This document shows, piece after piece, positions 1 to 63,295 of a stretch of DNA of 63,295 bases (its first letter is position 1; the number at the start of each line of letters is the position of its first letter). Source of the stretch: Ilumatobacteraceae bacterium (GTDB taxonomy: Bacteria; Actinomycetota; Acidimicrobiia; Acidimicrobiales; Ilumatobacteraceae); NCBI GenBank assembly GCA_025358075.1, contig JANYKU010000084.1:1-63295 (forward strand), in the 5' to 3' direction. The notes under the pieces were generated by a model. That model had not been told where the DNA came from, searched no databases, and saw only the letters and a program-made list of their open reading frames with translations. Both the position numbers and the translations under genes were made by a program.

Positions 1-452
1 CCGAAAGGGAAGCCGAACCTCGATCGGACTCGGGAAAATGTGCCGGGCTCGGGGGCGACGACCCGCACGCTTCCAGGATCGACGACCAGCAACGTCCTCG
101 CGTCGGCGGCAAATCGGGCAGGTCCACGGTGGGTAGCCGACACGAGTGCGATCGGTCTGGGGAGATCGGCAACTCCCAGCCCGACGGCGACCAGGGCGCG
201 GGCGCCGAACGCCACGGAGCCGAGGGCGCGAGCGACTTCCTCCACCACAAGCGCAGCAACGAGCGGGCCACCGTCGGCTTCGGCACCGATCGTGCCGAAG
301 CCGGCGGCCTCGAGCGCGTCATCGAGCGCAACGGCGTAAGCGGGCGCATCGCCGCCCAGCTCCTGGAGATGGTCCGGCCCGGCATGACGAGACAGGAGCG
401 TGCGGACCGAGGCCAGTACCTCGCTCTGCTGCTGCGACAGGTCGAACTCCAT
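1..452 (-). CDS. Acyl-CoA dehydrogenase, N-terminal part (runs off window)
   Basis: The reverse strand reads open from an ATG at 452 to the window edge, giving about 150 residues starting MEFDLSQQQSEVLASVRTLL. This looks like the helical N-terminal domain of acyl-CoA dehydrogenases, with the usual EEVARALGSVAFGARAL helix. The gene starts 2 bp after the stop of the acyl-CoA dehydrogenase at 455-1597, so the two are co-transcribed. Adjacent, short FadE-type genes often encode the two subunits of an alpha2-beta2 enzyme, as in mycobacterial sterol side-chain degradation. That pairing is an inference, because the C-terminal half lies outside the window. Confidence 0.75.
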   Translation of the reverse strand, partial: MEFDLSQQQSEVLASVRTLLSRHAGPDHLQELGGDAPAYAVALDDALEAAGFGTIGAEADGGPLVAALVVEEVARALGSVAFGARALVAVGLGVADLPRPIALVSATHRGPARFAADARTLLVVDPGSVRVVAPEPGTFSRVRSRFGFPF

Positions 453-454
453 CG

Positions 455-1597
455 TCAACCTTTGGGGAGGTTCAGTCGAAGTCGGGCGATGAGGTTCATC
501 TGTGTTTCGTAGCTGCCTGCAGCAATTCCGGCAGCTAGCGACTTGCGGAACTGCTCGTCGGCAATCGCCCCACTGCGCATCGCCTCGGGACCCTGCAGTT
601 CGAGCACGCACTGACCGACGAGGCGGTCGGCGTTGACCATCGCGGCGCGGGCGATGTTGCCGCTGGGGCCGGGCGGCAGGCCTTTGGAACGTTCGTCCAT
701 CACCCGGTAGGCCAGCAGGCGAGCTGCCGCACATGACGCGTACGCTTGCCCGACCCGCTCGATCGTCGCCTCGGAGAGCTTGATCCCGCTGTCGCGTGCC
801 CAGCACATTGCCGCGTCGAGTTGGAACGCGGCACGCGCGTAGCGAGGTGCGCCGACACGCTCGTACGACAAGGCCTCGCGCACCACTGCCCAGCCTTCGT
901 CCTCGGCACCGAGGCGGCACGAGACCGGCACGCGCATGTCGTCGAAGAACAGTTCGTGGAAGGCATGCTCGCCCACCATCGAGCCGACATCGGTGATCTT
1001 CAGCCCGGGCGTGGACGTCGGCACGAGCAGAACGGAGATGCCGAGGTGACGCTCGGCAAGCGGGTTGGTGCGTACGAGCAGGTAGCAGTAGTCGGCCACC
1101 GAGGCGTACGACGTCCAGACCTTCTGCCCATTGACGACGTACTCATCGCCGTCGCGCTCGGCACGGGTGCGCAGTGAGGCGAGATCCGAGCCTGCATCCG
1201 GTTCCGAGAAGCCCTGACACCAGATCACCCTTCCGGCGGCGATCAGCGGCAGGTGAAGTGCCTTCTGTTCGGGTGTGCCGTGGGCCATGATCGACGGCCC
1301 GATCCAGTTGATGTTCATGTACTGCGGGCCACGCGGCTCGCCGATCGACCACAGCTCTTCGCCCATGATGATGTGCTGCCACGGCGTGCTCTTGCCACCG
1401 CCGTGCTCGGCCGGCCAATGCGGCGTCAGCCACCCGCGCTCGGCGAGACGGGCGTTGAAGGTGATCGAGTAGGCAACGTTCTCGGGCGAGCCGAGATGTC
1501 GAACGGCACCTTCCCAACCGCCGTCGAGCTCAGAGGCGATGAACGAACGCAGATCGTTGCGGAACGTCGCATCCTCATCCGACCATCCGAATTCCAC
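455..1597 (-). CDS. Acyl-CoA dehydrogenase (FadE type)
   Basis: A 380-residue flavoprotein of the acyl-CoA dehydrogenase family, predicted to insert an alpha-beta double bond in an acyl-CoA and pass electrons to ETF. The FAD-site segment CQGFSEPDAGSDLASL lies at residues 127-142 and NGQKVWTSYA at 156-165. Glu246 in ALSYERVG falls where the catalytic base sits in the FadE26/isovaleryl-CoA-type group. The next gene (another dehydrogenase, running off the left edge) follows after 2 bp, which suggests a heteromeric enzyme. A GTATAC palindrome lies 55 bp upstream of its start. The substrate cannot be told from sequence; steroid side chains or branched acyl-CoAs are possible. Confidence 0.88.
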   Translation of the reverse strand: MEFGWSDEDATFRNDLRSFIASELDGGWEGAVRHLGSPENVAYSITFNARLAERGWLTPHWPAEHGGGKSTPWQHIIMGEELWSIGEPRGPQYMNINWIGPSIMAHGTPEQKALHLPLIAAGRVIWCQGFSEPDAGSDLASLRTRAERDGDEYVVNGQKVWTSYASVADYCYLLVRTNPLAERHLGISVLLVPTSTPGLKITDVGSMVGEHAFHELFFDDMRVPVSCRLGAEDEGWAVVREALSYERVGAPRYARAAFQLDAAMCWARDSGIKLSEATIERVGQAYASCAAARLLAYRVMDERSKGLPPGPSGNIARAAMVNADRLVGQCVLELQGPEAMRSGAIADEQFRKSLAAGIAAGSYETQMNLIARLRLNLPKG

Positions 1598-1651
1598 TGC
1601 TCTCCTCCCAGTCCGGAGCGATCGCGTGCTCGACCCGCATCGTCAAATTAC

Positions 1652-1659
1652 AGTATACT
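1652..1659. promoter_or_regulatory. AGTATACT palindrome, candidate shared operator
   Basis: A perfect 8-bp palindrome, AGTATACT, lies in an AT-rich patch between the ligase gene (its stop overlaps the site) and the acyl-CoA dehydrogenase starting at 1597. The same core recurs at 3254-3261 and 6745-6752, each time at the head of a gene in the same metabolic block, so a common repressor is plausible. Confidence 0.5.
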
Positions 1660-3215
1660 CAATAGGAAGGCAACAAGCCCGGGTAGCCACCGCCGCCGAA
1701 GCCGGCATCGACCGCTTGGCGATCGATGAAGCCGACCTGGGTCCGTGGAAGTGCCGTGGTGCGCTCGATGATGCTCGGCTTCTTGTACGACGCCAGTCGA
1801 GCCCTGCAGTGCTCGATCAACTCGTCGTCGGTCACCGTCATCTCGTCGCGCACGACGATCACAGCCTTGACCCGTTGCGTCCACTTGGCATCGGGCACAC
1901 CGATCACGCACACCTCGCGGACCGCCGGGTGACTGGCGATGCACGCCTCGACCTCGGCGGGGTAGATGTTCTCTGCCGCCGACTTGATCAATGCCGTTCG
2001 CGGGCCGATGAAGCTGAGCGAACCGTCGGCTTCGCGCCGACCGAGATCGTTGGTGTGGTGCCAGCCGCCCCGCGAGCGCTCGGCATTGAGCTCGTCGCGA
2101 CCGAAGTATCCGTTCATCACGGCCGGCCCGCGCACCACGATCTCGCCGACCTCACCGGGCCCAACCTCGCGCCCGTCGTCATTGAGAACGCGCACTATGA
2201 CTGCCGGACTCGCTCGACCGGCCTTGCCATCGGAGGCTGAACCCAGGGCGAGGAACGTAGCCAGGCCGATCACTTCGGTCTGGCCGTAGCCACCCGGGCG
2301 GTGACGCCACGGCGCCGAGTCGGGTGTGACGATCGTGCTGCGGTTGTCGTTCGGATCGCCGGTCGGCCAGAGGCTGGTCAGGTCGTGCACACCACTCGCA
2401 TTGCGCTCGATGATCGCACCGAGCGTGGGCCCCATGATCACCGCGTGGGTGATCCGCTCGGCCTCGATGACCTGGCACATCTCTTCGGGGTCGACGCGGC
2501 GCACGAAGACATTGGTGCCGCCGTGATGAAGGGTCGCGTTGGTGCTCATGAACGTGGCGATGTGGAACAACGGGCCCGAGTTGAGGAACACCGTCTCGTC
2601 GGTGATGTCCTGCACGCGCCCGATCACCAGGTTCTGCACGATCAGGGCGCTGTGCGACAACAGCGCGGCATTCGGCGTGCCGGCAAACGCGGCTGTGTAC
2701 ATAGCCAGCAACGGATCATCGCCATGCACTTCGATGTCGGGCTCGTCGGCGGAACTGGCGGCAACGAGCGACTCGTACGAGCCCTCTGCGGAACCTGCAC
2801 TGGCGTCGCCGTCGTGCTGCAGCCACACAGCACGGGTTGCAACGCCGGCTGCCGCGGCTGCGCCGCGGGCGGCGAGTGCCGTGTGACCGAGCTCTTGTTC
2901 TTGCCACACGACGATGGCCGGGTCGAGATCGCCGAGGATGAACACGAGCTCGGCCTCACTCGAGCGCCAGTTGACCGGACACACGATGGCGCCGATCTTG
3001 GCGCCGGCAAGCAGCAGCTCGAGCAGTCGGAACGAGTTCTGCCCGATCCATGCCAGACGATCTCCTGGAGCCACACCTGCGGCGAGCAACCCGTTGGCGA
3101 GTTGATTGACTCGATCGTCGAGCTGAACATACGTCAGCCGAACGTCGCCATCCACCACCGCGACCCGTGCCGGACGGCTGCGTCGGTGCTCGCTGACGAG
3201 ATCTCCGAAGGTCAT
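1659..3215 (-). CDS. FadD-like AMP-forming acyl-CoA synthetase
   Basis: 518 residues of the ANL superfamily, predicted to activate a carboxylic acid to its CoA thioester. The start MTFGDLVSEH matches the usual N-terminus of FadD-like ligases; an in-frame ATG at 3248 would add 11 residues. The P-loop region reads MYTAAFAGTPNAALLSH, a variant of the usual Thr/Ser-rich motif. GGYGQTE (A5) and the hinge and acidic motifs NDLGRREADG and AAENIYPAEVE are clear. Oddly, the C-terminal LPRTQVGFIDR has Phe where the catalytic A10 lysine (GKIDR) is expected, so adenylation may be impaired or rely on another residue. It sits with acyl-CoA dehydrogenases and diverges from the PaaK-like gene. Confidence 0.85.
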   Translation of the reverse strand: MTFGDLVSEHRRSRPARVAVVDGDVRLTYVQLDDRVNQLANGLLAAGVAPGDRLAWIGQNSFRLLELLLAGAKIGAIVCPVNWRSSEAELVFILGDLDPAIVVWQEQELGHTALAARGAAAAAGVATRAVWLQHDGDASAGSAEGSYESLVAASSADEPDIEVHGDDPLLAMYTAAFAGTPNAALLSHSALIVQNLVIGRVQDITDETVFLNSGPLFHIATFMSTNATLHHGGTNVFVRRVDPEEMCQVIEAERITHAVIMGPTLGAIIERNASGVHDLTSLWPTGDPNDNRSTIVTPDSAPWRHRPGGYGQTEVIGLATFLALGSASDGKAGRASPAVIVRVLNDDGREVGPGEVGEIVVRGPAVMNGYFGRDELNAERSRGGWHHTNDLGRREADGSLSFIGPRTALIKSAAENIYPAEVEACIASHPAVREVCVIGVPDAKWTQRVKAVIVVRDEMTVTDDELIEHCRARLASYKKPSIIERTTALPRTQVGFIDRQAVDAGFGGGGYPGLLPSY

Positions 3216-3253
3216 CGAGCGATGCCGATCCGATCGGCGAGGAGTCATAATTC

Positions 3254-3261
3254 CGTATACT
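3254..3261. promoter_or_regulatory. CGTATACT near-palindrome, candidate shared operator
   Basis: The GTATAC core recurs in the 54-bp divergent gap between the FadD-like gene (start 3215) and the PaaK-like gene (start 3270), 8 bp upstream of the latter. It matches the sites at 1652 and 6745. Confidence 0.5.
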
Positions 3262-3269
3262 CTACTCTG

Positions 3270-4550
3270 ATGGCCTCGACCCTGGACGATCGCGAGCTGT
3301 GGGATCCGACGGCCCAGGCCGTGCCGCGCGACGAGCTCCACCGCATCGCCGAAGCGGGCCTTCGTGCCGAGTGGAAGCGGGTCTGGGACATACCGATCCT
3401 GTTCTATCGCGATCGCTTCGACGCCGCCGGATTCGGGCCGGACGAGATGCCACCGCTCGACGAGATCCCGCGCACGACCAAGGACGATCTGCGTCGCAAC
3501 GAAGCAGAGCTCCCGCCATTCGGATCGCATCGTTCAGTCGGCATCGACCAGGCTGCCCGGATCGGTGTCACCACCGGGACGACGGGCAAGCCGTGGATGA
3601 TCTTCTACAGCCGTGCCGACATCGACCGGATGATCGAGATGCAGTTCCAGCACACTTGGCGCACCGAGCTGCGCGAGGGCGACCGTTTCGCACACAGCTG
3701 GCCAGGCGGCCTCTATCCATCAGCCGTCCTCGGCGGGCGTCATCTGTTGCAGCTCGGCATCCTCGAGATCCCGTGTGGCCCGCCATTCTCCGAAGCACAA
3801 GCAGCCGAGCACGTGGCGCTGTGGAACCTGTTGGGCATCGATGCGTTGATGACGACCGCATCGCAGCTGCAGATCTACGACCGCGCCGCGACCTCGATCG
3901 GGCTCGATCTCGCCGAGATCCTCGATGGTTGCGTGCTCGTGTTCGTCGAAGCCAGTTGTCAGTTCGAAGGTCCTCGTCGCCGAGTCGAAGAGGCATACGG
4001 CGTGCGAATTCACAACCTCAGCGGTGCGGCCGAGATTCCGGGCTTCGTCACCAGCGACTGCCGGTACCACACCGGCCTGCACGCGCCCGGCGGCAACTAC
4101 CGCGTGCAGGTCTGCGATCCGCTGACAGGCCGTGAGGTGGCCGATGGCCAGCGCGGCTCGCTGGTGATGTCGATCTGGGGAATGGATGCGTTCTATCTGC
4201 GGTACGACCTCGAAGACATCGTCGTTGCGTCCTCGGGCGATTGTCCCTGCGGGCAGACCGGGCCCCGCTACACGTTGATCGGCCGCGGCGCCGACCAGGC
4301 CACGGTTGCCGGCAAGATGATCCTGCCGCTCGATGTGCAACTGGCCCTCGATCCACTCGGCGGCCCGGAGTTCGTGCTCAGCGCAGGCGCGCACGACACG
4401 CTGCGGCTGCGGGTCGAGACCGAGGGTGCCGGCGACGAGTACCGCGACGCCGTCTCCCACGCGCTCGGAGTCGCCGTCGAGGTCGAGCCGATCGCTCCGG
4501 GAACGCTGCCGCGCTCGACGTTCAAGCCACGCCGCATCGTCGCCTCCTGA
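3270..4550 (+). CDS. PaaK-like phenylacetate-CoA ligase family protein
   Basis: 426 residues of the phenylacetate-CoA ligase branch of AMP-forming ligases. Visible features are the entry motif PLDEIPRTTKDDLR, the phosphate-binding loop VTTGTTGKP (residues 95-103), the central NLSGAAEIPGF segment, YDLEDIVV, and a Cys pair in SGDCPCGQTGPR that is characteristic of PaaK-like proteins. The ATG at 3270 follows the GTATAC site by 8 bp, leaving little room for a Shine-Dalgarno sequence, so the transcript may be nearly leaderless. It diverges from a FadD-like ligase and probably activates an aromatic or polar acid; the exact substrate is unknown. Confidence 0.85.
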   Translation: MASTLDDRELWDPTAQAVPRDELHRIAEAGLRAEWKRVWDIPILFYRDRFDAAGFGPDEMPPLDEIPRTTKDDLRRNEAELPPFGSHRSVGIDQAARIGVTTGTTGKPWMIFYSRADIDRMIEMQFQHTWRTELREGDRFAHSWPGGLYPSAVLGGRHLLQLGILEIPCGPPFSEAQAAEHVALWNLLGIDALMTTASQLQIYDRAATSIGLDLAEILDGCVLVFVEASCQFEGPRRRVEEAYGVRIHNLSGAAEIPGFVTSDCRYHTGLHAPGGNYRVQVCDPLTGREVADGQRGSLVMSIWGMDAFYLRYDLEDIVVASSGDCPCGQTGPRYTLIGRGADQATVAGKMILPLDVQLALDPLGGPEFVLSAGAHDTLRLRVETEGAGDEYRDAVSHALGVAVEVEPIAPGTLPRSTFKPRRIVAS

Positions 4551-4717
4551 GTTCGCAGCGGAGTGGGATCTCCACCCACCACCGACGCGTTCTGTGCGCG
4601 CAAATAGACGCTCCGCGCTTCTACATTCACTCGTAGATCACCCGCTGGCGGCGTGAGATGAACGTGCGAGATACTGTTCGCGCGCCGATTTACGGCGACA
4701 GAGAACTGAGGTTCCAG

Positions 4718-4975
4718 ATGGCTCGCGTCTTCATCCAACATCCCGTTGCCGACTACGAAGCTTGGCGGCCGCACTTCGACGCCGACAAGCCCAGACGCGC
4801 CGCCGCGGGTGTCACCGACGTCGCTGTGCTCCGTGACGTCGACAACCCAAACTCGGTCTGGATCGTGCAAGAAGCAGACGCTGCGCTCGCCGAGTCGATG
4901 CTCAAAGACCCCGAGCTGACCAAGAAGCTGGAAGCAGCCGGCGTCATCGGTACTCCGGAAGTTTGGGTGGTCTGA
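4718..4975 (+). CDS. Small dimeric alpha-beta barrel (ABM-like) protein
   Basis: 85 residues starting MARVFIQHPVADYEAWRPHFD, with two repeats of a strand-helix-strand pattern typical of ferredoxin-like dimeric alpha-beta barrel proteins. The ATG at 4718 is preferred over one at 4658 because the upstream 20 codons are not family-like. Members of this fold include monooxygenases, cyclases and uncharacterised proteins; no catalytic residue can be assigned. It stands alone between the PaaK-like gene and the amidohydrolase. Confidence 0.7.
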   Translation: MARVFIQHPVADYEAWRPHFDADKPRRAAAGVTDVAVLRDVDNPNSVWIVQEADAALAESMLKDPELTKKLEAAGVIGTPEVWVV

Positions 4976-5003
4976 CCGTACCGAGCCGAGGCATCGCGAT
5001 AGA

Positions 5004-5879
5004 TCAGATCGCGTAGACCCGTTCGGCGTTGCCGGCGAACAACAGACCGATCTCGTTCTCGGAGATGCCTGCGGCGCGCACGATCTCCTCGTACGCGCCG
5101 AACAACTTCGGGTAGGTGCCGAACAGCTTGTCGATCGGCCAGTTGCCGGCGAACATGCACCGTTGCGGGCCGAACGCTTCGATGCACCCGAGGACCCATC
5201 GTCGGATCGAGTCCACGGTCCACGACGGATCCGCACCGGAGGCGATGGCGGAGATCTTGCACACCATCGTCGGCGCGGCAACGGCGAGTCGTTTCATCCC
5301 GGCCAGCCAGTGGACGTAGTAGCCGTCGTCGCGCTCAACCGGAAGACCGGCATGACCGAGCACGACCGGCGTCGCCGGCCATTGGCCCACGAGCGACAGG
5401 AGCTCGTCGAAGTGGTCCCACGACGTCATCACCTCGATCGTCGTGGCGGTGGCGGCGGCCAGTCCGTATCCGCGGACGACATCGGGATCAGCGAGGCGCA
5501 TTCCGGCGGCGAGATCGCGCACCCCGCGAAATCGCGGGAACTGGGCGTGGCGAGCCACGATGTCGCCGGCATCAGGGCGGGAAAGGTCGCAGTGGGCCAC
5601 GAATGCATTCGGCCAGCCGGACTGATCGCCGAGTCGCTGCAGCCACGCACTCTCGATTGTCGGGTCGGCTGCCCGAGCCGCCTGGACGTGAACGATCTTG
5701 TCGACCGGCAGATCGGCGATGTCGGCTTTCAGCTCGTCGATTGCGTAGCGCGGCGCGTCGAGCCGCTTGAGGTCACCGAGCCGCGGGTGTTCGAAGTTCG
5801 CATCGAGGAACGCCCACTCGAGCCCCTCGAGGCTGTGATCCCAGAAATGGATGTGCGCATCGACGATCCGGTCGACCAC
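5004..5879 (-). CDS. Amidohydrolase family 2 (TIM-barrel metal hydrolase)
   Basis: 291 residues starting with the metal-binding DAHIHFWD motif (residues 7-14), typical of the ACMSD/2-pyrone-4,6-dicarboxylate hydrolase branch of amidohydrolases. Further metal or catalytic positions are likely in VVLGHAGLPVERDDGYY and the C-terminal FAGNWPIDK. The start is GTG at 5879, 1 bp after the stop of the aminotransferase gene, so both are read from one transcript beginning at the GTATAC site near 6745. It probably hydrolyses a lactone or decarboxylates a ring-derived acid; the substrate is unknown. Confidence 0.85.
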   Translation of the reverse strand: MVDRIVDAHIHFWDHSLEGLEWAFLDANFEHPRLGDLKRLDAPRYAIDELKADIADLPVDKIVHVQAARAADPTIESAWLQRLGDQSGWPNAFVAHCDLSRPDAGDIVARHAQFPRFRGVRDLAAGMRLADPDVVRGYGLAAATATTIEVMTSWDHFDELLSLVGQWPATPVVLGHAGLPVERDDGYYVHWLAGMKRLAVAAPTMVCKISAIASGADPSWTVDSIRRWVLGCIEAFGPQRCMFAGNWPIDKLFGTYPKLFGAYEEIVRAAGISENEIGLLFAGNAERVYAI

Positions 5880-5880
5880 T

Positions 5881-6741
5881 TCAGCGATCGATCTCCGACG
5901 CGAAGTGCTCCGCCCAGACCGCCATCGCCCGACGAGTCAACGGCCCCGGCGCGGCTGCGAGTCGCTGCCCGTCGACACTCGCGATCGGATGCACGTCGCG
6001 GCTGGTCGACGTCAGAAACGCCTCGTCGGCGGTCGCCAGAACGCCGATCGGCACATCGCGGACGACGATCTCGGGCATCCATTGGAGCAACAGTTGCTGG
6101 GTGACTCCGGCGAGGCAGCCGGTCGCCGGCGACGGGGTGCACAGTTGCCCTTCGTACGCAACGAAGATGTTGGTACCCGTGCCCTCGCACAGCAGCCCCT
6201 TCGTGTTCGCGAAGATCGCGTCGTCGGCGCCCGACCGGTGTGCATGACGTATGGCAATCACGTTCTCGGCGTACGAAATGGTCTTCAAGCCGGCAGTTGC
6301 ACCGTTCTCGTTGCGGGTCCACGGTGCGATGACCACACGCGACACGGGCCCCCACGGAGCCATCGGGGCGATCGCCACGACGATGGTCGGCGACGAGCCG
6401 ATCCCGCCGGTGCCCATTGCGGCCGAACCACCGGTAACGGTGATTCGCAACCACGACGGTGACACCTGCGCTTGCTCAGTCGTCAAGATCTCACCCACGG
6501 CACCGCGGATCGCCTCGAGATCAACCGGCAGTCCGAGCGGCACGGCGGATGCCGCGAGTCGATCGAGATGGCGGGTCAGCGCAAAGGGCTTGCCGCCGAT
6601 CAGCTTGATCGCCTCGAACACGCCGTCGCCCACAAGGGCGTGATCATCGGGCCGAAGCACCAGCTCGGTTCGAGCGACGAGCCGTCCGTTGACCCACAGC
6701 ACCATCTCGTCGGCCGTCGTCGCAACCCCTGCAGCGCTCAT
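5881..6741 (-). CDS. Class IV (fold type IV) PLP aminotransferase
   Basis: 286 residues resembling branched-chain and D-amino-acid aminotransferases and aminodeoxychorismate lyase. Typical blocks are LWVNGRLV, DHALVGDGVFEAIKL with the Arg-bearing RHLDRL, the PLP lysine in GLKTISYAENV (about residue 158), and TGTNIFV. The branch (transaminase or lyase) cannot be decided by eye. The ATG at 6741 lies 3 bp from an AGTATACT palindrome, so a repressor bound there would block the start region directly. First gene of a two-gene operon with the amidohydrolase. Confidence 0.88.
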   Translation of the reverse strand: MSAAGVATTADEMVLWVNGRLVARTELVLRPDDHALVGDGVFEAIKLIGGKPFALTRHLDRLAASAVPLGLPVDLEAIRGAVGEILTTEQAQVSPSWLRITVTGGSAAMGTGGIGSSPTIVVAIAPMAPWGPVSRVVIAPWTRNENGATAGLKTISYAENVIAIRHAHRSGADDAIFANTKGLLCEGTGTNIFVAYEGQLCTPSPATGCLAGVTQQLLLQWMPEIVVRDVPIGVLATADEAFLTSTSRDVHPIASVDGQRLAAAPGPLTRRAMAVWAEHFASEIDR

Positions 6742-6744
6742 TAG

Positions 6745-6752
6745 AGTATACT
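6745..6752. promoter_or_regulatory. AGTATACT palindrome, candidate shared operator
   Basis: Third copy of the palindrome in this block, inside TTAGAGTATACTAAATTA immediately upstream of the aminotransferase start. The flanks extend the symmetry partly (TTAG...CTAA). Confidence 0.5.
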
Positions 6753-6896
6753 AAATTACCCAGCCGAGGGCGTCAATGCTGGTTGGGGTGCACGGCGGTC
6801 TCGGCCCGAGTAGGTTTGCCGATTCGTGCGCTCGGATCCACACCGTGGATCAGGGCGACGCACTCGCCGTCCTGCAAACCGGAGCACCCCGCCGAC

Positions 6897-7781
6897 ATGT
6901 CATTCTTTCAAGCCATCGTGATCGGGGCCCTCCAGGGGTTCACCGAGTTGTTCCCGGTGTCGAGTCTCGGACACTCGGTGCTGGTGCCCGCGTGGCTCGG
7001 TTGGAACTCCCTCGTGGCCGGCGAAGCGGCCAGCGAGTCCTTCTACCTCGCGTTCCTGGTCGGGCTCCACGTCGCCACAGCGATCGCGCTGCTCGTGTTC
7101 TTCCGCAAGGATTGGGTGCGCATCATCGCCGGCTTCTTCACGTCCATCCGCGACCGCAGGATCGAGAACGCCGATCAACGCATGGCTTGGCTCCTCGTTT
7201 TGGGGACGCTGCCGGTCGGGATCGTCGGCCTCGTGTTCGAGCACGGACTTCGCACGCTGTTCGCCAAGCCCCTTGCCGCTGCAATCTTCCTCACCATCAA
7301 TGGCGGCATCCTGGCGGTCGGAGAACAGCTCCGTCGACGCGTTCCCCAACGCGCTACACCCGACAGCGCGCTCGCTGATGGCTCCGAGGGCTCACTCGGC
7401 GACGGGTCGGGCGTCACCACGACCGACGCCCTTGTCGTCGGGAGCTCACAGATCGCCGCGTTGTTCGCGGGGATCAGTCGAAGTGGAGCGACGATGGTCG
7501 CCGGTCTGCTGCGCGGGCTCGACCACGATGACGCCGCTCGCTTCTCGTTCCTGCTGGCGACACCAGTCATCTTCGCCGCCGGCGTGTACAAGCTGCCCGA
7601 CCTGTTCGGGCCGCTCGGTGATGGCATTCGTGGGCAGGTCGTCGTCGGTAGCATCGTCGCTGGCCTGTGCGCCTACATAGCGGTCCGGTTCCTCACCCGG
7701 TTCTTCCACACTCGCACGCTCAACCCGTTCGCCATCTACTGCCTGATCGCAGGCGTCGCATCCATCGTCAAGTTCGCATAA
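6897..7781 (+). CDS. uppP: Undecaprenyl-diphosphatase
   Basis: 294-residue polytopic membrane protein of the BacA/UppP family, which dephosphorylates undecaprenyl pyrophosphate at the membrane to recycle the lipid carrier for peptidoglycan synthesis. Both signature regions are present: GFTELFPVSSLGH near the N-terminus (catalytic Glu and Ser) and GISRSGATM in the second half. The ATG at 6897 starts MSFFQAIVIGALQGFTE, the standard N-terminus; upstream in-frame codons are not family-like. A small membrane protein gene follows after 19 bp and is probably co-transcribed. Confidence 0.93.
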   Translation: MSFFQAIVIGALQGFTELFPVSSLGHSVLVPAWLGWNSLVAGEAASESFYLAFLVGLHVATAIALLVFFRKDWVRIIAGFFTSIRDRRIENADQRMAWLLVLGTLPVGIVGLVFEHGLRTLFAKPLAAAIFLTINGGILAVGEQLRRRVPQRATPDSALADGSEGSLGDGSGVTTTDALVVGSSQIAALFAGISRSGATMVAGLLRGLDHDDAARFSFLLATPVIFAAGVYKLPDLFGPLGDGIRGQVVVGSIVAGLCAYIAVRFLTRFFHTRTLNPFAIYCLIAGVASIVKFA

Positions 7782-7800
7782 CACCCACGGAGACCTGCTG

Positions 7801-8052
7801 ATGTCAACATCGTCCAAGATGACGTTCCGGGCTACCACCGCCGCGTGCCTCGTGGTCGCAATTGCCTGCGTGATCGTCGCCATCGTGTACTTCTCCAGGA
7901 CCGCCGATGCCCTTCCCGGGTTCTTCCCAGGGCATCAGGCCGGAAGCGCCCATCACCACACCAAGCACGGGATCGCGTTCGTCGCTCTGGCAATCCTTGC
8001 GCTCATCGGCGCGTGGTTCACCACCGCCCCCGCCAAAACATCGACGACGTAA
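7801..8052 (+). CDS. Small two-TM membrane protein
   Basis: 83 residues with two hydrophobic segments (about 12-31 and 59-75) separated by a His-containing stretch, HQAGSAHHHTKHG. No family recognised. It follows uppP by 19 bp with GGAG upstream of the ATG, so it is probably expressed with it. The loop histidines could bind metal, but nothing further can be supported. Confidence 0.6.
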   Translation: MSTSSKMTFRATTAACLVVAIACVIVAIVYFSRTADALPGFFPGHQAGSAHHHTKHGIAFVALAILALIGAWFTTAPAKTSTT

Positions 8053-8156
8053 TCGCTCGACCGGGCGGGTGCCGACGCAGGCCTCGAATGTGCCCGCCTC
8101 AGGGGGACATTCGGTACCTGCGTGACCTCGACGCACCGTCGCCCAGCGCAGCAAAC

Positions 8157-9023
8157 TCAGTCCCCGGCAAGGCCCGGGCGAATCGTGTGTTCGAGGAAGT
8201 CGATGACGGCATTGTTGAAGTTGTCGTTGCGGTCGCCGGCGACCATGTGTCCGGCGCCGGCAACATCGACGATCAGCGCGTGGGGAATCAGGTCTTTGAG
8301 CTCGGCAACACCCTCGGGGCTGACGACATCGCTGCTCGCGCCGTGCACCAGCAGGACGGGCACCTTCACGTTGCGAGCGGACTGACGAATTCGGTCCCCT
8401 GAGTACTGGCCCGCGGTCGGCTCGCCGGTTCCCTGATCGATACGCGTCATGAATCGGGGATCCCAGTGCCAGACCCATTTGCCGTCGTCGCGTTGGCGGA
8501 CATTCTTGCTGAGGCCTGTGAGGTTTCGCGGTCGCTGGCGGTTCGGAACGTAGGTGGCAATGGCGTCCGCCACTTCTTCGAGCGAATCGAACCCATCCAC
8601 TCCCTGGCGCATGAAGTTGCGGATGCGTGCCACACCGGCAGGTTCGAAGCGCGGCGTGATGTCGACCAGCACCAGCCCGGCAGCGTCGGGGACGAGCCCT
8701 TGACCGATCGCGGCGAGGGCGGCGAGCCCACCGAGCGACGCGCCCACGAGCACTGGCCGTTCGTACTGGCGAGCGACGCCGGCGACGTTGGCACCGAAGA
8801 CGTCGAGCCCGTAGTCGCCGTCGGGCGCCCAGTCGCTGTCGCCGTGCCCCGGCAGATCGAAGGTCAACGCGTGCCAGTGCCGGGCAGCAAGTGCTTGGAT
8901 CGCCCGGCCCCACGCATGACGAGTTTGGCCGCCGCCGTGGAACAACAGCACGTTGGGATCGCTGACCGCGCCGGCCTCATCAGCAGCGAGCGTGAGACCT
9001 CCGGAGCCGGTCACCTTGAACAT
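8157..9023 (-). CDS. Alpha/beta hydrolase
   Basis: 288 residues of the alpha/beta-hydrolase fold. The oxyanion region is LLFHGGGQTRHAWG, the nucleophile elbow GASLGG carries the Ser, and the C-terminal AGAGHMVAGD carries the catalytic His. The acid is probably the Asp in GASSDVVSPEG. Such proteins are esterases, epoxide or lactone hydrolases; the substrate is not assignable. It diverges from the MFS/MerR operon across a perfect MerR-type palindrome, so it may share its regulation. Confidence 0.88.
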   Translation of the reverse strand: MFKVTGSGGLTLAADEAGAVSDPNVLLFHGGGQTRHAWGRAIQALAARHWHALTFDLPGHGDSDWAPDGDYGLDVFGANVAGVARQYERPVLVGASLGGLAALAAIGQGLVPDAAGLVLVDITPRFEPAGVARIRNFMRQGVDGFDSLEEVADAIATYVPNRQRPRNLTGLSKNVRQRDDGKWVWHWDPRFMTRIDQGTGEPTAGQYSGDRIRQSARNVKVPVLLVHGASSDVVSPEGVAELKDLIPHALIVDVAGAGHMVAGDRNDNFNNAVIDFLEHTIRPGLAGD

Positions 9024-9079
9024 CGGACCATCAGACCAGTTGTCGAGCCGTCGTGTTCAATTGCAGATCCCTCCGATAA

Positions 9080-9097
9080 CTTAACGTTCACGTTAAG
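9080..9097. promoter_or_regulatory. CTTAACGT-TC-ACGTTAAG inverted repeat, likely MerR operator
   Basis: A perfect 18-bp inverted repeat (8-bp arms, 2-bp centre) in the divergent gap between the hydrolase and the MFS gene. The MFS gene is followed directly by a MerR regulator gene, so this is the natural candidate site for it. Confidence 0.65.
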
Positions 9098-9149
9098 ATC
9101 ATAAACTTGTCTCGAGCTCGAGATGTCTTCGGAGGAGGCGGTGATCAAC

Positions 9150-10763
9150 ATGTCGAGTGCGGCTCCGAGCGCGCCACTGGATGATCGGTACAAGTGGACC
9201 GCGTTGTCTAACACGACGCTGGGGATGTTCATGGCGGCGTTGGATTCGTCGATCGTGTTGATCTCGCTGCCGGCGATCTTCCGCGGCATCGGCCTCGATC
9301 CGCTGCTGCCCGGCAACATCGGCTACCTGCTGTGGTTGCTGATGGGGTACCTCGTCGTCACCGCCGTGCTGGTGGTCACCTTCGGTCGACTCGGCGACAT
9401 CTTCGGCCGGGTGCGAATGTACAACGGCGGCTTCCTGGTGTTCACGTTGGCATCGATCGCCCTGTCGCTCACCCCCGGCCACGGCGGCAGCGCGGCGATG
9501 TGGTTGATCGGTTGGCGCGTCGTCCAAGGCATCGGCGGTGCCTTGCTGATGGCCAATTCGACGGCGATCCTCACCGACGCCTTCAAGGCCGAAGAGCGCG
9601 GCATGGCGATTGGGATCGACGCCGGGCCAAGCTCGATTTCGCCGGCAACGTGACGTTTGCCGCTGGGATGGTGTCGATCCTGATCGGCATCACGTACGGA
9701 CTGCAACCCCATGGCGGCAGTGACATGGGGTGGACCGGGCCGTGGGTGCTCACCGAACTGATCGGGGGCGTCGTCCTGCTCATCGCCTTCTGGCTGATCG
9801 AGAATCGCGTCGCCGAACCGATGTTCAACCTCAAGCTGTTCCACATCCGTGCGTTCAGTGCCGGCAACCTCGCCGGCCTGCTGGCCGCGATCGGTCGTGG
9901 CGGGTTGCAGTTCATGTTGATCATCTGGTTGCAGGGCATCTGGCTTCCGCTTCACGGATACAACTTCGAGTCCACCCCGCTGTGGGCCGGGATCTTCATG
10001 CTTCCGCTGACGGCCGGCTTCCTGATCGCCGGCCCAGCGTCCGGCTGGTTGTCAGACCGGTTCGGCGCCCGTCCGTTCGCGACCGGCGGCATGCTCGTCG
10101 CGGCAACGAGCTTCGGTCTGTTGATGTTCCTTCCTGCCGACTTCGCCTTCCCCGTGTTCGCCGCGCTGTTGCTCGTCAACGGCATTGGCATCGGCATGTT
10201 CGCCGCGCCCAACACCACAGGGATCATGAACAGAGTGCCCAGCCATCAACGCGGCGTGGCGTCGGGAATGCGGGCGACCTTTCAGAACACCGGGATGGTG
10301 TTGTCGATCGGACTGTTCTTCTCGTTGATTGTGGTCGGCCTCTCGTCAGCGCTACCGACCACGATGTCGGCAGGTCTCATCGCCAATGGCGTGCCCAGCG
10401 CGACGGCGAACCAGATCGCCGGGGCGCCCCCGGTGGGCAGCCTGTTCGCCGCGTTCTTGGGATACAACCCGATGAAAGACGCTCGTATCCGCCGACACGC
10501 TGAGCAAGTTGACCGCGCAGCAATCGGCGACGATCACGGGCAAGCAGTTCTTCCCGAAGTTGATGTCCGACCCGTTCACCCACGGGCTGCGAATCGCCTT
10601 CACGGCTTCGTTGATCATGTGCATCATTGCCGCCATCGCGTCGTGGATGCGCGGCGAGAAATACGTTCATGACGACAATGGCGATGTGGGTCCGTTCGGG
10701 GCCCCCATCGACGATGCGCCGGGCTCGGCCGCGGCGGAGCCAGAAGAATGGGTACCTGCATGA
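9150..10763 (+). pseudogene. MFS drug exporter (EmrB/QacA type), broken twice
   Basis: A 14-TM MFS exporter whose reading frame is interrupted. The first part (9150-9653) runs from MSSAAPSAPLDDRYKW through YLVVTAVLVVTFGRLGDIFGR to GMAIGI. There the sequence jumps to RRRAKLDFAGN in another frame; about 50-60 codons normally found between these blocks are missing. Near 10474 one extra base in a GAAAG run moves NPMK out of frame with TLVSADTLSKL, and the gene ends at 10763. The start is at 9150 behind GGAGGAGG. The downstream MerR gene is coupled (ATGA at 10760). Either a decaying gene or a mis-assembled one; both lesions would have to be errors for it to be intact. Confidence 0.75.
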
Positions 10764-11209
10764 GCAACATCGCAATGCGCATCGGTGAGGTCGCCGAACG
10801 AGCTGGGGTGACCACTCGCACCCTGCGCTACTACGAAGAAGTCGGCCTCGTCACACCGTCATCCCACAGCAGCGGCGGGTCGCGCCGCTACAGCGAGACC
10901 GACTACGCCAGGGTCCTCCGGATCCGAGAACTGCAGGCGGTGATGGGCTTCAACCTCGACGAGATCCGCGAGTTGCTCGACGCCGGCGATCGCATCGACA
11001 AGCTCCGCGCCGAGTACCGCGCCGGTGTTTCACCTCGGCGCACGGCCGAGATCGTGCAAGAAGCCACCCGACTGAACGCCCGAACGCAGGCTCAGGTCAT
11101 CGCCAAGATCGGTGTGCTGCAGCTCTACCTCGACGAGCTGCAAGCCGACTCCAACAAGTACGACAAGTTCGCCCGTCAACACAGCCTCGACATGAAGCGC
11201 GGCAGCTAA
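10760..11209 (+). CDS. MerR family transcriptional regulator
   Basis: 149 residues with an N-terminal winged helix, IGEVAERAGVTTRTLRYYEEVGL, the second wing SGGSRRYSETDYARVLRIREL, and a C-terminal coiled-coil-like helix. Its ATG overlaps the stop of the MFS gene (ATGA), so it is translated with it. The palindrome at 9080-9097 is its probable operator. No effector-binding cysteines are seen, which fits a drug or oxidative-type sensor rather than a metal sensor. A second MFS gene follows after 8 bp and may belong to the same operon. Confidence 0.9.
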   Translation: MSNIAMRIGEVAERAGVTTRTLRYYEEVGLVTPSSHSSGGSRRYSETDYARVLRIRELQAVMGFNLDEIRELLDAGDRIDKLRAEYRAGVSPRRTAEIVQEATRLNARTQAQVIAKIGVLQLYLDELQADSNKYDKFARQHSLDMKRGS

Positions 11210-11217
11210 GTAACAGG

Positions 11218-12831
11218 ATGACCATCACCTCCACATCACAGCCGACAACCGACCTCGACCCACGCCGATGGTGGACGCTCGCCGTCCTCTGTCTCAGCCT
11301 CGTCATCGTCTTCGTCGGCAACTCGAGCCTCAACGTCGCCATTCCCACGCTGTCCAAGCAACTCGACGCCAGCAGCTCGCAATTGCAGTGGGTCGTGGCC
11401 GCGTACTCACTGGTCTTCGCCGGCTTGCTGTTCTCCACCGGCGCACTCGGCGACCGGTTCGGCCGCAAGGGCGCGTTGCAACTCGGACTCTTGATCTTCT
11501 TGATCGGCGCGGCGCTGGCCTCGGCGTCGACGACGATCGGCGAGCTGATTGCCTGCCGAGCGCTGATGGGCGCTGCCGCCGCGCTGATCATGCCGTCGAC
11601 GTTGTCGATCCTGGTCAACGTGTTCCCACCTCATGAGCGCACCAAAGCAATCGCGTTCTGGGCAGCCACCAGCGGTGGTGCCGGGGCGCTCGGACCGGTC
11701 GCCAGTGGATACCTGCTCGGGCACTTCTGGTACGGCGCGGTGTTCCTCGTCAACGTTCCGATCGTGTTGCTCGCGTTGGTCAGCGGACGGTTCCTCGTGC
11801 CCCGGTCGCGCGACCCGAAACGGGCCCCACTCGACCCCATCGGCGCGGTGCTGTCGACAGTGGGCATTGCCAGCCTCGTGTACGGACTCATCCAGGCCCC
11901 CGAGCGCGGTTGGGGCAGTGGCGCCACCCTGCTGGCGTTCGGCATTGCCCTCGTCGTTCTGGCGATGTTCGTGGCCTGGGAGCTGCGAATCGACGAGCCG
12001 ATGCTCGACATGAGCCTGTTCCGAAACGCGGCGTTCAGTGCCGGCAGCGGCGGAATGGTCCTGATCTTCCTCGCCATGTTCGGCGTGATGTTCCTCATCA
12101 CGCAGTACTTCCAGCTCGTGCTCGGCTACAGCCCGCTCGGGGCATCGGTGCGGTTCCTGCCGATGTCACCGATCATGGTGCTAGTGGCCACGCGCACCCC
12201 TCGACTCGCGGCGCGCTTCGGAGCCCATCGCACCGTTGCTACCGGGATGACGCTCGTGGCGATCGGTCTGATGATGTTCCGCGGGCTCGACACGAACACC
12301 AGCTACCTGTACGTGTTCGCCTGCATCGTCCCGTTGACGACCGGGATCGCCATGGCGATGTCACCAATGACGGCGTCGATCATGTCCGCCGTCCCGGCGC
12401 GCCGGGCCGGCACAGGGTCGGCGATGAACGACGCGACGCGCGAGCTCGGCGCCGCGTTGGGCGTCGCCGTGCTCGGCAGCCTCGCCGCGTCGCGCTACCG
12501 CCACTCCATCGGCAAGGTGATCTCGACGATCCCGACGGGCTCGCGTTCGGCGGTGAGATCGTCGCTGGCCGGCGCGATCGATGCCACACGCGGGCTCAGT
12601 GCAGCGGATGCCGGCGCCATCACGTCGGCCTCACAACACGCATTCGTCACCGGAATCCACTTCGCGGTCACCATCGGCGCCTGTCTCGCCGCGACCGCAG
12701 CCGTCGTGGTGTTGCGATTCCTGCCACACCAGGCATCGCACGAGACCGCCGTCGAAGCAGCCGAGCACATGGCCGAACTCGGAGTCGGCGGCACGCCACC
12801 CGCCTTCGTCGACGGGTCATCAGCCCCTTAG
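11218..12831 (+). CDS. MFS drug exporter (EmrB/QacA, 14 TM)
   Basis: 537 residues, intact. Family blocks are VIVFVGNSSLNVAIPTLSKQL in TM1, the motif-A loop GALGDRFGRKGAL, motif C-like GGAGALGPVASGYLL, and a C-terminal AMNDATRELGAALGVAVLGSL. Predicted proton-driven exporter of hydrophobic compounds. It starts 8 bp after the MerR gene and lies downstream of the broken MFS gene, so it may be the functional exporter of this operon. Confidence 0.9.
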   Translation: MTITSTSQPTTDLDPRRWWTLAVLCLSLVIVFVGNSSLNVAIPTLSKQLDASSSQLQWVVAAYSLVFAGLLFSTGALGDRFGRKGALQLGLLIFLIGAALASASTTIGELIACRALMGAAAALIMPSTLSILVNVFPPHERTKAIAFWAATSGGAGALGPVASGYLLGHFWYGAVFLVNVPIVLLALVSGRFLVPRSRDPKRAPLDPIGAVLSTVGIASLVYGLIQAPERGWGSGATLLAFGIALVVLAMFVAWELRIDEPMLDMSLFRNAAFSAGSGGMVLIFLAMFGVMFLITQYFQLVLGYSPLGASVRFLPMSPIMVLVATRTPRLAARFGAHRTVATGMTLVAIGLMMFRGLDTNTSYLYVFACIVPLTTGIAMAMSPMTASIMSAVPARRAGTGSAMNDATRELGAALGVAVLGSLAASRYRHSIGKVISTIPTGSRSAVRSSLAGAIDATRGLSAADAGAITSASQHAFVTGIHFAVTIGACLAATAAVVVLRFLPHQASHETAVEAAEHMAELGVGGTPPAFVDGSSAP

Positions 12832-12837
12832 CCGGGC

Positions 12838-13380
12838 TCAGCGCACGACTCGGAACCAGAGGTTGGTGGCCTGCGGCGCGTGGGTCAGTTTGAGGCGCTC
12901 GAGCTTCACGTTCTTCCCGCCAGGATGGTCGAAGAACCGCATGCCGTCGCCGAGCAGAACCGGCGCGATGCACACGAGGATCTCGTCGAGCACTCCGGCG
13001 TCGAGGCATTGGCGGGCCACCTCGGCACCGAGGATGTTGACGTACTTGTCGCCGGCCGCGGACTTGGCCGCCACAACTCCGCTATGGAGGTCGCCGACGA
13101 AGGTGACGCCGGGCACCGGGACGTCGGGAACGTGGTGGGTGAGAACGAACTGCGGTCCGCTCCACCCGCCGCCGAACGGCTTGCCTTCCTTGTCCGTTCC
13201 ACTGTGGGGGTCGTCGCCGCGGAAGGTTCGGTTGCCGATGAGCAGTGCGCCGATCTGGCCGATGACCTCGCCAACCGTCGGGTTGGGTCCGAGATACTCG
13301 GTCAACCAAGACATGTCACCACCCGGGCCGGCGATGAAGCCATCCAGCGACATCGTGGCGGAATACAGCATCCTGCCCAC
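12838..13380 (-). CDS. RibD-C/DHFR-like family protein
   Basis: 180 residues with the dihydrofolate-reductase-like fold shared with the RibD reductase domain: MLYSATMSLDGFIAGPGGDMSWL at the N-terminus, LLIGNRTFRG, and the NADPH-side block VNILGAEVARQCLDAGVLDEI. A GTG at 13380 is chosen as start because GGAGG lies 6 bp upstream; an in-frame ATG at 13371 is possible. Proteins of this group are common in actinobacteria and mostly uncharacterised. Convergent with the MFS gene, 6 bp between stops. Confidence 0.85.
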   Translation of the reverse strand: MGRMLYSATMSLDGFIAGPGGDMSWLTEYLGPNPTVGEVIGQIGALLIGNRTFRGDDPHSGTDKEGKPFGGGWSGPQFVLTHHVPDVPVPGVTFVGDLHSGVVAAKSAAGDKYVNILGAEVARQCLDAGVLDEILVCIAPVLLGDGMRFFDHPGGKNVKLERLKLTHAPQATNLWFRVVR

Positions 13381-13509
13381 GTTCGACCTCCGTCGAGGCA
13401 ATGTAGTCGATGTCGAAATTGGCGCGCAGCGGGGAGCAATTGCTCTCAAGTCGGGGCACCGAAACACCGATGCTGAGTCGTGGATCCAGCAACGCGAGCG
13501 CTGAGCTCG

Positions 13510-14814
13510 ATGAGTCGTAAAGAGGGCGAGTTCACGCTGCTCCTCGATGAACAGTTCGACATCCTCTGGCACAGCGAGTCGTTGTCGCGCATCCTCGGCT
13601 GGGACGATGTGCGTGGCCGCAACGGCATCGAGTTCGTGCATCCCGACGACCTCGGTCTCGTCCTCGAGACGATGGTGCAGGTCAGCCAGGGCGGCGGGCA
13701 TCAAGGGCTCGACCCGACGTTCGCCCCGGAGTCGGCCGACATCCGGCTCGCCGACGCCAACGGCGTCTGGCAGTCGTTCGAGACGACCACATGGAATCAC
13801 CTCGAGGACGGCGATGTGCGCGGCGTGCTGTGCACGTGCCGGCGCGTGCACGATCGATCCGATCTGGCGCGGGCGATCGAGATGCTTGGGTCGGGTGCCG
13901 AAGTTGACGTCGTCCTGCCGATCATCGCCCGTCTTGCCGAACGTTCCATGGGGGGTGCCGAAGTCCGCACCGCGTTCGCCTGGAAGCAGAGCGAACGGAC
14001 CATGATCGTCAGTGCTCCGGGTGAAGCACCGCTGGACCCGAGGCTCGCTGACGCGGCCGGGCTCGTCTGGTCGCAGAACCTCACCGCCCCGCTCGTCGTC
14101 ACCGACCTCGACGACCCGATCTTGAACGGCGCCGGCGAAGCGGCCGCCGCGGCCGGCTACCAGGGCGCGTTCATCGTGCCGATCGAAGCGCCATCCGGAC
14201 CGGAGATCATCGGTGCGATGATCGCTTGGAGTGCCTCGACGGTCGACTTCCAGGCGCCCACGCAATCGCCGGTGCACGTGGCCCTGCGCCTCGCTGCGCT
14301 GGCGATCGCCGACCATCGTACGAAGCGCATCCTGCGGTGGGCTGCGGCCCACGATCCGCTGACCGGTCTGGCCAATCGCGCCGAGTTCGCCCGTCGCCTC
14401 GACGAGTTGGCGAGCGGCGATCTGGTGCTGCTCTACATCGACCTCGACGACTTCAAGCCGATCAACGACGCCTACGGTCACCCGGTGGGCGACGTCGTGC
14501 TGACCGAGGTCGGCCGCCGCATCGCCGCCGTGATCGGGCCGAACGACACCGTTGGCCGCCTGGGCGGCGACGAGTTCGCGGTTGTGTGTGCCGGAATGAG
14601 TGATCCCGCGGCAGGACGCGCCGTGGGCGATCGCATCGTCGAAGCGATCCGCGTTCCGCTGATCACCAACGGACTGTGCCTCACGGTCGGCGCCTCGGTC
14701 GGCGTCGCAGTCGGCGCCCAGCCGCTGATCCCCGCCATGCTCGCCCGTCGCGCCGACGAAGCGCTGTACCACGCCAAGCACTCGGGCAAGAACACCGTCT
14801 GCCTCGCCAGCTGA
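13510..14814 (+). CDS. PAS-GAF-GGDEF diguanylate cyclase
   Basis: 434 residues. A PAS domain (about 8-115, with WHSESLSRILGWDDV and HPDDL) is followed by a GAF-like region (about 125-265) and a GGDEF domain (about 275-430). The active-site motif RLGGDEF is complete at residues 350-356, so cyclic-di-GMP synthesis is likely. The RxxD inhibitory site normally five residues before GGDEF reads GPND here, so product feedback by that site is probably absent. No membrane segments are seen, implying a cytosolic sensor. The next gene starts 50 bp downstream. Confidence 0.9.
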   Translation: MSRKEGEFTLLLDEQFDILWHSESLSRILGWDDVRGRNGIEFVHPDDLGLVLETMVQVSQGGGHQGLDPTFAPESADIRLADANGVWQSFETTTWNHLEDGDVRGVLCTCRRVHDRSDLARAIEMLGSGAEVDVVLPIIARLAERSMGGAEVRTAFAWKQSERTMIVSAPGEAPLDPRLADAAGLVWSQNLTAPLVVTDLDDPILNGAGEAAAAAGYQGAFIVPIEAPSGPEIIGAMIAWSASTVDFQAPTQSPVHVALRLAALAIADHRTKRILRWAAAHDPLTGLANRAEFARRLDELASGDLVLLYIDLDDFKPINDAYGHPVGDVVLTEVGRRIAAVIGPNDTVGRLGGDEFAVVCAGMSDPAAGRAVGDRIVEAIRVPLITNGLCLTVGASVGVAVGAQPLIPAMLARRADEALYHAKHSGKNTVCLAS

Positions 14815-14863
14815 CAGGTTGGGTCACTCATCGACCAGCGTGTCGTTGCATAAGGTTAGGAGG

Positions 14864-15379
14864 ATGCGCCTACCCCGCCACCCACTCGTCGCCCTCCTGA
14901 TCGCCTGCTCCGTGCTCGGCGCCTGCGGCAGCAGCAAGCCTTCCGTCACGATCAGCACGTCGACGATTGCGCAGTCGTCGTCGAACACGGTCGGCGGGAG
15001 TGGCACACAGCCGCCAACCGCCGCCGGCAACGTCGATTGCGCGGCGCTCCAGACCGCCCTTGCCGACATCCTGGTCAACTGGCAGCTGGTCATCGGGTTC
15101 GCCAACTCTCCGACCTCGGAGTGGGCCCAGGTTCCCCTCGGCAGCATCCCCAAGTTCGGCGATCAGCTGGCGACGGTGAAGGCCGCGCTCGGCAGCGATG
15201 CCGCCGCCGCTTCGGCCATCTCGTTCATGTCGGGAGCGAACGACATCGTGGCCCGTGGACTCGGTGGCGACTCGACGGCACAGACCGATCTCGGCAAGTA
15301 CATGGGAACCGATGTTTCGGCCAGCGTCGGCAAGCAGCTTCCCATCTCGCTCGCCTACCAGAATGCCGGATGCAAGTGA
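14864..15379 (+). CDS. Predicted lipoprotein, function unknown
   Basis: 171 residues. The N-terminus MRLPRHPLVALLIACSVLGACGSS is a signal peptide with lipobox LGAC, followed by a Ser/Thr-rich linker (about 24-52) and a compact helical domain. The start at 14864 has AAGGTTAGG just upstream. No family recognised. A cysteine in NVDCAAL and one in the C-terminal NAGCK could form a disulfide. Confidence 0.75.
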   Translation: MRLPRHPLVALLIACSVLGACGSSKPSVTISTSTIAQSSSNTVGGSGTQPPTAAGNVDCAALQTALADILVNWQLVIGFANSPTSEWAQVPLGSIPKFGDQLATVKAALGSDAAAASAISFMSGANDIVARGLGGDSTAQTDLGKYMGTDVSASVGKQLPISLAYQNAGCK

Positions 15380-15431
15380 CAACTGGTTCGAGTTCATAAG
15401 CTTCGGCCGTTCACCACTGACCGGCAGGCCT

Positions 15432-16181
15432 GTGCGCATCCTCGTTGTCTCCGACCTCCACTACTCGCTGCGCCAGTTCGACTGGGTCGTTGCCGCGGCG
15501 CCCGCCTTCGATCTGGTGGTGCTGGCCGGCGACCATCTCGACATCAGCTCGAGTGTCGCGCTCGACGCCCAAGCCGTCGTCGTGCTGCGCTACTTCCAAT
15601 TGCTCCAGGAGTCGACACGGGTTGCGGTGAGCTCGGGCAACCACGATCTCACCGGCTCCGATGCGCAGGGTGAGCAAGCCCCGCTGTGGCTGGACGAGGC
15701 ACGGGCATTGGGGGTCCCGACCGACGGTGACTCGCTGTTCCTCGACGACACGTTGATCACCATCTGCCCGTGGTGGGACGGCCCTGCCGGCCGAGCCGCA
15801 GTCGCCGGGCGACTCGCCGCTGACGCTGCTCGCCGACCCCGCCGGTGGTTGTGGGTGTACCACTGGCCGCCACTCGGGTCGCCGACGTGCTGGACTGGTC
15901 GGCGCCACTACGGCGATGCAGATCTCGGAGACTGGATCGCCGAACATCGACCCGACGTGGTGCTGACCGGTCATGTGCATGACCCTCCGTTCAAGCCCGA
16001 CGGCTCATGGGTCGATCGCATCGGCGACACCTGGGTCTTCAATCCAGGCCACCAGATCGGTCCGACGCCGACCTACATCGAACTGGATCTCGACGAACAA
16101 CGGGCCACCTGGGTGTCATTGCTCGGTGTCGAAGAAGTACGGCTCACCGACGCCGTCGCCCCGCCGCGGACGGTCCTCTGA
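15432..16181 (+). CDS. Calcineurin-like metallophosphoesterase
   Basis: 249 residues. The metal-binding motifs appear in the standard order: SDLHYS (D-x-H), LAGDHLD (GD), SGNHDL (GNH), then VYHWPP and the final LTGHVHDPP (GHxH). A GTG start at 15432 gives MRILVVSDLHYS, the typical N-terminus. Predicted to hydrolyse phosphomonoesters or diesters, including possibly cyclic nucleotides; a cyclic-nucleotide-binding-domain gene lies convergently next to it and a diguanylate cyclase upstream, but the link is only suggestive. Confidence 0.9.
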   Translation: MRILVVSDLHYSLRQFDWVVAAAPAFDLVVLAGDHLDISSSVALDAQAVVVLRYFQLLQESTRVAVSSGNHDLTGSDAQGEQAPLWLDEARALGVPTDGDSLFLDDTLITICPWWDGPAGRAAVAGRLAADAARRPRRWLWVYHWPPLGSPTCWTGRRHYGDADLGDWIAEHRPDVVLTGHVHDPPFKPDGSWVDRIGDTWVFNPGHQIGPTPTYIELDLDEQRATWVSLLGVEEVRLTDAVAPPRTVL

Positions 16182-16196
16182 CAGCGCTCGCTGCAG

Positions 16197-16679
16197 TCAG
16201 TAGATCGGGTCGGGATCGCGGGCCGAGCCGGGTTTGGCCACCGGTCCGCTGGCCTGTTCGAGCTTGCTCAGGACTTCGGACACCATCGTGAGCCCGGGAG
16301 CATCGCCGTACTGATGCCTCAAGTCGGACAGGTACGTCGTGACGAACCTGAGCCGCTCGGCGAGACCCATTGCTACGAGGTTGGTGATGGCGGGGTCGCT
16401 GGCCAACAGACCTGGACCGTCGGCCGCGTACCGGAGCCTGCTCGGTTCGATCGCTTCGACCGTGGCGGTGTGATCGACACCGAGCAGCACTGACATCTCC
16501 CCGATCAGAGCGCCAGGATGGCTGATGGTGTTCACCGTGACATCGCCCTTGCGCACACGGAGCACGCCGGAGATGAGCACCCAGATACCGCCGCCGGCGC
16601 CGCCCTCGCGCACGACAGCTTCACCGGGAGCGAGGTGCACCTCTGGAAGGTGTGCCGCGAGATCGAGCATGTCCGCCAC
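16197..16679 (-). CDS. Cyclic nucleotide-binding domain protein
   Basis: 160 residues with a single cNMP-binding domain (about 10-105): LAPGEAVVREGGAGGGIWVLISGVLRV, then HPGALIGEMSVLLGVDHTATVEAIEPS, where the GEMS...TATV phosphate-binding cassette is recognisable although the conserved Arg is replaced by His-Thr. There is no DNA-binding domain, so it is not a CRP regulator. The C-terminal 50 residues are helical and unassigned. Confidence 0.85.
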   Translation of the reverse strand: MADMLDLAAHLPEVHLAPGEAVVREGGAGGGIWVLISGVLRVRKGDVTVNTISHPGALIGEMSVLLGVDHTATVEAIEPSRLRYAADGPGLLASDPAITNLVAMGLAERLRFVTTYLSDLRHQYGDAPGLTMVSEVLSKLEQASGPVAKPGSARDPDPIY

Positions 16680-16708
16680 TGCCGCAATCGTAAGTGCAAG
16701 TATCCGGG

Positions 16709-17155
16709 TTACGCCTGATCGGTGGTCCCGCGGTCCGACTCCATGGCGGCGACCAAGGTGGCCAGCGTGCTACGTAGATGGTTGCGAGCCGTCGGTGACA
16801 GCTCGTCGAAGAGTCGGCTGATCTCGATCAGCCGCGGCGCCAACGATTCGTCGGCAGCGGCCTGGCCATTGTGTGTCAGTTCCAACAACGTCGACCGGCG
16901 ATCCGTCGGGTGGGCGACGCGGCGAACCAGACCTTCGCCCTCGAGGGAATCGGCCACCGCAGTGAGATTGCGAGCGCTGAGTCCGAGTCCGTCGGCCAAC
17001 GTCTTCATCTTGGACGGACCCTGGCAATGAAGCACCTGAGCACGCGTAGTCGTGGGTACGTGAGCCCGCCGTTCGAGCCTGCATCGAGCCATCGCTGGAA
17101 GGCCTGCGAGAACCGAGCAGAGAGTTCGAGCAGCTCGCGATGAGGAATGCCAAGA
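16709..17155 (-). pseudogene. MarR family regulator, frameshifted
   Basis: Two reading frames together make a MarR protein. Upstream (about 17155-17046): HRELLELSARFSQAFQRWLDA and TYPRLRVL. Downstream (to 16709): VLHCQGPSKMKTLADGLGLS, the recognition helix ARNLTAVADSLEGEGLVRR, and the wing HPTDRRSTLLELT. They join if one base is restored near 17045. It faces a YceI gene, a common MarR target. No start codon is clear at the 5' end. Either a real one-base deletion or a sequencing error. Confidence 0.7.
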
Positions 17156-17168
17156 GCGACATCAGTCG

Positions 17169-17723
17169 ATGCTCAAGACCACCCCACTCGCCGCCGGGAC
17201 CTGGACGTTCGATCCCAATCACTCCGGTGTTCATTTCAAGGTTCGCCACCTCGGGCTCACCAACGTCCGCGGTCGCTTCAACGGTGTCGACGCATCGCTG
17301 GTCGTCGGCGACGATCTCGGCACGACGCGGTTCGAAGCCACGATCCAGATCGGCACCATCGACACCAACCAAGCAGACCGCGACGCCCACCTTCGATCGA
17401 CCGACTTCTTCTCGGCGGACGCACACCCGACGATGAAGTTCATCTCGACCACGATCCGCGAGCTCGAGAACGACGAGTACGAGGCCGACGGCGAGTTGAC
17501 CATCAATGGAATCACCAAGGCGGTCACCCTCGAAGTCGAGTTCACGGGCGCCATCGAGCACCCCGGCGACGGCAAGCTGCACGCAGGTTTCATCGCCTCG
17601 GCTCAGATCCTGCGAGACGACTTCGGCATTGACTTCAACATGCCGCTCGGCGTCGACAAGTTCGCACTTGGCAAGAAGATCGACATCGACATCGACGCCC
17701 AGTTCACCGCGCCACAAGGCTGA
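17169..17723 (+). CDS. YceI family protein
   Basis: 184 residues of the YceI lipocalin-like fold, which binds isoprenoid lipids: GTWTFDPNHSGVHFKVRHLG at the N-terminus, FNGVDASLVVGDD, TDFFSADAHPTMKFIST, and LTINGITKAVTLEVEF, all typical blocks. No signal peptide, so the protein is likely cytoplasmic. Divergent from the broken MarR gene, which may have controlled it. Confidence 0.92.
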   Translation: MLKTTPLAAGTWTFDPNHSGVHFKVRHLGLTNVRGRFNGVDASLVVGDDLGTTRFEATIQIGTIDTNQADRDAHLRSTDFFSADAHPTMKFISTTIRELENDEYEADGELTINGITKAVTLEVEFTGAIEHPGDGKLHAGFIASAQILRDDFGIDFNMPLGVDKFALGKKIDIDIDAQFTAPQG

Positions 17724-17755
17724 ACCAGAACGCCGCCAGTCCTCGCCGCCTTGAA

Positions 17756-17769
17756 ACCGCCTCGGCGGT
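17756..17769 (+). terminator. Short GC hairpin after YceI gene
   Basis: ACCGCC and GGCGGT arms, separated by TC, form a small hairpin 33 bp after the YceI stop. There is no U-run, so rho-independent termination is uncertain. Confidence 0.3.
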
Positions 17770-17798
17770 GGAGTTACTGATACCGTCGAGACGTAGTC

Positions 17799-18975
17799 AT
17801 GGCCGTCGACATTCCTGCGCTCGATCGCCAGCGCCATCAACGGCTTCGCGAGGTGATGGAGCGTCAAGGCGTGCCTGCGTTGTTGACTCCAGACCCGGTG
17901 AACATCGGCTACGCATGCGGCCACCGCAACATGACCGTCTACGGGATGCTCGGTCCCTCGCGGTTCCTCCTCGTCATCGCCGGCGGTCCGACGATCCTGT
18001 TCGAGTTCGCCGGCTGCGACCACCTCTCGGCCGAACTGACGACAGTCGACGAGGTGCGCCAGACCACCACCATCACCGTCAACTCCGGAGCCAATTACCG
18101 TGTCGCGCTCGAGCGATTCGCCGGCGAGGTTGCGGCAGAGTGCCGCCGCCACCATCCCGACGATCTGCGGCTCGCCGTCGAGCGAGTCGACTTCGAGTTC
18201 ACCGATGCATTGCGAACGCACGGCCTCGGTCTCCTCGACGCTACGGCTGTGCTGCTCGAGGCGCGGCGGATCAAGCAACCCACCGAATTGGATGCGATGC
18301 GGATCGCGATCGACCGCGTGCAAGGAGCCGTTGGTCAACTTGAAGCCTGCGTGCGCGAAGGCGTGACCGAGAACGAGGCGTGGGCGGAGTTCCACCGCGA
18401 CCTGATCGCTCGAGACGGTGAGTATGTCGTCGCCCGCCTGTTCCAGAGCGGCCCCAACACGTTCCCGTACTTCAGGGAGTCGAGCGATCGGGCAATGCAG
18501 GTTGGCGACCTGGTATGCCTCGACACAGATGCCACGGGCTATCTCGGCTACTCGGTCGACTTCTCGCGAACGTTCCTCTGTGCGACCGACCGCCCGACCC
18601 CAGTGCAGCGTGACCTGTTCGGGTTGGCGTTCGCACAGCTCCAGCACAACGCATCGCTGATCGGGCCGGGAGTGAGCTACGAGGACTTCGCCCGCCGGGC
18701 CTGGCCCGATGCCCGAGCGGTTCCGCCCGTACGGCTACTACTGCTTGGCGCACGGGCTCGGCGTATGTGGCGAGCACCCGAATGTGCCACTCGCCGTGGC
18801 CGGTCAGCCATATGGATTTCCCGGCACGTTCGAGCCCGACATGGTGGTGTGCGTGGAGAGCTACATCGGCGACGTCGTGACGCATCAGGGAGTGAAACTC
18901 GAGGACCAGTATCTTGTGACGGACGATGGCGTGGAGCTGCTCACCACCTACCCGTTCGCGGACTCTCTCTCGTGA
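17799..18975 (+). pseudogene. M24 metallopeptidase (Xaa-Pro dipeptidase-like), frameshifted
   Basis: The first frame (17799 to about 18704) reads MAVDIPALDRQRHQRLREVM, the creatinase-like N-terminal domain, then the M24 core with LVCLDTDATGYLGYSVDFSR carrying metal-binding Asp residues. The second frame, from about 18706, continues as MPERFRPYGYYCLAHGLGVCGEHPN, with the His of HGLG, then VVCVESYIGDVV and GVKLEDQYLVT, which hold the metal Glu residues. The two join perfectly if one C is removed at 18704-18706. All catalytic positions are intact across the join, so a sequencing error is at least as likely as true inactivation. Confidence 0.8.
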
Positions 18976-18993
18976 TTGTCACTCGGTAACGCT

Positions 18994-20310
18994 ATGGGAC
19001 TGGCGCTGACGACCGATCTCTACGAGCTGACCATGGCCGCCAGCTACCTGACGCGTGGCATGACCGAGCAGGCCACGTTCAGCCTGTTCGTTCGCGACCT
19101 CCCGCCAGATCGCGGGTTCCTCGTCGCCGCCGGACTCGATGATGTCCTCGAAGTGCTGACGAACTTCTCGTTCGACGACGACGACCTGACATGGCTCGCC
19201 GGACAGGGCTTCGATCGACCGATCCTCGATGCCTTCGCAACGCTGCGCTTCACGGGCGACGTGTGGGCGATCCCCGAAGGTCACGTCGTGTTACCGAACG
19301 AGCCGTTGCTCGAGGTGACCGCACCGCTGCCGCAAGCACAACTCGTCGAGTCGATCATCCTCAACCAGATCACCTATCGAACTGCGCTGGCGACGAAGGC
19401 AGCGCGCTGTCGAATCGCCGCTCGCGGGCGGGCGTCATTGGTCGACTTCTCACTACGACGCACGCATGGAATCGAGGCGGGACTTGCCGCGGCGCGTGCG
19501 GCGGCGATCGCCGGCTTCGCCGGTACCAGCAACGCTGACGCTGCCCGCAGACTGGGGATTCCAGCGGTCGGCACCATGGCTCACTCCTACATCGAGGCGT
19601 TTCCCACCGAGCGAGAGGCATTCATCGCGTTTGCCACCGACTTCCCTGCTCGCACGGCGTTCCTCGTCGACACGTACGACACGGTTACCGGAGTCTCAAC
19701 CGCCCTCGAGGTCGCCGCCGCGCTCGACCTTCGGGGAAACCTCGGCGTGCGCATCGACAGTGGCGACCTGCTCGAGCTGTCCCGGCAGGCCCGTCGTCAA
19801 CTCGATGCTGCGGGGCGTCCCGACGTGACGATCATGGTCAGCGGAGGGCTCGACGAGTTCGATGTCGAGCGCTTGCTGGACGAGCGTGCGCCGATCGACA
19901 CGTTCGGCGTCGGCACACGAATCGGAGTGTCCGCCGATGCTCCGTCGTTGGAGACCGTGTACAAGCTTGTCGAGTACGCAGACCGGCCCACGATGAAGCT
20001 TTCGGTCGGCAAGCAGACCCGACCCGGTGCGAAGCAGGTATACCGGCGCGACCTGCTGGCCGGCGACGTGCTCGCCGAGCGCTCGGAACCCGCCCCAGAG
20101 GGTTTCGTGCCGCTCCTCGTCGAGGTGATGCGATCAGGTGAGCGCACGCAACCACCGGAGAGCATCGCGGTTGCTGCCGAACGCCTTTCTGCCGACTTGG
20201 CTCGATTGCCGGAGTCCGCGCGCCGGCTGCATCGCCCGACCGTACCGGAAGTGCACGTGTCGGCGGGGTTGGACGAGCTCACGCGACGGGTCGCCCAAAC
20301 CCATCGATGA
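18994..20310 (+). CDS. pncB: Nicotinate phosphoribosyltransferase
   Basis: 438 residues. Converts nicotinate and PRPP to nicotinate mononucleotide in NAD salvage. Characteristic blocks are LTTDLYELTMAASYL at the N-terminus, FSLRRTHGIEAGLAAARAA with the conserved His, AVGTMAHSYIEAFPTEREAF, VDTYDTVTG, and RIDSGDL. The ATG at 18994 follows the M24 gene by 18 bp. The STAS gene starts 1 bp after its stop codon window (TGA at 20308, GTG at 20311), so the three genes may form one transcript. Confidence 0.93.
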   Translation: MGLALTTDLYELTMAASYLTRGMTEQATFSLFVRDLPPDRGFLVAAGLDDVLEVLTNFSFDDDDLTWLAGQGFDRPILDAFATLRFTGDVWAIPEGHVVLPNEPLLEVTAPLPQAQLVESIILNQITYRTALATKAARCRIAARGRASLVDFSLRRTHGIEAGLAAARAAAIAGFAGTSNADAARRLGIPAVGTMAHSYIEAFPTEREAFIAFATDFPARTAFLVDTYDTVTGVSTALEVAAALDLRGNLGVRIDSGDLLELSRQARRQLDAAGRPDVTIMVSGGLDEFDVERLLDERAPIDTFGVGTRIGVSADAPSLETVYKLVEYADRPTMKLSVGKQTRPGAKQVYRRDLLAGDVLAERSEPAPEGFVPLLVEVMRSGERTQPPESIAVAAERLSADLARLPESARRLHRPTVPEVHVSAGLDELTRRVAQTHR

Positions 20311-20664
20311 GTGCAGGTTGTTCATCTCGACGAAATACTGGAGACACCTCGCACCGTTACCGTCGGACAGGTGAGAACTGCGTCGCCGGCTGGGGATGTT
20401 CGTGTCGACGTCTCATACATCCGCGGACTGGTGGTGCTGATCGTCGCCGGCGAGGTCGACGCCGAGTCCGCTGATGCGCTCCACGCTGCCCTGAACGAGC
20501 TCAAGCCAGGGCAACGCGCCGTGGTCGACATGAGCGGAATGATCTGCCGAGATTCGACCGCAGTGGACCTTCTCGACAAACACTCGAGGCGGATGAACCT
20601 CTCCGGCGGAGCGCTGTTGATCCGCTGTCCCCCCGGCGTCGGTGAGCGCCGAGGGTGCGGCTGA
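20311..20664 (+). CDS. STAS domain protein (anti-sigma factor antagonist-like)
   Basis: 117 residues with a single STAS domain (about 28-112): VVLIVAGEVDAESADALHAAL, then VVDMSGMICRDSTAVDLLDKH, which carries the Ser/Asp patch phosphorylated in SpoIIAA-type antagonists. GTG start directly after pncB. A partner-switching role is suggested by family, but no anti-sigma kinase gene is nearby. Confidence 0.8.
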   Translation: MQVVHLDEILETPRTVTVGQVRTASPAGDVRVDVSYIRGLVVLIVAGEVDAESADALHAALNELKPGQRAVVDMSGMICRDSTAVDLLDKHSRRMNLSGGALLIRCPPGVGERRGCG

Positions 20665-22284
20665 TCAGGCCCCGACCGTTCCGACGCGGTACGCCAGTTC
20701 GTCGTCGAAGCCATCGAGGTCGATCGCCTCGTTGGTGACGCCGCCAGGCTTGCCGGGAAGGTAGCGAGCGGAGATGAAGGCGGCGAGCAGCACGATGCCG
20801 GCACCGATCAACATCGACAGCCGCAGGCCGTCGGCCCATGCCGACTTGGCCGCGTCGACGATCGCCGCGCCCTGGGTGCCGCCAATCTGGTGGGCGACGC
20901 CGAGGGCACCGGCCAAGGAGCCCTCTGCGGTCTGCCGGGCGGCGGCCGGGAGGCCGGCAACCACGCCGCCGAGGTTCGAGGTGTAGCCCGACGACAGGAT
21001 GCTGCCGAGGACGGCCACGCCAAGGGTGGTGCCAACCTCACGAGTCGTGTCGTTCATCGCCGAGCCGACACCGGCCTTGTCGCGGGGAACGGACGACATG
21101 ATCAGTTCGGTCATCGGCGTCATCGTCAGGCCCATGCCCGACGCCATCACGAACATGCCGGCGAGCACGTGGCCGTAGCCGGATGAGGCGGTGAGGAAGC
21201 TGAGGATGAACACGCCCGCAGCAGTGAGCAACATGCCGGTGGTCACCACCATGCGAGCACCGAAGCGCTCGACAAGGCCGGCAGCACGGGTGCTGAAGAT
21301 GATCATCACCGGCATGATCGGCAGCATGCGCAGCCCGGATTCGAACGAGCCGTAGCCGAGCACGAGCTGGAACAGTTGGCTGACGACGAAGAAGAAGCCG
21401 AACATGGTCAGGAAGACGAGCATCATCCCAATGCTGGAGACGCCGAAGCGGCGGTCCTTGAACAGACGGATGTCGAGCATCGGTGAGCTGTTGCGCAGTT
21501 CCCACATGACGAAGATGGCGAGCAGGGCGATGCCGGATCCGATCACGCCAAGGCACTCTGGCGAGCCCCAGCCCCACTTCGGTGCCTCGATCAGCCCGTA
21601 GACGAACACTCCGAGACCAGCCATCGACAGCACCGCTCCGGCGGGGTCGAGCTTCGACGGGTGGCGGTCCTTGCTGGTCGGCACGATCCGCGCCCCGAGT
21701 ACCAGCGCGATGACGGCGACGGGCACGTTGATGGCGAACGCCGAACCCCACCAGAAGTGCTCGACGAGCCATCCGCCCAGCACCAGGCCGAGGGCGGCGC
21801 CGCCGCCGGCGATGCCCGACCAGATACCGATGGCCTTGGCCCGCTCGTTCGACGGGAAGCTGTTGACGAGGATGCTCAGCGTCGCCGGCATGACCAGAGC
21901 GCCACCGATGCCCATGACGGCACGAGAGGCGATGACCCCGGTGGCCGAGTCGGCAACGAAGGTGGCGTAGGCCGAAGCAGCGCCGAACAGGACGATGCCG
22001 GCCTGCATGAAGCCCTTGCGGCCGAAGCGATCGCCGAGCGTGCCGGCAGTGAAGAGCATGCCGGCGAAGATCAGTGAGTAAGCGTCGACCACCCACTGTT
22101 GCTGGCTGTTGGTCAATCCCAGCGATTCGCTCATCTTCGGCAAGGCGACGTTGAGAGAGGTGTTGCCGATGACGATGATCATCAGGCTGGTGCACAGCAC
22201 GCCGAGGATCACCCAGCGGCGGCGGAACACGTCGTCTGGGATCTGGCCGGTCTCGTCGTACTCGATGCTGGTGCTTGCAGTCAT
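20665..22284 (-). CDS. MFS drug exporter (EmrB/QacA, 14 TM)
   Basis: 539 residues, intact and clearly paralogous to the exporter at 11218: IIVIGNTSLNVALPKMSESL, TLGDRFGRKGFMQ, AGGGAALGLVLGGWLVE and AMNDTTREVGTTLGVAVLGSI. Divergently transcribed from a TetR regulator gene with a short palindrome between them, the classical arrangement for a TetR-controlled efflux pump. Confidence 0.92.
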   Translation of the reverse strand: MTASTSIEYDETGQIPDDVFRRRWVILGVLCTSLMIIVIGNTSLNVALPKMSESLGLTNSQQQWVVDAYSLIFAGMLFTAGTLGDRFGRKGFMQAGIVLFGAASAYATFVADSATGVIASRAVMGIGGALVMPATLSILVNSFPSNERAKAIGIWSGIAGGGAALGLVLGGWLVEHFWWGSAFAINVPVAVIALVLGARIVPTSKDRHPSKLDPAGAVLSMAGLGVFVYGLIEAPKWGWGSPECLGVIGSGIALLAIFVMWELRNSSPMLDIRLFKDRRFGVSSIGMMLVFLTMFGFFFVVSQLFQLVLGYGSFESGLRMLPIMPVMIIFSTRAAGLVERFGARMVVTTGMLLTAAGVFILSFLTASSGYGHVLAGMFVMASGMGLTMTPMTELIMSSVPRDKAGVGSAMNDTTREVGTTLGVAVLGSILSSGYTSNLGGVVAGLPAAARQTAEGSLAGALGVAHQIGGTQGAAIVDAAKSAWADGLRLSMLIGAGIVLLAAFISARYLPGKPGGVTNEAIDLDGFDDELAYRVGTVGA

Positions 22285-22342
22285 GGGCGGTCTCGCTTTC
22301 GCGGGGTGGGGGTGGGACGAAGAGGGTCTTCAGGCATTAAAC

Positions 22343-22356
22343 TGGCAGTTATGCCA
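22343..22356. promoter_or_regulatory. TGGCA-GTTA-TGCCA inverted repeat, likely TetR operator
   Basis: Five-bp arms around a 4-bp centre in the 129-bp gap between the divergent MFS and TetR genes. The surrounding AT-rich stretch probably holds both promoters. Confidence 0.5.
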
Positions 22357-22413
22357 AATGTCAACTGTGACAAGATGCACAACTGCCGATTCCACCTGGT
22401 CAGGTGACGTATC

Positions 22414-23064
22414 GTGAGGAACGTGAACGCGAGCATCACGTCCGAGCCGTCCGGCGCCCCGGTCCATCCCGGGTTGCGCCAGCGCAAGAAGGACTCGTCG
22501 CGCCGTGCCATCGAGGACGCCGCATGGGAGCTGTTCGCCGAGCAGGGCTACGAAGAGACGTCGATCAACGACATCGCCGAGCGCGCCGACGTCGCCCCGC
22601 GCACGTTCTTCCGCTACTTCCCGACCAAGGAAGCCGTCATGTACCCACAGTTCGAAGAACTGTTGCAGGCGGTACGCGACGAGTTCCACAAGCGACCCGC
22701 CGAAGAGCCAGTGATCACGAGCCTGTTCGAGAGCTTCGAGGTGCTCTCCGGTTCCCTGGAGGGCGAGGCCTCGCGTACGCGACAGCGCATGGACATGATG
22801 AAGCGGCCCGGCCAGCATCCTCCGGGCACGGAGTATTTTCGTACCCGCCTGGCCGAGGCGACCGCCGAATTGGTGCTCGAACGAGAGGGCAACAGCGAAG
22901 AAGCGCGCATGCGCGCCCGCCTCGCCAGTGGCGTGGTCAGCCTGCTCATCGACACCGCCCACAACTGCTGGATCGAAGCCGGCGCTCGCGAATCGCTGCA
23001 CGACGTCGGCGAACGCTGCCGCGGGATGATGGGCGACCTGATCGGCACGATGCGCCGGCTGTGA
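22414..23064 (+). CDS. TetR family transcriptional regulator
   Basis: 216 residues. The N-terminal HTH is standard: RRAIEDAAWELFAEQGYEET, then INDIAERADVAPRTFFRYFPTKEAVMY. The C-terminal ligand domain is not assignable. A GTG at 22414 or at 22423 could be the start. Divergent from the MFS exporter at 20665-22284, which it presumably represses. Confidence 0.92.
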   Translation: MRNVNASITSEPSGAPVHPGLRQRKKDSSRRAIEDAAWELFAEQGYEETSINDIAERADVAPRTFFRYFPTKEAVMYPQFEELLQAVRDEFHKRPAEEPVITSLFESFEVLSGSLEGEASRTRQRMDMMKRPGQHPPGTEYFRTRLAEATAELVLEREGNSEEARMRARLASGVVSLLIDTAHNCWIEAGARESLHDVGERCRGMMGDLIGTMRRL

Positions 23065-23081
23065 CGGCAGATCGACTGCCG
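23065..23081. terminator. Hairpin between convergent genes
   Basis: CGGCAG and CTGCCG arms with loop ATCGA begin at the base after the TetR stop and precede the stop of the convergent lipoprotein gene. No U-run; possible bidirectional terminator. Confidence 0.35.
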
Positions 23082-23104
23082 CACGTTCTGACAAGGTCCT
23101 CGAC

Positions 23105-24243
23105 TCAGATGGTGATGAGGAGTTCCACGGTGGTGACCCCGGCGTCGATTGTTGCTGTCAGCGTCAGCGTCGCGTTCGCCTGGGTGAAATCGGCGATCAC
23201 GCTGGTGTCCTCAACGGTCGGATCGCCCGACGGCACCCAACCACGATTGCCGAGCTCGGTCTGATAGAACGCGACGATGTCGGACAGGCTCGTTGCCGTG
23301 TCGTACGTCAGAACACCGGGCAAGCTCTCGACGTTCGTTGCGTCGGGAAGTTGGGGAGCGTCGACAATGCCAGGTGGACAATCGTCCGGGAGGGTGATGA
23401 CGACCGGCTGATTGACGGCTGTCAACTCGTAGTCCCACATGATCGTGCCGTCGATGCCGTCCCCGAAGTAGTCGGGCCCGGCCTTTGTCGTGACGACGTA
23501 CTTGACGACGAAGCCGCCGGTCGAGCCACCCACACCTCGCCGGTCGATGTCGTCTGGCCCGCTTGTCCTAGTGCCTTTTCATCGAATGTGTAATGGGCGG
23601 CAGGCGTGTCGTTGACGGTCTCGCTGCCGGCCGTGTCGGCCCCGATCACCGCAGGCAATGAAGCCGCCGGCTCGAACGGTTCGGCGAGCGACTCCTTCGG
23701 GTCCGGTGACTCGGCGGGGATCGTGTCGGCGGTACACGGCGAGTCGCCCTCCTTGTCGTAGCTGACACCGTTGAGCTCAACTGTCAGCACCGGCGCCGGA
23801 TCGGCAACGTCGCCGCTCTTGGTAACGGTCATCTGGCGCGCCGCCGGGCTGTTCGTCGCGGCCAGGGTTGTGATGGTCGACCACGATGTGGACTTACCGG
23901 CGCTGGTTCCCGTGAACGTTAGTGTCGACGTTGCGGTGTACGCGGACAGATCGGCGAGGCCGACCGTGGTGTTGGGCAGGTCGAAGGGCCCGGAGCCGAA
24001 GGTGAGGTTTGCTTCGAACGTCTCCGGGGTCGATCCCGGTGTCGGAGGGGCCGAACTGTCGGAGGTTGGCGTTGGCGACGAACCGCCCGAATGCGTCACG
24101 GCCGTCGACGCCTCGGTCACCGTCGTGGGCGCGGCAGACGTCGCTGGTGCCGACGACGGTGTAGAGCTGCAAGCGAGAGGTACGACGACCGTGAGCAGCA
24201 CAGCAACGGACATCGCTGGCCGACGAAAGGTGCGCCGCATCAT
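23105..24243 (-). pseudogene. Lipoprotein with Ser/Thr/Pro linker, frameshifted
   Basis: The N-terminal part starts MMRRTFRRPAMSVAVLLTVV and has a lipobox ending LACSS, then a long Ser/Thr/Pro linker and a beta-rich domain (FDLPNTTVGLADLSAYTATS, VTKSGDVADPAP, HYTFDEKALGQAG). After GEVWV, near 23528, the frame shifts by one base and continues as GGFVVKYVVTTKAGPDYFGD to the stop at 23105. The resulting protein of about 380 residues resembles large actinobacterial lipoproteins in overall layout only. Its ATG overlaps the stop of the preceding gene (ATGATGA), so the two are coupled. Confidence 0.7.
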
Positions 24244-25225
24244 GTGCCCTTCACCGGTTTCACAACGATGTTGGCGCGACCGGGGAACTTGTTGTCGCCA
24301 TAGGTGATCCCCTGTTTGACGACCCCTCCACTTGTCTTGATCTTGATGGTGGTCTGAGCGATCAGATAGGGAAACGCGCCTCCGGGGTTGGCGTGGCCGG
24401 CACACGCAGTGACGAGAGTGCCGAGCGCTTCGTCGAACAGGAACGTCAAGGTCAGTACACCGTCATCGGAAATATCGCCATTGATGTTGACTTCGCCGTC
24501 CGCGCCGAACGTCTCGGTGGCCGTGCACCTCAGTCCGGCGACGCTGGCCGACGACGACGCCGACACCCAGTGTATGGAAGCCGTTCCGGTGAGATGGCCG
24601 TCTTCATTCGCTACCAGTTGCACAGGTTTGAAGCGGGCGACCAACGGCGGCGCAGGAAGCGGGGCGTACGACGGATCGGGAATCGTGTCGTTCCGCTGAT
24701 CTTGAACTTGCACTGGATCACCTGGATGTCGATGTTGAACGAGACGTAGCCCCGTTGGATCTCGACGCCGGCCACCTTTCCTTGAAACACAAGGGTCGTC
24801 TTGCCGACCTTCTTGCCTGTGAAGGTGAAACCGGCAATCCCCGGATATCCGTCGGAGCCAATTGAAACCACGACGTTGGCTTGAGCGAAGCTGCCGATGC
24901 TCTTGTCGTTGGGATACGCCTCGACCTTGGTGCTGAAGACGTCAGTGCGCGACGTATCTGTACCCATGGCCTGTCGATAGACGTGCATGTCGTACTTGAC
25001 CGGATCGCCGACGCACAGCTTCGTTTGGTACCGACTCGGCTCCATGTAATACCGGTAGGTCACACCATCGAGTGCGCGCCGGGCGTGGTGCGCAACGTTC
25101 GCCTCCTGAGCGAACGTCACCGACGTCCCGGCGAACATGCTGACCACTCCGGTGACACCGAGCCCGAGCAACAACCGCCGCCAACACCGCGCCGGTCGTG
25201 GCGCATACGACGTTGCCCGCATCAT
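24240..25225 (-). pseudogene. Secreted protein of unknown function, frameshifted
   Basis: Starts MMRATSYAPRPARCWRRLLL with a signal peptide ending about TFAQ (residue 40). A beta-rich region follows (CVGDPVKYDMHVYR, VVVSIGSDGYPGIAGFTFTG) up to QCKFKIS near 24700, where the frame changes and continues as DTIPDPSYAPLPAPP to the stop at 24240. A repeat-like immunoglobulin fold is possible but not certain. It is followed by a lipoprotein gene with overlapping start, and both carry one indel. Confidence 0.6.
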
Positions 25226-25445
25226 CCGTTTGCCGCCATGAGAGTCGAGTATGGGCCTCGATCAGGGTGGCGTAAAGCAACTTGTGAAGCCTCCGATGTA
25301 CGCGGCGTGAGGACGTGCAGTCGCGACGTCTGTCGTTCTCAGCGAGGAGGCTGTTGGTGGCCTCGACCGGTCGGGGTGATGTCCTGGCCCGCTGGGCGCG
25401 CATCAACTGACCCAAATCTCTGCGCGTGCTGTGGCGCGGATCTGG

Positions 25446-26174
25446 TCACGTCGTCGGGCGCTCGTTGATCAGATGTTCGGTCGTCATGAACGCCGTCGCC
25501 TTTTCAAAGTTCACGAAGTTGGGCTCGTCGAGGTGCACCGTCGCCAGGTACTCATCGCCAAAGCAGGCGGTGAGGTCGTCGGCGCTGTCGAACCACAGCT
25601 CGGCCAGGCCGTCGTAGCGCATCGGGCCGATCATGGAGAAGGCATCGTCGTCAACGGTGTGCGATTGCACGTATCGACGCATGTTGGCAACCATCGACGG
25701 CGTGTCGAGCACCATCGGGCCATGCACGTCGTACCAGTACCGATGGCACTCGTTACGCGTCATCCCCTCGCGCCGCACCGGCACCTCGAACAGCTTGACC
25801 CCACCGTGGATCGGTGCTCCTGGCCGCTGGTACACGAGATGCTCGGTCAGTACGAGGATCTCCGTCTTGTCGCGGTCGAGGAACTTCTCCTCGTCGGGAA
25901 ACACCACTTCCTCGAACTTGGGCTCGCTGAACAACGCCATGGCCGCCTCCATCGAATCCAGCCAGATCTCGGCGGCGCCGGCGAAGAGCGACTCCTCGCC
26001 GGCGAGGAACGGGTGCCACTCACCGAGCGTGTGGCTCTGCACGTACTTCACGTTGTGGGGTCGGATCTCAGGGATCGACATGGCGAGTGGGCCGTGCACG
26101 TTCAACCAGTAGTCCGAGAACTCGGCCCGGGTCATCCCCGGCTTGCGCACCAACAGCTCGACGATCTTGATCAT
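25446..26174 (-). CDS. Tandem EthD-domain protein
   Basis: 242 residues made of two ferredoxin-like EthD units: KIVELLVRKPGMTRAEFSDY...HGPLAMSIPEI...YVQSHTL, then KLFEVPVRREGMTRNECHRY...HGPMVLDTP...YVQSHTV. The duplicated YW.(V)HGP and YVQSH motifs show an internal duplication. Its ATG overlaps the stop of the molybdopterin oxidoreductase gene (ATGA), so the two are co-translated. EthD proteins support monooxygenases or dehalogenation-like reactions in some systems; pairing with a molybdoenzyme is unusual and its role is unknown. Confidence 0.85.
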   Translation of the reverse strand: MIKIVELLVRKPGMTRAEFSDYWLNVHGPLAMSIPEIRPHNVKYVQSHTLGEWHPFLAGEESLFAGAAEIWLDSMEAAMALFSEPKFEEVVFPDEEKFLDRDKTEILVLTEHLVYQRPGAPIHGGVKLFEVPVRREGMTRNECHRYWYDVHGPMVLDTPSMVANMRRYVQSHTVDDDAFSMIGPMRYDGLAELWFDSADDLTACFGDEYLATVHLDEPNFVNFEKATAFMTTEHLINERPTT

Positions 26175-28471
26175 CGTGGGTTGCCGTTGCGCTGGGCCAG
26201 CGTTGGCGGGTCGTGAGCACGAATCGGCGGGACTGGTCCGACGAAGCGCTCGATCTGAACTCGAGTCTGTTGTCCGGCGCAGCCCTGCGACAACTGCGAC
26301 GTCGGTCGATCCTCGGTCAGAGCGTTCGGGTTGCCGTGCACGCACAACGTCGATCCGTCGAGGAGCTGCAGTGGGTCATACCAAGCACCAGTCGCCAATT
26401 GGGTCACGCCGGGCCGAACTGTGGTGGAGTGCACTGCGCCGGCCAGGCATGCACCACGGTCGTTGTAGATGCGGACAACGTCCCCGTCGGCAATGCCCCG
26501 AGCAACAGCATCGACGGGATTGATCAGGATCGGTTCGCGCCCCTGGACCTTGCTGGCGAGACTGACAGCACCGACATCGAGTTGGCCGTGCAGCCGCGTC
26601 GACGGTTGATTTGCAACGAGGTGGAGCGGGAACGAATCCTCGTCACTGTGGTCGGGTTCGATCCAGGTCGGGTGCCCTGGGCAGTCGTCGTAACCGAACC
26701 CGGCGATCACGTCTGACGCCAACTCGATGCGACCACTCGGCGTCTTGAGACGGAATTGTTCGGGGTCGCTGCGGAACCGCTCGAACATCGTGCAGTGCTC
26801 CTCGGCGAACGGCAATTCAATTCCGCCTTCCGCCCAGAACTGGTCGAAGGGCGGAACGACGTTGCCGATCTTTTGGCGCCAGTTCTCGTAGAGGTGCTCG
26901 AGCCATTCACGAGTCGTCCTACCTTCCGTGAAGGCGTCACCGACACCCATTTGCTCTGCGATCCGACGGAAGATCTCATGATCGTCAAGTGCCTCGCCCG
27001 GCGCCGTAGTTGCCCGATGCATCGCGATGAGATGCGTATCGCGCCGGCCGGCGCCGAGATCCTCCCGCTCCATGGGAATGGTGGTCGGCAACACGATGTC
27101 GGCGTGCCGGGCCATCGATGTCCAGTACGGCTCGTTGACGACGACCGTGTCGACCATGCCGAGCGCTCGGCGCAGACGATCGAGGTCTTGATGATGGTGA
27201 AATGGGTTGCCACCGGCCCAATACACCAACCGAATATCGGGATAGGTGTACGTGCCCCCGTCGTAGGCGAACGCGTCGCCCGGCGACAGCAACATGTCGG
27301 CAATACGGGCGACCGGGATGAAGGTGCGGACCTTGTTGCCACCCTTCGAAAAGTGCGGCAGGCCGATCGAGGGCCCGACGGATCCGACGTCGCCCATCGA
27401 GCCATAGCCGTGACCGAAACCTCCACCCGGTAGGCCGATCTGGCCCAGCAAGGCGGCGAGCGCAAGCCCCGCCCACACCGGCTGCTCGCCGTGCGGGATG
27501 CGCTGCAGCGACCATGTCACCGTGACCAACGTACGAAGTGCGGCCATCCGTCGTGCCAGCTGGCGGATCTCATCGGCCGGGATCTGGCAACGGGTGCTCG
27601 CCCATTCGGCGCTCTTCGGTACACCGTCGGCCGCGCCGAGCACATACGACTCGAAGACGTCGGCACCAGATGTGTAGCGGTCGAGAAACTCGCGGTCGGC
27701 GAGGTTCTCGACCAGCAAGGTATGAGCAAGTGCAAGCATGAGGGCCACATCCGTGCCGGGCACGATGGCATACCACGTCGCCGGGATGTGCGACGGCAGA
27801 TCGTTGTGCAATGGGCTGACCAGCGCGAATTCGACGCCTCGCGCTGCAGCCCGATCGAGGTAGTCGCGTGTCCGGTGCTCGGTCATCCCTCCCGGCGTCA
27901 CGAACACGTTCTTTGCCGGTATCCCACCGAACGCCACGACCAGGTCGGTGTGTTCGACGATGGTCGGCCACGAAGTTGGCTGACGCATCACTTCTTCGGC
28001 GCTGCCGACGACGTGTGGCAACAACACGACGGAGGTGCCGTTGCTATACGAGTTGATCGACCGCGTGTACCCGCCGATGAGGTTGAGGAGGCGCTGCAGT
28101 TGCGACTGGGCCTGGTGAAAGATCCCCGCACTCGCCCAGCCGTACGAGCCGCCGAAGATGCTCTCGTTTCCATGACCCGCGCGCACTCGATTCAGCTCGG
28201 TCCCCACGGCTCCTACCGCCTCGTCCCAGGTGACCTCGACGAACTCGTCGCGCCCACGGCAGTCAGTCGGCCCTGGACCGTTCTCGAGCCAGCCGCGCCG
28301 GATAGCTGGACGCAGGACTCGTGTGCGGTGACGCGCCGCGCTGGCTACGCCTCCCAGCAAGGGCGAAGGATCGGGATCGGCCGGATGTGGCACCACCTCG
28401 ACGATCTCATCGTTCACGACCCGCACTCCGTACGCGCCCCAGTGCGACGTGGTCGGTATCACGGTCGTCAT
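26171..28471 (-). CDS. Molybdopterin oxidoreductase (BisC/TorA-like)
   Basis: 766 residues of the DMSO-reductase superfamily without the N-terminal Fe-S motif, which places it with the biotin sulfoxide/TMAO/DMSO reductase branch. Blocks seen are WDEAVGAVGTELNRVRAGHG, SYGWASAGIFHQAQSQLQRL, a Ser-containing metal-ligand region NSYSNGTS, GGNPFHHHQDLDRLRRAL, VNEPYWTSMARHADIVLPTT, and a C-terminal cofactor cap HLVANQPSTRLHGQLD. No Tat signal is visible, so it is probably cytoplasmic. Substrate and electron donor are unknown. Operon partner: the EthD gene. Confidence 0.88.
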   Translation of the reverse strand: MTTVIPTTSHWGAYGVRVVNDEIVEVVPHPADPDPSPLLGGVASAARHRTRVLRPAIRRGWLENGPGPTDCRGRDEFVEVTWDEAVGAVGTELNRVRAGHGNESIFGGSYGWASAGIFHQAQSQLQRLLNLIGGYTRSINSYSNGTSVVLLPHVVGSAEEVMRQPTSWPTIVEHTDLVVAFGGIPAKNVFVTPGGMTEHRTRDYLDRAAARGVEFALVSPLHNDLPSHIPATWYAIVPGTDVALMLALAHTLLVENLADREFLDRYTSGADVFESYVLGAADGVPKSAEWASTRCQIPADEIRQLARRMAALRTLVTVTWSLQRIPHGEQPVWAGLALAALLGQIGLPGGGFGHGYGSMGDVGSVGPSIGLPHFSKGGNKVRTFIPVARIADMLLSPGDAFAYDGGTYTYPDIRLVYWAGGNPFHHHQDLDRLRRALGMVDTVVVNEPYWTSMARHADIVLPTTIPMEREDLGAGRRDTHLIAMHRATTAPGEALDDHEIFRRIAEQMGVGDAFTEGRTTREWLEHLYENWRQKIGNVVPPFDQFWAEGGIELPFAEEHCTMFERFRSDPEQFRLKTPSGRIELASDVIAGFGYDDCPGHPTWIEPDHSDEDSFPLHLVANQPSTRLHGQLDVGAVSLASKVQGREPILINPVDAVARGIADGDVVRIYNDRGACLAGAVHSTTVRPGVTQLATGAWYDPLQLLDGSTLCVHGNPNALTEDRPTSQLSQGCAGQQTRVQIERFVGPVPPIRAHDPPTLAQRNGNPR

Positions 28472-28601
28472 CTCGGCCTCACCCTTGTGATCTGTTGATC
28501 CCCACGAATCGGCGACGTTGTGGCGCTGACGTCAACGTAGTGTCGGCACACGCGACGCAACGAAGCAGTTTCAGCGATGCCGGATCAGCCGAACCGTTTG
28601 A

Positions 28602-28787
28602 TCAACTGCCGAGCAGACGGCTCAGCCACGTCCGGCGGGGCGCAGCGGTCGTGGAAGGCGGTCGGCGCTCGCTGCGGCACGAGCAGCGCTCACTCGCCGC
28701 AACATCGCCCAGAACCTGCTCGACGTGAGCACCACATCCCGCCCACGTCGGCCGCTTGCACACCTTGCACGTCACTCGTCTACACAT
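28602..28787 (-). CDS. Small Cys-rich protein with CsoR-type box at its start
   Basis: 61 residues starting MCRRVTCKVCKRPTWAGCGA followed by HVEQVLGDVAASERCSC. The MCxxxxCxxCxxxTWxGCGxH pattern is, from memory, shared by small uncharacterised actinobacterial proteins, and resembles a zinc ribbon or a thiol-redox peptide. Its ATG lies inside or directly next to the ATACCC...GGGTAT box at 28786-28801, so it is a likely member of the persulfide regulon. Downstream of the CstR-like gene on the same strand. The C-terminal 20 residues are low-complexity. Confidence 0.65.
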   Translation of the reverse strand: MCRRVTCKVCKRPTWAGCGAHVEQVLGDVAASERCSCRSERRPPSTTAAPRRTWLSRLLGS

Positions 28788-28801
28788 ACCCCCCAGGGTA
28801 T
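28786..28801. promoter_or_regulatory. CstR/CsoR-type operator box 1
   Basis: ATACCCCCCAGGGTAT, between the regulator gene and the small Cys-rich gene. ATACCC/GGGTAT arms are characteristic of CsoR/CstR-family operators. Confidence 0.75.
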
Positions 28802-28829
28802 CATCTAAACGAACGTCGGCGGCACACCC

Positions 28830-29108
28830 TCAGGCGAGCTTCATGAACATCTTCTGGACATCGGCCAAGGCGTAGCCCTCTTCGGCAGCCCGCTCAGGAT
28901 CCGAGACACACCACGTGAGGCCGGCCGCCACGAGGAGAAACGCGGCCTGCTCCAACGCCTTCGTGACCGCTGTCAGCTGGGTGACGACTTCTCGGCAGTC
29001 ACGACCTTCGTCCAGCATCAGCCCAACGCCGCGCACCTGCCCCTCGGCGCGCCGCAGTCGCTTCTTGAGATCGGCGAGTGTTTCCTGAGGCAGCTCCACG
29101 AGGTCCAT
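28830..29108 (-). CDS. cstR: CstR-like persulfide-sensing repressor
   Basis: 92 residues of the CsoR/RcnR/FrmR family (DUF156), all-helical: LADLKKRLRRAEGQVRGVGLML, GRDCREVVTQLTAVTKALEQ, GLTWCV. Cys38 and Cys67 are 29 apart, matching Cys31 and Cys60 of CstR. The His that CsoR uses between them to bind copper is Gly here, so a persulfide sensor is far more likely than a Cu(I) sensor. Two operator boxes lie in the divergent gap with the SQR gene, and further boxes precede the CstB-like and thioredoxin operons. Confidence 0.85.
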   Translation of the reverse strand: MDLVELPQETLADLKKRLRRAEGQVRGVGLMLDEGRDCREVVTQLTAVTKALEQAAFLLVAAGLTWCVSDPERAAEEGYALADVQKMFMKLA

Positions 29109-29135
29109 CCTTTACAGTCAGAGGACAACCTACCG

Positions 29136-29151
29136 AAACCCCCTGGGGTAC
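29136..29151. promoter_or_regulatory. CstR/CsoR-type operator box 2
   Basis: AAACCCCCTGGGGTAC, 28 bp upstream of the cstR start; likely autoregulatory. One arm is imperfect. Confidence 0.65.
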
Positions 29152-29216
29152 CGCGCTCATGGTGTCCGGAAGGGGCGGAGGAATTTGATCGGGAGACCGG
29201 CTCGGGACGTTTTCCT

Positions 29217-29232
29217 CTACCCCCCGGGGTAT
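29217..29232. promoter_or_regulatory. CstR/CsoR-type operator box 3
   Basis: CTACCCCCCGGGGTAT, 39 bp upstream of the SQR start at 29271; positioned to block its promoter. Confidence 0.75.
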
Positions 29233-29270
29233 ATGGCAGGCAGAGTTGAGATCGAGAAGGAGGTCTCCCG

Positions 29271-30551
29271 ATGACCAAGCGGATCGTGATCCTCGGTGGC
29301 GGCACGGGTGGAACGTTGGTCGCCAACCGGCTGCATCGCCACTACCACAAGGCCCACGGTGACGTCTCCATCACGGTGATCGACCAGGACAACCATCACG
29401 TGTACCAACCTGGGCTGTTGTTCGTGCCGTTCGGCCTGGCCGACGAGCGAGAGATCGTGCGGTCTCGCAAGGCGCAGTTGCACAAGGACGTCGAGTTCAT
29501 CGAGTCGGGCATCGAGCGCGTCGACAGCGGGCGCGACGTCGTGGTATTGGCCGACGGTCGTGAGCTCGGGTACGACCTGCTGGTGATCGCCACCGGATCA
29601 CACCTGGCGCTCGACGAGACCGAGGGACTCGCCGGGGCGGGCTGGAACGAGAAGGTGTTCACGTTCTACGACCTGCCGGGTGCGACAGCACTCGCGGCCG
29701 CTCTGGCCGACTTCGAAGGCGGCAGGCTGGTGGTGAACGTGGTCGACATGCCCATCAAGTGCCCGGTGGCTCCGCTCGAATTCTGTTTCCTCGCCGACTG
29801 GTACTTCACCGATCGCGGCATTCGTGACAAGGTCGAGATCACCTACGCCACGCCGCTCGACGGTGCATTCACCAAGCCGGTCGCGTCGGCGACGCTTGCC
29901 TCGCTGCTGGACGAGAAGGGCATCCACCTCGTCACCGAGTTCAACACTGGCGAGGTCGACGGCATCGGGGGCAAACTGGTCGGCTACGACGGCCGCGAGA
30001 TGCCGTTCGACCTCGCCGTCGTCGTGCCGCTGCACAGCGGCGGCGACTACGTGGGTCGCAGCGAAGGTCTCGGCGACGACCTCAACTTCGTCCCGACGAA
30101 CAAGTCGACCCTGCAGACCTTGGCAAAGGGGAACATCTTCGCCATCGGTGACGCCACCAATGTGCCCGCCTCGAAGGCAGGCTCGGTGACTCACTTCGAA
30201 GGCGAGGTTCTGGTCGAGAACATCGTCCGCTTCCTCGAGGGCCGCGACCTGTCCAGCACGTTCGACGGGCACGCCAACTGCTTCATCGAGACAGGGTTCG
30301 GCAAAGCACTGCTGATCGATTTCAACTACGAGACCGAGCCGTTGCCCGGTCACTACCCGTCGCGTGTCGGCATGCCCTTGCTGAAGGAGAGCCGAATGAA
30401 CCACCTGGGCAAGTTGATGTTCCAGTGGTTCTACTGGCACGCCCTGCTGCAGGGACGCGACGTGCCCGGCATCGGCACCGACATGCCCGAGCACGGCAAG
30501 CAACACACCTCCACCACACCGAACCGCGCCCCCGAGGAGGCATCAGCATGA
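29271..30551 (+). CDS. sqr: Sulfide:quinone oxidoreductase family flavoprotein
   Basis: 426 residues. Predicted to oxidise sulfide to persulfide/polysulfide and reduce quinone at the membrane. The FAD-binding loop ILGGGTGGTLVANRL (residues 7-21) and the ATGSH loop are clear. The redox cysteine block is MPIKCPVAPLEFCF (Cys164, Cys172), and the second FAD motif NIFAIGDATNVPASK carries the usual Asp. The C-terminal amphipathic part (LGKLMFQWFYWHALL) would anchor it to the membrane. AGGAGG lies just before the ATG. It shares ATGA overlap with the DsrC-like gene and lies downstream of CstR boxes. Confidence 0.9.
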   Translation: MTKRIVILGGGTGGTLVANRLHRHYHKAHGDVSITVIDQDNHHVYQPGLLFVPFGLADEREIVRSRKAQLHKDVEFIESGIERVDSGRDVVVLADGRELGYDLLVIATGSHLALDETEGLAGAGWNEKVFTFYDLPGATALAAALADFEGGRLVVNVVDMPIKCPVAPLEFCFLADWYFTDRGIRDKVEITYATPLDGAFTKPVASATLASLLDEKGIHLVTEFNTGEVDGIGGKLVGYDGREMPFDLAVVVPLHSGGDYVGRSEGLGDDLNFVPTNKSTLQTLAKGNIFAIGDATNVPASKAGSVTHFEGEVLVENIVRFLEGRDLSSTFDGHANCFIETGFGKALLIDFNYETEPLPGHYPSRVGMPLLKESRMNHLGKLMFQWFYWHALLQGRDVPGIGTDMPEHGKQHTSTTPNRAPEEASA

Positions 30552-30865
30552 GCACCGCAACCATCGCCGGCACCGCCGTCGAACGGAACGACGAAGGGTT
30601 CTTCGTCGACCCGAACCAGTGGACCCGCGACATCGCCGTCGAGATCGCCGCAGAAGACGGCATCACCACCATGACCGATCAGCACTGGCAGGTCATCGAC
30701 TTCATGCGCAAGGAGTACTTCGAGAAGGGCACGGGGCCTACGGTGCGAGTGCTCGGCAAGACCTCCGGGGTCAGCGTGAAGGACCTCTACCTGTTGTTCC
30801 CGAAAGGTCCCGCAAAGATGGCAGCCCACATCGCCGGCATCCCGAAGCCGAGGGGATGCATCTGA
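30548..30865 (+). CDS. DsrC/TusE-like sulfur carrier
   Basis: 105 residues of the DsrC/TusE family: DEGFFVDPNQWTRDIAVEIA, TDQHWQVIDFMRKEYFEKG, VKDLYLLFPKGPAKMAAHIA, and the C-terminal IPKPRGCI. The penultimate Cys104 (CysA) is present, while the second cysteine of true DsrC, about ten residues earlier, is absent. This makes it a single-Cys carrier like TusE. Translationally coupled to SQR, so it probably accepts the sulfane sulfur that SQR releases and hands it to rhodaneses of the next operon. Confidence 0.88.
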   Translation: MSTATIAGTAVERNDEGFFVDPNQWTRDIAVEIAAEDGITTMTDQHWQVIDFMRKEYFEKGTGPTVRVLGKTSGVSVKDLYLLFPKGPAKMAAHIAGIPKPRGCI

Positions 30866-30893
30866 TCGTGAGTCGCTCCATTCACGTGGAATA

Positions 30894-30909
30894 ATACCCC
30901 CTGGGGTAT
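30894..30909. promoter_or_regulatory. CstR/CsoR-type operator box 4 (best palindrome)
   Basis: ATACCCCCTGGGGTAT, extended by two further paired bases and more on each side (AATA...TATT) into an almost 20-bp perfect inverted repeat, 44 bp upstream of the CstB-like start at 30953. Confidence 0.85.
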
Positions 30910-30952
30910 TATGTTGGCACCGATGAACGCCCGCAACAGGAGCACGATCCCC

Positions 30953-32347
30953 ATGTTCTTCCGCCAGTACTACCTCGACTGCCTCTCGCACGCGAGCTAC
31001 CTCATCGGTGACACCGTCACAGGTCGAGCGGTCGTGGTGGATCCCCAGCGTGACGTCGCCGCATACGTCGCCGACGCCGAAGCGCATGGCCTGTCGATCG
31101 AGCACGTGCTGGAGACACACTTCCACGCCGATTTCTTGTCCGGTCACCTCGAGCTGGCCTCGCGCACCGGCGCCACGATCGGGTACGGCTCGGCAGCCGC
31201 CGGCCGAGCTGAGTTCCCGATCGACACGTACGCCGATGGTGAACGGATCCAGTTGGGCGAAGTCGAGTTGGAGATCCTCGAAACTCCCGGTCATACGCCG
31301 GAGTCGATCAGCATCGTCGTCTACCCGAACGGTGTCGGCGCCCCGCCCTACGGTGTGCTGACCGGAGACACGCTGTTCATCGGCGACGTCGGTCGCCCCG
31401 ACCTGCTCGCTTCGGTCGGTGTCACGGCCGAGGAGCTCGCCAGGCAACTGTTCCACTCCCTTCACGAGAAGTTGCTGAAATTGCCGGACTCCGTCAAGGT
31501 GTTTCCCGCTCATGGCGCGGGGTCGGCGTGTGGAAAGAACTTGTCGACCGAGACGGTGTCAACGATCGGCGACCAACGCCGCACCAACTATGCGCTCGCT
31601 CCGATGAGCGAGGAGGAGTTCGTCGAAGCGGTCACTCAGGGACAGTCGGTGGCGCCTCTGTACTTCTCGTTCGCCGCGAACAGGAACCGCGAGCTGCGCG
31701 AGCTCCTCGCCGAGGACGTCAGCGTTCCGAGCCTCACGATGAGCGAGGTGCTTACCCACCAGCACGACGGAGCGGTGGTGATCGATGCACGCGAAGACAT
31801 GGCCTTCGCCGCCGGGCACCTGCGTGGTTCCGTCAACGTCGGGCTCGGTGGTCGCTTCGCCGAGTACGCCGGCGAGGTGATGGCACCGCAGACACCAATC
31901 GTGCTGGTGACACCACCCGGCCACGAGGCCGAAGCGAAGGTCCGTCTGGCCCGCATCGGGTTCGATCGCGTTCTCGGTGCGCTCGAGCACCCGGTCGACA
32001 CGTTCGTCGCCCATCCCGAGCTCATCGAACCGCTGTCGCGGCTGTCCGTAGTCTCGCTGGCCGAGCGGATTCGCTCCGTGCCCGATCTGGTGCTCGTCGA
32101 CGTCCGCAACCCAGGCGAGGTCGCACTCGGCACGATCGCCGGCGCCCGCACCATCAGCCTGCCGGAGTTACTGACCAGCCTCGACCAGCTCGATCGGACG
32201 GCGCCGACGGTGGTGTTCTGCGCCGGCGGGTATCGATCGGCGATCGCATCCAGCTTGCTGCGCTCTCGCGGTTTCTCCGACGTGTCAGACCTGTTCGGTG
32301 GCTACGCCGCCTGGCAGGCTCATCAGGCAGCCGCGGTCGTGATCTGA
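30953..32347 (+). CDS. CstB-like persulfide dioxygenase with two rhodanese domains
   Basis: 464 residues. An N-terminal metallo-beta-lactamase fold, ETHE1-like (1-240), has the Fe(II) ligands in THFHADFLSGH, PGHTPES, GDTLFIGDVG and FPAHGAG. The first rhodanese domain (about 265-345) lacks the active-site Cys (VTPPGHEAEAK instead of a C-x-x-G loop). The second (about 365-464) is active, with VFCAGGYRSA. This matches CstB, which has a dioxygenase, a pseudo-rhodanese and a rhodanese and converts persulfides to thiosulfate. Start 30953 is chosen over 30911 because CAGGAG lies 9 bp upstream and the box would otherwise overlap the coding region. A TauE gene follows after 7 bp. Confidence 0.92.
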   Translation: MFFRQYYLDCLSHASYLIGDTVTGRAVVVDPQRDVAAYVADAEAHGLSIEHVLETHFHADFLSGHLELASRTGATIGYGSAAAGRAEFPIDTYADGERIQLGEVELEILETPGHTPESISIVVYPNGVGAPPYGVLTGDTLFIGDVGRPDLLASVGVTAEELARQLFHSLHEKLLKLPDSVKVFPAHGAGSACGKNLSTETVSTIGDQRRTNYALAPMSEEEFVEAVTQGQSVAPLYFSFAANRNRELRELLAEDVSVPSLTMSEVLTHQHDGAVVIDAREDMAFAAGHLRGSVNVGLGGRFAEYAGEVMAPQTPIVLVTPPGHEAEAKVRLARIGFDRVLGALEHPVDTFVAHPELIEPLSRLSVVSLAERIRSVPDLVLVDVRNPGEVALGTIAGARTISLPELLTSLDQLDRTAPTVVFCAGGYRSAIASSLLRSRGFSDVSDLFGGYAAWQAHQAAAVVI

Positions 32348-32354
32348 GAGGATC

Positions 32355-33167
32355 ATGCGCGCCCTGCTTGCCTCCCCACTCGGGTTCCTCATCGGCCTGT
32401 CACTCGGGGCACTCGGTGGTGGTGGCTCGATCCTCGCCGTTCCGGCCCTCGTCTATGCGGCAGGCCAATCCCCCAAGCACGCGACCACCACCTCGCTGGT
32501 CCTCGTCGCCCTCACCGCATTGATCGGCATCGTGCCTCATTGGCGTGCCGGTCGGGTGCGGGCCGGGGCCGGCACGATCTTCGGTCTCGCTGGTATCGGC
32601 GGCTCGCTCCTCGGCTCCCACTGGAACAAGGCGGCAAACCCCAACGTGCTGCTCCTTGCGTTCTCCGGCCTCATGCTCGTTGCGGCCTACGGCATGTGGC
32701 GACGCGTCACTCGTGCACCCAAGGCTGAGTTGTCATGTTCCGTCGGCGCTGCCGCCGCACCGACGGCGGGCTCGGCTTCGGTGCGAATCGACCCGATGAC
32801 CGTCCTCAAGGTCATCGTCGCCGGCACGATCGTCGGCCTCCTCACCGGGTTCTTCGGCGTCGGTGGCGGCTTCGTCATCGTTCCCGTCCTCGTGCTCGCA
32901 CTCGGGTTCACGATGCCCGAAGCCATCGGGACCTCGCTCCTGGTCATCACCATCAACTCCGCCGTGGCACTCAGCACCCGACTCCAGACCGGGGCGATCG
33001 AATGGGGCACCGTCATCCCGTTCACCATCGCCAGCCTGCTCGGCGTGATCGTCGGCAGCCACCTCGCCCACACCCGCGACTCCGGCTCCCTACAACGTTG
33101 GTTCGTCGGACTCCTCGTCGTCGTCGCCGTGTACACCGCAATCCGCTCCGGCGTCGCCCTGCGATGA
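32355..33167 (+). CDS. TauE/SafE sulfite/organosulfonate exporter-like permease
   Basis: 270 residues with eight predicted membrane segments arranged as two repeats: LGALGGGGSILAVPALVYAAGQ in the first, GLLTGFFGVGGGFVIVPVLVL in the second, each with the family's GxGGG loop. These permeases (TauE/SafE/YfcA) export sulfite or sulfoacetate. Its position directly after the persulfide dioxygenase fits removal of sulfite or thiosulfate produced there. Its stop overlaps the next start (ATGA). Confidence 0.9.
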   Translation: MRALLASPLGFLIGLSLGALGGGGSILAVPALVYAAGQSPKHATTTSLVLVALTALIGIVPHWRAGRVRAGAGTIFGLAGIGGSLLGSHWNKAANPNVLLLAFSGLMLVAAYGMWRRVTRAPKAELSCSVGAAAAPTAGSASVRIDPMTVLKVIVAGTIVGLLTGFFGVGGGFVIVPVLVLALGFTMPEAIGTSLLVITINSAVALSTRLQTGAIEWGTVIPFTIASLLGVIVGSHLAHTRDSGSLQRWFVGLLVVVAVYTAIRSGVALR

Positions 33168-34255
33168 GCATCGAGCCGGAATTCTCCCATCAAGTCAAGG
33201 AAAAAGATCCGGAGGAGGCACCCACCCGCAAACGGCTGCACCCGATCGCCAAGGTTGCCATCGGATCGGTCATCGGTGCCGCGGCGATCTGGTTGATCGT
33301 TTCGACCGCCGGAGGTGTCGGTGATGCGCTGGATGCTGTCGGACGGATGCGTGGCGGGTTCGTCGCTCTCGCGCTGGGGTTCGCTGTTGTCCGTCTGGTG
33401 TTGCTTGGACTGCAACTGCTGTGGCTCGGACGTCGCACCGGGCCGTTGACCCTCCCTACCGCGATGGGAATGTCCCTCATTGTGTATGGGTTCGGAGCCA
33501 TCACGCCTGCAGCCCCCGCTGAAGGAATGGCGATCGCCAACCGGGAACTTCGTCGCCGGGGTCGCACCAAACGGCAAGCACGGCTGACGGTCGGGTTCGC
33601 CGAATGGTTCGAGCAGCGGACCTTCTACGCAGTCGCGGCACTCGACCTCATCCTGGTCATCGCCCTCGGCCATCTTCCGTTCGCCGAGTCATGGCCGTGG
33701 ATGATCGTCGCCGTCGTCGTCATCGTGGCCATAGCCGGTTCGGCCTTCGCGGCGCGACGGCCGGCCAGCGCGGAATGGGTCGCGGGCGTGCTCGCAGCGA
33801 TGCGGATCCGCCGGCCGCAGCCGGCACCGGAGGCTCTGCGCCACGGCGCCGGCGCATGGCACGCTGAGGCGATGGCAGTGGTCGGACCGCCGAGGAACCG
33901 GATTCGATTGGCGCTGATCTCTGCGGCAGCCGTGGTCGCAGATGCAGCGACACTCTGGGCAACCTGCCACGCGGCGGGCTTTCACATCCACCCGGAACTC
34001 GCACTGCTGGCACGAACCGTCGGCACGATCGCCAGCTGGATACCGCTGCTCCCAAGTGGACTGGGAGTCGTCGAGGTGGCGATTCCTGCGATCCTGCATC
34101 GGTTCGGCGCCCCACTCGACGATGCACTCGCTGCAACCCTCGTGTACCGAGCCGCCGGAACGCTGCTTCCGGCACTGGCGGGCGGCCTGGCCATCGTCGC
34201 ATTCGCGACCCATCGGCGCCGCGCCCCGTCGGCGACTGCTGCAGCCGGGACATGA
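33164..34255 (+). CDS. UPF0104/YbhN-type lysylphosphatidylglycerol synthase TM-domain protein
   Basis: 363 residues with about eight transmembrane segments. It matches the flippase/synthase TM family in its LQLLWLGRRTG and FGAITPAAPAEGMAIANRELRRRG region and the final LLPSGLGVVEVAIPAILHRFG, a family signature. The soluble MprF-type aminoacyl transferase domain is absent. Coupled by ATGA to the TauE gene, so it belongs to the sulfur operon, but no sulfur role is known for this family. Confidence 0.85.
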   Translation: MSIEPEFSHQVKEKDPEEAPTRKRLHPIAKVAIGSVIGAAAIWLIVSTAGGVGDALDAVGRMRGGFVALALGFAVVRLVLLGLQLLWLGRRTGPLTLPTAMGMSLIVYGFGAITPAAPAEGMAIANRELRRRGRTKRQARLTVGFAEWFEQRTFYAVAALDLILVIALGHLPFAESWPWMIVAVVVIVAIAGSAFAARRPASAEWVAGVLAAMRIRRPQPAPEALRHGAGAWHAEAMAVVGPPRNRIRLALISAAAVVADAATLWATCHAAGFHIHPELALLARTVGTIASWIPLLPSGLGVVEVAIPAILHRFGAPLDDALAATLVYRAAGTLLPALAGGLAIVAFATHRRRAPSATAAAGT

Positions 34256-34256
34256 C

Positions 34257-34952
34257 ATGACCGCCGATCTCGCCGAGCGGCTCGGCTTTCGATCGGTCCT
34301 GGCCGTCTGCGCCCATCCCGACGACGAGTCGTTCGGACTCGGTGCCGTCATCTCGACGTTCGGCGAACTCGGGATCGAGACCACGCTGCTCTGCTTCACA
34401 CGCGGCGAAGCATCCACGCTCGGCACGAAGACCGACGATCTCGCCGACCACCGGGCCAAGGAGCTCGAAGCAGCGGCCGCCGTTCTGGGCGTCCGATCGC
34501 TGCGCCTGCTCTCGTACCCAGATGGGCACCTCTCGGAGATCGACATCGAGGAGCTCTCCGCCGAGGTGGAACACGCTGCTGAAGCAGGTTCCGTCGACTG
34601 CGTGCTCGTGTTCGACGAGAGTGGCATCACCGGCCACCCCGATCACCAGAAAGCCACCGCAGCCGCGCGGGCGACCGCAGCCCGGCTCGATCTTCCTGTC
34701 CTCGCCTGGACCCTTCCCAGCACCGTCACCGATGCGCTGAACAGTGAGTTCGCGGCCGCCTTCGTCGGACGCGACCCGTCCGCTATCGACTTCACCATCC
34801 ACGTGGACCGCACGATGCAGCACGAAGCCATCGGGCGCCACGCCAGCCAATCCAACGACAACCCCGTGCTGCGCCGACGACTCGCCCTCCAGGGCTCGAG
34901 CGAGTCGCTGATCTGGCTCAGCGCGCCCCGGGTTTCAAGACGCGACTCGTAG
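34257..34952 (+). CDS. PIG-L family zinc deacetylase (mycothiol MshB/Mca-like)
   Basis: 231 residues. The zinc and catalytic motif AHPDDES sits at residues 19-25, with the second metal motif GITGHPDH further on. The family includes MshB (mycothiol synthesis) and Mca (mycothiol-conjugate amidase). As the last gene of the CstB-like/TauE operon, a role in low-molecular-weight thiol metabolism is plausible. It is shorter than MshB and Mca (about 290), so it is probably a separate branch. ATG follows the previous stop by 1 bp. Confidence 0.85.
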   Translation: MTADLAERLGFRSVLAVCAHPDDESFGLGAVISTFGELGIETTLLCFTRGEASTLGTKTDDLADHRAKELEAAAAVLGVRSLRLLSYPDGHLSEIDIEELSAEVEHAAEAGSVDCVLVFDESGITGHPDHQKATAAARATAARLDLPVLAWTLPSTVTDALNSEFAAAFVGRDPSAIDFTIHVDRTMQHEAIGRHASQSNDNPVLRRRLALQGSSESLIWLSAPRVSRRDS

Positions 34953-34956
34953 GCGA

Positions 34957-35325
34957 TCAGTAGTTGAAGATCAGCGCGCCGCCCTCGGTGAACTCCAGGA
35001 GTGACGGGGCGCCCTTGACCTCGGCGCCTTCGACCCATTCGGCATTCTCCAGGCCACGGCTCTTGACGCACACGGGGCACGCGTAGAAGCGTCCGCCTCG
35101 TTCGATGAACTCGGCATGCAGTGCGGCCACTGAAGGTGCTCCGGGAACCGAGATACCGTCGGCGTATCCCTTGGTGGCGACGTGAACGCCGTCTTTGGTC
35201 AGCCACATCAACGCCTGTTTGCCGGCGCGGAGTGATTCGACCCCGAGGAGGTAGCCGATGAGGACAGCCTCCGGATCGTTGGTTCCGTGGGTTTGACCAA
35301 TCACCACTTTGTCATCAGCTGCCAT
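34957..35325 (-). CDS. DsrE-family sulfur-transfer-like protein
   Basis: 122 residues of the DsrE/DsrF fold. VVIGQTHGTNDPEAVLIGYLL at the N-terminus and the cysteine motif FYACPVCVKSRGL (Cys82 and Cys85) are the sulfur-handling features. AAGGA lies 6 bp upstream of the ATG. It is on the same strand 63 bp downstream of the methyltransferase gene, completing an operon of ArsR-rhodanese, methyltransferase and DsrE. Confidence 0.85.
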   Translation of the reverse strand: MAADDKVVIGQTHGTNDPEAVLIGYLLGVESLRAGKQALMWLTKDGVHVATKGYADGISVPGAPSVAALHAEFIERGGRFYACPVCVKSRGLENAEWVEGAEVKGAPSLLEFTEGGALIFNY

Positions 35326-35388
35326 CTCGTTTCCTTTCGGGGTTGGGTTGTCTTCGGGGTGGGCTCACCGCCGTCTCGGGAGTGCCGC

Positions 35389-36168
35389 TCAAGTTCGACG
35401 TGCGAGAAAGGCATAGCCGTACACCTCGAACGAGCGGGCTTGGGCTTCGCCGGTCGCACCGCCAAAGGTGTCGACCGGGGGTCCGACGGTGACCTGTTCG
35501 AACCCGGAGTCTTCGAGCATCTGTTGCCAGCCCGCACGGGGCAGCCCTCCGGCGATTCAACCGGTCCACAAGTCGACGTCTCGCATCGCCTCGATGGGTA
35601 CGGGTCGGCCATTGGCGATGTCGGCGAACTGCAACACGCCGCCCGGGCGCAGCACCCGAAAGATCTCCGCGAACACGGCCTGTTTGTCGGCGCACAGGTT
35701 GATCACGCCGTTGGAGATGACGACGTCGGCCCATTCGTCCTCGACGGGTATCGCTTCGGCCAGACCCTCGCGGAACTCGACGTGGTCGAAGCCCAGCTGA
35801 TCGGCGGTAGACCGTGACTTGGCCAGCATCTCGGCGGTCATGTCGATCCCCACGACACGTCCGGTCGGACCGACTTGGCCGGCGGCGATGAACGAGTCGA
35901 ACCCTGCGCCTGAGCCGACATCGACAACGCGCTCACCCGGTTCGAGGCGTCGAGGCGAGAACGGGTTGCCGACACCGGCGAAGGATTCGACGGCTCGATC
36001 GATCATGCTGTCGACGACCGCCTGGTCGTAGCCCAGACGGGCGGCGAGGGGGCGACCGGTGTGGAAGTGGTGCGCCCCGTGCGGGTCGACTGCGACGTCG
36101 CGATACTTGTCGCGCACCTGTGTGCGCAACGTGTCGACATCGACAAGCAGTTGATTGGGCACGGTCAC
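35389..36168 (-). CDS. ArsM-like SAM methyltransferase, predicted selenoprotein (UGA codon 204)
   Basis: 259 residues if UGA at 35557-35559 is read as selenocysteine. The protein resembles arsenite-methyltransferase-like enzymes: HFHTGRPLAARLGYDQAVVD, SFAGVGNPF, SAM motif VVDVGSGAGFDSFIAA (81-96), VISNGVINLCADK (Cys159), RVLRPGGVLQFADI. The frame then reads DLWTG-UGA-IAGGLPRAGWQQMLEDSGF and continues in family-like sequence to RRT at 35389. Relatives have Cys at this position (DLWTGCIAG, from memory). A hairpin with loop CGUGC starts 14 nt after the UGA. The GTG start at 36168 overlaps the ArsR-rhodanese stop (GTGA). Termination at UGA would give a 203-residue protein lacking the conserved C-terminal domain. 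Confidence 0.8.
35530..35542 (-). promoter_or_regulatory. SECIS-like hairpin after UGA of the methyltransferase
   Basis: On the minus strand, GCCC and GGGC pair around loop CGUGC, a 4-bp stem. The loop begins 18 nt after the UGA and has G as its second base followed by U. Bacterial SECIS elements have an apical loop 16-37 nt downstream with a G in the first two positions. The fit is good though the stem is short. Confidence 0.55.
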
Positions 36169-36833
36169 CCTCCTGACCCGACCGCCACAGGCAGGCCGGC
36201 TCGTTTCCATTCTGGGAAGCCGTCTTCGAGACGGCGCGCGTTGAGACCGCGGCGACGGAGTTGGCGGACGGCGTCGTCCGCATACGCGCAGTAAGGGCCG
36301 CGGCAATAGGCGACGATCTCGATGTCCTTGGCCAGCGACCGTAGGCGACGCAACTCGCCGACGGGCACGGATCGGGCACCAGCAACGTGGCCTGCCTCGA
36401 ACTCGGCCGATGGACGAACATCGAGGACGACCACATCTCCGGCCTTCAGGCGGGCCTCGAGCTCGCGGCGTGTCACCGGTTCCAGCCGACTGCGATCACC
36501 GACATACGCCTCGACGAGTTCGGCAATGCCGGCAACGTGTGCCCCGGCGACATCACGCATCGCCGCCCAGACGTCGCCGACGCGGTCACTGGCGAGCATG
36601 TAGACGATGCGAACGCCTTCGCGGCGAGTGCTCAGCAGCCCGGCACGGGCCATGGCTCGCAGATGGTGCGAGGTGTTGGCGACGCTCTGGCCGATCTCGC
36701 CGGCGATCTGCTCGACCGAGCGCTCGCCCTGGGCGAGGATGTCGACGATCTCGGCTCGCCGACCACTGGCCAACGCCTTGGCCACTTCGGCGAAAGCGTC
36801 GAACAGTGCGTTCTTCGCTGCCCTGTCTCCCAC
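36165..36833 (-). CDS. ArsR-type HTH fused to rhodanese
   Basis: 222 residues: a winged-helix ArsR domain (about 5-95; RRAEIVDILAQGERSVEQIA, SVANTSHHLRAMARAGLLSTR), then a rhodanese domain (about 115-220; VLDVRPSAEFEAGHVAGARSV) with active-site loop AYCRGPYCAYADDAV, whose first Cys is the catalytic one. A sulfur-transfer-active regulator is implied: the rhodanese probably senses or uses persulfide. GTG start at 36833 is preferred because GGGGAGG lies 5 bp upstream. Two inverted repeats fill the divergent gap with the second CstB-like gene. Confidence 0.9.
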   Translation of the reverse strand: MGDRAAKNALFDAFAEVAKALASGRRAEIVDILAQGERSVEQIAGEIGQSVANTSHHLRAMARAGLLSTRREGVRIVYMLASDRVGDVWAAMRDVAGAHVAGIAELVEAYVGDRSRLEPVTRRELEARLKAGDVVVLDVRPSAEFEAGHVAGARSVPVGELRRLRSLAKDIEIVAYCRGPYCAYADDAVRQLRRRGLNARRLEDGFPEWKRAGLPVAVGSGG

Positions 36834-36853
36834 ACCGACCTCCCCATCAATCA

Positions 36854-36877
36854 ATATTCAAAGTACTACTTGAATAT
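36854..36877. promoter_or_regulatory. ATATTCAA-N8-TTGAATAT inverted repeat, ArsR-type operator
   Basis: Perfect 8-bp arms with 8-bp spacer, the classic form of ArsR/SmtB family operators. Sits between the divergent ArsR-rhodanese and second CstB-like genes. Confidence 0.75.
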
Positions 36878-36896
36878 CGACCTGACAAGAGCTATG

Positions 36897-36914
36897 TTCA
36901 AATGATTGTTTGAA
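36897..36914. promoter_or_regulatory. TTCAAA-TGATTG-TTTGAA inverted repeat, second ArsR-type operator
   Basis: Perfect 6-bp arms sharing the TTCAA/TTGAA core of the neighbouring site, 51 bp upstream of the start at 36965. The pair suggests bidirectional control. Confidence 0.7.
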
Positions 36915-36964
36915 TCATCAGAATACGAGGGGGAGGTCATGCACAAGTCAGCTCCTCGTGACGC

Positions 36965-38308
36965 ATGAAGATCTACGACTTCGTCGACGAGGGTCTCGGG
37001 CATTCGTCGTACGTGATCGATCTCGGTCACGGCGACGCCGCGATTGTCGATCCTCCTCGATTCCCTGTTGCCCAGGAGGCGCTCATCGAGAGGCTCGGGC
37101 TCCGGCTGGGGTGGACCTCGGACACGCATTCGCATGCCGACTATGTCACCGGCAGCCCGGCGCTGGCCGCCCGGTCCGGGGCGACGTTCATCGCGCCGCG
37201 TGCCTCGCGGCTCGAGTCGCCGCATCGGCCGGTGAGCGACGGCGCGCACGTCAGTCTGGCCGAGGATGTCGATCTGGTCGCGCTGGCGACACCGGGACAC
37301 ACCCCCGACCATCACGCGTACCTGCTGGTCGAGCGCGGCGTGCCGGTGGCGTTGTTCTCCGGCGGTTCATTGATGGTCGGCACGGTCGGACGGACTGACC
37401 TGTGCGGGCCCGACCTCGCCGTGCCGCTGGCCCACGAGATGTTCATCGCGTTGCGCCGATTCGATCAGCTGCCGGACGATCTCGCGGTGTACCCGACGCA
37501 CGGCGCCGGGTCGTTCTGCTCAGCGCCCGGTTCATCGCAGCGCACCTCGACCCTTGGGCACGAACGAGACACCAACCCTCTGTTTTCGATCACCGATGAA
37601 GACGTCTTCGTGCAACGGTTGGTCGCCGGGTTCGGCAGCTTCCCCTCCTATTTCGCCCGGCTACCGGAGCTGAACCGGCGCGGACCCGCCCGCTACGACT
37701 CGCTCCCGCGCCTCGCCGCCCTCCATCCCGACGACGTCGAGCGTCACCTCGCTGCCGGCGGCGTCGTCATCGACGCTCGATCGGTCGCTGCGTTCTCCGC
37801 TGGTCACGTGCCGGGATCGTTGTCGAACACGCTGCGACCGGTGTTCGCCAGTTGGCTCGGCTGGCTCGTCGAGTTGCAACGGCCAGTCGTGTTCGTTCTC
37901 GACCCAGACCAGGATCGCGATGATCTTGTTCGCCAGTGCCTCGATGTCGGCCACGAGCATCTCGGTGGTCAGCTCATCGGTGGCATCGACGCGTGGATGA
38001 GCTCGGGTCGGCCGGTCAGCACGATCCCACTCGTGGAACCTGCCGGGATGAGCGGTCAGGTGATCGATGTCCGCCAGGCCAACGAGTACGCGTCCGGTCA
38101 CGTCCCGGGCGCGATCAACATCGAGCTCGGCGCAGTCTCCGACGCTCGAACTGCGGCTGGGCCGGTGACCATGATGTGCGGTCACGGCGAACGGGCGATG
38201 ACCGGTGCCAGCATCCTCACCGCGCACGGACACGACAACGTCGTCGTCCTCCACGGCGGACCGGACACTTGGTCCGACGCGACGGGCATCCCGCTGGAAA
38301 CTCAATGA
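36965..38308 (+). CDS. Second CstB-like MBL-rhodanese-rhodanese protein
   Basis: 447 residues. N-terminal metallo-beta-lactamase fold with THSHADYVTG, PGHTPDHHA and YPTHGAGSFCS; a first rhodanese-like domain with no Cys in the active loop (VFVLDPDQDRDDL); a second rhodanese with MMCGHGERAMTGAS. Same layout as the gene at 30953, but only distantly similar and under ArsR-rhodanese rather than CstR control, as judged by the operators. The stop overlaps the MFS start (ATGA). An active persulfide dioxygenase and thiosulfate-forming enzyme is likely. Confidence 0.88.
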   Translation: MKIYDFVDEGLGHSSYVIDLGHGDAAIVDPPRFPVAQEALIERLGLRLGWTSDTHSHADYVTGSPALAARSGATFIAPRASRLESPHRPVSDGAHVSLAEDVDLVALATPGHTPDHHAYLLVERGVPVALFSGGSLMVGTVGRTDLCGPDLAVPLAHEMFIALRRFDQLPDDLAVYPTHGAGSFCSAPGSSQRTSTLGHERDTNPLFSITDEDVFVQRLVAGFGSFPSYFARLPELNRRGPARYDSLPRLAALHPDDVERHLAAGGVVIDARSVAAFSAGHVPGSLSNTLRPVFASWLGWLVELQRPVVFVLDPDQDRDDLVRQCLDVGHEHLGGQLIGGIDAWMSSGRPVSTIPLVEPAGMSGQVIDVRQANEYASGHVPGAINIELGAVSDARTAAGPVTMMCGHGERAMTGASILTAHGHDNVVVLHGGPDTWSDATGIPLETQ

Positions 38309-39558
38309 GCGCATCAGCCACCGAGGCACCGTTACGTCTCGGCCTCAAGGAGAACATCGCCCAGTTCTCCCTCCTCGTCGGTGTCAACGCGCTCGTCGGC
38401 GGCATGATCGGCCAAGAACGCACCGTCTTGCCCCTCCTCGCCAAGCAACAGTTCGGGCTCACCGCCTTCACGGCGACGCTCACGTTCATCGTCGCTTTCG
38501 GCGCGGTGAAAGCCGCCACGAACTTCTTCGCCGGCACGCTGTCGGACCGGTACGGCCGCAAACCAGTCCTCGTCGCCGGCTGGATCATCGGCTTGCCGAT
38601 CCCGCTGCTGCTGATCTGGGCACCGAGCTGGGGTTGGGTGGTGTTCGCCAACGTGCTCCTCGGCGTCAACCAGGGCCTCACGTGGTCGACCACGGTGATC
38701 ATGAAGATCGATCTCGTCGGCCCCGCCCGCCGCGGGTTCGCGATGGGGATGAACGAGGCGGCCGGCTACGGCGCCGTCGCGATCACTGCACTCGCCACCG
38801 GCTACATCGCCCAACACGCCGGCCTACGCCCAGAGCCGTTCTTCCTCGGCATCGCGTATGCCGGCCTCGGCCTCGGCCTGTCGGTGTTCTTCGTGCGCGA
38901 AACCCGCGAACACGCCCGGCACGAGGCAGCCAATCACGTCACGACCAACAACTCCCAGCACCACGGCTTGACGACCGCGGAGATCTTCCGCCTCACCTCG
39001 TTCAACGACAAGGCATTGTCGTCGTGCTCGCAGGCCGGGTTGGTCAACAACCTCAACGACGGGCTCGCGTGGGGTTTGTTCCCGCTCTTCTTCGCCAGTG
39101 CCGGGCTGTCGATCGGCCGTATCGGTGTGCTCGCCGCGCTCTATCCCGCTGTGTGGGGGCTCGGGCAGCTGTACACCGGTGGGCTATCGGACCGCATCGG
39201 TCGCAAACCGCTCATCGTCGGCGGGATGCTCACGCAATCCGTTGCCATCGCATGGATCGCGGCGACGGGCAGCTTCACGGCGTGGGCACTCGGTGCGATG
39301 GTGCTCGGGGCAGGCACGGCGATGGTCTACCCGACCCTGCTCGCTGCGATCGGCGACGTCGCCCATCCCACTTGGCGGGCCCGCTCGGTCGGTGTCTACC
39401 GGTTGTGGAGAGATAGCGGCTTCGCTATCGGTGCGCTTCTCGCCGGCATCCTTGCCGACCTGATCTCCATCCCCGCCGCGATCTATGCCGTCGCCGCCCT
39501 CACCGCCATCTCCGGCGTAGTCGTCGCCTTGCGCATGTACGAGACCCACCCACGATGA
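38305..39558 (+). CDS. MFS transporter, 12 TM
   Basis: 417 residues. Motif A repeats SDRYGRKPVLVAGW (first half) and SDRIGRKPLIVGGM (second half) show a 12-TM MFS carrier of the drug/sugar type. Coupled to the second CstB-like gene (ATGA), so the substrate may be a sulfur compound such as thiosulfate or sulfite, but nothing in the sequence names it. Confidence 0.85.
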   Translation: MSASATEAPLRLGLKENIAQFSLLVGVNALVGGMIGQERTVLPLLAKQQFGLTAFTATLTFIVAFGAVKAATNFFAGTLSDRYGRKPVLVAGWIIGLPIPLLLIWAPSWGWVVFANVLLGVNQGLTWSTTVIMKIDLVGPARRGFAMGMNEAAGYGAVAITALATGYIAQHAGLRPEPFFLGIAYAGLGLGLSVFFVRETREHARHEAANHVTTNNSQHHGLTTAEIFRLTSFNDKALSSCSQAGLVNNLNDGLAWGLFPLFFASAGLSIGRIGVLAALYPAVWGLGQLYTGGLSDRIGRKPLIVGGMLTQSVAIAWIAATGSFTAWALGAMVLGAGTAMVYPTLLAAIGDVAHPTWRARSVGVYRLWRDSGFAIGALLAGILADLISIPAAIYAVAALTAISGVVVALRMYETHPR

Positions 39559-39591
39559 CCGACTCGACCCGGCAGGCGAGCACAACCTCGC

Positions 39592-40200
39592 TCAGCAACA
39601 GTCGTCGCAGGCCTCGCCTCTCCAGGCCTCGCGGCCCTCGTTCGCTGCGAGGGCAGCGATCGCGAGCGCGGCAAGCGGATCGGCCCACCACCAGCCGACC
39701 GTCGCGTTGAGGATCAGACCGCCGAGCAGGATCGCCGACAGGTAAGCGCAGAGCCTCGTCTGGTTGCTGTCCGCGACCACGGTGGCACTCCCCATCGCGT
39801 TCCCGTTGCGCCGCTTCGCCTTGGCGAGAAGCGGCATGACGAGCAGCGACGCAATGGCCAGACCCATGCCCACCGCCGATGACTTCGGCTCAGATCGTTG
39901 GGCCAGATCGATGATCGCTCGCACGGCTACGTAGGCGGCGAGAGCGAAGAAGCCCACCGCGATCAACTTGAGCGCCCGCCGCTCGCGCTCTTCCGCGAGC
40001 CCGCGGAACTGCCACACGATCACGACCGCAGACATCACCTCGACCGTCGAGTCGAGACCGAACCCGACCAACGCGATCGAACCCGCCGCCGTGCCGGCGG
40101 CGATGGCGACGAACGCTTCGATGACGTTCCATGCGATCGTTGCCCACGCCAGACGGACAGCGCGCCGCTGAAGGCGGGATGGCACGACTGCGATCACCAT
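39592..40200 (-). CDS. CDF-like cation transporter, TM-domain only
   Basis: 202 residues, six predicted TM segments: WATIAWNVIEAFVAIAAGTA, GFGLDSTVEVMSAVVIVWQF (D-x-x-x-E/S metal face), and VADSNQTRLCAYLSAILLGG, NATVGWWWADPLAALAI. The usual cytosolic domain of CDF proteins is absent; instead the protein ends in GEACDDCC, a possible metal site. Overlaps by 7 bp with the full CDF transporter gene upstream. A broken near-copy lies at 61897-62505. Confidence 0.85.
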   Translation of the reverse strand: MVIAVVPSRLQRRAVRLAWATIAWNVIEAFVAIAAGTAAGSIALVGFGLDSTVEVMSAVVIVWQFRGLAEERERRALKLIAVGFFALAAYVAVRAIIDLAQRSEPKSSAVGMGLAIASLLVMPLLAKAKRRNGNAMGSATVVADSNQTRLCAYLSAILLGGLILNATVGWWWADPLAALAIAALAANEGREAWRGEACDDCC

Positions 40201-41111
40201 GACACGTCGTCACAGCCGCGGTGATCATCCGGTTCGACCTGCAACGTGGAGTGGGTGATCCCGTGCCGATCGGCCAGAAGCTCGCGAGCCTGATCGAGCA
40301 CCGCGTGGGAATCGGCTCCGTTGGCGACCATCAGATGCGCGGTGGCCACCTCCATGTCAGAGGTCAGCGTCCACACATGAAGGTCGTGAACATCGACGAC
40401 ACCGACGATCCCCGCCAGTTCGGTTTGCATCGCCGTCAGATCGACTCCTGCCGGAGCAGCCTGCACCAGCACCCGTAACGCTTCGCGGCCGAGCTTCCAC
40501 GCCCGGGGCAGGATGAACACGCCGATTGCGGCGCCGATCACCGGGTCGACCCACGACCAGCCGGTGATCCCCCACACGATCGCCGCCACGATCACGCCGA
40601 CCGAGCCAAGCATGTCGGACAGCACCTCGATGTAAGCGCCCTGCAAGTTCAAGCTCTCCTTCGCCCCGGCGCGCAACAACAAGAACGCCATCACGTTCAC
40701 CACCAAACCGAGCACGCCGACGATCAGCACGGGCGTGGACGCGACCACTTGGGCGTCGCGAAGGCGGCTGATCGCCTCGAACAACACGTACCCGGCCACG
40801 CCGAACAACAGCACCGCGTTGATGAGCGCAGCAAGGATCTCCAACCGGTACAGGCCGAACGTTCGCTGCGGATGGACTCGCGCCTTCGATGCTGCCTGGA
40901 TTGCGGCCAACGCCATCGCCAGACCCAATGCGTCGGTGGCCATGTGCCCGGCATCCGACAGCAGCGCCAACGAGCCCGTGACGATGCCGGTCACCACTTG
41001 CACCGCCAAGAACGAAACGATCAACCCGAACGAGATCAGCAACGGCCGGATGTGCCGGGCGCCCGATCGCATCGCCGCCGCACCATGATCGTGACCGTGC
41101 TCGGCGCTCAC
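40194..41111 (-). CDS. CDF zinc/cadmium/cobalt efflux protein (CzcD type)
   Basis: 305 residues. HGHDHG N-terminal metal tract, six TM segments with site-A motifs SLALLSDAGHMATDALG (HxxxD) and EVLSDMLGSVGVI, then a cytosolic ferredoxin-like domain with VHDLHVWTLTSDMEVATAHLMV. Predicted proton-driven exporter of Zn, Cd or Co ions. Overlaps the ArsR stop by 4 bp (ATGA) and is followed by the TM-only partner. A broken near-copy is found at 62499-63295. Confidence 0.93.
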   Translation of the reverse strand: MSAEHGHDHGAAAMRSGARHIRPLLISFGLIVSFLAVQVVTGIVTGSLALLSDAGHMATDALGLAMALAAIQAASKARVHPQRTFGLYRLEILAALINAVLLFGVAGYVLFEAISRLRDAQVVASTPVLIVGVLGLVVNVMAFLLLRAGAKESLNLQGAYIEVLSDMLGSVGVIVAAIVWGITGWSWVDPVIGAAIGVFILPRAWKLGREALRVLVQAAPAGVDLTAMQTELAGIVGVVDVHDLHVWTLTSDMEVATAHLMVANGADSHAVLDQARELLADRHGITHSTLQVEPDDHRGCDDVSW

Positions 41112-41440
41112 GATCGACCGTCCAGATCGGCATGGCCGGGCTCGACCACGAGATCGATCTCGGCCAGTAGCCGCAATGCCCGAGCGAGCTTTCGGTCGGC
41201 AAGGTCGTAGCGCATCTGGCGACCCTCACGGGTCGCCCGCACCAGCCCGCAGCCGCGCAAGCAGGCCAGGTGGTTGGAGACGTTCGCCCGACTCTCGCCC
41301 ATCTCCTCGGCGAGCTCAGCCGGATACGCCGGGCCGTCGAGCAGCCGGACCAGGATCCGGCGACGCACACCGTCAGCCATCGCGGTCCCGACACGGCCGA
41401 GCGTGTCGAGCCGGGCATCCGCACATACATCAGCAATCAC
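41108..41440 (-). CDS. CmtR-like ArsR metal-sensing repressor
   Basis: 110 residues starting at GTG 41440; an upstream ATG at 41500 would put the operator inside the coding region. HTH: RRRILVRLLDGPAYPAELAE and ANVSNHLACLRGCGLV. The CLRGCG pair corresponds to Cys57 and Cys61 of CmtR, a Cd/Pb sensor; an extra Cys (ADVCADARLD) lies near the N-terminus, and CmtR's C-terminal Cys102 has no clear match. Controls the downstream CDF pair through the 12-bp inverted repeat at 41449-41491. Confidence 0.85.
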   Translation of the reverse strand: MIADVCADARLDTLGRVGTAMADGVRRRILVRLLDGPAYPAELAEEMGESRANVSNHLACLRGCGLVRATREGRQMRYDLADRKLARALRLLAEIDLVVEPGHADLDGRS

Positions 41441-41448
41441 ACCGTCAG

Positions 41449-41491
41449 CATAGTTCAGCAAGAGATGTAGTACAGCACCTGCTGAACTATG
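41449..41491. promoter_or_regulatory. Inverted repeat CATAGTTCAGCA / TGCTGAACTATG
   Basis: Perfect 12-bp arms separated by 19 bp, directly upstream of the ArsR gene. Long arms suggest two half-sites for a metal-responsive ArsR repressor, here autoregulatory for the metal efflux operon. Confidence 0.75.
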
Positions 41492-41584
41492 CCGAGACAT
41501 GAATGATCATGACGGTGACTCACCATCGCGTCATGCGCTGGCGTGGATCAGCTGACGATGAGTGGGACGTACATTCCGGCAGCG

Positions 41585-42052
41585 TCAGTTCCGAAGAAGT
41601 CCGACTCCTGGTATGAAGCGCCCCGTGCGCTGTGCATATTCGCGATAGTTGGGTGTCGAGCGGATCAGCATGGATTCCTCCCACCGGGCCTTTGCCATCA
41701 GCAGCGCGAGCAGGCCGACCGCGGCGGCCAGAACCACCGGATGTCCAGTCACGAGCGCCGAGCCGGCTCCGTAGAGCAACAGTCCGGTGTAGATCGGGTG
41801 GCGGGTGTGTCGATAGATGCCATGGGCGACCACACCGGCACCAGGCTTTGGCACCGGCTGTGCGGTCAGCGCGCCGCCGAGGTGAACTGCGCCGACCGCA
41901 GCGAGAACGGCTCCGCCGGCGCGCAGCATCCAGCCAGCGACAACAATGGCACCGCGAAGGTGCCACCACGATGACCACGGCGCCGTCAGGGCCGCGAGAA
42001 GACTGAACTGCACGGCGACGAGCAGCCACCCGATGCGTCGGGGGCGATCCAT
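41585..42052 (-). CDS. Isoprenylcysteine carboxyl methyltransferase-family membrane protein
   Basis: 155 residues, four to five TM segments, with the signature GIYRHTRHPIYTGLLL near the C-terminal half and RWEESMLI. Bacterial members methylate unknown small substrates, often isoprenoid- or thiol-related. Third gene behind the thioredoxin and DUF302 genes, 6 bp after the latter, and therefore probably under the CstR-type box at 42843. Confidence 0.8.
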   Translation of the reverse strand: MDRPRRIGWLLVAVQFSLLAALTAPWSSWWHLRGAIVVAGWMLRAGGAVLAAVGAVHLGGALTAQPVPKPGAGVVAHGIYRHTRHPIYTGLLLYGAGSALVTGHPVVLAAAVGLLALLMAKARWEESMLIRSTPNYREYAQRTGRFIPGVGLLRN

Positions 42053-42058
42053 TCGGAT

Positions 42059-42439
42059 CTATGCCGTCGGTACCGCAGCAATCGCCGCGGCGAGGAGCTC
42101 TGCTGCCTCGTTCGCCAACTGCTGGAAGGCGTCGCCGGTCATCAATTCGCGCGGGTCGACGGCGCTGATTCTGGTGCCGTCGCCGGTCGCGGCGAGCACG
42201 ACGTTGCAGGGCAGCAGCAAGCTCACGAGCTCATCGAGGTCCAGGGCTCGGTGGGCGAAGGTCGGGTTACATGCGCCGAGGATCTTCAACGGCGAGCGTT
42301 CGACACCGAGCTTGGCCTTCAGAGTGGCGGCCACATCGATCTCTGTGAGAACACCGAAGCCTTGAGTGGCGAGGGCTTCACGAACGGCGGCTTCTGCCGC
42401 GGCCATGGAAAGCTTGGTAGTCGTCTCGATGGCATGCAT
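42059..42439 (-). CDS. DUF302 family protein
   Basis: 126 residues: ALATQGFGVLTEIDVAATLK, the LGVERSPLKILGACNPTFAH block, and LLLPCNVVLAATGDGT. All three blocks are typical DUF302 sequence, a family found widely beside sulfur and metal genes. Cys56 in GACNP and Cys80 in LPCNV may be redox-active. It starts 2 bp after the thioredoxin stop. Confidence 0.85.
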   Translation of the reverse strand: MHAIETTTKLSMAAAEAAVREALATQGFGVLTEIDVAATLKAKLGVERSPLKILGACNPTFAHRALDLDELVSLLLPCNVVLAATGDGTRISAVDPRELMTGDAFQQLANEAAELLAAAIAAVPTA

Positions 42440-42441
42440 GA

Positions 42442-42789
42442 TCAGTTCTTCTCGGTCGCAGCAAAGCGTGTCAGACCGAGTTCGTTCTCGATCGCCTGAC
42501 GCGGGCGAGCGCCGAGTGCCTGCTTGGTGAGCTTGCCGCCCTCGAACAGCCCGATCATGGGAATGCTGCGGATGTCGTAACGGCTGGCGACGACCTGGTT
42601 CGCGTCGACGTCGACCTTGACGACCTTGATCGCTGCCCCGTACTGGTCGGCCAGCGCCTCGACCTCAGGAGCAACGGCGCGGCACGGCCCGCACCAAGCC
42701 GCCCAGAAGTCCACCACCACCGGCACCGTCGAGTCGAGCACCTCGCGCTGAAAGGTTGCCTGGTCGTCTGCGTTGATCGTGATTGCCAT
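42442..42789 (-). CDS. trx: Thioredoxin
   Basis: 115 residues with the active site AAWCGPCRAVAPE at about 31-43 and the cis-Pro loop SIPMIG. The start at 42789 is preferred because GGAAGGA sits 7 bp upstream. First gene of a three-gene unit (Trx, DUF302, ICMT) with a CstR-type box 54 bp upstream, so it belongs to the persulfide response and could reduce persulfidated proteins or the rhodaneses. Confidence 0.92.
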   Translation of the reverse strand: MAITINADDQATFQREVLDSTVPVVVDFWAAWCGPCRAVAPEVEALADQYGAAIKVVKVDVDANQVVASRYDIRSIPMIGLFEGGKLTKQALGARPRQAIENELGLTRFAATEKN

Positions 42790-42842
42790 GTCTGGTCCTT
42801 CCGGTTCGGGACCCACCTGGAGCCCGCTGATACCTCCAACCG

Positions 42843-42858
42843 ATACCCCCATGGGTAT
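42843..42858. promoter_or_regulatory. CstR/CsoR-type operator box 5
   Basis: ATACCCCCATGGGTAT upstream of the thioredoxin operon, 14 kb from the regulator gene. One G shorter than box 4 in the centre. Confidence 0.75.
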
Positions 42859-42957
42859 ATTCCATCGATGTTGCTCGTTGCGTCGGGTGGCTCACCGTGC
42901 GGTCAGCATCTTCTTGATGTCGTTCACATTCGGGACAAAAAGGTCCTGTCCAATCGG

Positions 42958-43992
42958 CTACGCGTCGGCGTGGTCGTGGCGGTGATGCAGGTCGGGCACG
43001 TGCGGGTGGGAGTGCACCAACGCCTCGTGACGATGGACGTGCTGATGACGAACCGGCATCTCGCCCGGATGCGAGTGAGCGTGGTGGCCGTCGTCGTGGA
43101 CGTGTTCGTGGTCGTGCTCGATCGCGTCGTGGTGGTGCTCGTGCAGGTGATCGCTGTGCAACACGAAGCTCACGCCCACTGCGGCGATCACCAGCGACAC
43201 GAGCTCGCGGCCGCGCAGCGGGTCGGCAAACACGGTCCAGGCCACGATCGCCCCGACGAACGGTGCCGTGGCGAACACCAACTGACCGCGGGCAGCGCCA
43301 AGGTCACGGGCGCCGGCGATCCACAGTGTGATCGAGGCCCCGTACCCGAACCCGCCGACGAGCAACGCGCCAAGGATCGACCAACCCGCCGGTGTTCCGC
43401 CGAGGGCCAGGCCGATTGCCAAGTTCGCTCCGCCGGCGATGACACCCTTGACCAGTGTGATGTGTGCTGGCGCCAACTCGTCGAGGTTGGCGGTCACGTT
43501 GTTGTCAACTCCCCAGCAAAGGCAGGCGCCGGCAATCAACAGCGCTCCCCAACGAAGGTCCGCGCCGCCCGACCAACCCAGCAAGAGCCCGGCGACCACC
43601 ACCAGGAGGGTGCCGGCGACCACCCGCCGACCGAGGTGCTCGCGGAACACGAAATAGGCGAGCACGGTCGTGAACACCAATTCGAGATTCAGCAGCAGGG
43701 AAGCCGTCGCCGCCGGCGCATGACTCAACCCGACGGCAAACAACACCGGGCCCACGGCGCCGCCCAGCACCACCGCAGTCGCCAATCTTGGTGCCCCGCG
43801 TCGCAACGCCTCTCTCGTCGGGCGAACTCGCCCGATGAATGGGAGTACCGCGATTGCCGCACCGAGATACAACAGACCGGCGAGCGTGAACGCACCCATG
43901 TGACCGGCAAGTCGCGACGCCGCCGGCGCCGAGATGCCGAACAGCACGGCGGCCAACGAGCACCGAATAACACCCCGCCGCGTCATCGGCAT
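42958..43992 (-). CDS. EamA/DMT permease with long His-rich tail
   Basis: 344 residues. Ten predicted TM segments in two EamA repeats (LAGLLYLGAAIAVLPF; SLLLNLELVFTTVLAYFVFREH; CWGVDNNVTANLDELAPAHI). The C-terminal 65 residues are almost solely His, Asp and Glu, with HLHEHHHD and RHDHADA, and must bind Ni, Co, Zn or Cu. EamA proteins usually carry metabolites, so a metal role is unusual. A perfect palindrome lies 3 bp upstream of the ATG. A paralogue with the same tail lies at 54294-55325. Confidence 0.85.
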   Translation of the reverse strand: MPMTRRGVIRCSLAAVLFGISAPAASRLAGHMGAFTLAGLLYLGAAIAVLPFIGRVRPTREALRRGAPRLATAVVLGGAVGPVLFAVGLSHAPAATASLLLNLELVFTTVLAYFVFREHLGRRVVAGTLLVVVAGLLLGWSGGADLRWGALLIAGACLCWGVDNNVTANLDELAPAHITLVKGVIAGGANLAIGLALGGTPAGWSILGALLVGGFGYGASITLWIAGARDLGAARGQLVFATAPFVGAIVAWTVFADPLRGRELVSLVIAAVGVSFVLHSDHLHEHHHDAIEHDHEHVHDDGHHAHSHPGEMPVRHQHVHRHEALVHSHPHVPDLHHRHDHADA

Positions 43993-43994
43993 AT

Positions 43995-44008
43995 CTCATG
44001 CGCATGAG
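43995..44008. promoter_or_regulatory. CTCATGCGCATGAG perfect palindrome
   Basis: A 14-bp perfect palindrome immediately upstream of the His-tailed EamA gene; likely the operator of a metal-sensing repressor encoded elsewhere. Confidence 0.6.
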
Positions 44009-44119
44009 CCTCACTCACGTACAGAGTCTGCCGCTTCGCACGCCACATCCGACGATGCCCGCTGCAGGGTGTACCCCGAACGCGTCGACAAGCGGTTATG
44101 AGCGGATGGATCGCCCGGG

Positions 44120-44623
44120 TTACGGCGAGCTCAGTTGGAGAGACACTTCATCGACGATGTCGCCTGGCGAGCGACGCGCATCAACGATGATGTCGGCGAC
44201 CTCCAGGAGCAACGGCTCGCGACGTTCGAACAGCAGCACCAGCTCCTCGGGTGACAGATCCCGCCGGTGAGAGCCCGCGTTCATTCGCGTTCGAAGGTCC
44301 TCCGGTGAGAGGCGGAGCCACACGGCTGTGGACTCGCGTTGGATCGCTGCCCGACAGCGAGGCGACTCTACGACCCATCCAGCCGCAGAGACGATGCTCG
44401 ATTGCGTCGACGCCAGCGCGTCGAGAAGGACCTCCTCCTCGAGGCGGTGGAGCTCGTCGACGCCATCCTCCGCGGCGATTTGTCGGCCCGTTCTACCCGT
44501 CGTCGCTTCGATGTCGCGGTCGGAGTCGCGATGCGGGCGATCGAGGTAGGCGGCGAGAAGCTCAGCGACGGTGGTCTTACCGGCGCCCATCATTCCGAGT
44601 ACGACGATGTGTCGTCGAGTCAT
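44120..44623 (-). CDS. Shikimate-kinase-like/gluconokinase-like P-loop kinase
   Basis: 167 residues. Walker A GMMGAGKTT, then DSDRDIEATTGRTGRQIAAEDG, the substrate-site pattern (D-x-D, then G-R) of shikimate kinases, and ELHRLEEEVL in place of FRxxE. The lid block RREPLLLEVADIIVD is also kinase-like. The neighbours (a gluconate-5-dehydrogenase-like SDR and an amidohydrolase) make a sugar-acid kinase more likely than aromatic amino acid synthesis, but the substrate cannot be told. Confidence 0.75.
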   Translation of the reverse strand: MTRRHIVVLGMMGAGKTTVAELLAAYLDRPHRDSDRDIEATTGRTGRQIAAEDGVDELHRLEEEVLLDALASTQSSIVSAAGWVVESPRCRAAIQRESTAVWLRLSPEDLRTRMNAGSHRRDLSPEELVLLFERREPLLLEVADIIVDARRSPGDIVDEVSLQLSSP

Positions 44624-44648
44624 CGACTGCCTTGCCTTCTCTCGCGTG

Positions 44649-45416
44649 TCACACGACGGCCGTCATCCCACCGTCGACGTACAGGATCTGCCCGTTTACG
44701 AAGCTCGAGGCATCGCTCGAAAGGAACACGACGGCTCCTCCGAGCTCTTCGACGCGTCCCCACCGTCCGGCGGGGGTTCGTTGCGCGACCCACCTCGAGA
44801 AGTCTTCGTCGGCGACCAGCGCAGCGGTGAGCTCCGTGGCGAAGTAGCCGGGGGCGAGGGCGTTGACCTGAATGCCGAGTGGACCGAAGTCGGCGCACAT
44901 CCCGCGTGTCAGCATCTTCAAGCCGCCCTTGGTTGCCGTGTAGGGCGCGATGGTCGGTCGACCCAGTTCGGATTGCACCGAGCAGACGTTGACGATCTTG
45001 CCGCGGCCACGCTTCACCATATGGGTGGCGACTGCCTTGCCGACCGTGAACGCGGCGACGAGGTTGACCTCGATGAGCCGCCGGAAGTCCTCAACGGCGA
45101 AGTCGAGCATCGGAGCACGCTTTTGCAATCCGGCATTGTTGACAAGCACATCGATCGGCCCGATGTCACGCTCGACCAAATCGACAGCATCAACAACCGC
45201 ATCGGGATCGCACACGTCGAATGCACGGCAATGCACCGTGAGACCTTCATCGCGAAGCGCATCGGCAGCCGTCGCCAGAGCCTTCTCGTCGCGACCGTTC
45301 ACGATCACCTCTGCTCCGGCCTCGCCGAGCGCCCGCGCGAGAGCCAAGCCGATACCCCGGCTCGAACCAGTTACAAGGGCGACACGCCCCGACAAGTCGA
45401 AAGGCGAGGAAGTCAT
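44649..45416 (-). CDS. SDR oxidoreductase, gluconate 5-dehydrogenase-like
   Basis: 255 residues. Rossmann motif LVTGSSRGIGLALARALGE, NNAG loop, catalytic Ser-Tyr-Lys in VCSVQSELGRPTIAPYTATK, and PAGRWGRVEELGGAVVFLSS. The run from LTRGMCADFGPLGIQVNALA to the final YVDGGMTAVV is very similar to gluconate 5-dehydrogenase (IdnO type). ATGA overlap with the amidohydrolase stop; follows that gene in one operon. Confidence 0.9.
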   Translation of the reverse strand: MTSSPFDLSGRVALVTGSSRGIGLALARALGEAGAEVIVNGRDEKALATAADALRDEGLTVHCRAFDVCDPDAVVDAVDLVERDIGPIDVLVNNAGLQKRAPMLDFAVEDFRRLIEVNLVAAFTVGKAVATHMVKRGRGKIVNVCSVQSELGRPTIAPYTATKGGLKMLTRGMCADFGPLGIQVNALAPGYFATELTAALVADEDFSRWVAQRTPAGRWGRVEELGGAVVFLSSDASSFVNGQILYVDGGMTAVV

Positions 45417-46741
45417 CGAGCAGCTGTCTTGTCGAGGAGCCGGCTATCCGCCCTCGACCCGCCGCCGAGCTCGTCGCGGTAGATACGTCCGTCTTTCATG
45501 ACCAGATCAATTCGCTCGCGGTCCTGCAGGAGAGCAATGTCCTCCAACGGATTGCCATCGACGACGATCAAGTCAGCAAGCCAACCTGCACGAAGTTGCC
45601 CGAGCTCATGGCCACGCCCCATCATCGCCCCGCCATGGCTGGTGGCGGCGACGAGCGATTCGGCGGGCGAGAACCCGAACAGCGTGACGAACAGTTCGAG
45701 GTCCCGCGCATTGCGACCCTGCGGAGTGCAGGCCAGCCCGTAGTCGCCGCCGGGGACGATCCGTACGCCTCTTCGATGAAGCTCCTGCATGTTTCGAGCG
45801 GTGATCTCGAGCTCTTCTTCGAGGCCCCGTCGGGCTTGCGGTCCGAGATCGAGGCGGTACTTCTCGCTTTCGTGGAGAAGGGCATAGGGCAACCCGACCG
45901 CCGGGGCGACGAAGACGCTGTCCTTCACGGACTCGACCATGTCGAGCGCTTCGGCGTCGGCGAGCGCGGCGTGGTAGATGATGTCAACTCCGTGACGGAC
46001 ACACATCTTCACCGAACTGGCGCTGGTGGCATGGCCGGCGACGCGGCGACCCCGGCCGTGGGCGACCTTGACGAGCGCCTCGAGTTCGTCATCGTCGATC
46101 AACGTCGCGTTCGCGTCTGCACCCATATATCCCCAGTCGCGGTCCCCGGAGATGTTCACCTTCAAAATGTCGACGCCTTCGCGCGCGAAGCGCCGGGCTG
46201 CGAGGCGGAACGCATCGGGTCCGTCACAGACGTAAGCGAAGCGGGCTCCCTCCGGGATCGGGAAATGGAGCTGGTCGAGGTCGCCGAGGTTGCCGGTCGG
46301 GGTGATCTCCTGGCTGGCGGCAAGCATCCGTGGCCCAATGATCTGGCCGGCCTCGATGGCGTTGCGCACGGCTACGTCAAGCCGCGGCTTTGACGCGGCG
46401 GCGCTGACGAGACTGGTGAAGCCGTGGTCGAGCAGTATGGCGGCATTGCAGATCGCAGCGATGAGATTCTCCTCGACCGGCATCCGGGCCAAGTCCATCA
46501 GATCAGCCGCACCGGTGAACGAGAGATGGGCGTGGCCTTCAACCAATCCCGGCATCACGGTGCGCCCGGCAAGTTCGATCCGGGTTGCGTGTTCGGGCGG
46601 TCTCCATGATTCGCTGGCGGCAACGACGGCTTCGATTCGGTTCCCCACGACGAGCACGTCTCCAGCAAAAGGCGGCTGACCGGCGCCATCGAAGATCATG
46701 CCCCCGGTGAGCAGGATCGTACGCTCGTCTTGGTGTGTCAT
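45413..46741 (-). CDS. Amidohydrolase (imidazolonepropionase/prolidase-like)
   Basis: 442 residues, with metal motifs GHAHLSFTG (HxH), VAGHATSAS and YHAAL (His), and the final Asp in GGDYGLACTPQGRNA. The N-terminal beta-sandwich includes LLTGGMIFDGAGQPPFAGDV. Family members hydrolyse dipeptides, lactones or organophosphates. First gene of the operon with the SDR and the kinase; diverges from a truncated DeoR gene. Confidence 0.88.
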   Translation of the reverse strand: MTHQDERTILLTGGMIFDGAGQPPFAGDVLVVGNRIEAVVAASESWRPPEHATRIELAGRTVMPGLVEGHAHLSFTGAADLMDLARMPVEENLIAAICNAAILLDHGFTSLVSAAASKPRLDVAVRNAIEAGQIIGPRMLAASQEITPTGNLGDLDQLHFPIPEGARFAYVCDGPDAFRLAARRFAREGVDILKVNISGDRDWGYMGADANATLIDDDELEALVKVAHGRGRRVAGHATSASSVKMCVRHGVDIIYHAALADAEALDMVESVKDSVFVAPAVGLPYALLHESEKYRLDLGPQARRGLEEELEITARNMQELHRRGVRIVPGGDYGLACTPQGRNARDLELFVTLFGFSPAESLVAATSHGGAMMGRGHELGQLRAGWLADLIVVDGNPLEDIALLQDRERIDLVMKDGRIYRDELGGGSRADSRLLDKTAAR

Positions 46742-46787
46742 CAGCTGACGCTCATCTCTGCGATCTCAACGGGTTGACCTCGCTTCT

Positions 46788-47105
46788 GTGATTCTTGCGC
46801 GCTCTGCTGGTCGTGTCGATGTCGCGTCGCTCTCCGAGGAATTCGGGGTGACGCCGGAAACGATTCGTCGTGATCTCACGGGGTTGGAGCGTGCCGGTCA
46901 TGTCAGGCGAGTTCATGGTGGCGCGATCCCTCTCGAGCGACTCGGGTTCGAGCCAACCCTGTCTGCCCGGGCCGAGGCATTCACCTCCGAGAAGCAACGA
47001 ATCGCCAAGGCGGCGCTCGCCGAGCTCCCGAGGCCGGTGCGGTGTTGCTCGACGCAGGAACGACCACGCGTGAGTTTGCCGCGATCATTCCTGCCGATCG
47101 CGGAC
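46788..47105 (+). pseudogene. DeoR-type sugar regulator, truncated and frameshifted
   Basis: The HTH region is clear: [59 protein letters not shown]. At CTCCCGAGG near 47034 one base is missing; restoring it gives [20 protein letters not shown], the start of the sugar-phosphate sensor domain. The similarity stops by about 47105, where sequence next to the SWIM gene begins, so about 170 residues are lost. It would have been the divergent regulator of the gluconate-type operon. Confidence 0.7.
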
Positions 47106-47159
47106 ATGAGACGGCACGGCATACCCCGCCACACCATCGGTGTCCGCAGCCTTTTGGCA

Positions 47160-47975
47160 TCAACCGCCTCGCACGAGCGCCTCGTACGGAGGCGCGAGAA
47201 GGTCGGTGACCTGGCGACGGCGCACCTCGACGTTGAGTGGGCCGAGGCGGGTGAGTGCTGCGGAGGGATCGACGTCGAGCCACGGATCGCCGAGCCCGGC
47301 GCCGGCGGGGAGGGGCGCGCCGGGGACAAGGGGCCACCAGGGTGCGACCTCGGTGCGGGTGTCGGCGCCAGCACCGAGGTGGGCGAGTAGCTCGTCGCGT
47401 GTGCGGCCGCGCCACAGGAGCAGGAGCCAGGAGTCGTCGTCGAGGCGATCGGCGAGCACATACAGCACGGCGGCGATGTGCTTGCACGGGTTCTCCCAGT
47501 CAGGGCACGAGCACGACGCGCGCAGGTCGTTCCAGCGGCGAGGCAGCAGCGGCACGCCGGCGCGGTCGAAGACCGCTTCGAGCTCGGCGGGAACCTCACC
47601 TGCGAGCAGGCGCGACGCGAACTGCAACGTCGATTCGATCTCCCGCTGCACGGCTGCCCACTGTGGCTCGGTGAGCGGAGTGAACACGACATTGGCGACG
47701 TACGGCGTGCGCCGTGAGCCCTGTACCTGCGCGATCACGAGGCCGGGCTGTACATCGAACGACACCAGTTGCCCTTGGCGTGCGTAGCGGCGGCCGCGCT
47801 GCATCCGCGCGCCGAGCCCGTAGGAATCGAGCAGCTCGACGAGGCGTCTCGACCACCAGGTGTCGGCCATCGCGCCGCGCTGCTTGCGCGTCGCGATGCC
47901 GCCGTCGGTCGGGCGCGGCTTCGATGCCGGATATGTGCGCCACGGGTCATCCCACGCTCTTCTCCGGGTTGCCAT
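47160..47975 (-). CDS. SWIM zinc-finger protein
   Basis: 271 residues with a single SWIM motif [18 protein letters not shown] (C-x-C-x(n)-C-x-H) at about residues 147-164. The N-terminal [20 protein letters not shown] and [20 protein letters not shown] blocks are typical of actinobacterial SWIM partners of SNF2 helicases. The start is 1 bp past the SNF2 stop, with GAGGAGGAC upstream inside the SNF2 end. SWIM proteins bind DNA or proteins; the partner is the adjacent SNF2 ATPase. Confidence 0.85.
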
Positions 47976-47976
47976 A

Positions 47977-50703
47977 TCAGTCCTCCTCGCTCGACGCGTC
48001 GTAGGCGAGCAGGTCACGCAGCTCGTCGTTCGACAGTTCGGTGATCCACGTCTCACCCGTGCCGACGACCTTGCCGGCGAGGGCGCGCTTGGCGGCGATC
48101 ATCGCATCGATCCGCTCCTCCACCGTGCCGGTGCTCACGAGCTTGTGCACCAGCACGTTGCGCTGCTGGCCGATACGGAACGCGCGGTCGGTGGCCTGGT
48201 CCTCGACCGCGGGGTTCCACCACCGATCGAGGTGCACCACGTGCGACGCCGCCGTGAGGTTGAGGCCGGTGCCACCCGCCTTCAACGACAGCAGGAACAG
48301 CGCCGGCCCAGGCACCGACTGGAACTCAGCGACCTGCTCGTCGCGCCGCTTGCGGCTGGTGCCACCGTGCAGCCACAGCACCGGCACGCCGAAGCGGCGC
48401 CCGAGGTAGGGGACGAGCTGTTCGCCCCACTCGGTGAACTGCGTGAAGCACAACGCCTTGTCGCCCGCCGCGAGCAACTCCTCGAGGAGCTCCTCGACGC
48501 GGGCGAGCTTGCCCGACCTGCCGTGCAGCGCGCTGCGGTCCTTCAGGAAGTGTGCCGGATGATTGCAAACCTGCTTGAGCTTCATGATGCCGGCGAGGAC
48601 CAGTCCGCGGCGTTCCTGACCCTCGGCCTCGGCGGCCTTCAGCAACAGATCATCGACCACGGCCTGGTACAGCGACGCCTGCTCGCGTTTGAGCGGGCAG
48701 TGCTCGGTGATCTCGACCTTGTCGGGAAGGTCGTCGATGATGCTGCGGTCGGTCTTCACCCGGCGCAACACGAACGGCCCGGTCAACCGTTGCAAGCGAG
48801 CTGCGGCAGCGTCGTCGCCTTCTCGTTCGATCGGGGTCGCGAATCGCTGCTTGAACGACGTCATCGACCCCAACAGGCCAGGGTTGACCGCCTGCATGAT
48901 CGCCCACAGGTCGCTGAGCCGGTTCTCCACCGGCGTGCCCGTCATCGCGATGCGCCGGTCCGCCCGTATTCGCTGCGCGGCCTTGGACTGGGCCGTGTGC
49001 GGGTTCTTCACCTGTTGCGCCTCGTCAAGCGCGATGCGACCCCATGCGATGCTCGCGATCATCTCGACGTCGCGTGCGAGCAGCCCGTAGGAGGTGAGCA
49101 CGATGTCATGGTCCGCACACGCCTTGGCAAAGGCCGTACCGGTCCTGACCCGCTCCGTGCCATGGTGCACAAGCACCCTGAGATCCGGCGCGAACCTGCC
49201 GAGCTCCCGTTCCCAGTTGCCGAGCACCGAGGTGGGGCACACGACCAGTGTCGGTTCGCCGACGCGATCGGCGAGCACGGTCGCGATGAGCTGCGCCGTC
49301 TTGCCCAGGCCCATGTCGTCGGCAAGGCATGCTCCGAGGCCGAGCTGACCGAGGAACCGCAACCAGCCAACCCCGCGCGCCTGGTACGGGCGAAGCGTGC
49401 CGGCAAAGCCGTCAGGCGCACCCACCGATGCGACCCGATCGCCCAAGGCTCCGCTGAGCAGCTCACCGAGGCGACCGGTCGCCGTGGCACCAACCACGTG
49501 CGCACCAACCGGTGCGGAGATCGACGGCATCCCGAGACCGGTTCGCACGACGTCGCCGACGGTCGCCTCGCCGCTGCTGCCCGCCGCCAGCAGCAACGCA
49601 GCGATCTCGTCGGCGCGGATCTCCACCCACTGGCCACGGACGCGAACCAGCGACAGCTTCGCCGCCGCTGCTCGCTCGAGCGCAGCAAGGTCGGCCTTGG
49701 TGAGGCGCTCGTCACCAAGTGCCGCCTCCCACCGGAACTGCACGATGTCATCAAACCCGAACCCCGACGCTGTGACGGCACCGGCATCCTTTGTGGCCTT
49801 GGCGCGCACGCCGAGCCGTTTGCGGTTCGTCCACCACGACGGTACGAGCACCGACACACCCACGCCGGCGAGCGGGCCGATGCGCTCGCAGAGCAGCGTC
49901 ACGAGCTGCGCATCGTCAATCGGCGAGGCGCCCGGGTCGGCCCGGTCGAGCACCGGTGCGAGCTCCGGAGCGACGCGCACCGCCCGGCCGAGCGCAGCGA
50001 GGATTGCTTCGGGCGCGCCGACGGAGAACGGTGACGCCGGGCCGAGCGCTTCGGTCAACGACACCACCAGGCTCGGCTCGTCGACGTCGACGACGAGCAC
50101 CTCGATTGCCCACGAGTCGCCCGGCTCGCCGGGCTCGACGATCCGCAACCGCACACTGACTGTGCCGATGCCGGCGAGCGCGCCGCGCACCCACTCGGCG
50201 GTCGCCGCCGCCAGCGCCTCAACCTTCGCCAGGTCGGCGATCGGCGGCAACCATGGGTCGAGCTCGGTGAGCGAGCGCAGCCACAACTCGGGCACCGAGC
50301 GGCGCCCCGCAGCACGACCGACGAGATCGACGTTCGCCTCGAGCAGGCGCACGCGGGCCTGCCGATCCACCTCACACGCCAACCGCTCGGCCGCACGCCG
50401 ATGCGCGTCGACGTCGTTCGCCGCCGGTACCAGCGTGGCGATCAGTGCCCGGTCGCCCGCCGCGGGCAGCGGCCACCACCACGAACGAGCGCGACCGTCG
50501 TCATCCACCACCAACCCCGGCGCCACACGGCCGTTGCGAACGAACCACGACGCAACACCGCCCACGAGATCCGGATCGATATCAACAACCGCCTCCTCAG
50601 TGGCGGCGGGCGGCACAGTCCTGCGAGGCACCTTGGAAGTCTGCCTCACCAGCAACAAGCCGACAGGCCTCGCGGCATTCTCCGGCCGAAAGATCACTCG
50701 CAC
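47977..50703 (-). CDS. SNF2-family DNA translocase/helicase (HelZ-like)
   Basis: 908 residues. A long N-terminal SNF2-associated region (1-450) precedes the helicase core: LRPYQARGVGWLRFLGQLGL, Walker A LADDMGLGKTAQ, Walker B LDEAQQVKN, motif III MTGTPVENRLSDLW, motif V GGTGLNLTAASHVVHLD and motif VI ATDRAFRIGQQRNV. Predicted ATP-dependent DNA translocase with a function in repair or transcription. SNF2-SWIM gene pairs recur in actinobacteria, for example mycobacterial HelZ. Confidence 0.92.
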   Translation of the reverse strand: MRVIFRPENAARPVGLLLVRQTSKVPRRTVPPAATEEAVVDIDPDLVGGVASWFVRNGRVAPGLVVDDDGRARSWWWPLPAAGDRALIATLVPAANDVDAHRRAAERLACEVDRQARVRLLEANVDLVGRAAGRRSVPELWLRSLTELDPWLPPIADLAKVEALAAATAEWVRGALAGIGTVSVRLRIVEPGEPGDSWAIEVLVVDVDEPSLVVSLTEALGPASPFSVGAPEAILAALGRAVRVAPELAPVLDRADPGASPIDDAQLVTLLCERIGPLAGVGVSVLVPSWWTNRKRLGVRAKATKDAGAVTASGFGFDDIVQFRWEAALGDERLTKADLAALERAAAAKLSLVRVRGQWVEIRADEIAALLLAAGSSGEATVGDVVRTGLGMPSISAPVGAHVVGATATGRLGELLSGALGDRVASVGAPDGFAGTLRPYQARGVGWLRFLGQLGLGACLADDMGLGKTAQLIATVLADRVGEPTLVVCPTSVLGNWERELGRFAPDLRVLVHHGTERVRTGTAFAKACADHDIVLTSYGLLARDVEMIASIAWGRIALDEAQQVKNPHTAQSKAAQRIRADRRIAMTGTPVENRLSDLWAIMQAVNPGLLGSMTSFKQRFATPIEREGDDAAAARLQRLTGPFVLRRVKTDRSIIDDLPDKVEITEHCPLKREQASLYQAVVDDLLLKAAEAEGQERRGLVLAGIMKLKQVCNHPAHFLKDRSALHGRSGKLARVEELLEELLAAGDKALCFTQFTEWGEQLVPYLGRRFGVPVLWLHGGTSRKRRDEQVAEFQSVPGPALFLLSLKAGGTGLNLTAASHVVHLDRWWNPAVEDQATDRAFRIGQQRNVLVHKLVSTGTVEERIDAMIAAKRALAGKVVGTGETWITELSNDELRDLLAYDASSEED

Positions 50704-51004
50704 CGTGGAGCGACTACTCCTGGAGCTCCCCCACCGTCAGGCCGCACACCGACACCACCAGCCGACGGCCCACCTCGCGCTCGACGCCAATGCCGCGCCT
50801 GCGCCCAATGGTTCCTCGACAGCCACCGCGCGCGGTCCCCTTCCACCGATCCGGGCCACCGATCCCGTACGTGGCCATGATCTGACACACCAGAGCGACC
50901 ACCGCGACGAACTCCGTGCAGATTTCGTGCAGGAACGGGTGCCGCCGCCACGGTCGCCGACCCTTGCCAAACGCAACACACCAGCTCACACCACTCTCTA
51001 CTCG
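50704..51004. other. Gap with no recognised gene
   Basis: About 300 bp upstream of the SNF2 gene. Several short open frames exist on both strands but none resembles a known protein, and I see no palindromes beyond chance. It may hold the SNF2 promoter and decayed DNA from past integrations at the neighbouring tRNA-like site. Confidence 0.4.
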
Positions 51005-51065
51005 TGCCCGGGGCGGGCATCGAACCCGCACCCACTTTCGTGGAGGGAGGGTTTAAGACTGCTAG
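51005..51065 (-). other. Leu-type tRNA 3' half, att-like site (copy 1)
   Basis: On the minus strand: CTTAAA from the anticodon loop, a type II variable arm with CCAC-GAAA-GTGG, a perfect T arm GCGGG-TTCGATG-CCCGC and the acceptor end CCCGGGC plus A. The 5' half (acceptor, D arm) is missing, so this is not a functional tRNA. Such 3' fragments are attachment-site traces of integration into a tRNA-Leu (UAA anticodon by pattern). A second copy lies at 54080-54139 in the same orientation. Confidence 0.75.
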
Positions 51066-51128
51066 TTCGTGTGTCTTTGGTGCCCTCCAATCTCCTATGT
51101 GCCCAGCGGTCCAGGGATCCGTCCCATC

Positions 51129-51188
51129 TCAGGAGTCACCAACGGTCTCCCCTCGTATGTCCGAGTCCCATTGCCATTTTGTGCACAC
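51129..51188 (-). pseudogene. Integrase C-terminal remnant (copy 1)
   Basis: A 20-codon open stretch, VCTKWQWDSDIRGETVGDS then TGA, 64 bp from the tRNA half. The second tRNA half has VCTECAQDSGASRATAGDS then TGA at the same distance. The VCT...DS...T(V/A)GDS pattern, of exactly equal length, looks like the ends of two related tyrosine recombinases that used this tRNA. The body of the integrase is not recognised upstream. Confidence 0.5.
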
Positions 51189-51320
51189 CCGGGCGCCGGG
51201 CTTCTGAGCGCAACTGCCAGATCCAGCACGGCTCACCCTCGCCAACCATGGGGAGGTCCGACGACGGCCCGCGGTACGACACCGTCCCCGCCGTCATCAG
51301 GCTCGCTGTACGGTCCGGGC

Positions 51321-52025
51321 ATGAACGAAGGCGATGTTGAACTACGAAACCTGACCTACAGGCTGTTCGTCGAACTGGGACGCGCGCCAACAGTCGACGA
51401 CACCGCTGTCGCGATCAGCTCGACCCCCGACGATGTCTGGGCTGGCTGGGAACGACTGCACAGTGGGCATGCGTTGGTGCTGCAGGCAGGCACTCGCGAG
51501 ATTCGCATGGCCAACCCGTTCTCCGCCGTGCCGACCGCGTACCGAGTCTTCGCGGACAACCGCTGGTGGTTCGCCAACTGCGCGTGGGACGCGTTCGGCA
51601 TCGGCGCCGCTCTTCACACCGACAGTCGCATCGAGGCATCGTGCGCCGATTGCGGCGAGCCAATGAGGATCGAAGTGCGCAACGAGGAACCCGACGATGA
51701 CAGCCTGCTGTTCCACTGCCTCGTCCCCGCAATTCGATGGTGGGACGACATCGTCTTCACTTGAGGAACGATGAACCTCTTCCGGTCGGAAGAACACATC
51801 ACCAACTGGCTCGGCACCAGAAACGCCGGGACGACGATCCCCGTGACGAAACTCGGCGAGCTCGCCCACGCCTGGTGGGGTGACCGCATCGACCCGAACT
51901 GGCAACCACGCACCCGGGCACAAAACCAAGCCATCCTGAACGATCTCGGGCTCACCGACCCGTTCTGGAGCCTGTCCGAGGCCGTCGGATCCCCGACAAA
52001 GCTCCGACCGTCTCGCTCCCCCTGA
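51321..52025 (+). CDS. MerB-like organomercurial lyase family, predicted selenoprotein (UGA codon 148)
   Basis: 234 residues if UGA at 51762-51764 is selenocysteine. N-terminal winged-helix-like region RNLTYRLFVELGRAPTVDDT, then the alkylmercury-lyase core: NPFSAVPTAYRV, FANCAWDAFGIGAALHTDS, IEASCADCGEP, IRWWDDIVFT-UGA-GTMNLFRSEEHITNWL. Cys87, Asp90, Cys108 and codon 148 have spacings +3, +21 and +61, against +3, +21 and +63 for Cys96, Asp99, Cys117 and Cys159 of MerB. The reading frame is uninterrupted after UGA to 52025. A 6-bp hairpin with loop GGUC starts 13 nt after the UGA. Ending at UGA would lose the catalytic position and the C-terminal 87 residues. Confidence 0.8.
51778..51793 (+). 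promoter_or_regulatory. SECIS-like hairpin after UGA of the MerB-like gene
   Basis: UCUUCC pairs perfectly with GGAAGA around loop GGUC. The loop starts 19 nt after the UGA, with G at its first two positions followed by U. This fits bacterial SECIS rules and resembles the GGUC-containing loop of E. coli fdhF. Confidence 0.7.
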
Positions 52026-52073
52026 AGAAGGCCGAGTTGTTGATGGCCGCCTCAGACGCGGTTGGAGTGGCCG

Positions 52074-52739
52074 TCATTCGGGTGTCTCAGCGGCCACGAT
52101 CGAGGCAACCGGGGAGGGGTGGAAAGCATCGATGAATGACCGAATGGACGCCCTGGAGCCTTGAAGCTCGATTTGGCCGGTGCGGTGGGCTTCTGCCAGC
52201 GGGACGTGTCCGAGGTAGGTCCGGTACAGCGTCGAGCGGTCGGTGCGCACGACGAGGTCGACTTCGAATCGTGGATCGGCGAGGCACAGCGAGGCGTCGT
52301 GGTCGACCACGATCCAGTACCGCTTGGGATGGTCGGTGAAGTTGACGGAGATCGTGAACCGAGGTCGCGGCAGCTTGGTGGGGTCGAGGCGACGGTGCAG
52401 CCACCACAACAGCAGATCCGGGTCGAGTTCATCGGGTTCGGGTTCGCCAAAGGTCCAGCGCGCACCCCAGGTCGCGAGGCCGAACACAACGGGTTCAAGG
52501 TCGCGCCCCGATGCTGTGAGTCGGTAGCTGCCGTCAACATCGTGTGCGATGACGCCGGCGCTGACCAGTTGCAGGAGCCGTCGACTCAGCAGCGCGCGAG
52601 ACAGACCGGGATTGCCACTGATGAGCTCGTTGAACCGAGAGGTGCCTGTCAACAGGTCGCGAATGATGTGGATCGTCCAACGGTCACCGAGCAGCTCGGC
52701 CGACCGTGAGATCGGGCAGTATTGGCCGTACGTCTTCAT
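52074..52739 (-). CDS. HxlR-type transcriptional regulator with extra C-terminal domain
   Basis: 221 residues. HxlR winged helix (1-100): CPISRSAELLGDRWTIHIIR, LLTGTSRFNELISGNPGLSR and LLSRRLLQLVSAGVIAHDV. Cys8 is the conserved redox Cys of the family, which often senses electrophiles or oxidants. The rest (about 110-221) resembles an SCP2-like ligand domain: LHRRLDPTKLPRPRFTI, FEVDLVVRTDRSTLYRTYLG. Divergent from the cupin gene. Confidence 0.85.
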   Translation of the reverse strand: MKTYGQYCPISRSAELLGDRWTIHIIRDLLTGTSRFNELISGNPGLSRALLSRRLLQLVSAGVIAHDVDGSYRLTASGRDLEPVVFGLATWGARWTFGEPEPDELDPDLLLWWLHRRLDPTKLPRPRFTISVNFTDHPKRYWIVVDHDASLCLADPRFEVDLVVRTDRSTLYRTYLGHVPLAEAHRTGQIELQGSRASIRSFIDAFHPSPVASIVAAETPE

Positions 52740-52837
52740 GCAGCACCCTATAACGGTTCAGTATTGGAACTGGACGAACGAGCGGCTGAGGTCTTGGCTG
52801 AGTACGAGCAACACCTACTCTCCCGAACCGAGGACCG

Positions 52838-53224
52838 ATGCGAATCTCCAAAGATGACATCCCGACCAAAATCGACGTGCCCGGAGCCGTCGCACGACAG
52901 GCGATCAACTTCGGCGACGCGTCCGACTATGGATCATTGGCGGCCGAATACTTCTCGCTCGGCGCTGGCACCGACATCGCACCGTTGCTGAAAGGTCTCG
53001 ACGATGACGCCTGTCAGGCACCACACTGGGGTTTCATGATCTCCGGTGAGGTCGTCATCACCTACACAGGCGGACTCGACGAAACGTGTTCGGGCGACGA
53101 CCTCTTCTACTGGCCACCCGGACACAGCGTGCGCGTCGTCAGCGATGCTGAAGTGATCCTGTTCAGCCCACAGGTCGAACACGCCGAAGTCATGAACCAC
53201 ATGCTCGCGACGATGGCCGGCTGA
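52838..53224 (+). CDS. Cupin-like protein
   Basis: 128 residues with the double-stranded beta-helix pattern: PHWGFMISGEVVITYTGG followed by DLFYWPPGHSVRVVSDAEVI, the two cupin boxes. The metal His residues are partly kept (His64, His96). Divergent from the HxlR gene, which may regulate it, and followed by the DinB-like gene after 41 bp. Confidence 0.75.
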   Translation: MRISKDDIPTKIDVPGAVARQAINFGDASDYGSLAAEYFSLGAGTDIAPLLKGLDDDACQAPHWGFMISGEVVITYTGGLDETCSGDDLFYWPPGHSVRVVSDAEVILFSPQVEHAEVMNHMLATMAG

Positions 53225-53265
53225 CCAGACCAAACGCGACACAACCCCACGATCCAGGAGGCCCC

Positions 53266-53826
53266 ATGGAAGGCAACGAACAACTCGCAGTGATCATCCC
53301 CATGCTGAAGCAAGTGGGCAACGGCATCCAGCCCGAACAATACGACGACGCCACACCGTGCGTAGCGTTCACAGTCCGAGGCGTGCTCGGGCACATGACC
53401 GATCTCGCATCCGCGTACGCTCCGGCGTTTCGCGGCGACGCCCCGCCGACCGACATCGGCACCTCAGCGGCAGACGGCATCGACTACGGCGCGAGGTTTC
53501 AGGTCGCGATGGATGCGCTGCTCAGTGCCGTCCAGAGCCCAGGTGCGTTGCAACGAACGATCGACACCCCGTTCGGGCCGATGCCCGGGGCGGCCTTCGC
53601 TCGCCTGGTCGCATTCGATGGGCTGATTCACGGCTGGGACCTCGCCACATCAACCCAACAAGTGTGGAACCCACCCGAGAGTGTCGTCGCAGAAGTCGAT
53701 GCGTTCGCTCGTCAGGCCATCGCACCTGAGATGCGCGACGGTGACACGTTCGCCGCGGAGACGGAGGCGCCACTCGACGCCACAACGCTGCTCCGGCTTG
53801 TTGCGTTCAGCGGACGACCTGTCTGA
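53266..53826 (+). CDS. Mycothiol-dependent-type DinB/TIGR03086 family protein
   Basis: 186 residues: TPCVAFTVRGVLGHMTDLAS, AFARLVAFDGLIHGWDLATS and the C-terminal LLRLVAFSGRPV, the typical pattern of TIGR03086 proteins. The His residues in LGHM and IHGWD form the metal site, as in mycothiol-dependent maleylpyruvate isomerase. AGGAGG lies 5 bp upstream of the ATG. Probably a thiol-linked detoxification enzyme. Confidence 0.88.
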   Translation: MEGNEQLAVIIPMLKQVGNGIQPEQYDDATPCVAFTVRGVLGHMTDLASAYAPAFRGDAPPTDIGTSAADGIDYGARFQVAMDALLSAVQSPGALQRTIDTPFGPMPGAAFARLVAFDGLIHGWDLATSTQQVWNPPESVVAEVDAFARQAIAPEMRDGDTFAAETEAPLDATTLLRLVAFSGRPV

Positions 53827-54079
53827 GGTCGCGCCCGCCGCGGGAAGTGGGCGCGCGGTTTCATCCGTGTCCGCGGGCCGGGTCTCGGCTGGCGTGCACA
53901 AGCGTCGCGACGGCTATGGCTGCGACCCAGATCCATCGTTCGCGCAGGTCTTGGCCGGGAACGAGTGATGGGAAGACTTTGACGGCGCGGAACACGACTG
54001 CCGCCATTTGGTGCACATCTCGGCCCCGACGGACCGACCCTCGAAGGCGACCCGATCACGCAGCCCAGCTCAGGTTCGG

Positions 54080-54139
54080 TGCCCGGGGTGGGGTTCGAAC
54101 CCACACTCCCTCTCGGGAACGGGGGTTTAAGACCGCTAG
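54080..54139 (-). other. Leu-type tRNA 3' half, att-like site (copy 2)
   Basis: Second direct copy: anticodon-loop CTTAAA, variable arm TCCC-GAGA-GGGA, perfect T arm GTGGG-TTCGAAC-CCCAC, and the same acceptor end CCCGGGC plus A. The 5' half is again missing. The acceptor and anticodon-loop bases agree with copy 1 but the arms differ by compensated changes, so the copies come from separate tRNA or element lineages. Confidence 0.75.
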
Positions 54140-54207
54140 TTGGTGTGTCTGTGGTGTTCCCCAGTGTCACAACTGCGCCATATTCCTGACCCTTGGTCTC
54201 CGACGTC

Positions 54208-54267
54208 TCAGGAGTCGCCTGCAGTAGCCCGTGATGCGCCGGAATCCTGTGCACATTCTGTGCACAC
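54208..54267 (-). pseudogene. Integrase C-terminal remnant (copy 2)
   Basis: VCTECAQDSGASRATAGDS then TGA, 20 codons, 69 bp from the tRNA half and cut off upstream by the EamA gene end at 54294. Same length and ending as the remnant at 51129-51188. Confidence 0.55.
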
Positions 54268-54293
54268 CGCCAGCGGTGATGAGAGCCACTTGA

Positions 54294-55325
54294 TCAGTGG
54301 GTGTGGCGGTGGTGGATGTCGGGTAGATGCTCGTGCTCGTGGCGGATAGAAAGGTGGCGGTGCTGCGTTCCCGAGAGCACCTCGATCGCCTCTGAACGGT
54401 GGTGGGGATCACTCTGATCGATCGGGTGCGCGTGCTCCATGTGTTCATGGCGGTGGGAGTGGCCGTGGTGGCTGGTTGCGACCACGATCACACCGACGAG
54501 CGACACTGTGAACGCCACCACCGTCGTCGAGGTGATTCGGTCACCGTTGACGGGCCATGCGAGGAGCGCTCCGATGAACGGGGCGAGAGCGAAGATGACT
54601 TGACCGCGTGCTGCGCCCACCAGTCGGGCCCCGGTGATCCACATCGTGATCGACAGGCCGTAACCCAGAGCCCCAATTGCAAGCGCAGCGACGACGAACC
54701 GTGCAGCGGGTGATCCGGCGAGGATGAGGCCCAAGGCAAGGTTGACCGATCCGGCGACGACGCCTTTGGCAAGGGTGATCTGCGAAGGGGTGTAGCTGTC
54801 AAGGCTGGCGGTGATGGCGTTGTCGATCCCCCAGCACACGCACGTGACCGCGACGAGCACTGCGCCGACGGCGACACCTGCATCAGAGGTGCCCGCGAGG
54901 ATCACGTCGCCGAGAACGACGATGACGATGCCCAGTCCTGCTCGGCGACCGATGTGTTCTTGCAGGAAGACGCGGGCGATGACGGCGGTCGCGACGAGTT
55001 CAAGGTTCAAGAACAGCGAGACCGTTCCTGCGGGAGTGCGATCGAGCGCGAGGACGAGCAGGACTGGCGCGACACCGCCACCGAACGCGACGGCGATCAA
55101 CAGCCGTGATCGCTGACGGAGCGAAGCTGTAGATCGTTGTTCACGGAACGCGAACGGGGCGGCGGCTACTGCAGCGCCGAGGTACAACAGACCGGCCAAG
55201 GTGACCGCACCGACGTGATCGACGACCAGCTTGGTTGCCGGAGTGGCCGCGCCGAACAGAACGGCAGCGAGCGCGCACCACGCCCATCCATTCCGCTGCG
55301 TCGCGTGTCGGCCGGTTTCCTCCAC
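54294..55325 (-). CDS. EamA/DMT permease with His-rich tail (second copy)
   Basis: 343 residues, same layout as the gene at 42958: LAGLLYLGAAVAAAPFAF, SLFLNLELVATAVIARVFLQ, CWGIDNAITASLDSYTPSQI. The last 60 residues are His-rich (HSHRHEHMEHAHP, then IRHEHEHLPDIHHRHTH). Both copies end in the same type of (P-D-[LI]-H-H-R-H) tail, so the tail is under selection. Proposed metal-linked permease of unknown substrate. Confidence 0.85.
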   Translation of the reverse strand: MEETGRHATQRNGWAWCALAAVLFGAATPATKLVVDHVGAVTLAGLLYLGAAVAAAPFAFREQRSTASLRQRSRLLIAVAFGGGVAPVLLVLALDRTPAGTVSLFLNLELVATAVIARVFLQEHIGRRAGLGIVIVVLGDVILAGTSDAGVAVGAVLVAVTCVCWGIDNAITASLDSYTPSQITLAKGVVAGSVNLALGLILAGSPAARFVVAALAIGALGYGLSITMWITGARLVGAARGQVIFALAPFIGALLAWPVNGDRITSTTVVAFTVSLVGVIVVATSHHGHSHRHEHMEHAHPIDQSDPHHRSEAIEVLSGTQHRHLSIRHEHEHLPDIHHRHTH

Positions 55326-55371
55326 GAGGCAAATCTACGTGTACCGGACCGAACGCCGACCAGAGGCGCGA

Positions 55372-55794
55372 TCAGCCGGAGGGACGGTGGCCGATGAAAA
55401 GTGACCGGCGTAAGAGACCGTCCTCGACGGCGCGTAGTTGCATCCGCCGGTCGTGCTGACGGGTCTCGAACTCGGTTTCGCCGAATAGCGCGGTCAACGC
55501 GTGTCGGTGCTCGTCCCATTGATCGATCCAACCTTTGGCGACGACGCGAAACTCGTCCGTGCCGTCCATTTCGGTGACTTCGACGAAACCCGCTCGTCGC
55601 ATCAACTCAACTGGAGCATCCACTGAAGCTACCGCCCACGGTCCTGACCGATGTGCACGCGCCCGAGCGCGCCGATCGAGCCCAGGAGCTGTGTAGATCG
55701 TGTGGAACGCGGTACGACCGCCTGGGCTTCTGGAGCATCGAGAGGCCGACGTCTCCGTCAGGACCGGTGTGGGCTGGTCGCGCTGACCAACCAA
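55372..55794 (-). pseudogene. SAM methyltransferase, C-terminal fragment
   Basis: The C-terminal part GGRTAFHTIYTAPGLDRRAR, then VELMRRAGFVEVTEMDGTDE and QLRAVEDGLLRRSLFIGHRP is a typical ending of a class I methyltransferase, but the SAM-binding N-terminus is missing. The 5' 20-30 codons overlap the end of the next gene in a different frame and are not family-like. Probably a truncated gene. Confidence 0.55.
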
Positions 55795-56276
55795 GCCCCT
55801 GTTCCGAGCACGACGCCGAGACCCGGCTCGTAGTAGTCGGCGAGCGCGTCGATCACTGCGTCGATGGCCCTGTGACGCGCGTCAGGTGCTGCGCCGGCGA
55901 ACAGGGGATCGTCGAAGAACATCAGCCCGAATCGACTGACGACCGCGTCGAACCCCGCACTGGCGAATACGTGTCGCTGGGCATCGGCCTCGACGAACTC
56001 GACGTTGGCAACCTGTGCGTCGCCTGCTCGTTGGCGAGCGACGGCCAGCACGCCGGCGGACACGTCGACGCCGGTCGCGGCGGCGCAGACCCGAGCCGCG
56101 TCGATCGTTGTCGCACCGCAACCGCAGCCGACATCGAGCACCACCTCACCAGCGTCGAGGGCGACGCGTTCGAGCACGAGCTCGGCGAACGGTGCCAGTT
56201 GCCCGTCGTAGCGATCGGCTTCGGTGACCCAGTGCTGCGACTCGTCCCAAGCGTCGACATCCGCGTTGTCGGCCAT
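55758..56276 (-). CDS. SAM methyltransferase with internal deletion
   Basis: 172 residues. SAM-binding motif VVLDVGCGCGATTID, VDVSAGVLAVARQRAGDAQV and VVSRFGLMFFDDP are standard class I blocks. Directly after FDDP comes DALADYYEPGLGVVLGTGAW, the usual C-terminus. The middle domain of about 90 residues is missing in frame, so the protein is far shorter than the usual 270 or so. The start overlaps the MerR stop by 1 bp (TGATG type), implying coupling. May be inactive. Confidence 0.65.
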   Translation of the reverse strand: MADNADVDAWDESQHWVTEADRYDGQLAPFAELVLERVALDAGEVVLDVGCGCGATTIDAARVCAAATGVDVSAGVLAVARQRAGDAQVANVEFVEADAQRHVFASAGFDAVVSRFGLMFFDDPLFAGAAPDARHRAIDAVIDALADYYEPGLGVVLGTGAWLVSATSPHRS

Positions 56277-57058
56277 CAGCGGCGCTCCTTACCGGTTCGC
56301 ACTGCGCCGATGCGAAGCTCCTCGACCAGTGTCGCCAGACCGTGACCACCTGGCATCTCGGCTCTCCGTTGAAGTTCGGTGCCGACGGCATCGACGATCA
56401 GCGCAGCTGCGGCCTGGCTCAGCAGCAGCCGGGCACGTCGACCCATCGACGTCAGCGTCGAGACCGACGGGTCGGATTCGTTCCACAACTCGTCGACAAC
56501 GAGATCGGCGAGCGCCGCTGCCTGCACGCGGGCACCCTTGATCAGTCCCGTGATCAGCCGAAGCGCAGCCGTCGGGGCGGCCCCAGCGTTGACCGCGTCG
56601 CTCACGAGCGACAACAGTGCCGGGCTGCGCACCACCCACTCCCCGTTGTCGCCACCGACATGGATCAGCCCGGCTCTGATCGCGCTTCGCCGAAGCTTGC
56701 CGTCGGCCAGTGCCGGCACGGCGCTCACCAGTTCATCGGTCGTGAGTGAAAGAGGCGTGTCGTCGATCGCCACCGACGCACTGCCACCGAGCACCTCCTC
56801 CAACGATCTCCCCGTCGCCGACGCCGTACACAGGTCACGGATCGCGGCGAGCGAGTAGCCACGCGCCTGCAACCTGGCGACCAACACGAGACGACGCCGA
56901 TGCGACTCGTCATAACGACCAACACGACCCTCCATACGCGGAGGATCGATCACGCCCATTGTCCGGTACTCGCGCAACGTACGAGTCGGCAAGCCGACCA
57001 ACACGGCAAGCTCATCGATCGACCACGACGGAGCGGATTGTTGTTCAGCTCTGGACAT
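56276..57058 (-). CDS. MerR family regulator with long effector domain
   Basis: 260 residues. N-terminal HTH: SIDELAVLVGLPTRTLREYRTMGVIDPP, RYDESHRRRLVLVARLQARG, YSLAAIRDLC. The C-terminal 170 residues are helical and match no metal sensor. Divergent from the APH-like gene, with an 11-bp palindrome between. Followed by the methyltransferase gene in one operon. Confidence 0.85.
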   Translation of the reverse strand: MSRAEQQSAPSWSIDELAVLVGLPTRTLREYRTMGVIDPPRMEGRVGRYDESHRRRLVLVARLQARGYSLAAIRDLCTASATGRSLEEVLGGSASVAIDDTPLSLTTDELVSAVPALADGKLRRSAIRAGLIHVGGDNGEWVVRSPALLSLVSDAVNAGAAPTAALRLITGLIKGARVQAAALADLVVDELWNESDPSVSTLTSMGRRARLLLSQAAAALIVDAVGTELQRRAEMPGGHGLATLVEELRIGAVRTGKERR

Positions 57059-57069
57059 TGCCGGTCTTT

Positions 57070-57080
57070 ACCGTTACGGT
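57070..57080. promoter_or_regulatory. ACCGT-T-ACGGT palindrome
   Basis: A perfect 11-bp palindrome in the 29-bp gap between divergent MerR and APH-like starts; probable MerR operator. Confidence 0.6.
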
Positions 57081-57087
57081 CATATAC

Positions 57088-58113
57088 GTGAGTATCGCCG
57101 AAGAAGCTTCCGACGTCAACCCACCCGCCGAACTCGACCACGCAATCGAGCGACTCCGCGAGCAATTCCGCACTCCGGACCTGACGCTCGACGGCGCCCC
57201 ACGCCGCCTCGGCGGAGGGTTCTGGGCCGAGATGTGGACACTCCAATTCGCTCAACCCGCAGGCTGCCCGCTCCCAGCGAAAGCCGTGCTGCGCCTCGCA
57301 CCCGACTCTCGACTCTCAGCGAGGGAGACCGCCGTGCAAGCAGGAGTCGCCGATCAGGGCTACCCCACACCGCGCATCCACGCATCCGACACCGCCCACG
57401 ACAGCCGACGGGCGTGGAGCGTGATGGACTTCGCCGAAGGACAACCGCTCCTCGCCGGACTCAACGGTCTACGCGCCCTCGCCAACCTGCCACGACTCGC
57501 CACCACCCTGCCCGACACACTCGCTCGCGTCGCCCTCGCGCTCCACCAGCTCGATCCCGAATCGATCGAGGCCCAACTGAACGCCCTCACCGACGGCTCG
57601 GCTGGTGTCGACGGACTGCTCGAGCACTACGTCAGCCAGGTACAAGTTCTCGCCGACAAACCGCTGCGACAGCTCGTCGAACGCGTCGCAACAACCCGTC
57701 CGAGCGATCGGCCGCGCGCGGTCTGCCACGGCGACCTGCACCCGTTCAACGTCCTCAGCACCGGCGGCCAAAACGTCGTCCTCGACTGGACCGCCGCCCA
57801 GATCACACACCCCGCCTACGACCTCGCGTTCACCCACCTCGTCCTCGCCCACCCACCACTCGACGCCCCACGACCGCTTCGGCCGATCATCAACGGCTCC
57901 GCACGACGCATCGCAAACCGTTTCATCACGACCTACCAGCGGCACACCCCCCATCCCATCGACAGCGACACACTCGCCTGGTACCGCTCTCTCCAGGCAT
58001 GCCGCATCCTCATCGACCTTGCCGGCTGGCGAGCCAACGACACCACTGACAGCCACCGCGGACACCCCTGGTTCGCTATCGAACCCGCCCTGCGCCCACT
58101 CCTCCGGCCCTGA
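57088..58113 (+). CDS. Aminoglycoside phosphotransferase-family kinase
   Basis: 341 residues. Kinase motifs VCHGDLHPFNVLS (Brenner motif with catalytic Asp) and VLDWTAAQITHPAYDLA, then LDL-like C-terminus. The N-terminal lobe has RRLGGGFWAEMWTLQF in place of a P-loop. Family members phosphorylate antibiotics or small metabolites such as choline or homoserine; the substrate is unknown. GTG start at 57088, 8 bp past a palindrome. Confidence 0.85.
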   Translation: MSIAEEASDVNPPAELDHAIERLREQFRTPDLTLDGAPRRLGGGFWAEMWTLQFAQPAGCPLPAKAVLRLAPDSRLSARETAVQAGVADQGYPTPRIHASDTAHDSRRAWSVMDFAEGQPLLAGLNGLRALANLPRLATTLPDTLARVALALHQLDPESIEAQLNALTDGSAGVDGLLEHYVSQVQVLADKPLRQLVERVATTRPSDRPRAVCHGDLHPFNVLSTGGQNVVLDWTAAQITHPAYDLAFTHLVLAHPPLDAPRPLRPIINGSARRIANRFITTYQRHTPHPIDSDTLAWYRSLQACRILIDLAGWRANDTTDSHRGHPWFAIEPALRPLLRP

Positions 58114-58282
58114 CCGAAATTCCCCGCCCCCGCCGCGATCTGCGAGGTGCACCCGTTCGAGCATGGATCCGGGGACGTTCGCCTCTAGTTCCCTGACGGT
58201 GGGCGTCCGCACGATTGTCGCGTGAGCGCCGGACACGAACACGATCGAGGTCGTCCGGACTCGATCATGAGGGAGGCACGCG

Positions 58283-58633
58283 ATGAAGGTTCTGCTGATC
58301 ATCAACGGCTCGGCCTACGGGCTGGACTCCACATTCAACGCCATCCGCCTCGCAGGCGCGATGGCAAAGCGCGACGGCGTCGAGGCCCCGGTGTTCCTGA
58401 TGGGTGACGGTGTCACCGCGGCGATGTCTAGCCAGAAGACCCCCGATGGCTACTACAAGCTCGATCGCATGCTCTCGATCGTCACGCGCCACGACGGTCG
58501 CATCTTGTGCTGCGGCACCTGCATGGACGCTCGCGGCATGGCAGACACCATGCTGATCGACGGCGCAGTTCGCTCGACCATGGAAGAACTCACTGACAAC
58601 ACACTCGCCGCCGACAAGGTGCTGGTGTTCTGA
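58283..58633 (+). CDS. DsrE-family protein (second copy)
   Basis: 116 residues: KVLLIINGSAYGLDSTFNAI, KRDGVEAPVFLMGDGV and the Cys motif LCCGTCMDARGM. The C-C-x-x-C cluster is the sulfur-binding loop of DsrE/F-type proteins. Overlaps the SQR start by 1 bp (TGATG). Preceded by a GAGGGAGG Shine-Dalgarno. Confidence 0.88.
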   Translation: MKVLLIINGSAYGLDSTFNAIRLAGAMAKRDGVEAPVFLMGDGVTAAMSSQKTPDGYYKLDRMLSIVTRHDGRILCCGTCMDARGMADTMLIDGAVRSTMEELTDNTLAADKVLVF

Positions 58634-59802
58634 TGATCTCGGCAGCAAGTGAGGAATCAAAGACGGTCCTCGTGCTCGGCGGTGGGGTCGGCGGAGTCGT
58701 CACCGCCAACAGACTTCGCCGCCGCCTGAACAAGCGGCACCGCGTGATCCTGGTCAATCGAGAGCCGCTGTTCAGCTTCGCTGCCTCCTACCTGTGGGTG
58801 ATGACCGGCGAACGCACCGCGGCGCAAGTGACGCGTCCGTTGCAGAAGCTGCGGCGCCGTGGCATCGATGTCGTCATCGGCGACGTGGAAGCGATCGATC
58901 CAGTCAACCGCAGCGCAACCGTGGCCGGGAAGACGATCACGGCCGACTACATGGTCGCCACCCTCGGCGCGGACTTCGCGACAGATGCCATCCCTGGCCT
59001 GTCCGACGCGGGCCGAACCTTCGCCACCCTCCCCGGCGCCCGGCAACTGGGCATCGACATCGACACCATCACCCGCGGACGAATACTCGTCGTCACAGCC
59101 GCACCGCTGTACAAGTGTCCCGCCGCCCCGTACGAGACGGCGCTACTCGCCGACGCCCACCTGCGCCGGCGTGGGGTCCGCGGTGCAATCGAGATTGCCG
59201 TGCACTCGGCAGAACCAATGCCGATGGGCGTGGCCGGCGTCAACGTCGCCGACGCCGTCAAGCAACTCCTCGCCAGCCGCAACATCGACTACGTGCCCAG
59301 CCATCAGATCGCATCCGCCGAACCCGGCCGGGCAATGTTCGCCGATGGCGACACCCAGACCTTCGACCTACTCGCCTACATGCCACCAATCGCCTCGCCT
59401 GCCGTCGTCGCCCTGTCTGCGCTGGCCGGCACCGCAGGGTGGATCGACGTCGACAAACACACCATGCAGACCAGCTTCCCCGGCGTGTATGCGATCGGCG
59501 ACAATGCTCAGATTCCTCTGAGCATCGGCAAGCCGCTACCGCGAGCGGGAGTCTTCGCTCACGCACAGGCCCAAGCCGTGGCCGACAACATCGCAGCCAC
59601 CATCAACGGCAAACAGCCCGCCGCACGCTTCGACGGCCACGGCGGCTGCTTCATCGAAGTCGGCAACGGTCTTGCCGGATACGGGTCGGGCAACTTTTAC
59701 GCCGAACCATCGCCAAGCGTGCAACTGCGCGACCCCGACCGCAAGCAGCACCTCAGCAAGGTTCTGTTCGAAAAGGACGTCATGTGGCGCTGGCTGCGCT
59801 GA
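58633..59802 (+). CDS. Second SQR-type FAD oxidoreductase
   Basis: 389 residues. FAD loop VLGGGVGGVVTANRLRRRL, ATLGAD, the conserved cysteine block PLYKCPAAPYETALLADAHL, and YAIGDNAQIP. Related to the gene at 29271 at family level, though clearly divergent and without the terminal membrane helix block. Coupled to a DsrE gene. Sulfide or other thiol oxidation is likely; quinone coupling is less certain. Confidence 0.85.
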   Translation: MISAASEESKTVLVLGGGVGGVVTANRLRRRLNKRHRVILVNREPLFSFAASYLWVMTGERTAAQVTRPLQKLRRRGIDVVIGDVEAIDPVNRSATVAGKTITADYMVATLGADFATDAIPGLSDAGRTFATLPGARQLGIDIDTITRGRILVVTAAPLYKCPAAPYETALLADAHLRRRGVRGAIEIAVHSAEPMPMGVAGVNVADAVKQLLASRNIDYVPSHQIASAEPGRAMFADGDTQTFDLLAYMPPIASPAVVALSALAGTAGWIDVDKHTMQTSFPGVYAIGDNAQIPLSIGKPLPRAGVFAHAQAQAVADNIAATINGKQPAARFDGHGGCFIEVGNGLAGYGSGNFYAEPSPSVQLRDPDRKQHLSKVLFEKDVMWRWLR

Positions 59803-59822
59803 TGCGGCCATAGGTCAGGGCC

Positions 59823-61352
59823 TCACGCTCGGTAAGAGAGCACGGTCGCCATACCCATTTCGAAGTGGTAGGTGTTGTGGCAGTGCAGCATCCACTGCCC
59901 CGGATTGTCGGCGGCGATATCAATCTCGACTGAGGACATCGGCAGCACGTTCACAGTGTCCTTGCGGGCGTTGCCGTCGCCGACCATCTGGAAAGTGTGG
60001 CCATGGAGGTGGATGGGGTGGAACATCATCGTGTTGTTAACGACTTTCAACCTGAGCCGTTCGCCCTCGCGCACCGTGATCGGTGCACTGTCGGGATAGC
60101 TCCTGCCGTCGATCCCGTGGACATACCCCGACGGGTTGGCGGTCAGGTGGATCGTCTCGGCCCGGTCGGGTGATTTGGACGGCAGGCGCACCGCTTCTGT
60201 AGCAGTGAGATCGTCGTACGTGAGGGTTCGCCCGTTCAGTTCGGTCGGCCTCGATCCCACCGCCGGGACGGTTGCAGCGTCACTCGTGATGAGGAGTGCT
60301 TCAGCCGCGGGATCCGACTTGCCCTCCGGCACGGCGACGATTGGAAATGAGCCGGACTGGGCAGTCACGATCACGTCGTAGCGCTCCCCCATCCCTAACA
60401 CGACGTTGTCGACCTCGTGCGCTGTGACCGGGAACCCGTCAGCGTGGGTCACCGTCAGCCGGTGCCCGCCGACCGCCACGCGATAGGCGGTGTCCGACCC
60501 CGCGTTGATCAGCCGCAACCGCACCCGCTGCCCAGGCTTGGCCTTCACCGTCTCGCGTTCGGACGGACCGCGACCGTTGATCACGTGGAGCGGATAGGTG
60601 ACGTCGCCCGTCAGGCCGCCCATCATCGAACCCATCCCGCCCGACGACGACTGGTTCATGCCACCCATCCCGCCCATGCCACCGGTTGACGAGCCGCTGC
60701 CACCCATGTGTCCAGAATGTCCGCCGCTCTTCTTCAAGTCCGCCAACACGTCTTCCTGGGTGCGCCCGTAGCCATCCAGCCAGTCATCCAACATCAGCGT
60801 CACGTCGAGGTCGGAGTCGACCGGGTCGTTCGGGTCCTCGACGATCAACGGCGCATACAAGCCCTTGTCGAGCTCTAGCCCCATGTGCGGATGGAACCAA
60901 TAGGTGCCGGCATCGGGCGCGGTGAATCGGTACGTGAATCGACCGCCTGTGTCCACCGGTGACTGGGTGAGCCCGTGGACGCCGTCCATGTCGTTGCGCA
61001 AGGCAATCCCGTGCCAGTGCAGCGTGTTCGCCGACGGCAGGTTGTTGATGAACGTCGCTTCCACGAGATCGCCGACCTTCGCCCGGATCCCACCGGAACT
61101 CGGCCGATCACTGAATGCCCACGTCTCCACGTCCCGGCCACCGATCGACACCGTCACCGGCGCCGCAGTCACCATCGCGGTCACCGTGGCCGCGGCCACC
61201 CTGTGTCGCTGCGCGTCGCGGCGCTCGACCGCCGGATCCGTCGGACCCACCGCAGCACCACCGACCGACGACGACGACTTCGCGCCACACGCTGCCAGGA
61301 CCAGCACTCCTCCGCCCGTCACCAACAACTCCCGCCGTGACCACGCTCTCAT
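59823..61352 (-). CDS. Multicopper oxidase, Tat-type lipoprotein, His/Met/Gly insert
   Basis: 509 residues. The N-terminus RAWSRRELLVTGGGVLVLAAC combines a Tat motif with a lipobox (LAAC). Copper motifs are HWHG, HPHMG, HPIHLHGH and HCHNTYHFEMGM in the usual order; Met is the type 1 axial ligand. A Gly/Ser/Met/His-rich segment sits mid-protein (GGHSGHMGGSGSSTG, then repeats of GGM), typical of copper-responsive oxidases. Predicted Cu(I) oxidase at the outer face of the membrane. Confidence 0.92.
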   Translation of the reverse strand: MRAWSRRELLVTGGGVLVLAACGAKSSSSVGGAAVGPTDPAVERRDAQRHRVAAATVTAMVTAAPVTVSIGGRDVETWAFSDRPSSGGIRAKVGDLVEATFINNLPSANTLHWHGIALRNDMDGVHGLTQSPVDTGGRFTYRFTAPDAGTYWFHPHMGLELDKGLYAPLIVEDPNDPVDSDLDVTLMLDDWLDGYGRTQEDVLADLKKSGGHSGHMGGSGSSTGGMGGMGGMNQSSSGGMGSMMGGLTGDVTYPLHVINGRGPSERETVKAKPGQRVRLRLINAGSDTAYRVAVGGHRLTVTHADGFPVTAHEVDNVVLGMGERYDVIVTAQSGSFPIVAVPEGKSDPAAEALLITSDAATVPAVGSRPTELNGRTLTYDDLTATEAVRLPSKSPDRAETIHLTANPSGYVHGIDGRSYPDSAPITVREGERLRLKVVNNTMMFHPIHLHGHTFQMVGDGNARKDTVNVLPMSSVEIDIAADNPGQWMLHCHNTYHFEMGMATVLSYRA

Positions 61353-61540
61353 CGTTGCGTCCTTCCTGCCCCAATACCGAGGCGCGCCGCAGCTGCGGCG
61401 TCTGCAGCCACAACCATGCCGGGGCGATGTGGAGATCGTGTGGAGACGGTATGCAGGCGATCCACTCTTCGGCGCCAGCGCCGCGAGAACACCACGAGAC
61501 AGACGTACCGTTCACAGTCGAAGAACCAAGGAGATGCGTC

Positions 61541-61819
61541 ATGCACTACGGAGATTGGAACGACGGTATGGGCGGCGGAAACCTCTGGTGGATCGCGATC
61601 ATGATGGTCGCCTTCTGGGGTGCACTCATCTGGATCGCCGTCGCGCTCATCCAGCGCGGCAACCACACGCCACACCCACAGACACCAGGAGTTGCACCGT
61701 CCCCGTCGCCGAGGCAAACCCCACAGGAAGTCCTCGCCGAGCGGCTTGCCCGGGGCGAGATCGAACCCGACGAGTATCGCCTTCGTCTCAACGCGCTTCA
61801 GATGACACCCCGGGACTAG
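61541..61819 (+). CDS. Small membrane protein with SHOCT-like motif
   Basis: 92 residues. One TM (WWIAIMMVAFWGALIWIAVAL), a Pro-rich linker, then LAERLARGEIEPDEYRLRLN, a SHOCT motif. AAGGAG lies 8 bp upstream of the ATG. SHOCT proteins often sit beside exported metal enzymes such as the neighbouring multicopper oxidase; function unknown. Confidence 0.8.
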   Translation: MHYGDWNDGMGGGNLWWIAIMMVAFWGALIWIAVALIQRGNHTPHPQTPGVAPSPSPRQTPQEVLAERLARGEIEPDEYRLRLNALQMTPRD

Positions 61820-61896
61820 TCGACTTCACCCGCGCGGTCCTCCGTGCTCCAACGGCTGCTCGCGCTCTGACGCGTAGCGTCGCGTCGCTCAGCGCT

Positions 61897-62505
61897 TCAG
61901 CGACAGTCCTCGCAGGATTCGCCTCGCCAGGCTTCGCGCCCCTCGTTGACAGCGAGTGCCGCGATAGCGAGCGCGGCGATCGGGTCGGCCCACCACCATC
62001 CCACAGTCGCGTTGAGGATCAGACCCGTGAGCAGGATCGCCGATGGGTAGGCGCAGAGCTTGGTCTGGTTGCTGTCGGCGACAACCGTGGCGCTGCCCAT
62101 CGCGTTCCCGTTGCGGCGCTTCGCTCGAGCCAGCATCGGCATGACAATCAGTGATGCGATCGCCAGGCCGATGCCCACCGACGATGACTCAGGTTTGGAT
62201 CTCTGGAGCAGATCGACAATCGCCTGCACTGCAACCTAGGCGGCCAATGCGAAGAAGCTCACCGCGATCAACTTCAGCGCGCGGCGCTCGCGATCCTCCG
62301 CGAGTCCACGGAACTGCCACACGATCACGACCGCTGACATCACCTCGACCGTTGAGTCGAGACCGAACCCGACCAACGCGATCGAACTCGCAGCCGTGCC
62401 AGCAGCGATCGCCACGACTGCTTCGCCGACGTTCCACGCGATCGTCGCCCACGCCAACCGGACTGCCCGCCGCTGATAGTCGGAAGGGACGAGCGCATTC
62501 ACCAT
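61897..62505 (-). pseudogene. CDF-like TM transporter, broken by an in-frame TAG
   Basis: The product of 62505-61897 matches that of 39592-40200 almost throughout: NVGEAVVAIAAGTAASSIAL, GLDSTVEVMSAVVIVWQFRG, NATVGWWWADPIAALAIAAL. In codon terms one TAC (Tyr in ALAAYVAVR of the intact copy) is TAG here (minus strand, at 62236-62238). The C-terminal Cys motif differs (GESCEDCR). It overlaps the CDF gene upstream by 7 bp, as in the intact pair. Nonsense mutation or error. Confidence 0.8.
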
Positions 62506-63295
62506 GACACGTCCTCGCAACCGTGATGGTCGTCGGGTTCGACCTGCAACGTGGCATGAGTGATCCCGTGCCGCTCGGCGAGCAGCTCACGCGCCTGATC
62601 GAGCACTGCGTGCGAGTCAGTGCCGACGGCGACCATCAAGTGCGCGGTCGCGACCTCCATATCCGATGTCAACGTCCACACGTGTAGATCGTGAACATCG
62701 ACGACACCAAGGATCCCGGCCAGCTCCGCTTGCATCGCGGTGAGATCAAGCCGCGCCGGTGAAGCCTGCACCAAAACGCGCAAGGCCCGCGGCCGAGCTT
62801 CCACGCCCGCGGCAAGATGAACACGCTGATCGCGGCACCGATTATTGGGTCGACCCACGACCAGCCGGTGATCCCCCACACGATCGCGGCGACGATCACT
62901 CCGACCGAGCCGAGCATGTCGGACAGCACTTCGATATAGGCGCCTTGCAGGTTGAGGCTCTCCTTCGACCCGGCGCGGAGCAGCAAGGACGCGATGACGT
63001 TGACGATCAGGCCGATGATCCCGACGATGAGCACCGGTGTGGATGCAACATCGGGCGAATCGCTGAGGCGGCTGATCGCCTCGAACAGCACGTACCCAGC
63101 GACGCCGAACAGCGCGGCGTTGACCAGTGCCGTGAGGATCTCCAACCGGTACAAGCCGAACGTCCGCTGCGGGTGAGTCCTCGCCTTCGAGGCAGCCTGG
63201 ATCGCGGCCAGTGCCATGCCGAGCCCCAACGCGTCGGTAGCCACGTGCCCGGCGTCGGACAGCAGCGCCAGCGACCCGCCTTCACCCTTATTGTC
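62499..63295 (-). pseudogene. CDF metal exporter, frameshifted, partial at right edge
   Basis: Close copy of the CDF at 40194-41111: SLALLSDAGHVATDALGLGM, NLQGAYIEVLSDMLGSVGVI, SVFILPRAWKLGRG, HATLQVEPDDHHGCEDVSW. One base is missing in CGCGGGCC near 62792 (CGC-GAA-GCG in the intact copy), and one residue of NAVLLFG is missing. The 5' end lies outside the window; the last 16 bp (starting with GACAATAAGGGTG on the minus strand) do not match the intact copy and may be an assembly edge. Confidence 0.8.

Follow-up and report, generated by a model that had tools for sequence, protein, structure and literature searches.

A MerB-like protein of an Ilumatobacteraceae bacterium and its bacterial relatives with a predicted selenocysteine in the position of the catalytic Cys159

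Introduction

Among the closest described counterparts of the gene analyzed here is the organomercurial lyase MerB, in which, according to a published census, Cys96, Asp99 and Cys159 are catalytic and Cys117 is buried (PMC8261052); a second study treats the role of Asp99 and that of thiols in mercury release (PMC4525700). The census was screened for Cys at position 159, with the consequence that a form carrying selenocysteine (Sec) in this place would be missed (PMC8261052).

Predicted selenoproteins related to MerB have appeared in lists. A "MerB-like organometallic lyase SaoL" with the motif CU is given among predicted selenoproteins in PMC13188914; an alkylmercury lyase MerB-like protein is listed in PMC9312934, and an "Organic mercuric lyase MerB2" in PMC7435645. 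Since SaoL had already been predicted in print, the idea of a MerB-like selenoprotein is not wholly new. In term searches, "MerB" was absent from the main text of PMC2398784, PMC5029168 and PMC12013277, and literature searches, with supplements and most subscription papers outside their scope, returned no recognizable report of the family described below or of its UAG forms. A UAG codon for Sec, together with a tRNA-Sec of anticodon CUA, has been reported in Geodermatophilaceae for formate dehydrogenase (FDH), the UGSC protein and AhpC; the UAG forms described below share both features, but the MerB-like protein is not named among these selenoproteins in the accessible part of that source (PMC5330540).

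Results and Discussion

The reading frame and its kinship to MerB

The window, i.e., the whole stretch of 63,295 nucleotides that was analyzed, belongs to the genome of an Ilumatobacteraceae bacterium (GCA_025358075.1; 4.44 Mb in 193 contigs, 92.7% complete), in which only one MerB-like gene was found. An earlier note, made from the letters alone, had described a continuous frame from 51321 to 52025 with UGA at codon 148, and had placed Asp90, Cys108 and the UGA at +3, +21 and +61 from Cys87; frame and spacings both hold on the sequence, the TGA at codon 148 being the sole internal stop ahead of a final TGA (Table 1).

Table 1. Features of the MerB-like gene, in positions of the window; counts refer to the aligned relatives, and residue counts to rows with a letter in the column.
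Feature	Position	Strand	Observation
MerB-like selenoprotein (predicted), whole frame	51321..52025	+	234 residues, presumed Sec at 148; start codon common to relatives
Cys87, counterpart of MerB Cys96	51579..51581	+	Cys in 59/60 subfamily-I rows and 12/12 subfamily-II rows
Asp90, counterpart of MerB Asp99	51588..51590	+	Asp in 60/60 subfamily-I rows; Glu in 12/12 subfamily-II rows
Cys108, counterpart of MerB Cys117	51642..51644	+	Subfamily I: Cys in 52/61 rows, Trp in 8, Asp in 1
UGA codon 148, presumed Sec, counterpart of MerB Cys159	51762..51764	+	TGA in 72 and TAG in 3 of 75 rows; TGC in 6 Cys forms
SECIS-like hairpin, TCTTCC-GGTC-GGAAGA	51778..51793	+	6-bp stem; GGUC loop at 51784-51787

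When the UGA is read through, the protein scores 91.4 bits against the Pfam MerB profile (PF03243; cut-off 27), in a match to residues 67-186 that spans the UGA; the upstream part alone reaches 57.9 bits, and the downstream part, at 13.8 bits and below the cut-off, matches the end of the same profile. A UAG form scores 101.7, a subfamily-II member 70.1 and a Cys form 68.0 bits. Scores with the NCBIfam MerB equivalog models remain far below their cut-offs (29.3 vs. 193 and 28 vs. 200 bits), so that the protein falls outside these models. Among solved structures, the best sequence match is MerB2 (PDB 5c17, E 1.7e-6), whose Cys falls on residue 148 in an alignment that continues from there without gaps. 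This Cys is presumably the counterpart of Cys159 of R831b MerB, an assignment taken from knowledge of the family, with which the spacing agrees. An AlphaFold2 model built from a chosen set of 41 aligned rows, without subfamily II and without loci L031 and L067 (omitted because of a stop within the range given), had a pLDDT of 94.3; in a structure search against the PDB, 11 of 11 matches with E <= 0.001 were MerB, headed by 5c17 (E 5e-11, TM 0.63 by query).

Judged by profile and predicted fold, the protein is a member of the MerB superfamily (PF03243), and the assignment of active-site residues is supported by alignment and modeled fold. It resembles MerB (MerB2, PDB 5c17; MerB, PDB 3f0o) in predicted fold, in the counterparts of Cys96, Asp99 and Cys117 and in having the Cys159 column, and differs in the Sec codon that replaces Cys159, in a longer C-terminal part ending in GL..FW, in falling under the NCBIfam cut-offs and in the lack of mer genes seen nearby. 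Since the column of Cys159 holds UGA, presumably Sec, the protein is not a canonical MerB by the definition used in the census (PMC8261052); it may still work like one, with cleavage of organomercurials an inference. SaoL (NF040728), likewise MerB-like and a predicted selenoprotein in PMC13188914, also differs: against its cut-off of 140 bits the protein scores 50.6 read through and 52.3 for the part before the UGA, and the residue preceding the presumed Sec is Thr or Ser in subfamily I and Arg in subfamily II, not the Cys of the CU motif given there.

Relatives and the codon at column 148

A homologue search in 397 genomes of the same order gave a match in 53, and a scan of further genome contigs with peptide patterns gave 53 loci, which by their record titles belong to Actinomycetota, Chloroflexota, Acidobacteriota, Verrucomicrobiota and Planctomycetota and include many MAGs. 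The patterns include WWDDIVFT and EEHITNWL; conservation of those residues is therefore partly a product of selection, but the Arg-Ser codons discussed below were not fixed by them. From 103 loci, 82 with a tblastn match were obtained (L038 and L050, both from the search in the order, had no such match and were not read), and the removal of L001 as a repeat of L021 left 81 rows: 62 of subfamily I, including the window, 13 of subfamily II, and six Cys forms, two of them (L037 and L049) very divergent. Across these 81 distinct rows, column 148 was occupied by TGA in 72, TAG in three and TGC in six, which bears out the expectation that relatives would carry either Cys or a Sec-type codon there. 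The pattern goes beyond chance, as UGA or UAG in this column recurs in the relatives read together with the frame around it and the GGUC loop. An error at the UGA was considered and ruled out, the same codon being found in many assemblies, isolates included; its recurrence in dozens of other assemblies makes an error very unlikely, although read coverage is not part of this evidence.

Several relatives deserve mention in their own right. Subfamily II (L034-L036 and L039-L048) is divergent, with TGA in column 148 and Glu in the Asp99 column; the same hairpin is found in 12 of its 13 members, and selA in all 13 genomes. Nocardioides sp. zg-1230 has two copies (L066 and L074) on two scaffolds, both counted within the 62 subfamily-I rows, both with TGA, and placed inside the clade of UAG forms; two copies likewise occur in the MAG that carries L051 and L060. 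Plasmid homologues of Paraburkholderia sp. PGU19 (L121:3001-3648) and Sphingomonas panacis (L122:2944-3627, annotated as organomercurial lyase) combine Cys at column 148 with Cys in place of Asp at column 90. On a plasmid of Rubrobacter radiotolerans, an annotated merB (L123:2932-3201) terminates at the TGA of column 148; its homology continues in another frame, and this copy therefore looks decayed.

A stop codon or a codon for selenocysteine

If UGA148 were a real stop, the gene would be either a split MerB made from two coupled frames (51321-51764 and 51771-52025) or a decayed remnant. The ATG of the second frame lies only two codons downstream, codon 151 is ATG or GTG in 53 of 62 subfamily-I rows and in 13 of 13 subfamily-II rows, the first frame on its own passes the Pfam cut-off, and the Rubrobacter copy with its UGA does look decayed. 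Against a split or decayed gene, the remaining nine subfamily-I rows have ATC or ATT at codon 151, and columns 140-156 contain no gap in any of the 62 subfamily-I rows. Codon usage also disagrees with termination: the 75 rows of subfamilies I and II have TGA 72 times, TAG three times and TAA never at the internal codon, whereas their own terminal stops, in the 71 genes that do not run off the contig (the other four do), are TGA in 43, TAG in 20 and TAA in eight (Fisher p 9.5e-8; the rows are related, so this value is only a guide). With the GGUC loop of the hairpin and the restriction of TAG to hosts with a CUA tRNA-Sec (both below), stop-codon usage, frame and hairpin are taken to rule out a split gene or pseudogene, for which only a very slim chance remains.

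Decoding of the UGA as tryptophan, or a general readthrough without selenium, has a single point in its favor, the continuation of the frame past the codon. The relatives have Cys and not Trp in this column, the genes themselves end in TGA more often than in any other stop, and UAG accompanies a CUA tRNA-Sec; such decoding is scarcely conceivable.

The SECIS-like hairpin

The 6-bp stem and GGUC loop described in the earlier note are present after the UGA, whereas the distance of 19 nt given there applies to the loop; the stem begins at 13 nt. The loop GGTC is found in 74 of 75 rows of subfamilies I and II (the exception is L045) and in none of the six Cys forms. In the same 74 rows, Arg-Ser is spelled CGGTCG. 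The remainder of these genes contains 91 further Arg-Ser pairs, of which 12 have this spelling; there, CGG accounts for 29% of Arg codons and TCG for 37% of Ser codons.

Pairing was counted for a 7-pair helix in 71 distinct rows, excluding L085 (contig end) and L074. Paired cells amounted to 95.8% (shuffled mean 93.1), 24 cells were changed on both sides (shuffled mean 10.1), and the covariation score was 0.198; none of 500 shuffles was as high in any of these three measures, and for slid control structures the maxima were 66.6% paired, 18 cells changed on both sides and a score of 0.174. Two further counts were not exceptional: three pairs showed changes on both sides, with 78 of 500 shuffles at least as high, and there were eight further pair types, with 156 of 500 at least as high. 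Two of five covariation measures are thus no better than shuffles, which counts against the Sec reading; in addition, 19 of the 71 rows do not form the outermost pair. No Rfam SECIS model matched this site at gathering scores, and relaxing the threshold to E 5 yielded nothing beyond two chance matches to human lncRNAs; a covariance model of the hairpin, searched against its own genome, retrieved the window site and one weak match on contig C15 (E 0.039). The site qualifies as a SECIS-type hairpin through its conserved loop and helix pairing, though not through any Rfam SECIS model.

Selenocysteine machinery

The earlier note had proposed a search for Sec genes in the same genome, and these were found: selA and selB adjoin each other on contig C32 and selD lies on C82, all over their cut-offs, and a tRNA-Sec on C191 is read by ARAGORN with the anticodon UCA. 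A second over-cut-off match of the tRNA-Sec model, on C70, was rejected as a tRNA-Ser. A formate dehydrogenase alpha gene (G000:C48:13191-15074; L113) has one in-frame TGA followed by a hairpin with the loop GGTCT, and is likely a second selenoprotein gene of this genome.

In the order as a whole, the locus search yielded loci for 30 of 56 matches, so that selA could be compared in 28 of 53 matching genomes. The pooled UGA-form genomes had selA in 20 of 22 cases, compared to 237 of 397 genomes overall (p 0.0014); subfamily I alone, with selA in seven of nine genomes, showed no significant link (p 0.32), and selA was present in three of six Cys-form genomes. Two UGA-form genomes (G063 and G018) gave no selA match at E 1e-40, and at E 1e-8 no tRNA-Sec was found in the genome of the UGA form L051; each of these three assemblies is fragmented or a draft, with G018 96% complete.

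UAG forms and the anticodon of tRNA-Sec

The three TAG loci come from Geodermatophilus saharensis, Blastococcus capsensis and Blastococcus saxobsidens, and in each of these genomes the tRNA matched by the tRNA-Sec model has the anticodon CUA, on account of which ARAGORN calls it a tRNA for Pyl; the hosts of the TGA loci L053 and L066 have a UCA tRNA-Sec. Among 112 genomes of the G. saharensis family, six have a full-length subfamily-I gene, with TAG in every case; the three further UAG-form genomes among them have CUA as well, so that six of six UAG genes go together with a CUA tRNA-Sec. The sole full-length Cys form in this family (G467) resides in one of only four of the 112 genomes without a tRNA-Sec match at E 1e-10. 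The best 30 tRNA-Sec loci of the family divide into 22 with CUA and eight with UCA; one genome of the family (G458, L140) has two tRNA-Sec matches, of which the stronger is UCA. The agreement between the internal codon, UGA or UAG, and the anticodon of tRNA-Sec amounts to a test of Sec decoding that nature has provided independently.

A tree of 73 rows groups the copy from Nocardioides (TGA, with a UCA tRNA-Sec) with Blastococcus inside the TAG clade, at a support of 95/79 that is not fully secure, and the UAG forms came out as a single clade in 2% of 200 bootstrap trees. Such a placement would fit a gene that was transferred and then had its codon adapted to the new host.

Taken together, the Sec machinery with a second UGA gene, the codon skew, the GGUC hairpin and the pairing of UAG with a CUA tRNA-Sec make it very likely that UGA148 specifies Sec. 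On comparative evidence, which is strong but includes no experimental demonstration, this decoding is held with near certainty, the selenium in the protein being inferred; in relatives from several bacterial phyla, the codon is very probably decoded in the same way. The central proposal of the earlier note, Sec in the catalytic Cys159 column of a MerB-like protein, is accordingly supported by the machinery, by recurrence and by the Sec-type codon or Cys in that column.

Substrate and proposed mechanism

It is likely that the gene encodes a MerB-fold organometal lyase that contains Sec, an activity inferred in the absence of activity data. Given Sec insertion, the Cys/Asp/Sec triad is most simply read as cleaving C-Hg bonds, which, as an inference, is moderately probable; substrate and advantage of selenium are inferred throughout. 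In the proposed mechanism, the GGUC hairpin that immediately follows the codon would guide SelB, which would bring Sec-tRNA-Sec to UGA148 or, in Geodermatophilaceae, deliver it at UAG by means of the CUA tRNA-Sec. The selenocysteine would take the place of the catalytic Cys159 of MerB, alongside Cys87 (Cys96) and Asp90 (Asp99); selenolate and Cys87 would most likely bind the organometal, first of all an organomercurial, Asp90 would aid protonation of the carbon, and the metal would then be handed to small thiols.

The main rival to a C-Hg lyase retains the Sec MerB-like protein and assigns it another substrate, either a different organometal or organometalloid or a metal that is bound without lyase activity. 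A Pfam scan found no mer family in nine window ORFs and 20 flanking ORFs of ten relatives (one of the nine and two of the 20 had no Pfam family at all), and clustering of the flanking ORFs revealed no partner common to subfamily I; its three largest clusters contain ORFs that overlap the MerB-like gene, and a cluster of ABC-type ATPases, present at eight loci, may be generic. The replacement of Asp by Glu in subfamily II points in the same direction, as do the D99S variants of MerB, which bind other metals according to PMC8261052. What speaks for mercury is the retention of the full MerB triad as Cys87, Asp90 and Sec148, and the placement of selenium, which binds mercury very strongly, in the active site of a MerB-type enzyme. 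Another substrate is therefore possible but rather unlikely, and C-Hg cleavage remains the preferred reading. As a caveat, the designation as organomercurial lyase in the earlier note stands with respect to fold and residues, on which alone the organomercurial substrate rests, no mer neighbors having been seen.

Wider occurrence and genomic neighborhood

On a wider scale, the evidence leans only slightly toward a class of organometal lyases that depend on selenium, carry Sec at the Cys159 position and, though numerous, have been overlooked; it would extend over at least five phyla of bacteria from soil and sediment. The Sec codon in this class, UGA or UAG, would track the anticodon of the host tRNA-Sec, apparently also where a gene has passed from one family to another. 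Such a class, if real, would have escaped notice because annotated proteins end at this codon and surveys of mercury genes demand Cys159. Testable genes are available in named genomes: Blastococcus saxobsidens, Blastococcus capsensis, Geodermatophilus saharensis and Nocardioides sp. zg-1230.

In the window, one neighboring ORF encodes an SNF2 helicase and the ORF on the other side an HxlR regulator; a mycothiol maleylpyruvate isomerase-like protein is encoded farther on. The MerB-like gene looks like a stand-alone, exchanged gene. Just upstream, positions 51005-51095 on the minus strand seem, by their T-arm pattern, to resemble the 3' part of a tRNA gene; neither ARAGORN nor Rfam made a call there, and the stretch is possibly a tRNA remnant or integration scar. 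Farther downstream, at 58633-61352, a gene for a pyridine-nucleotide-disulphide oxidoreductase-type protein adjoins a multicopper oxidase gene.
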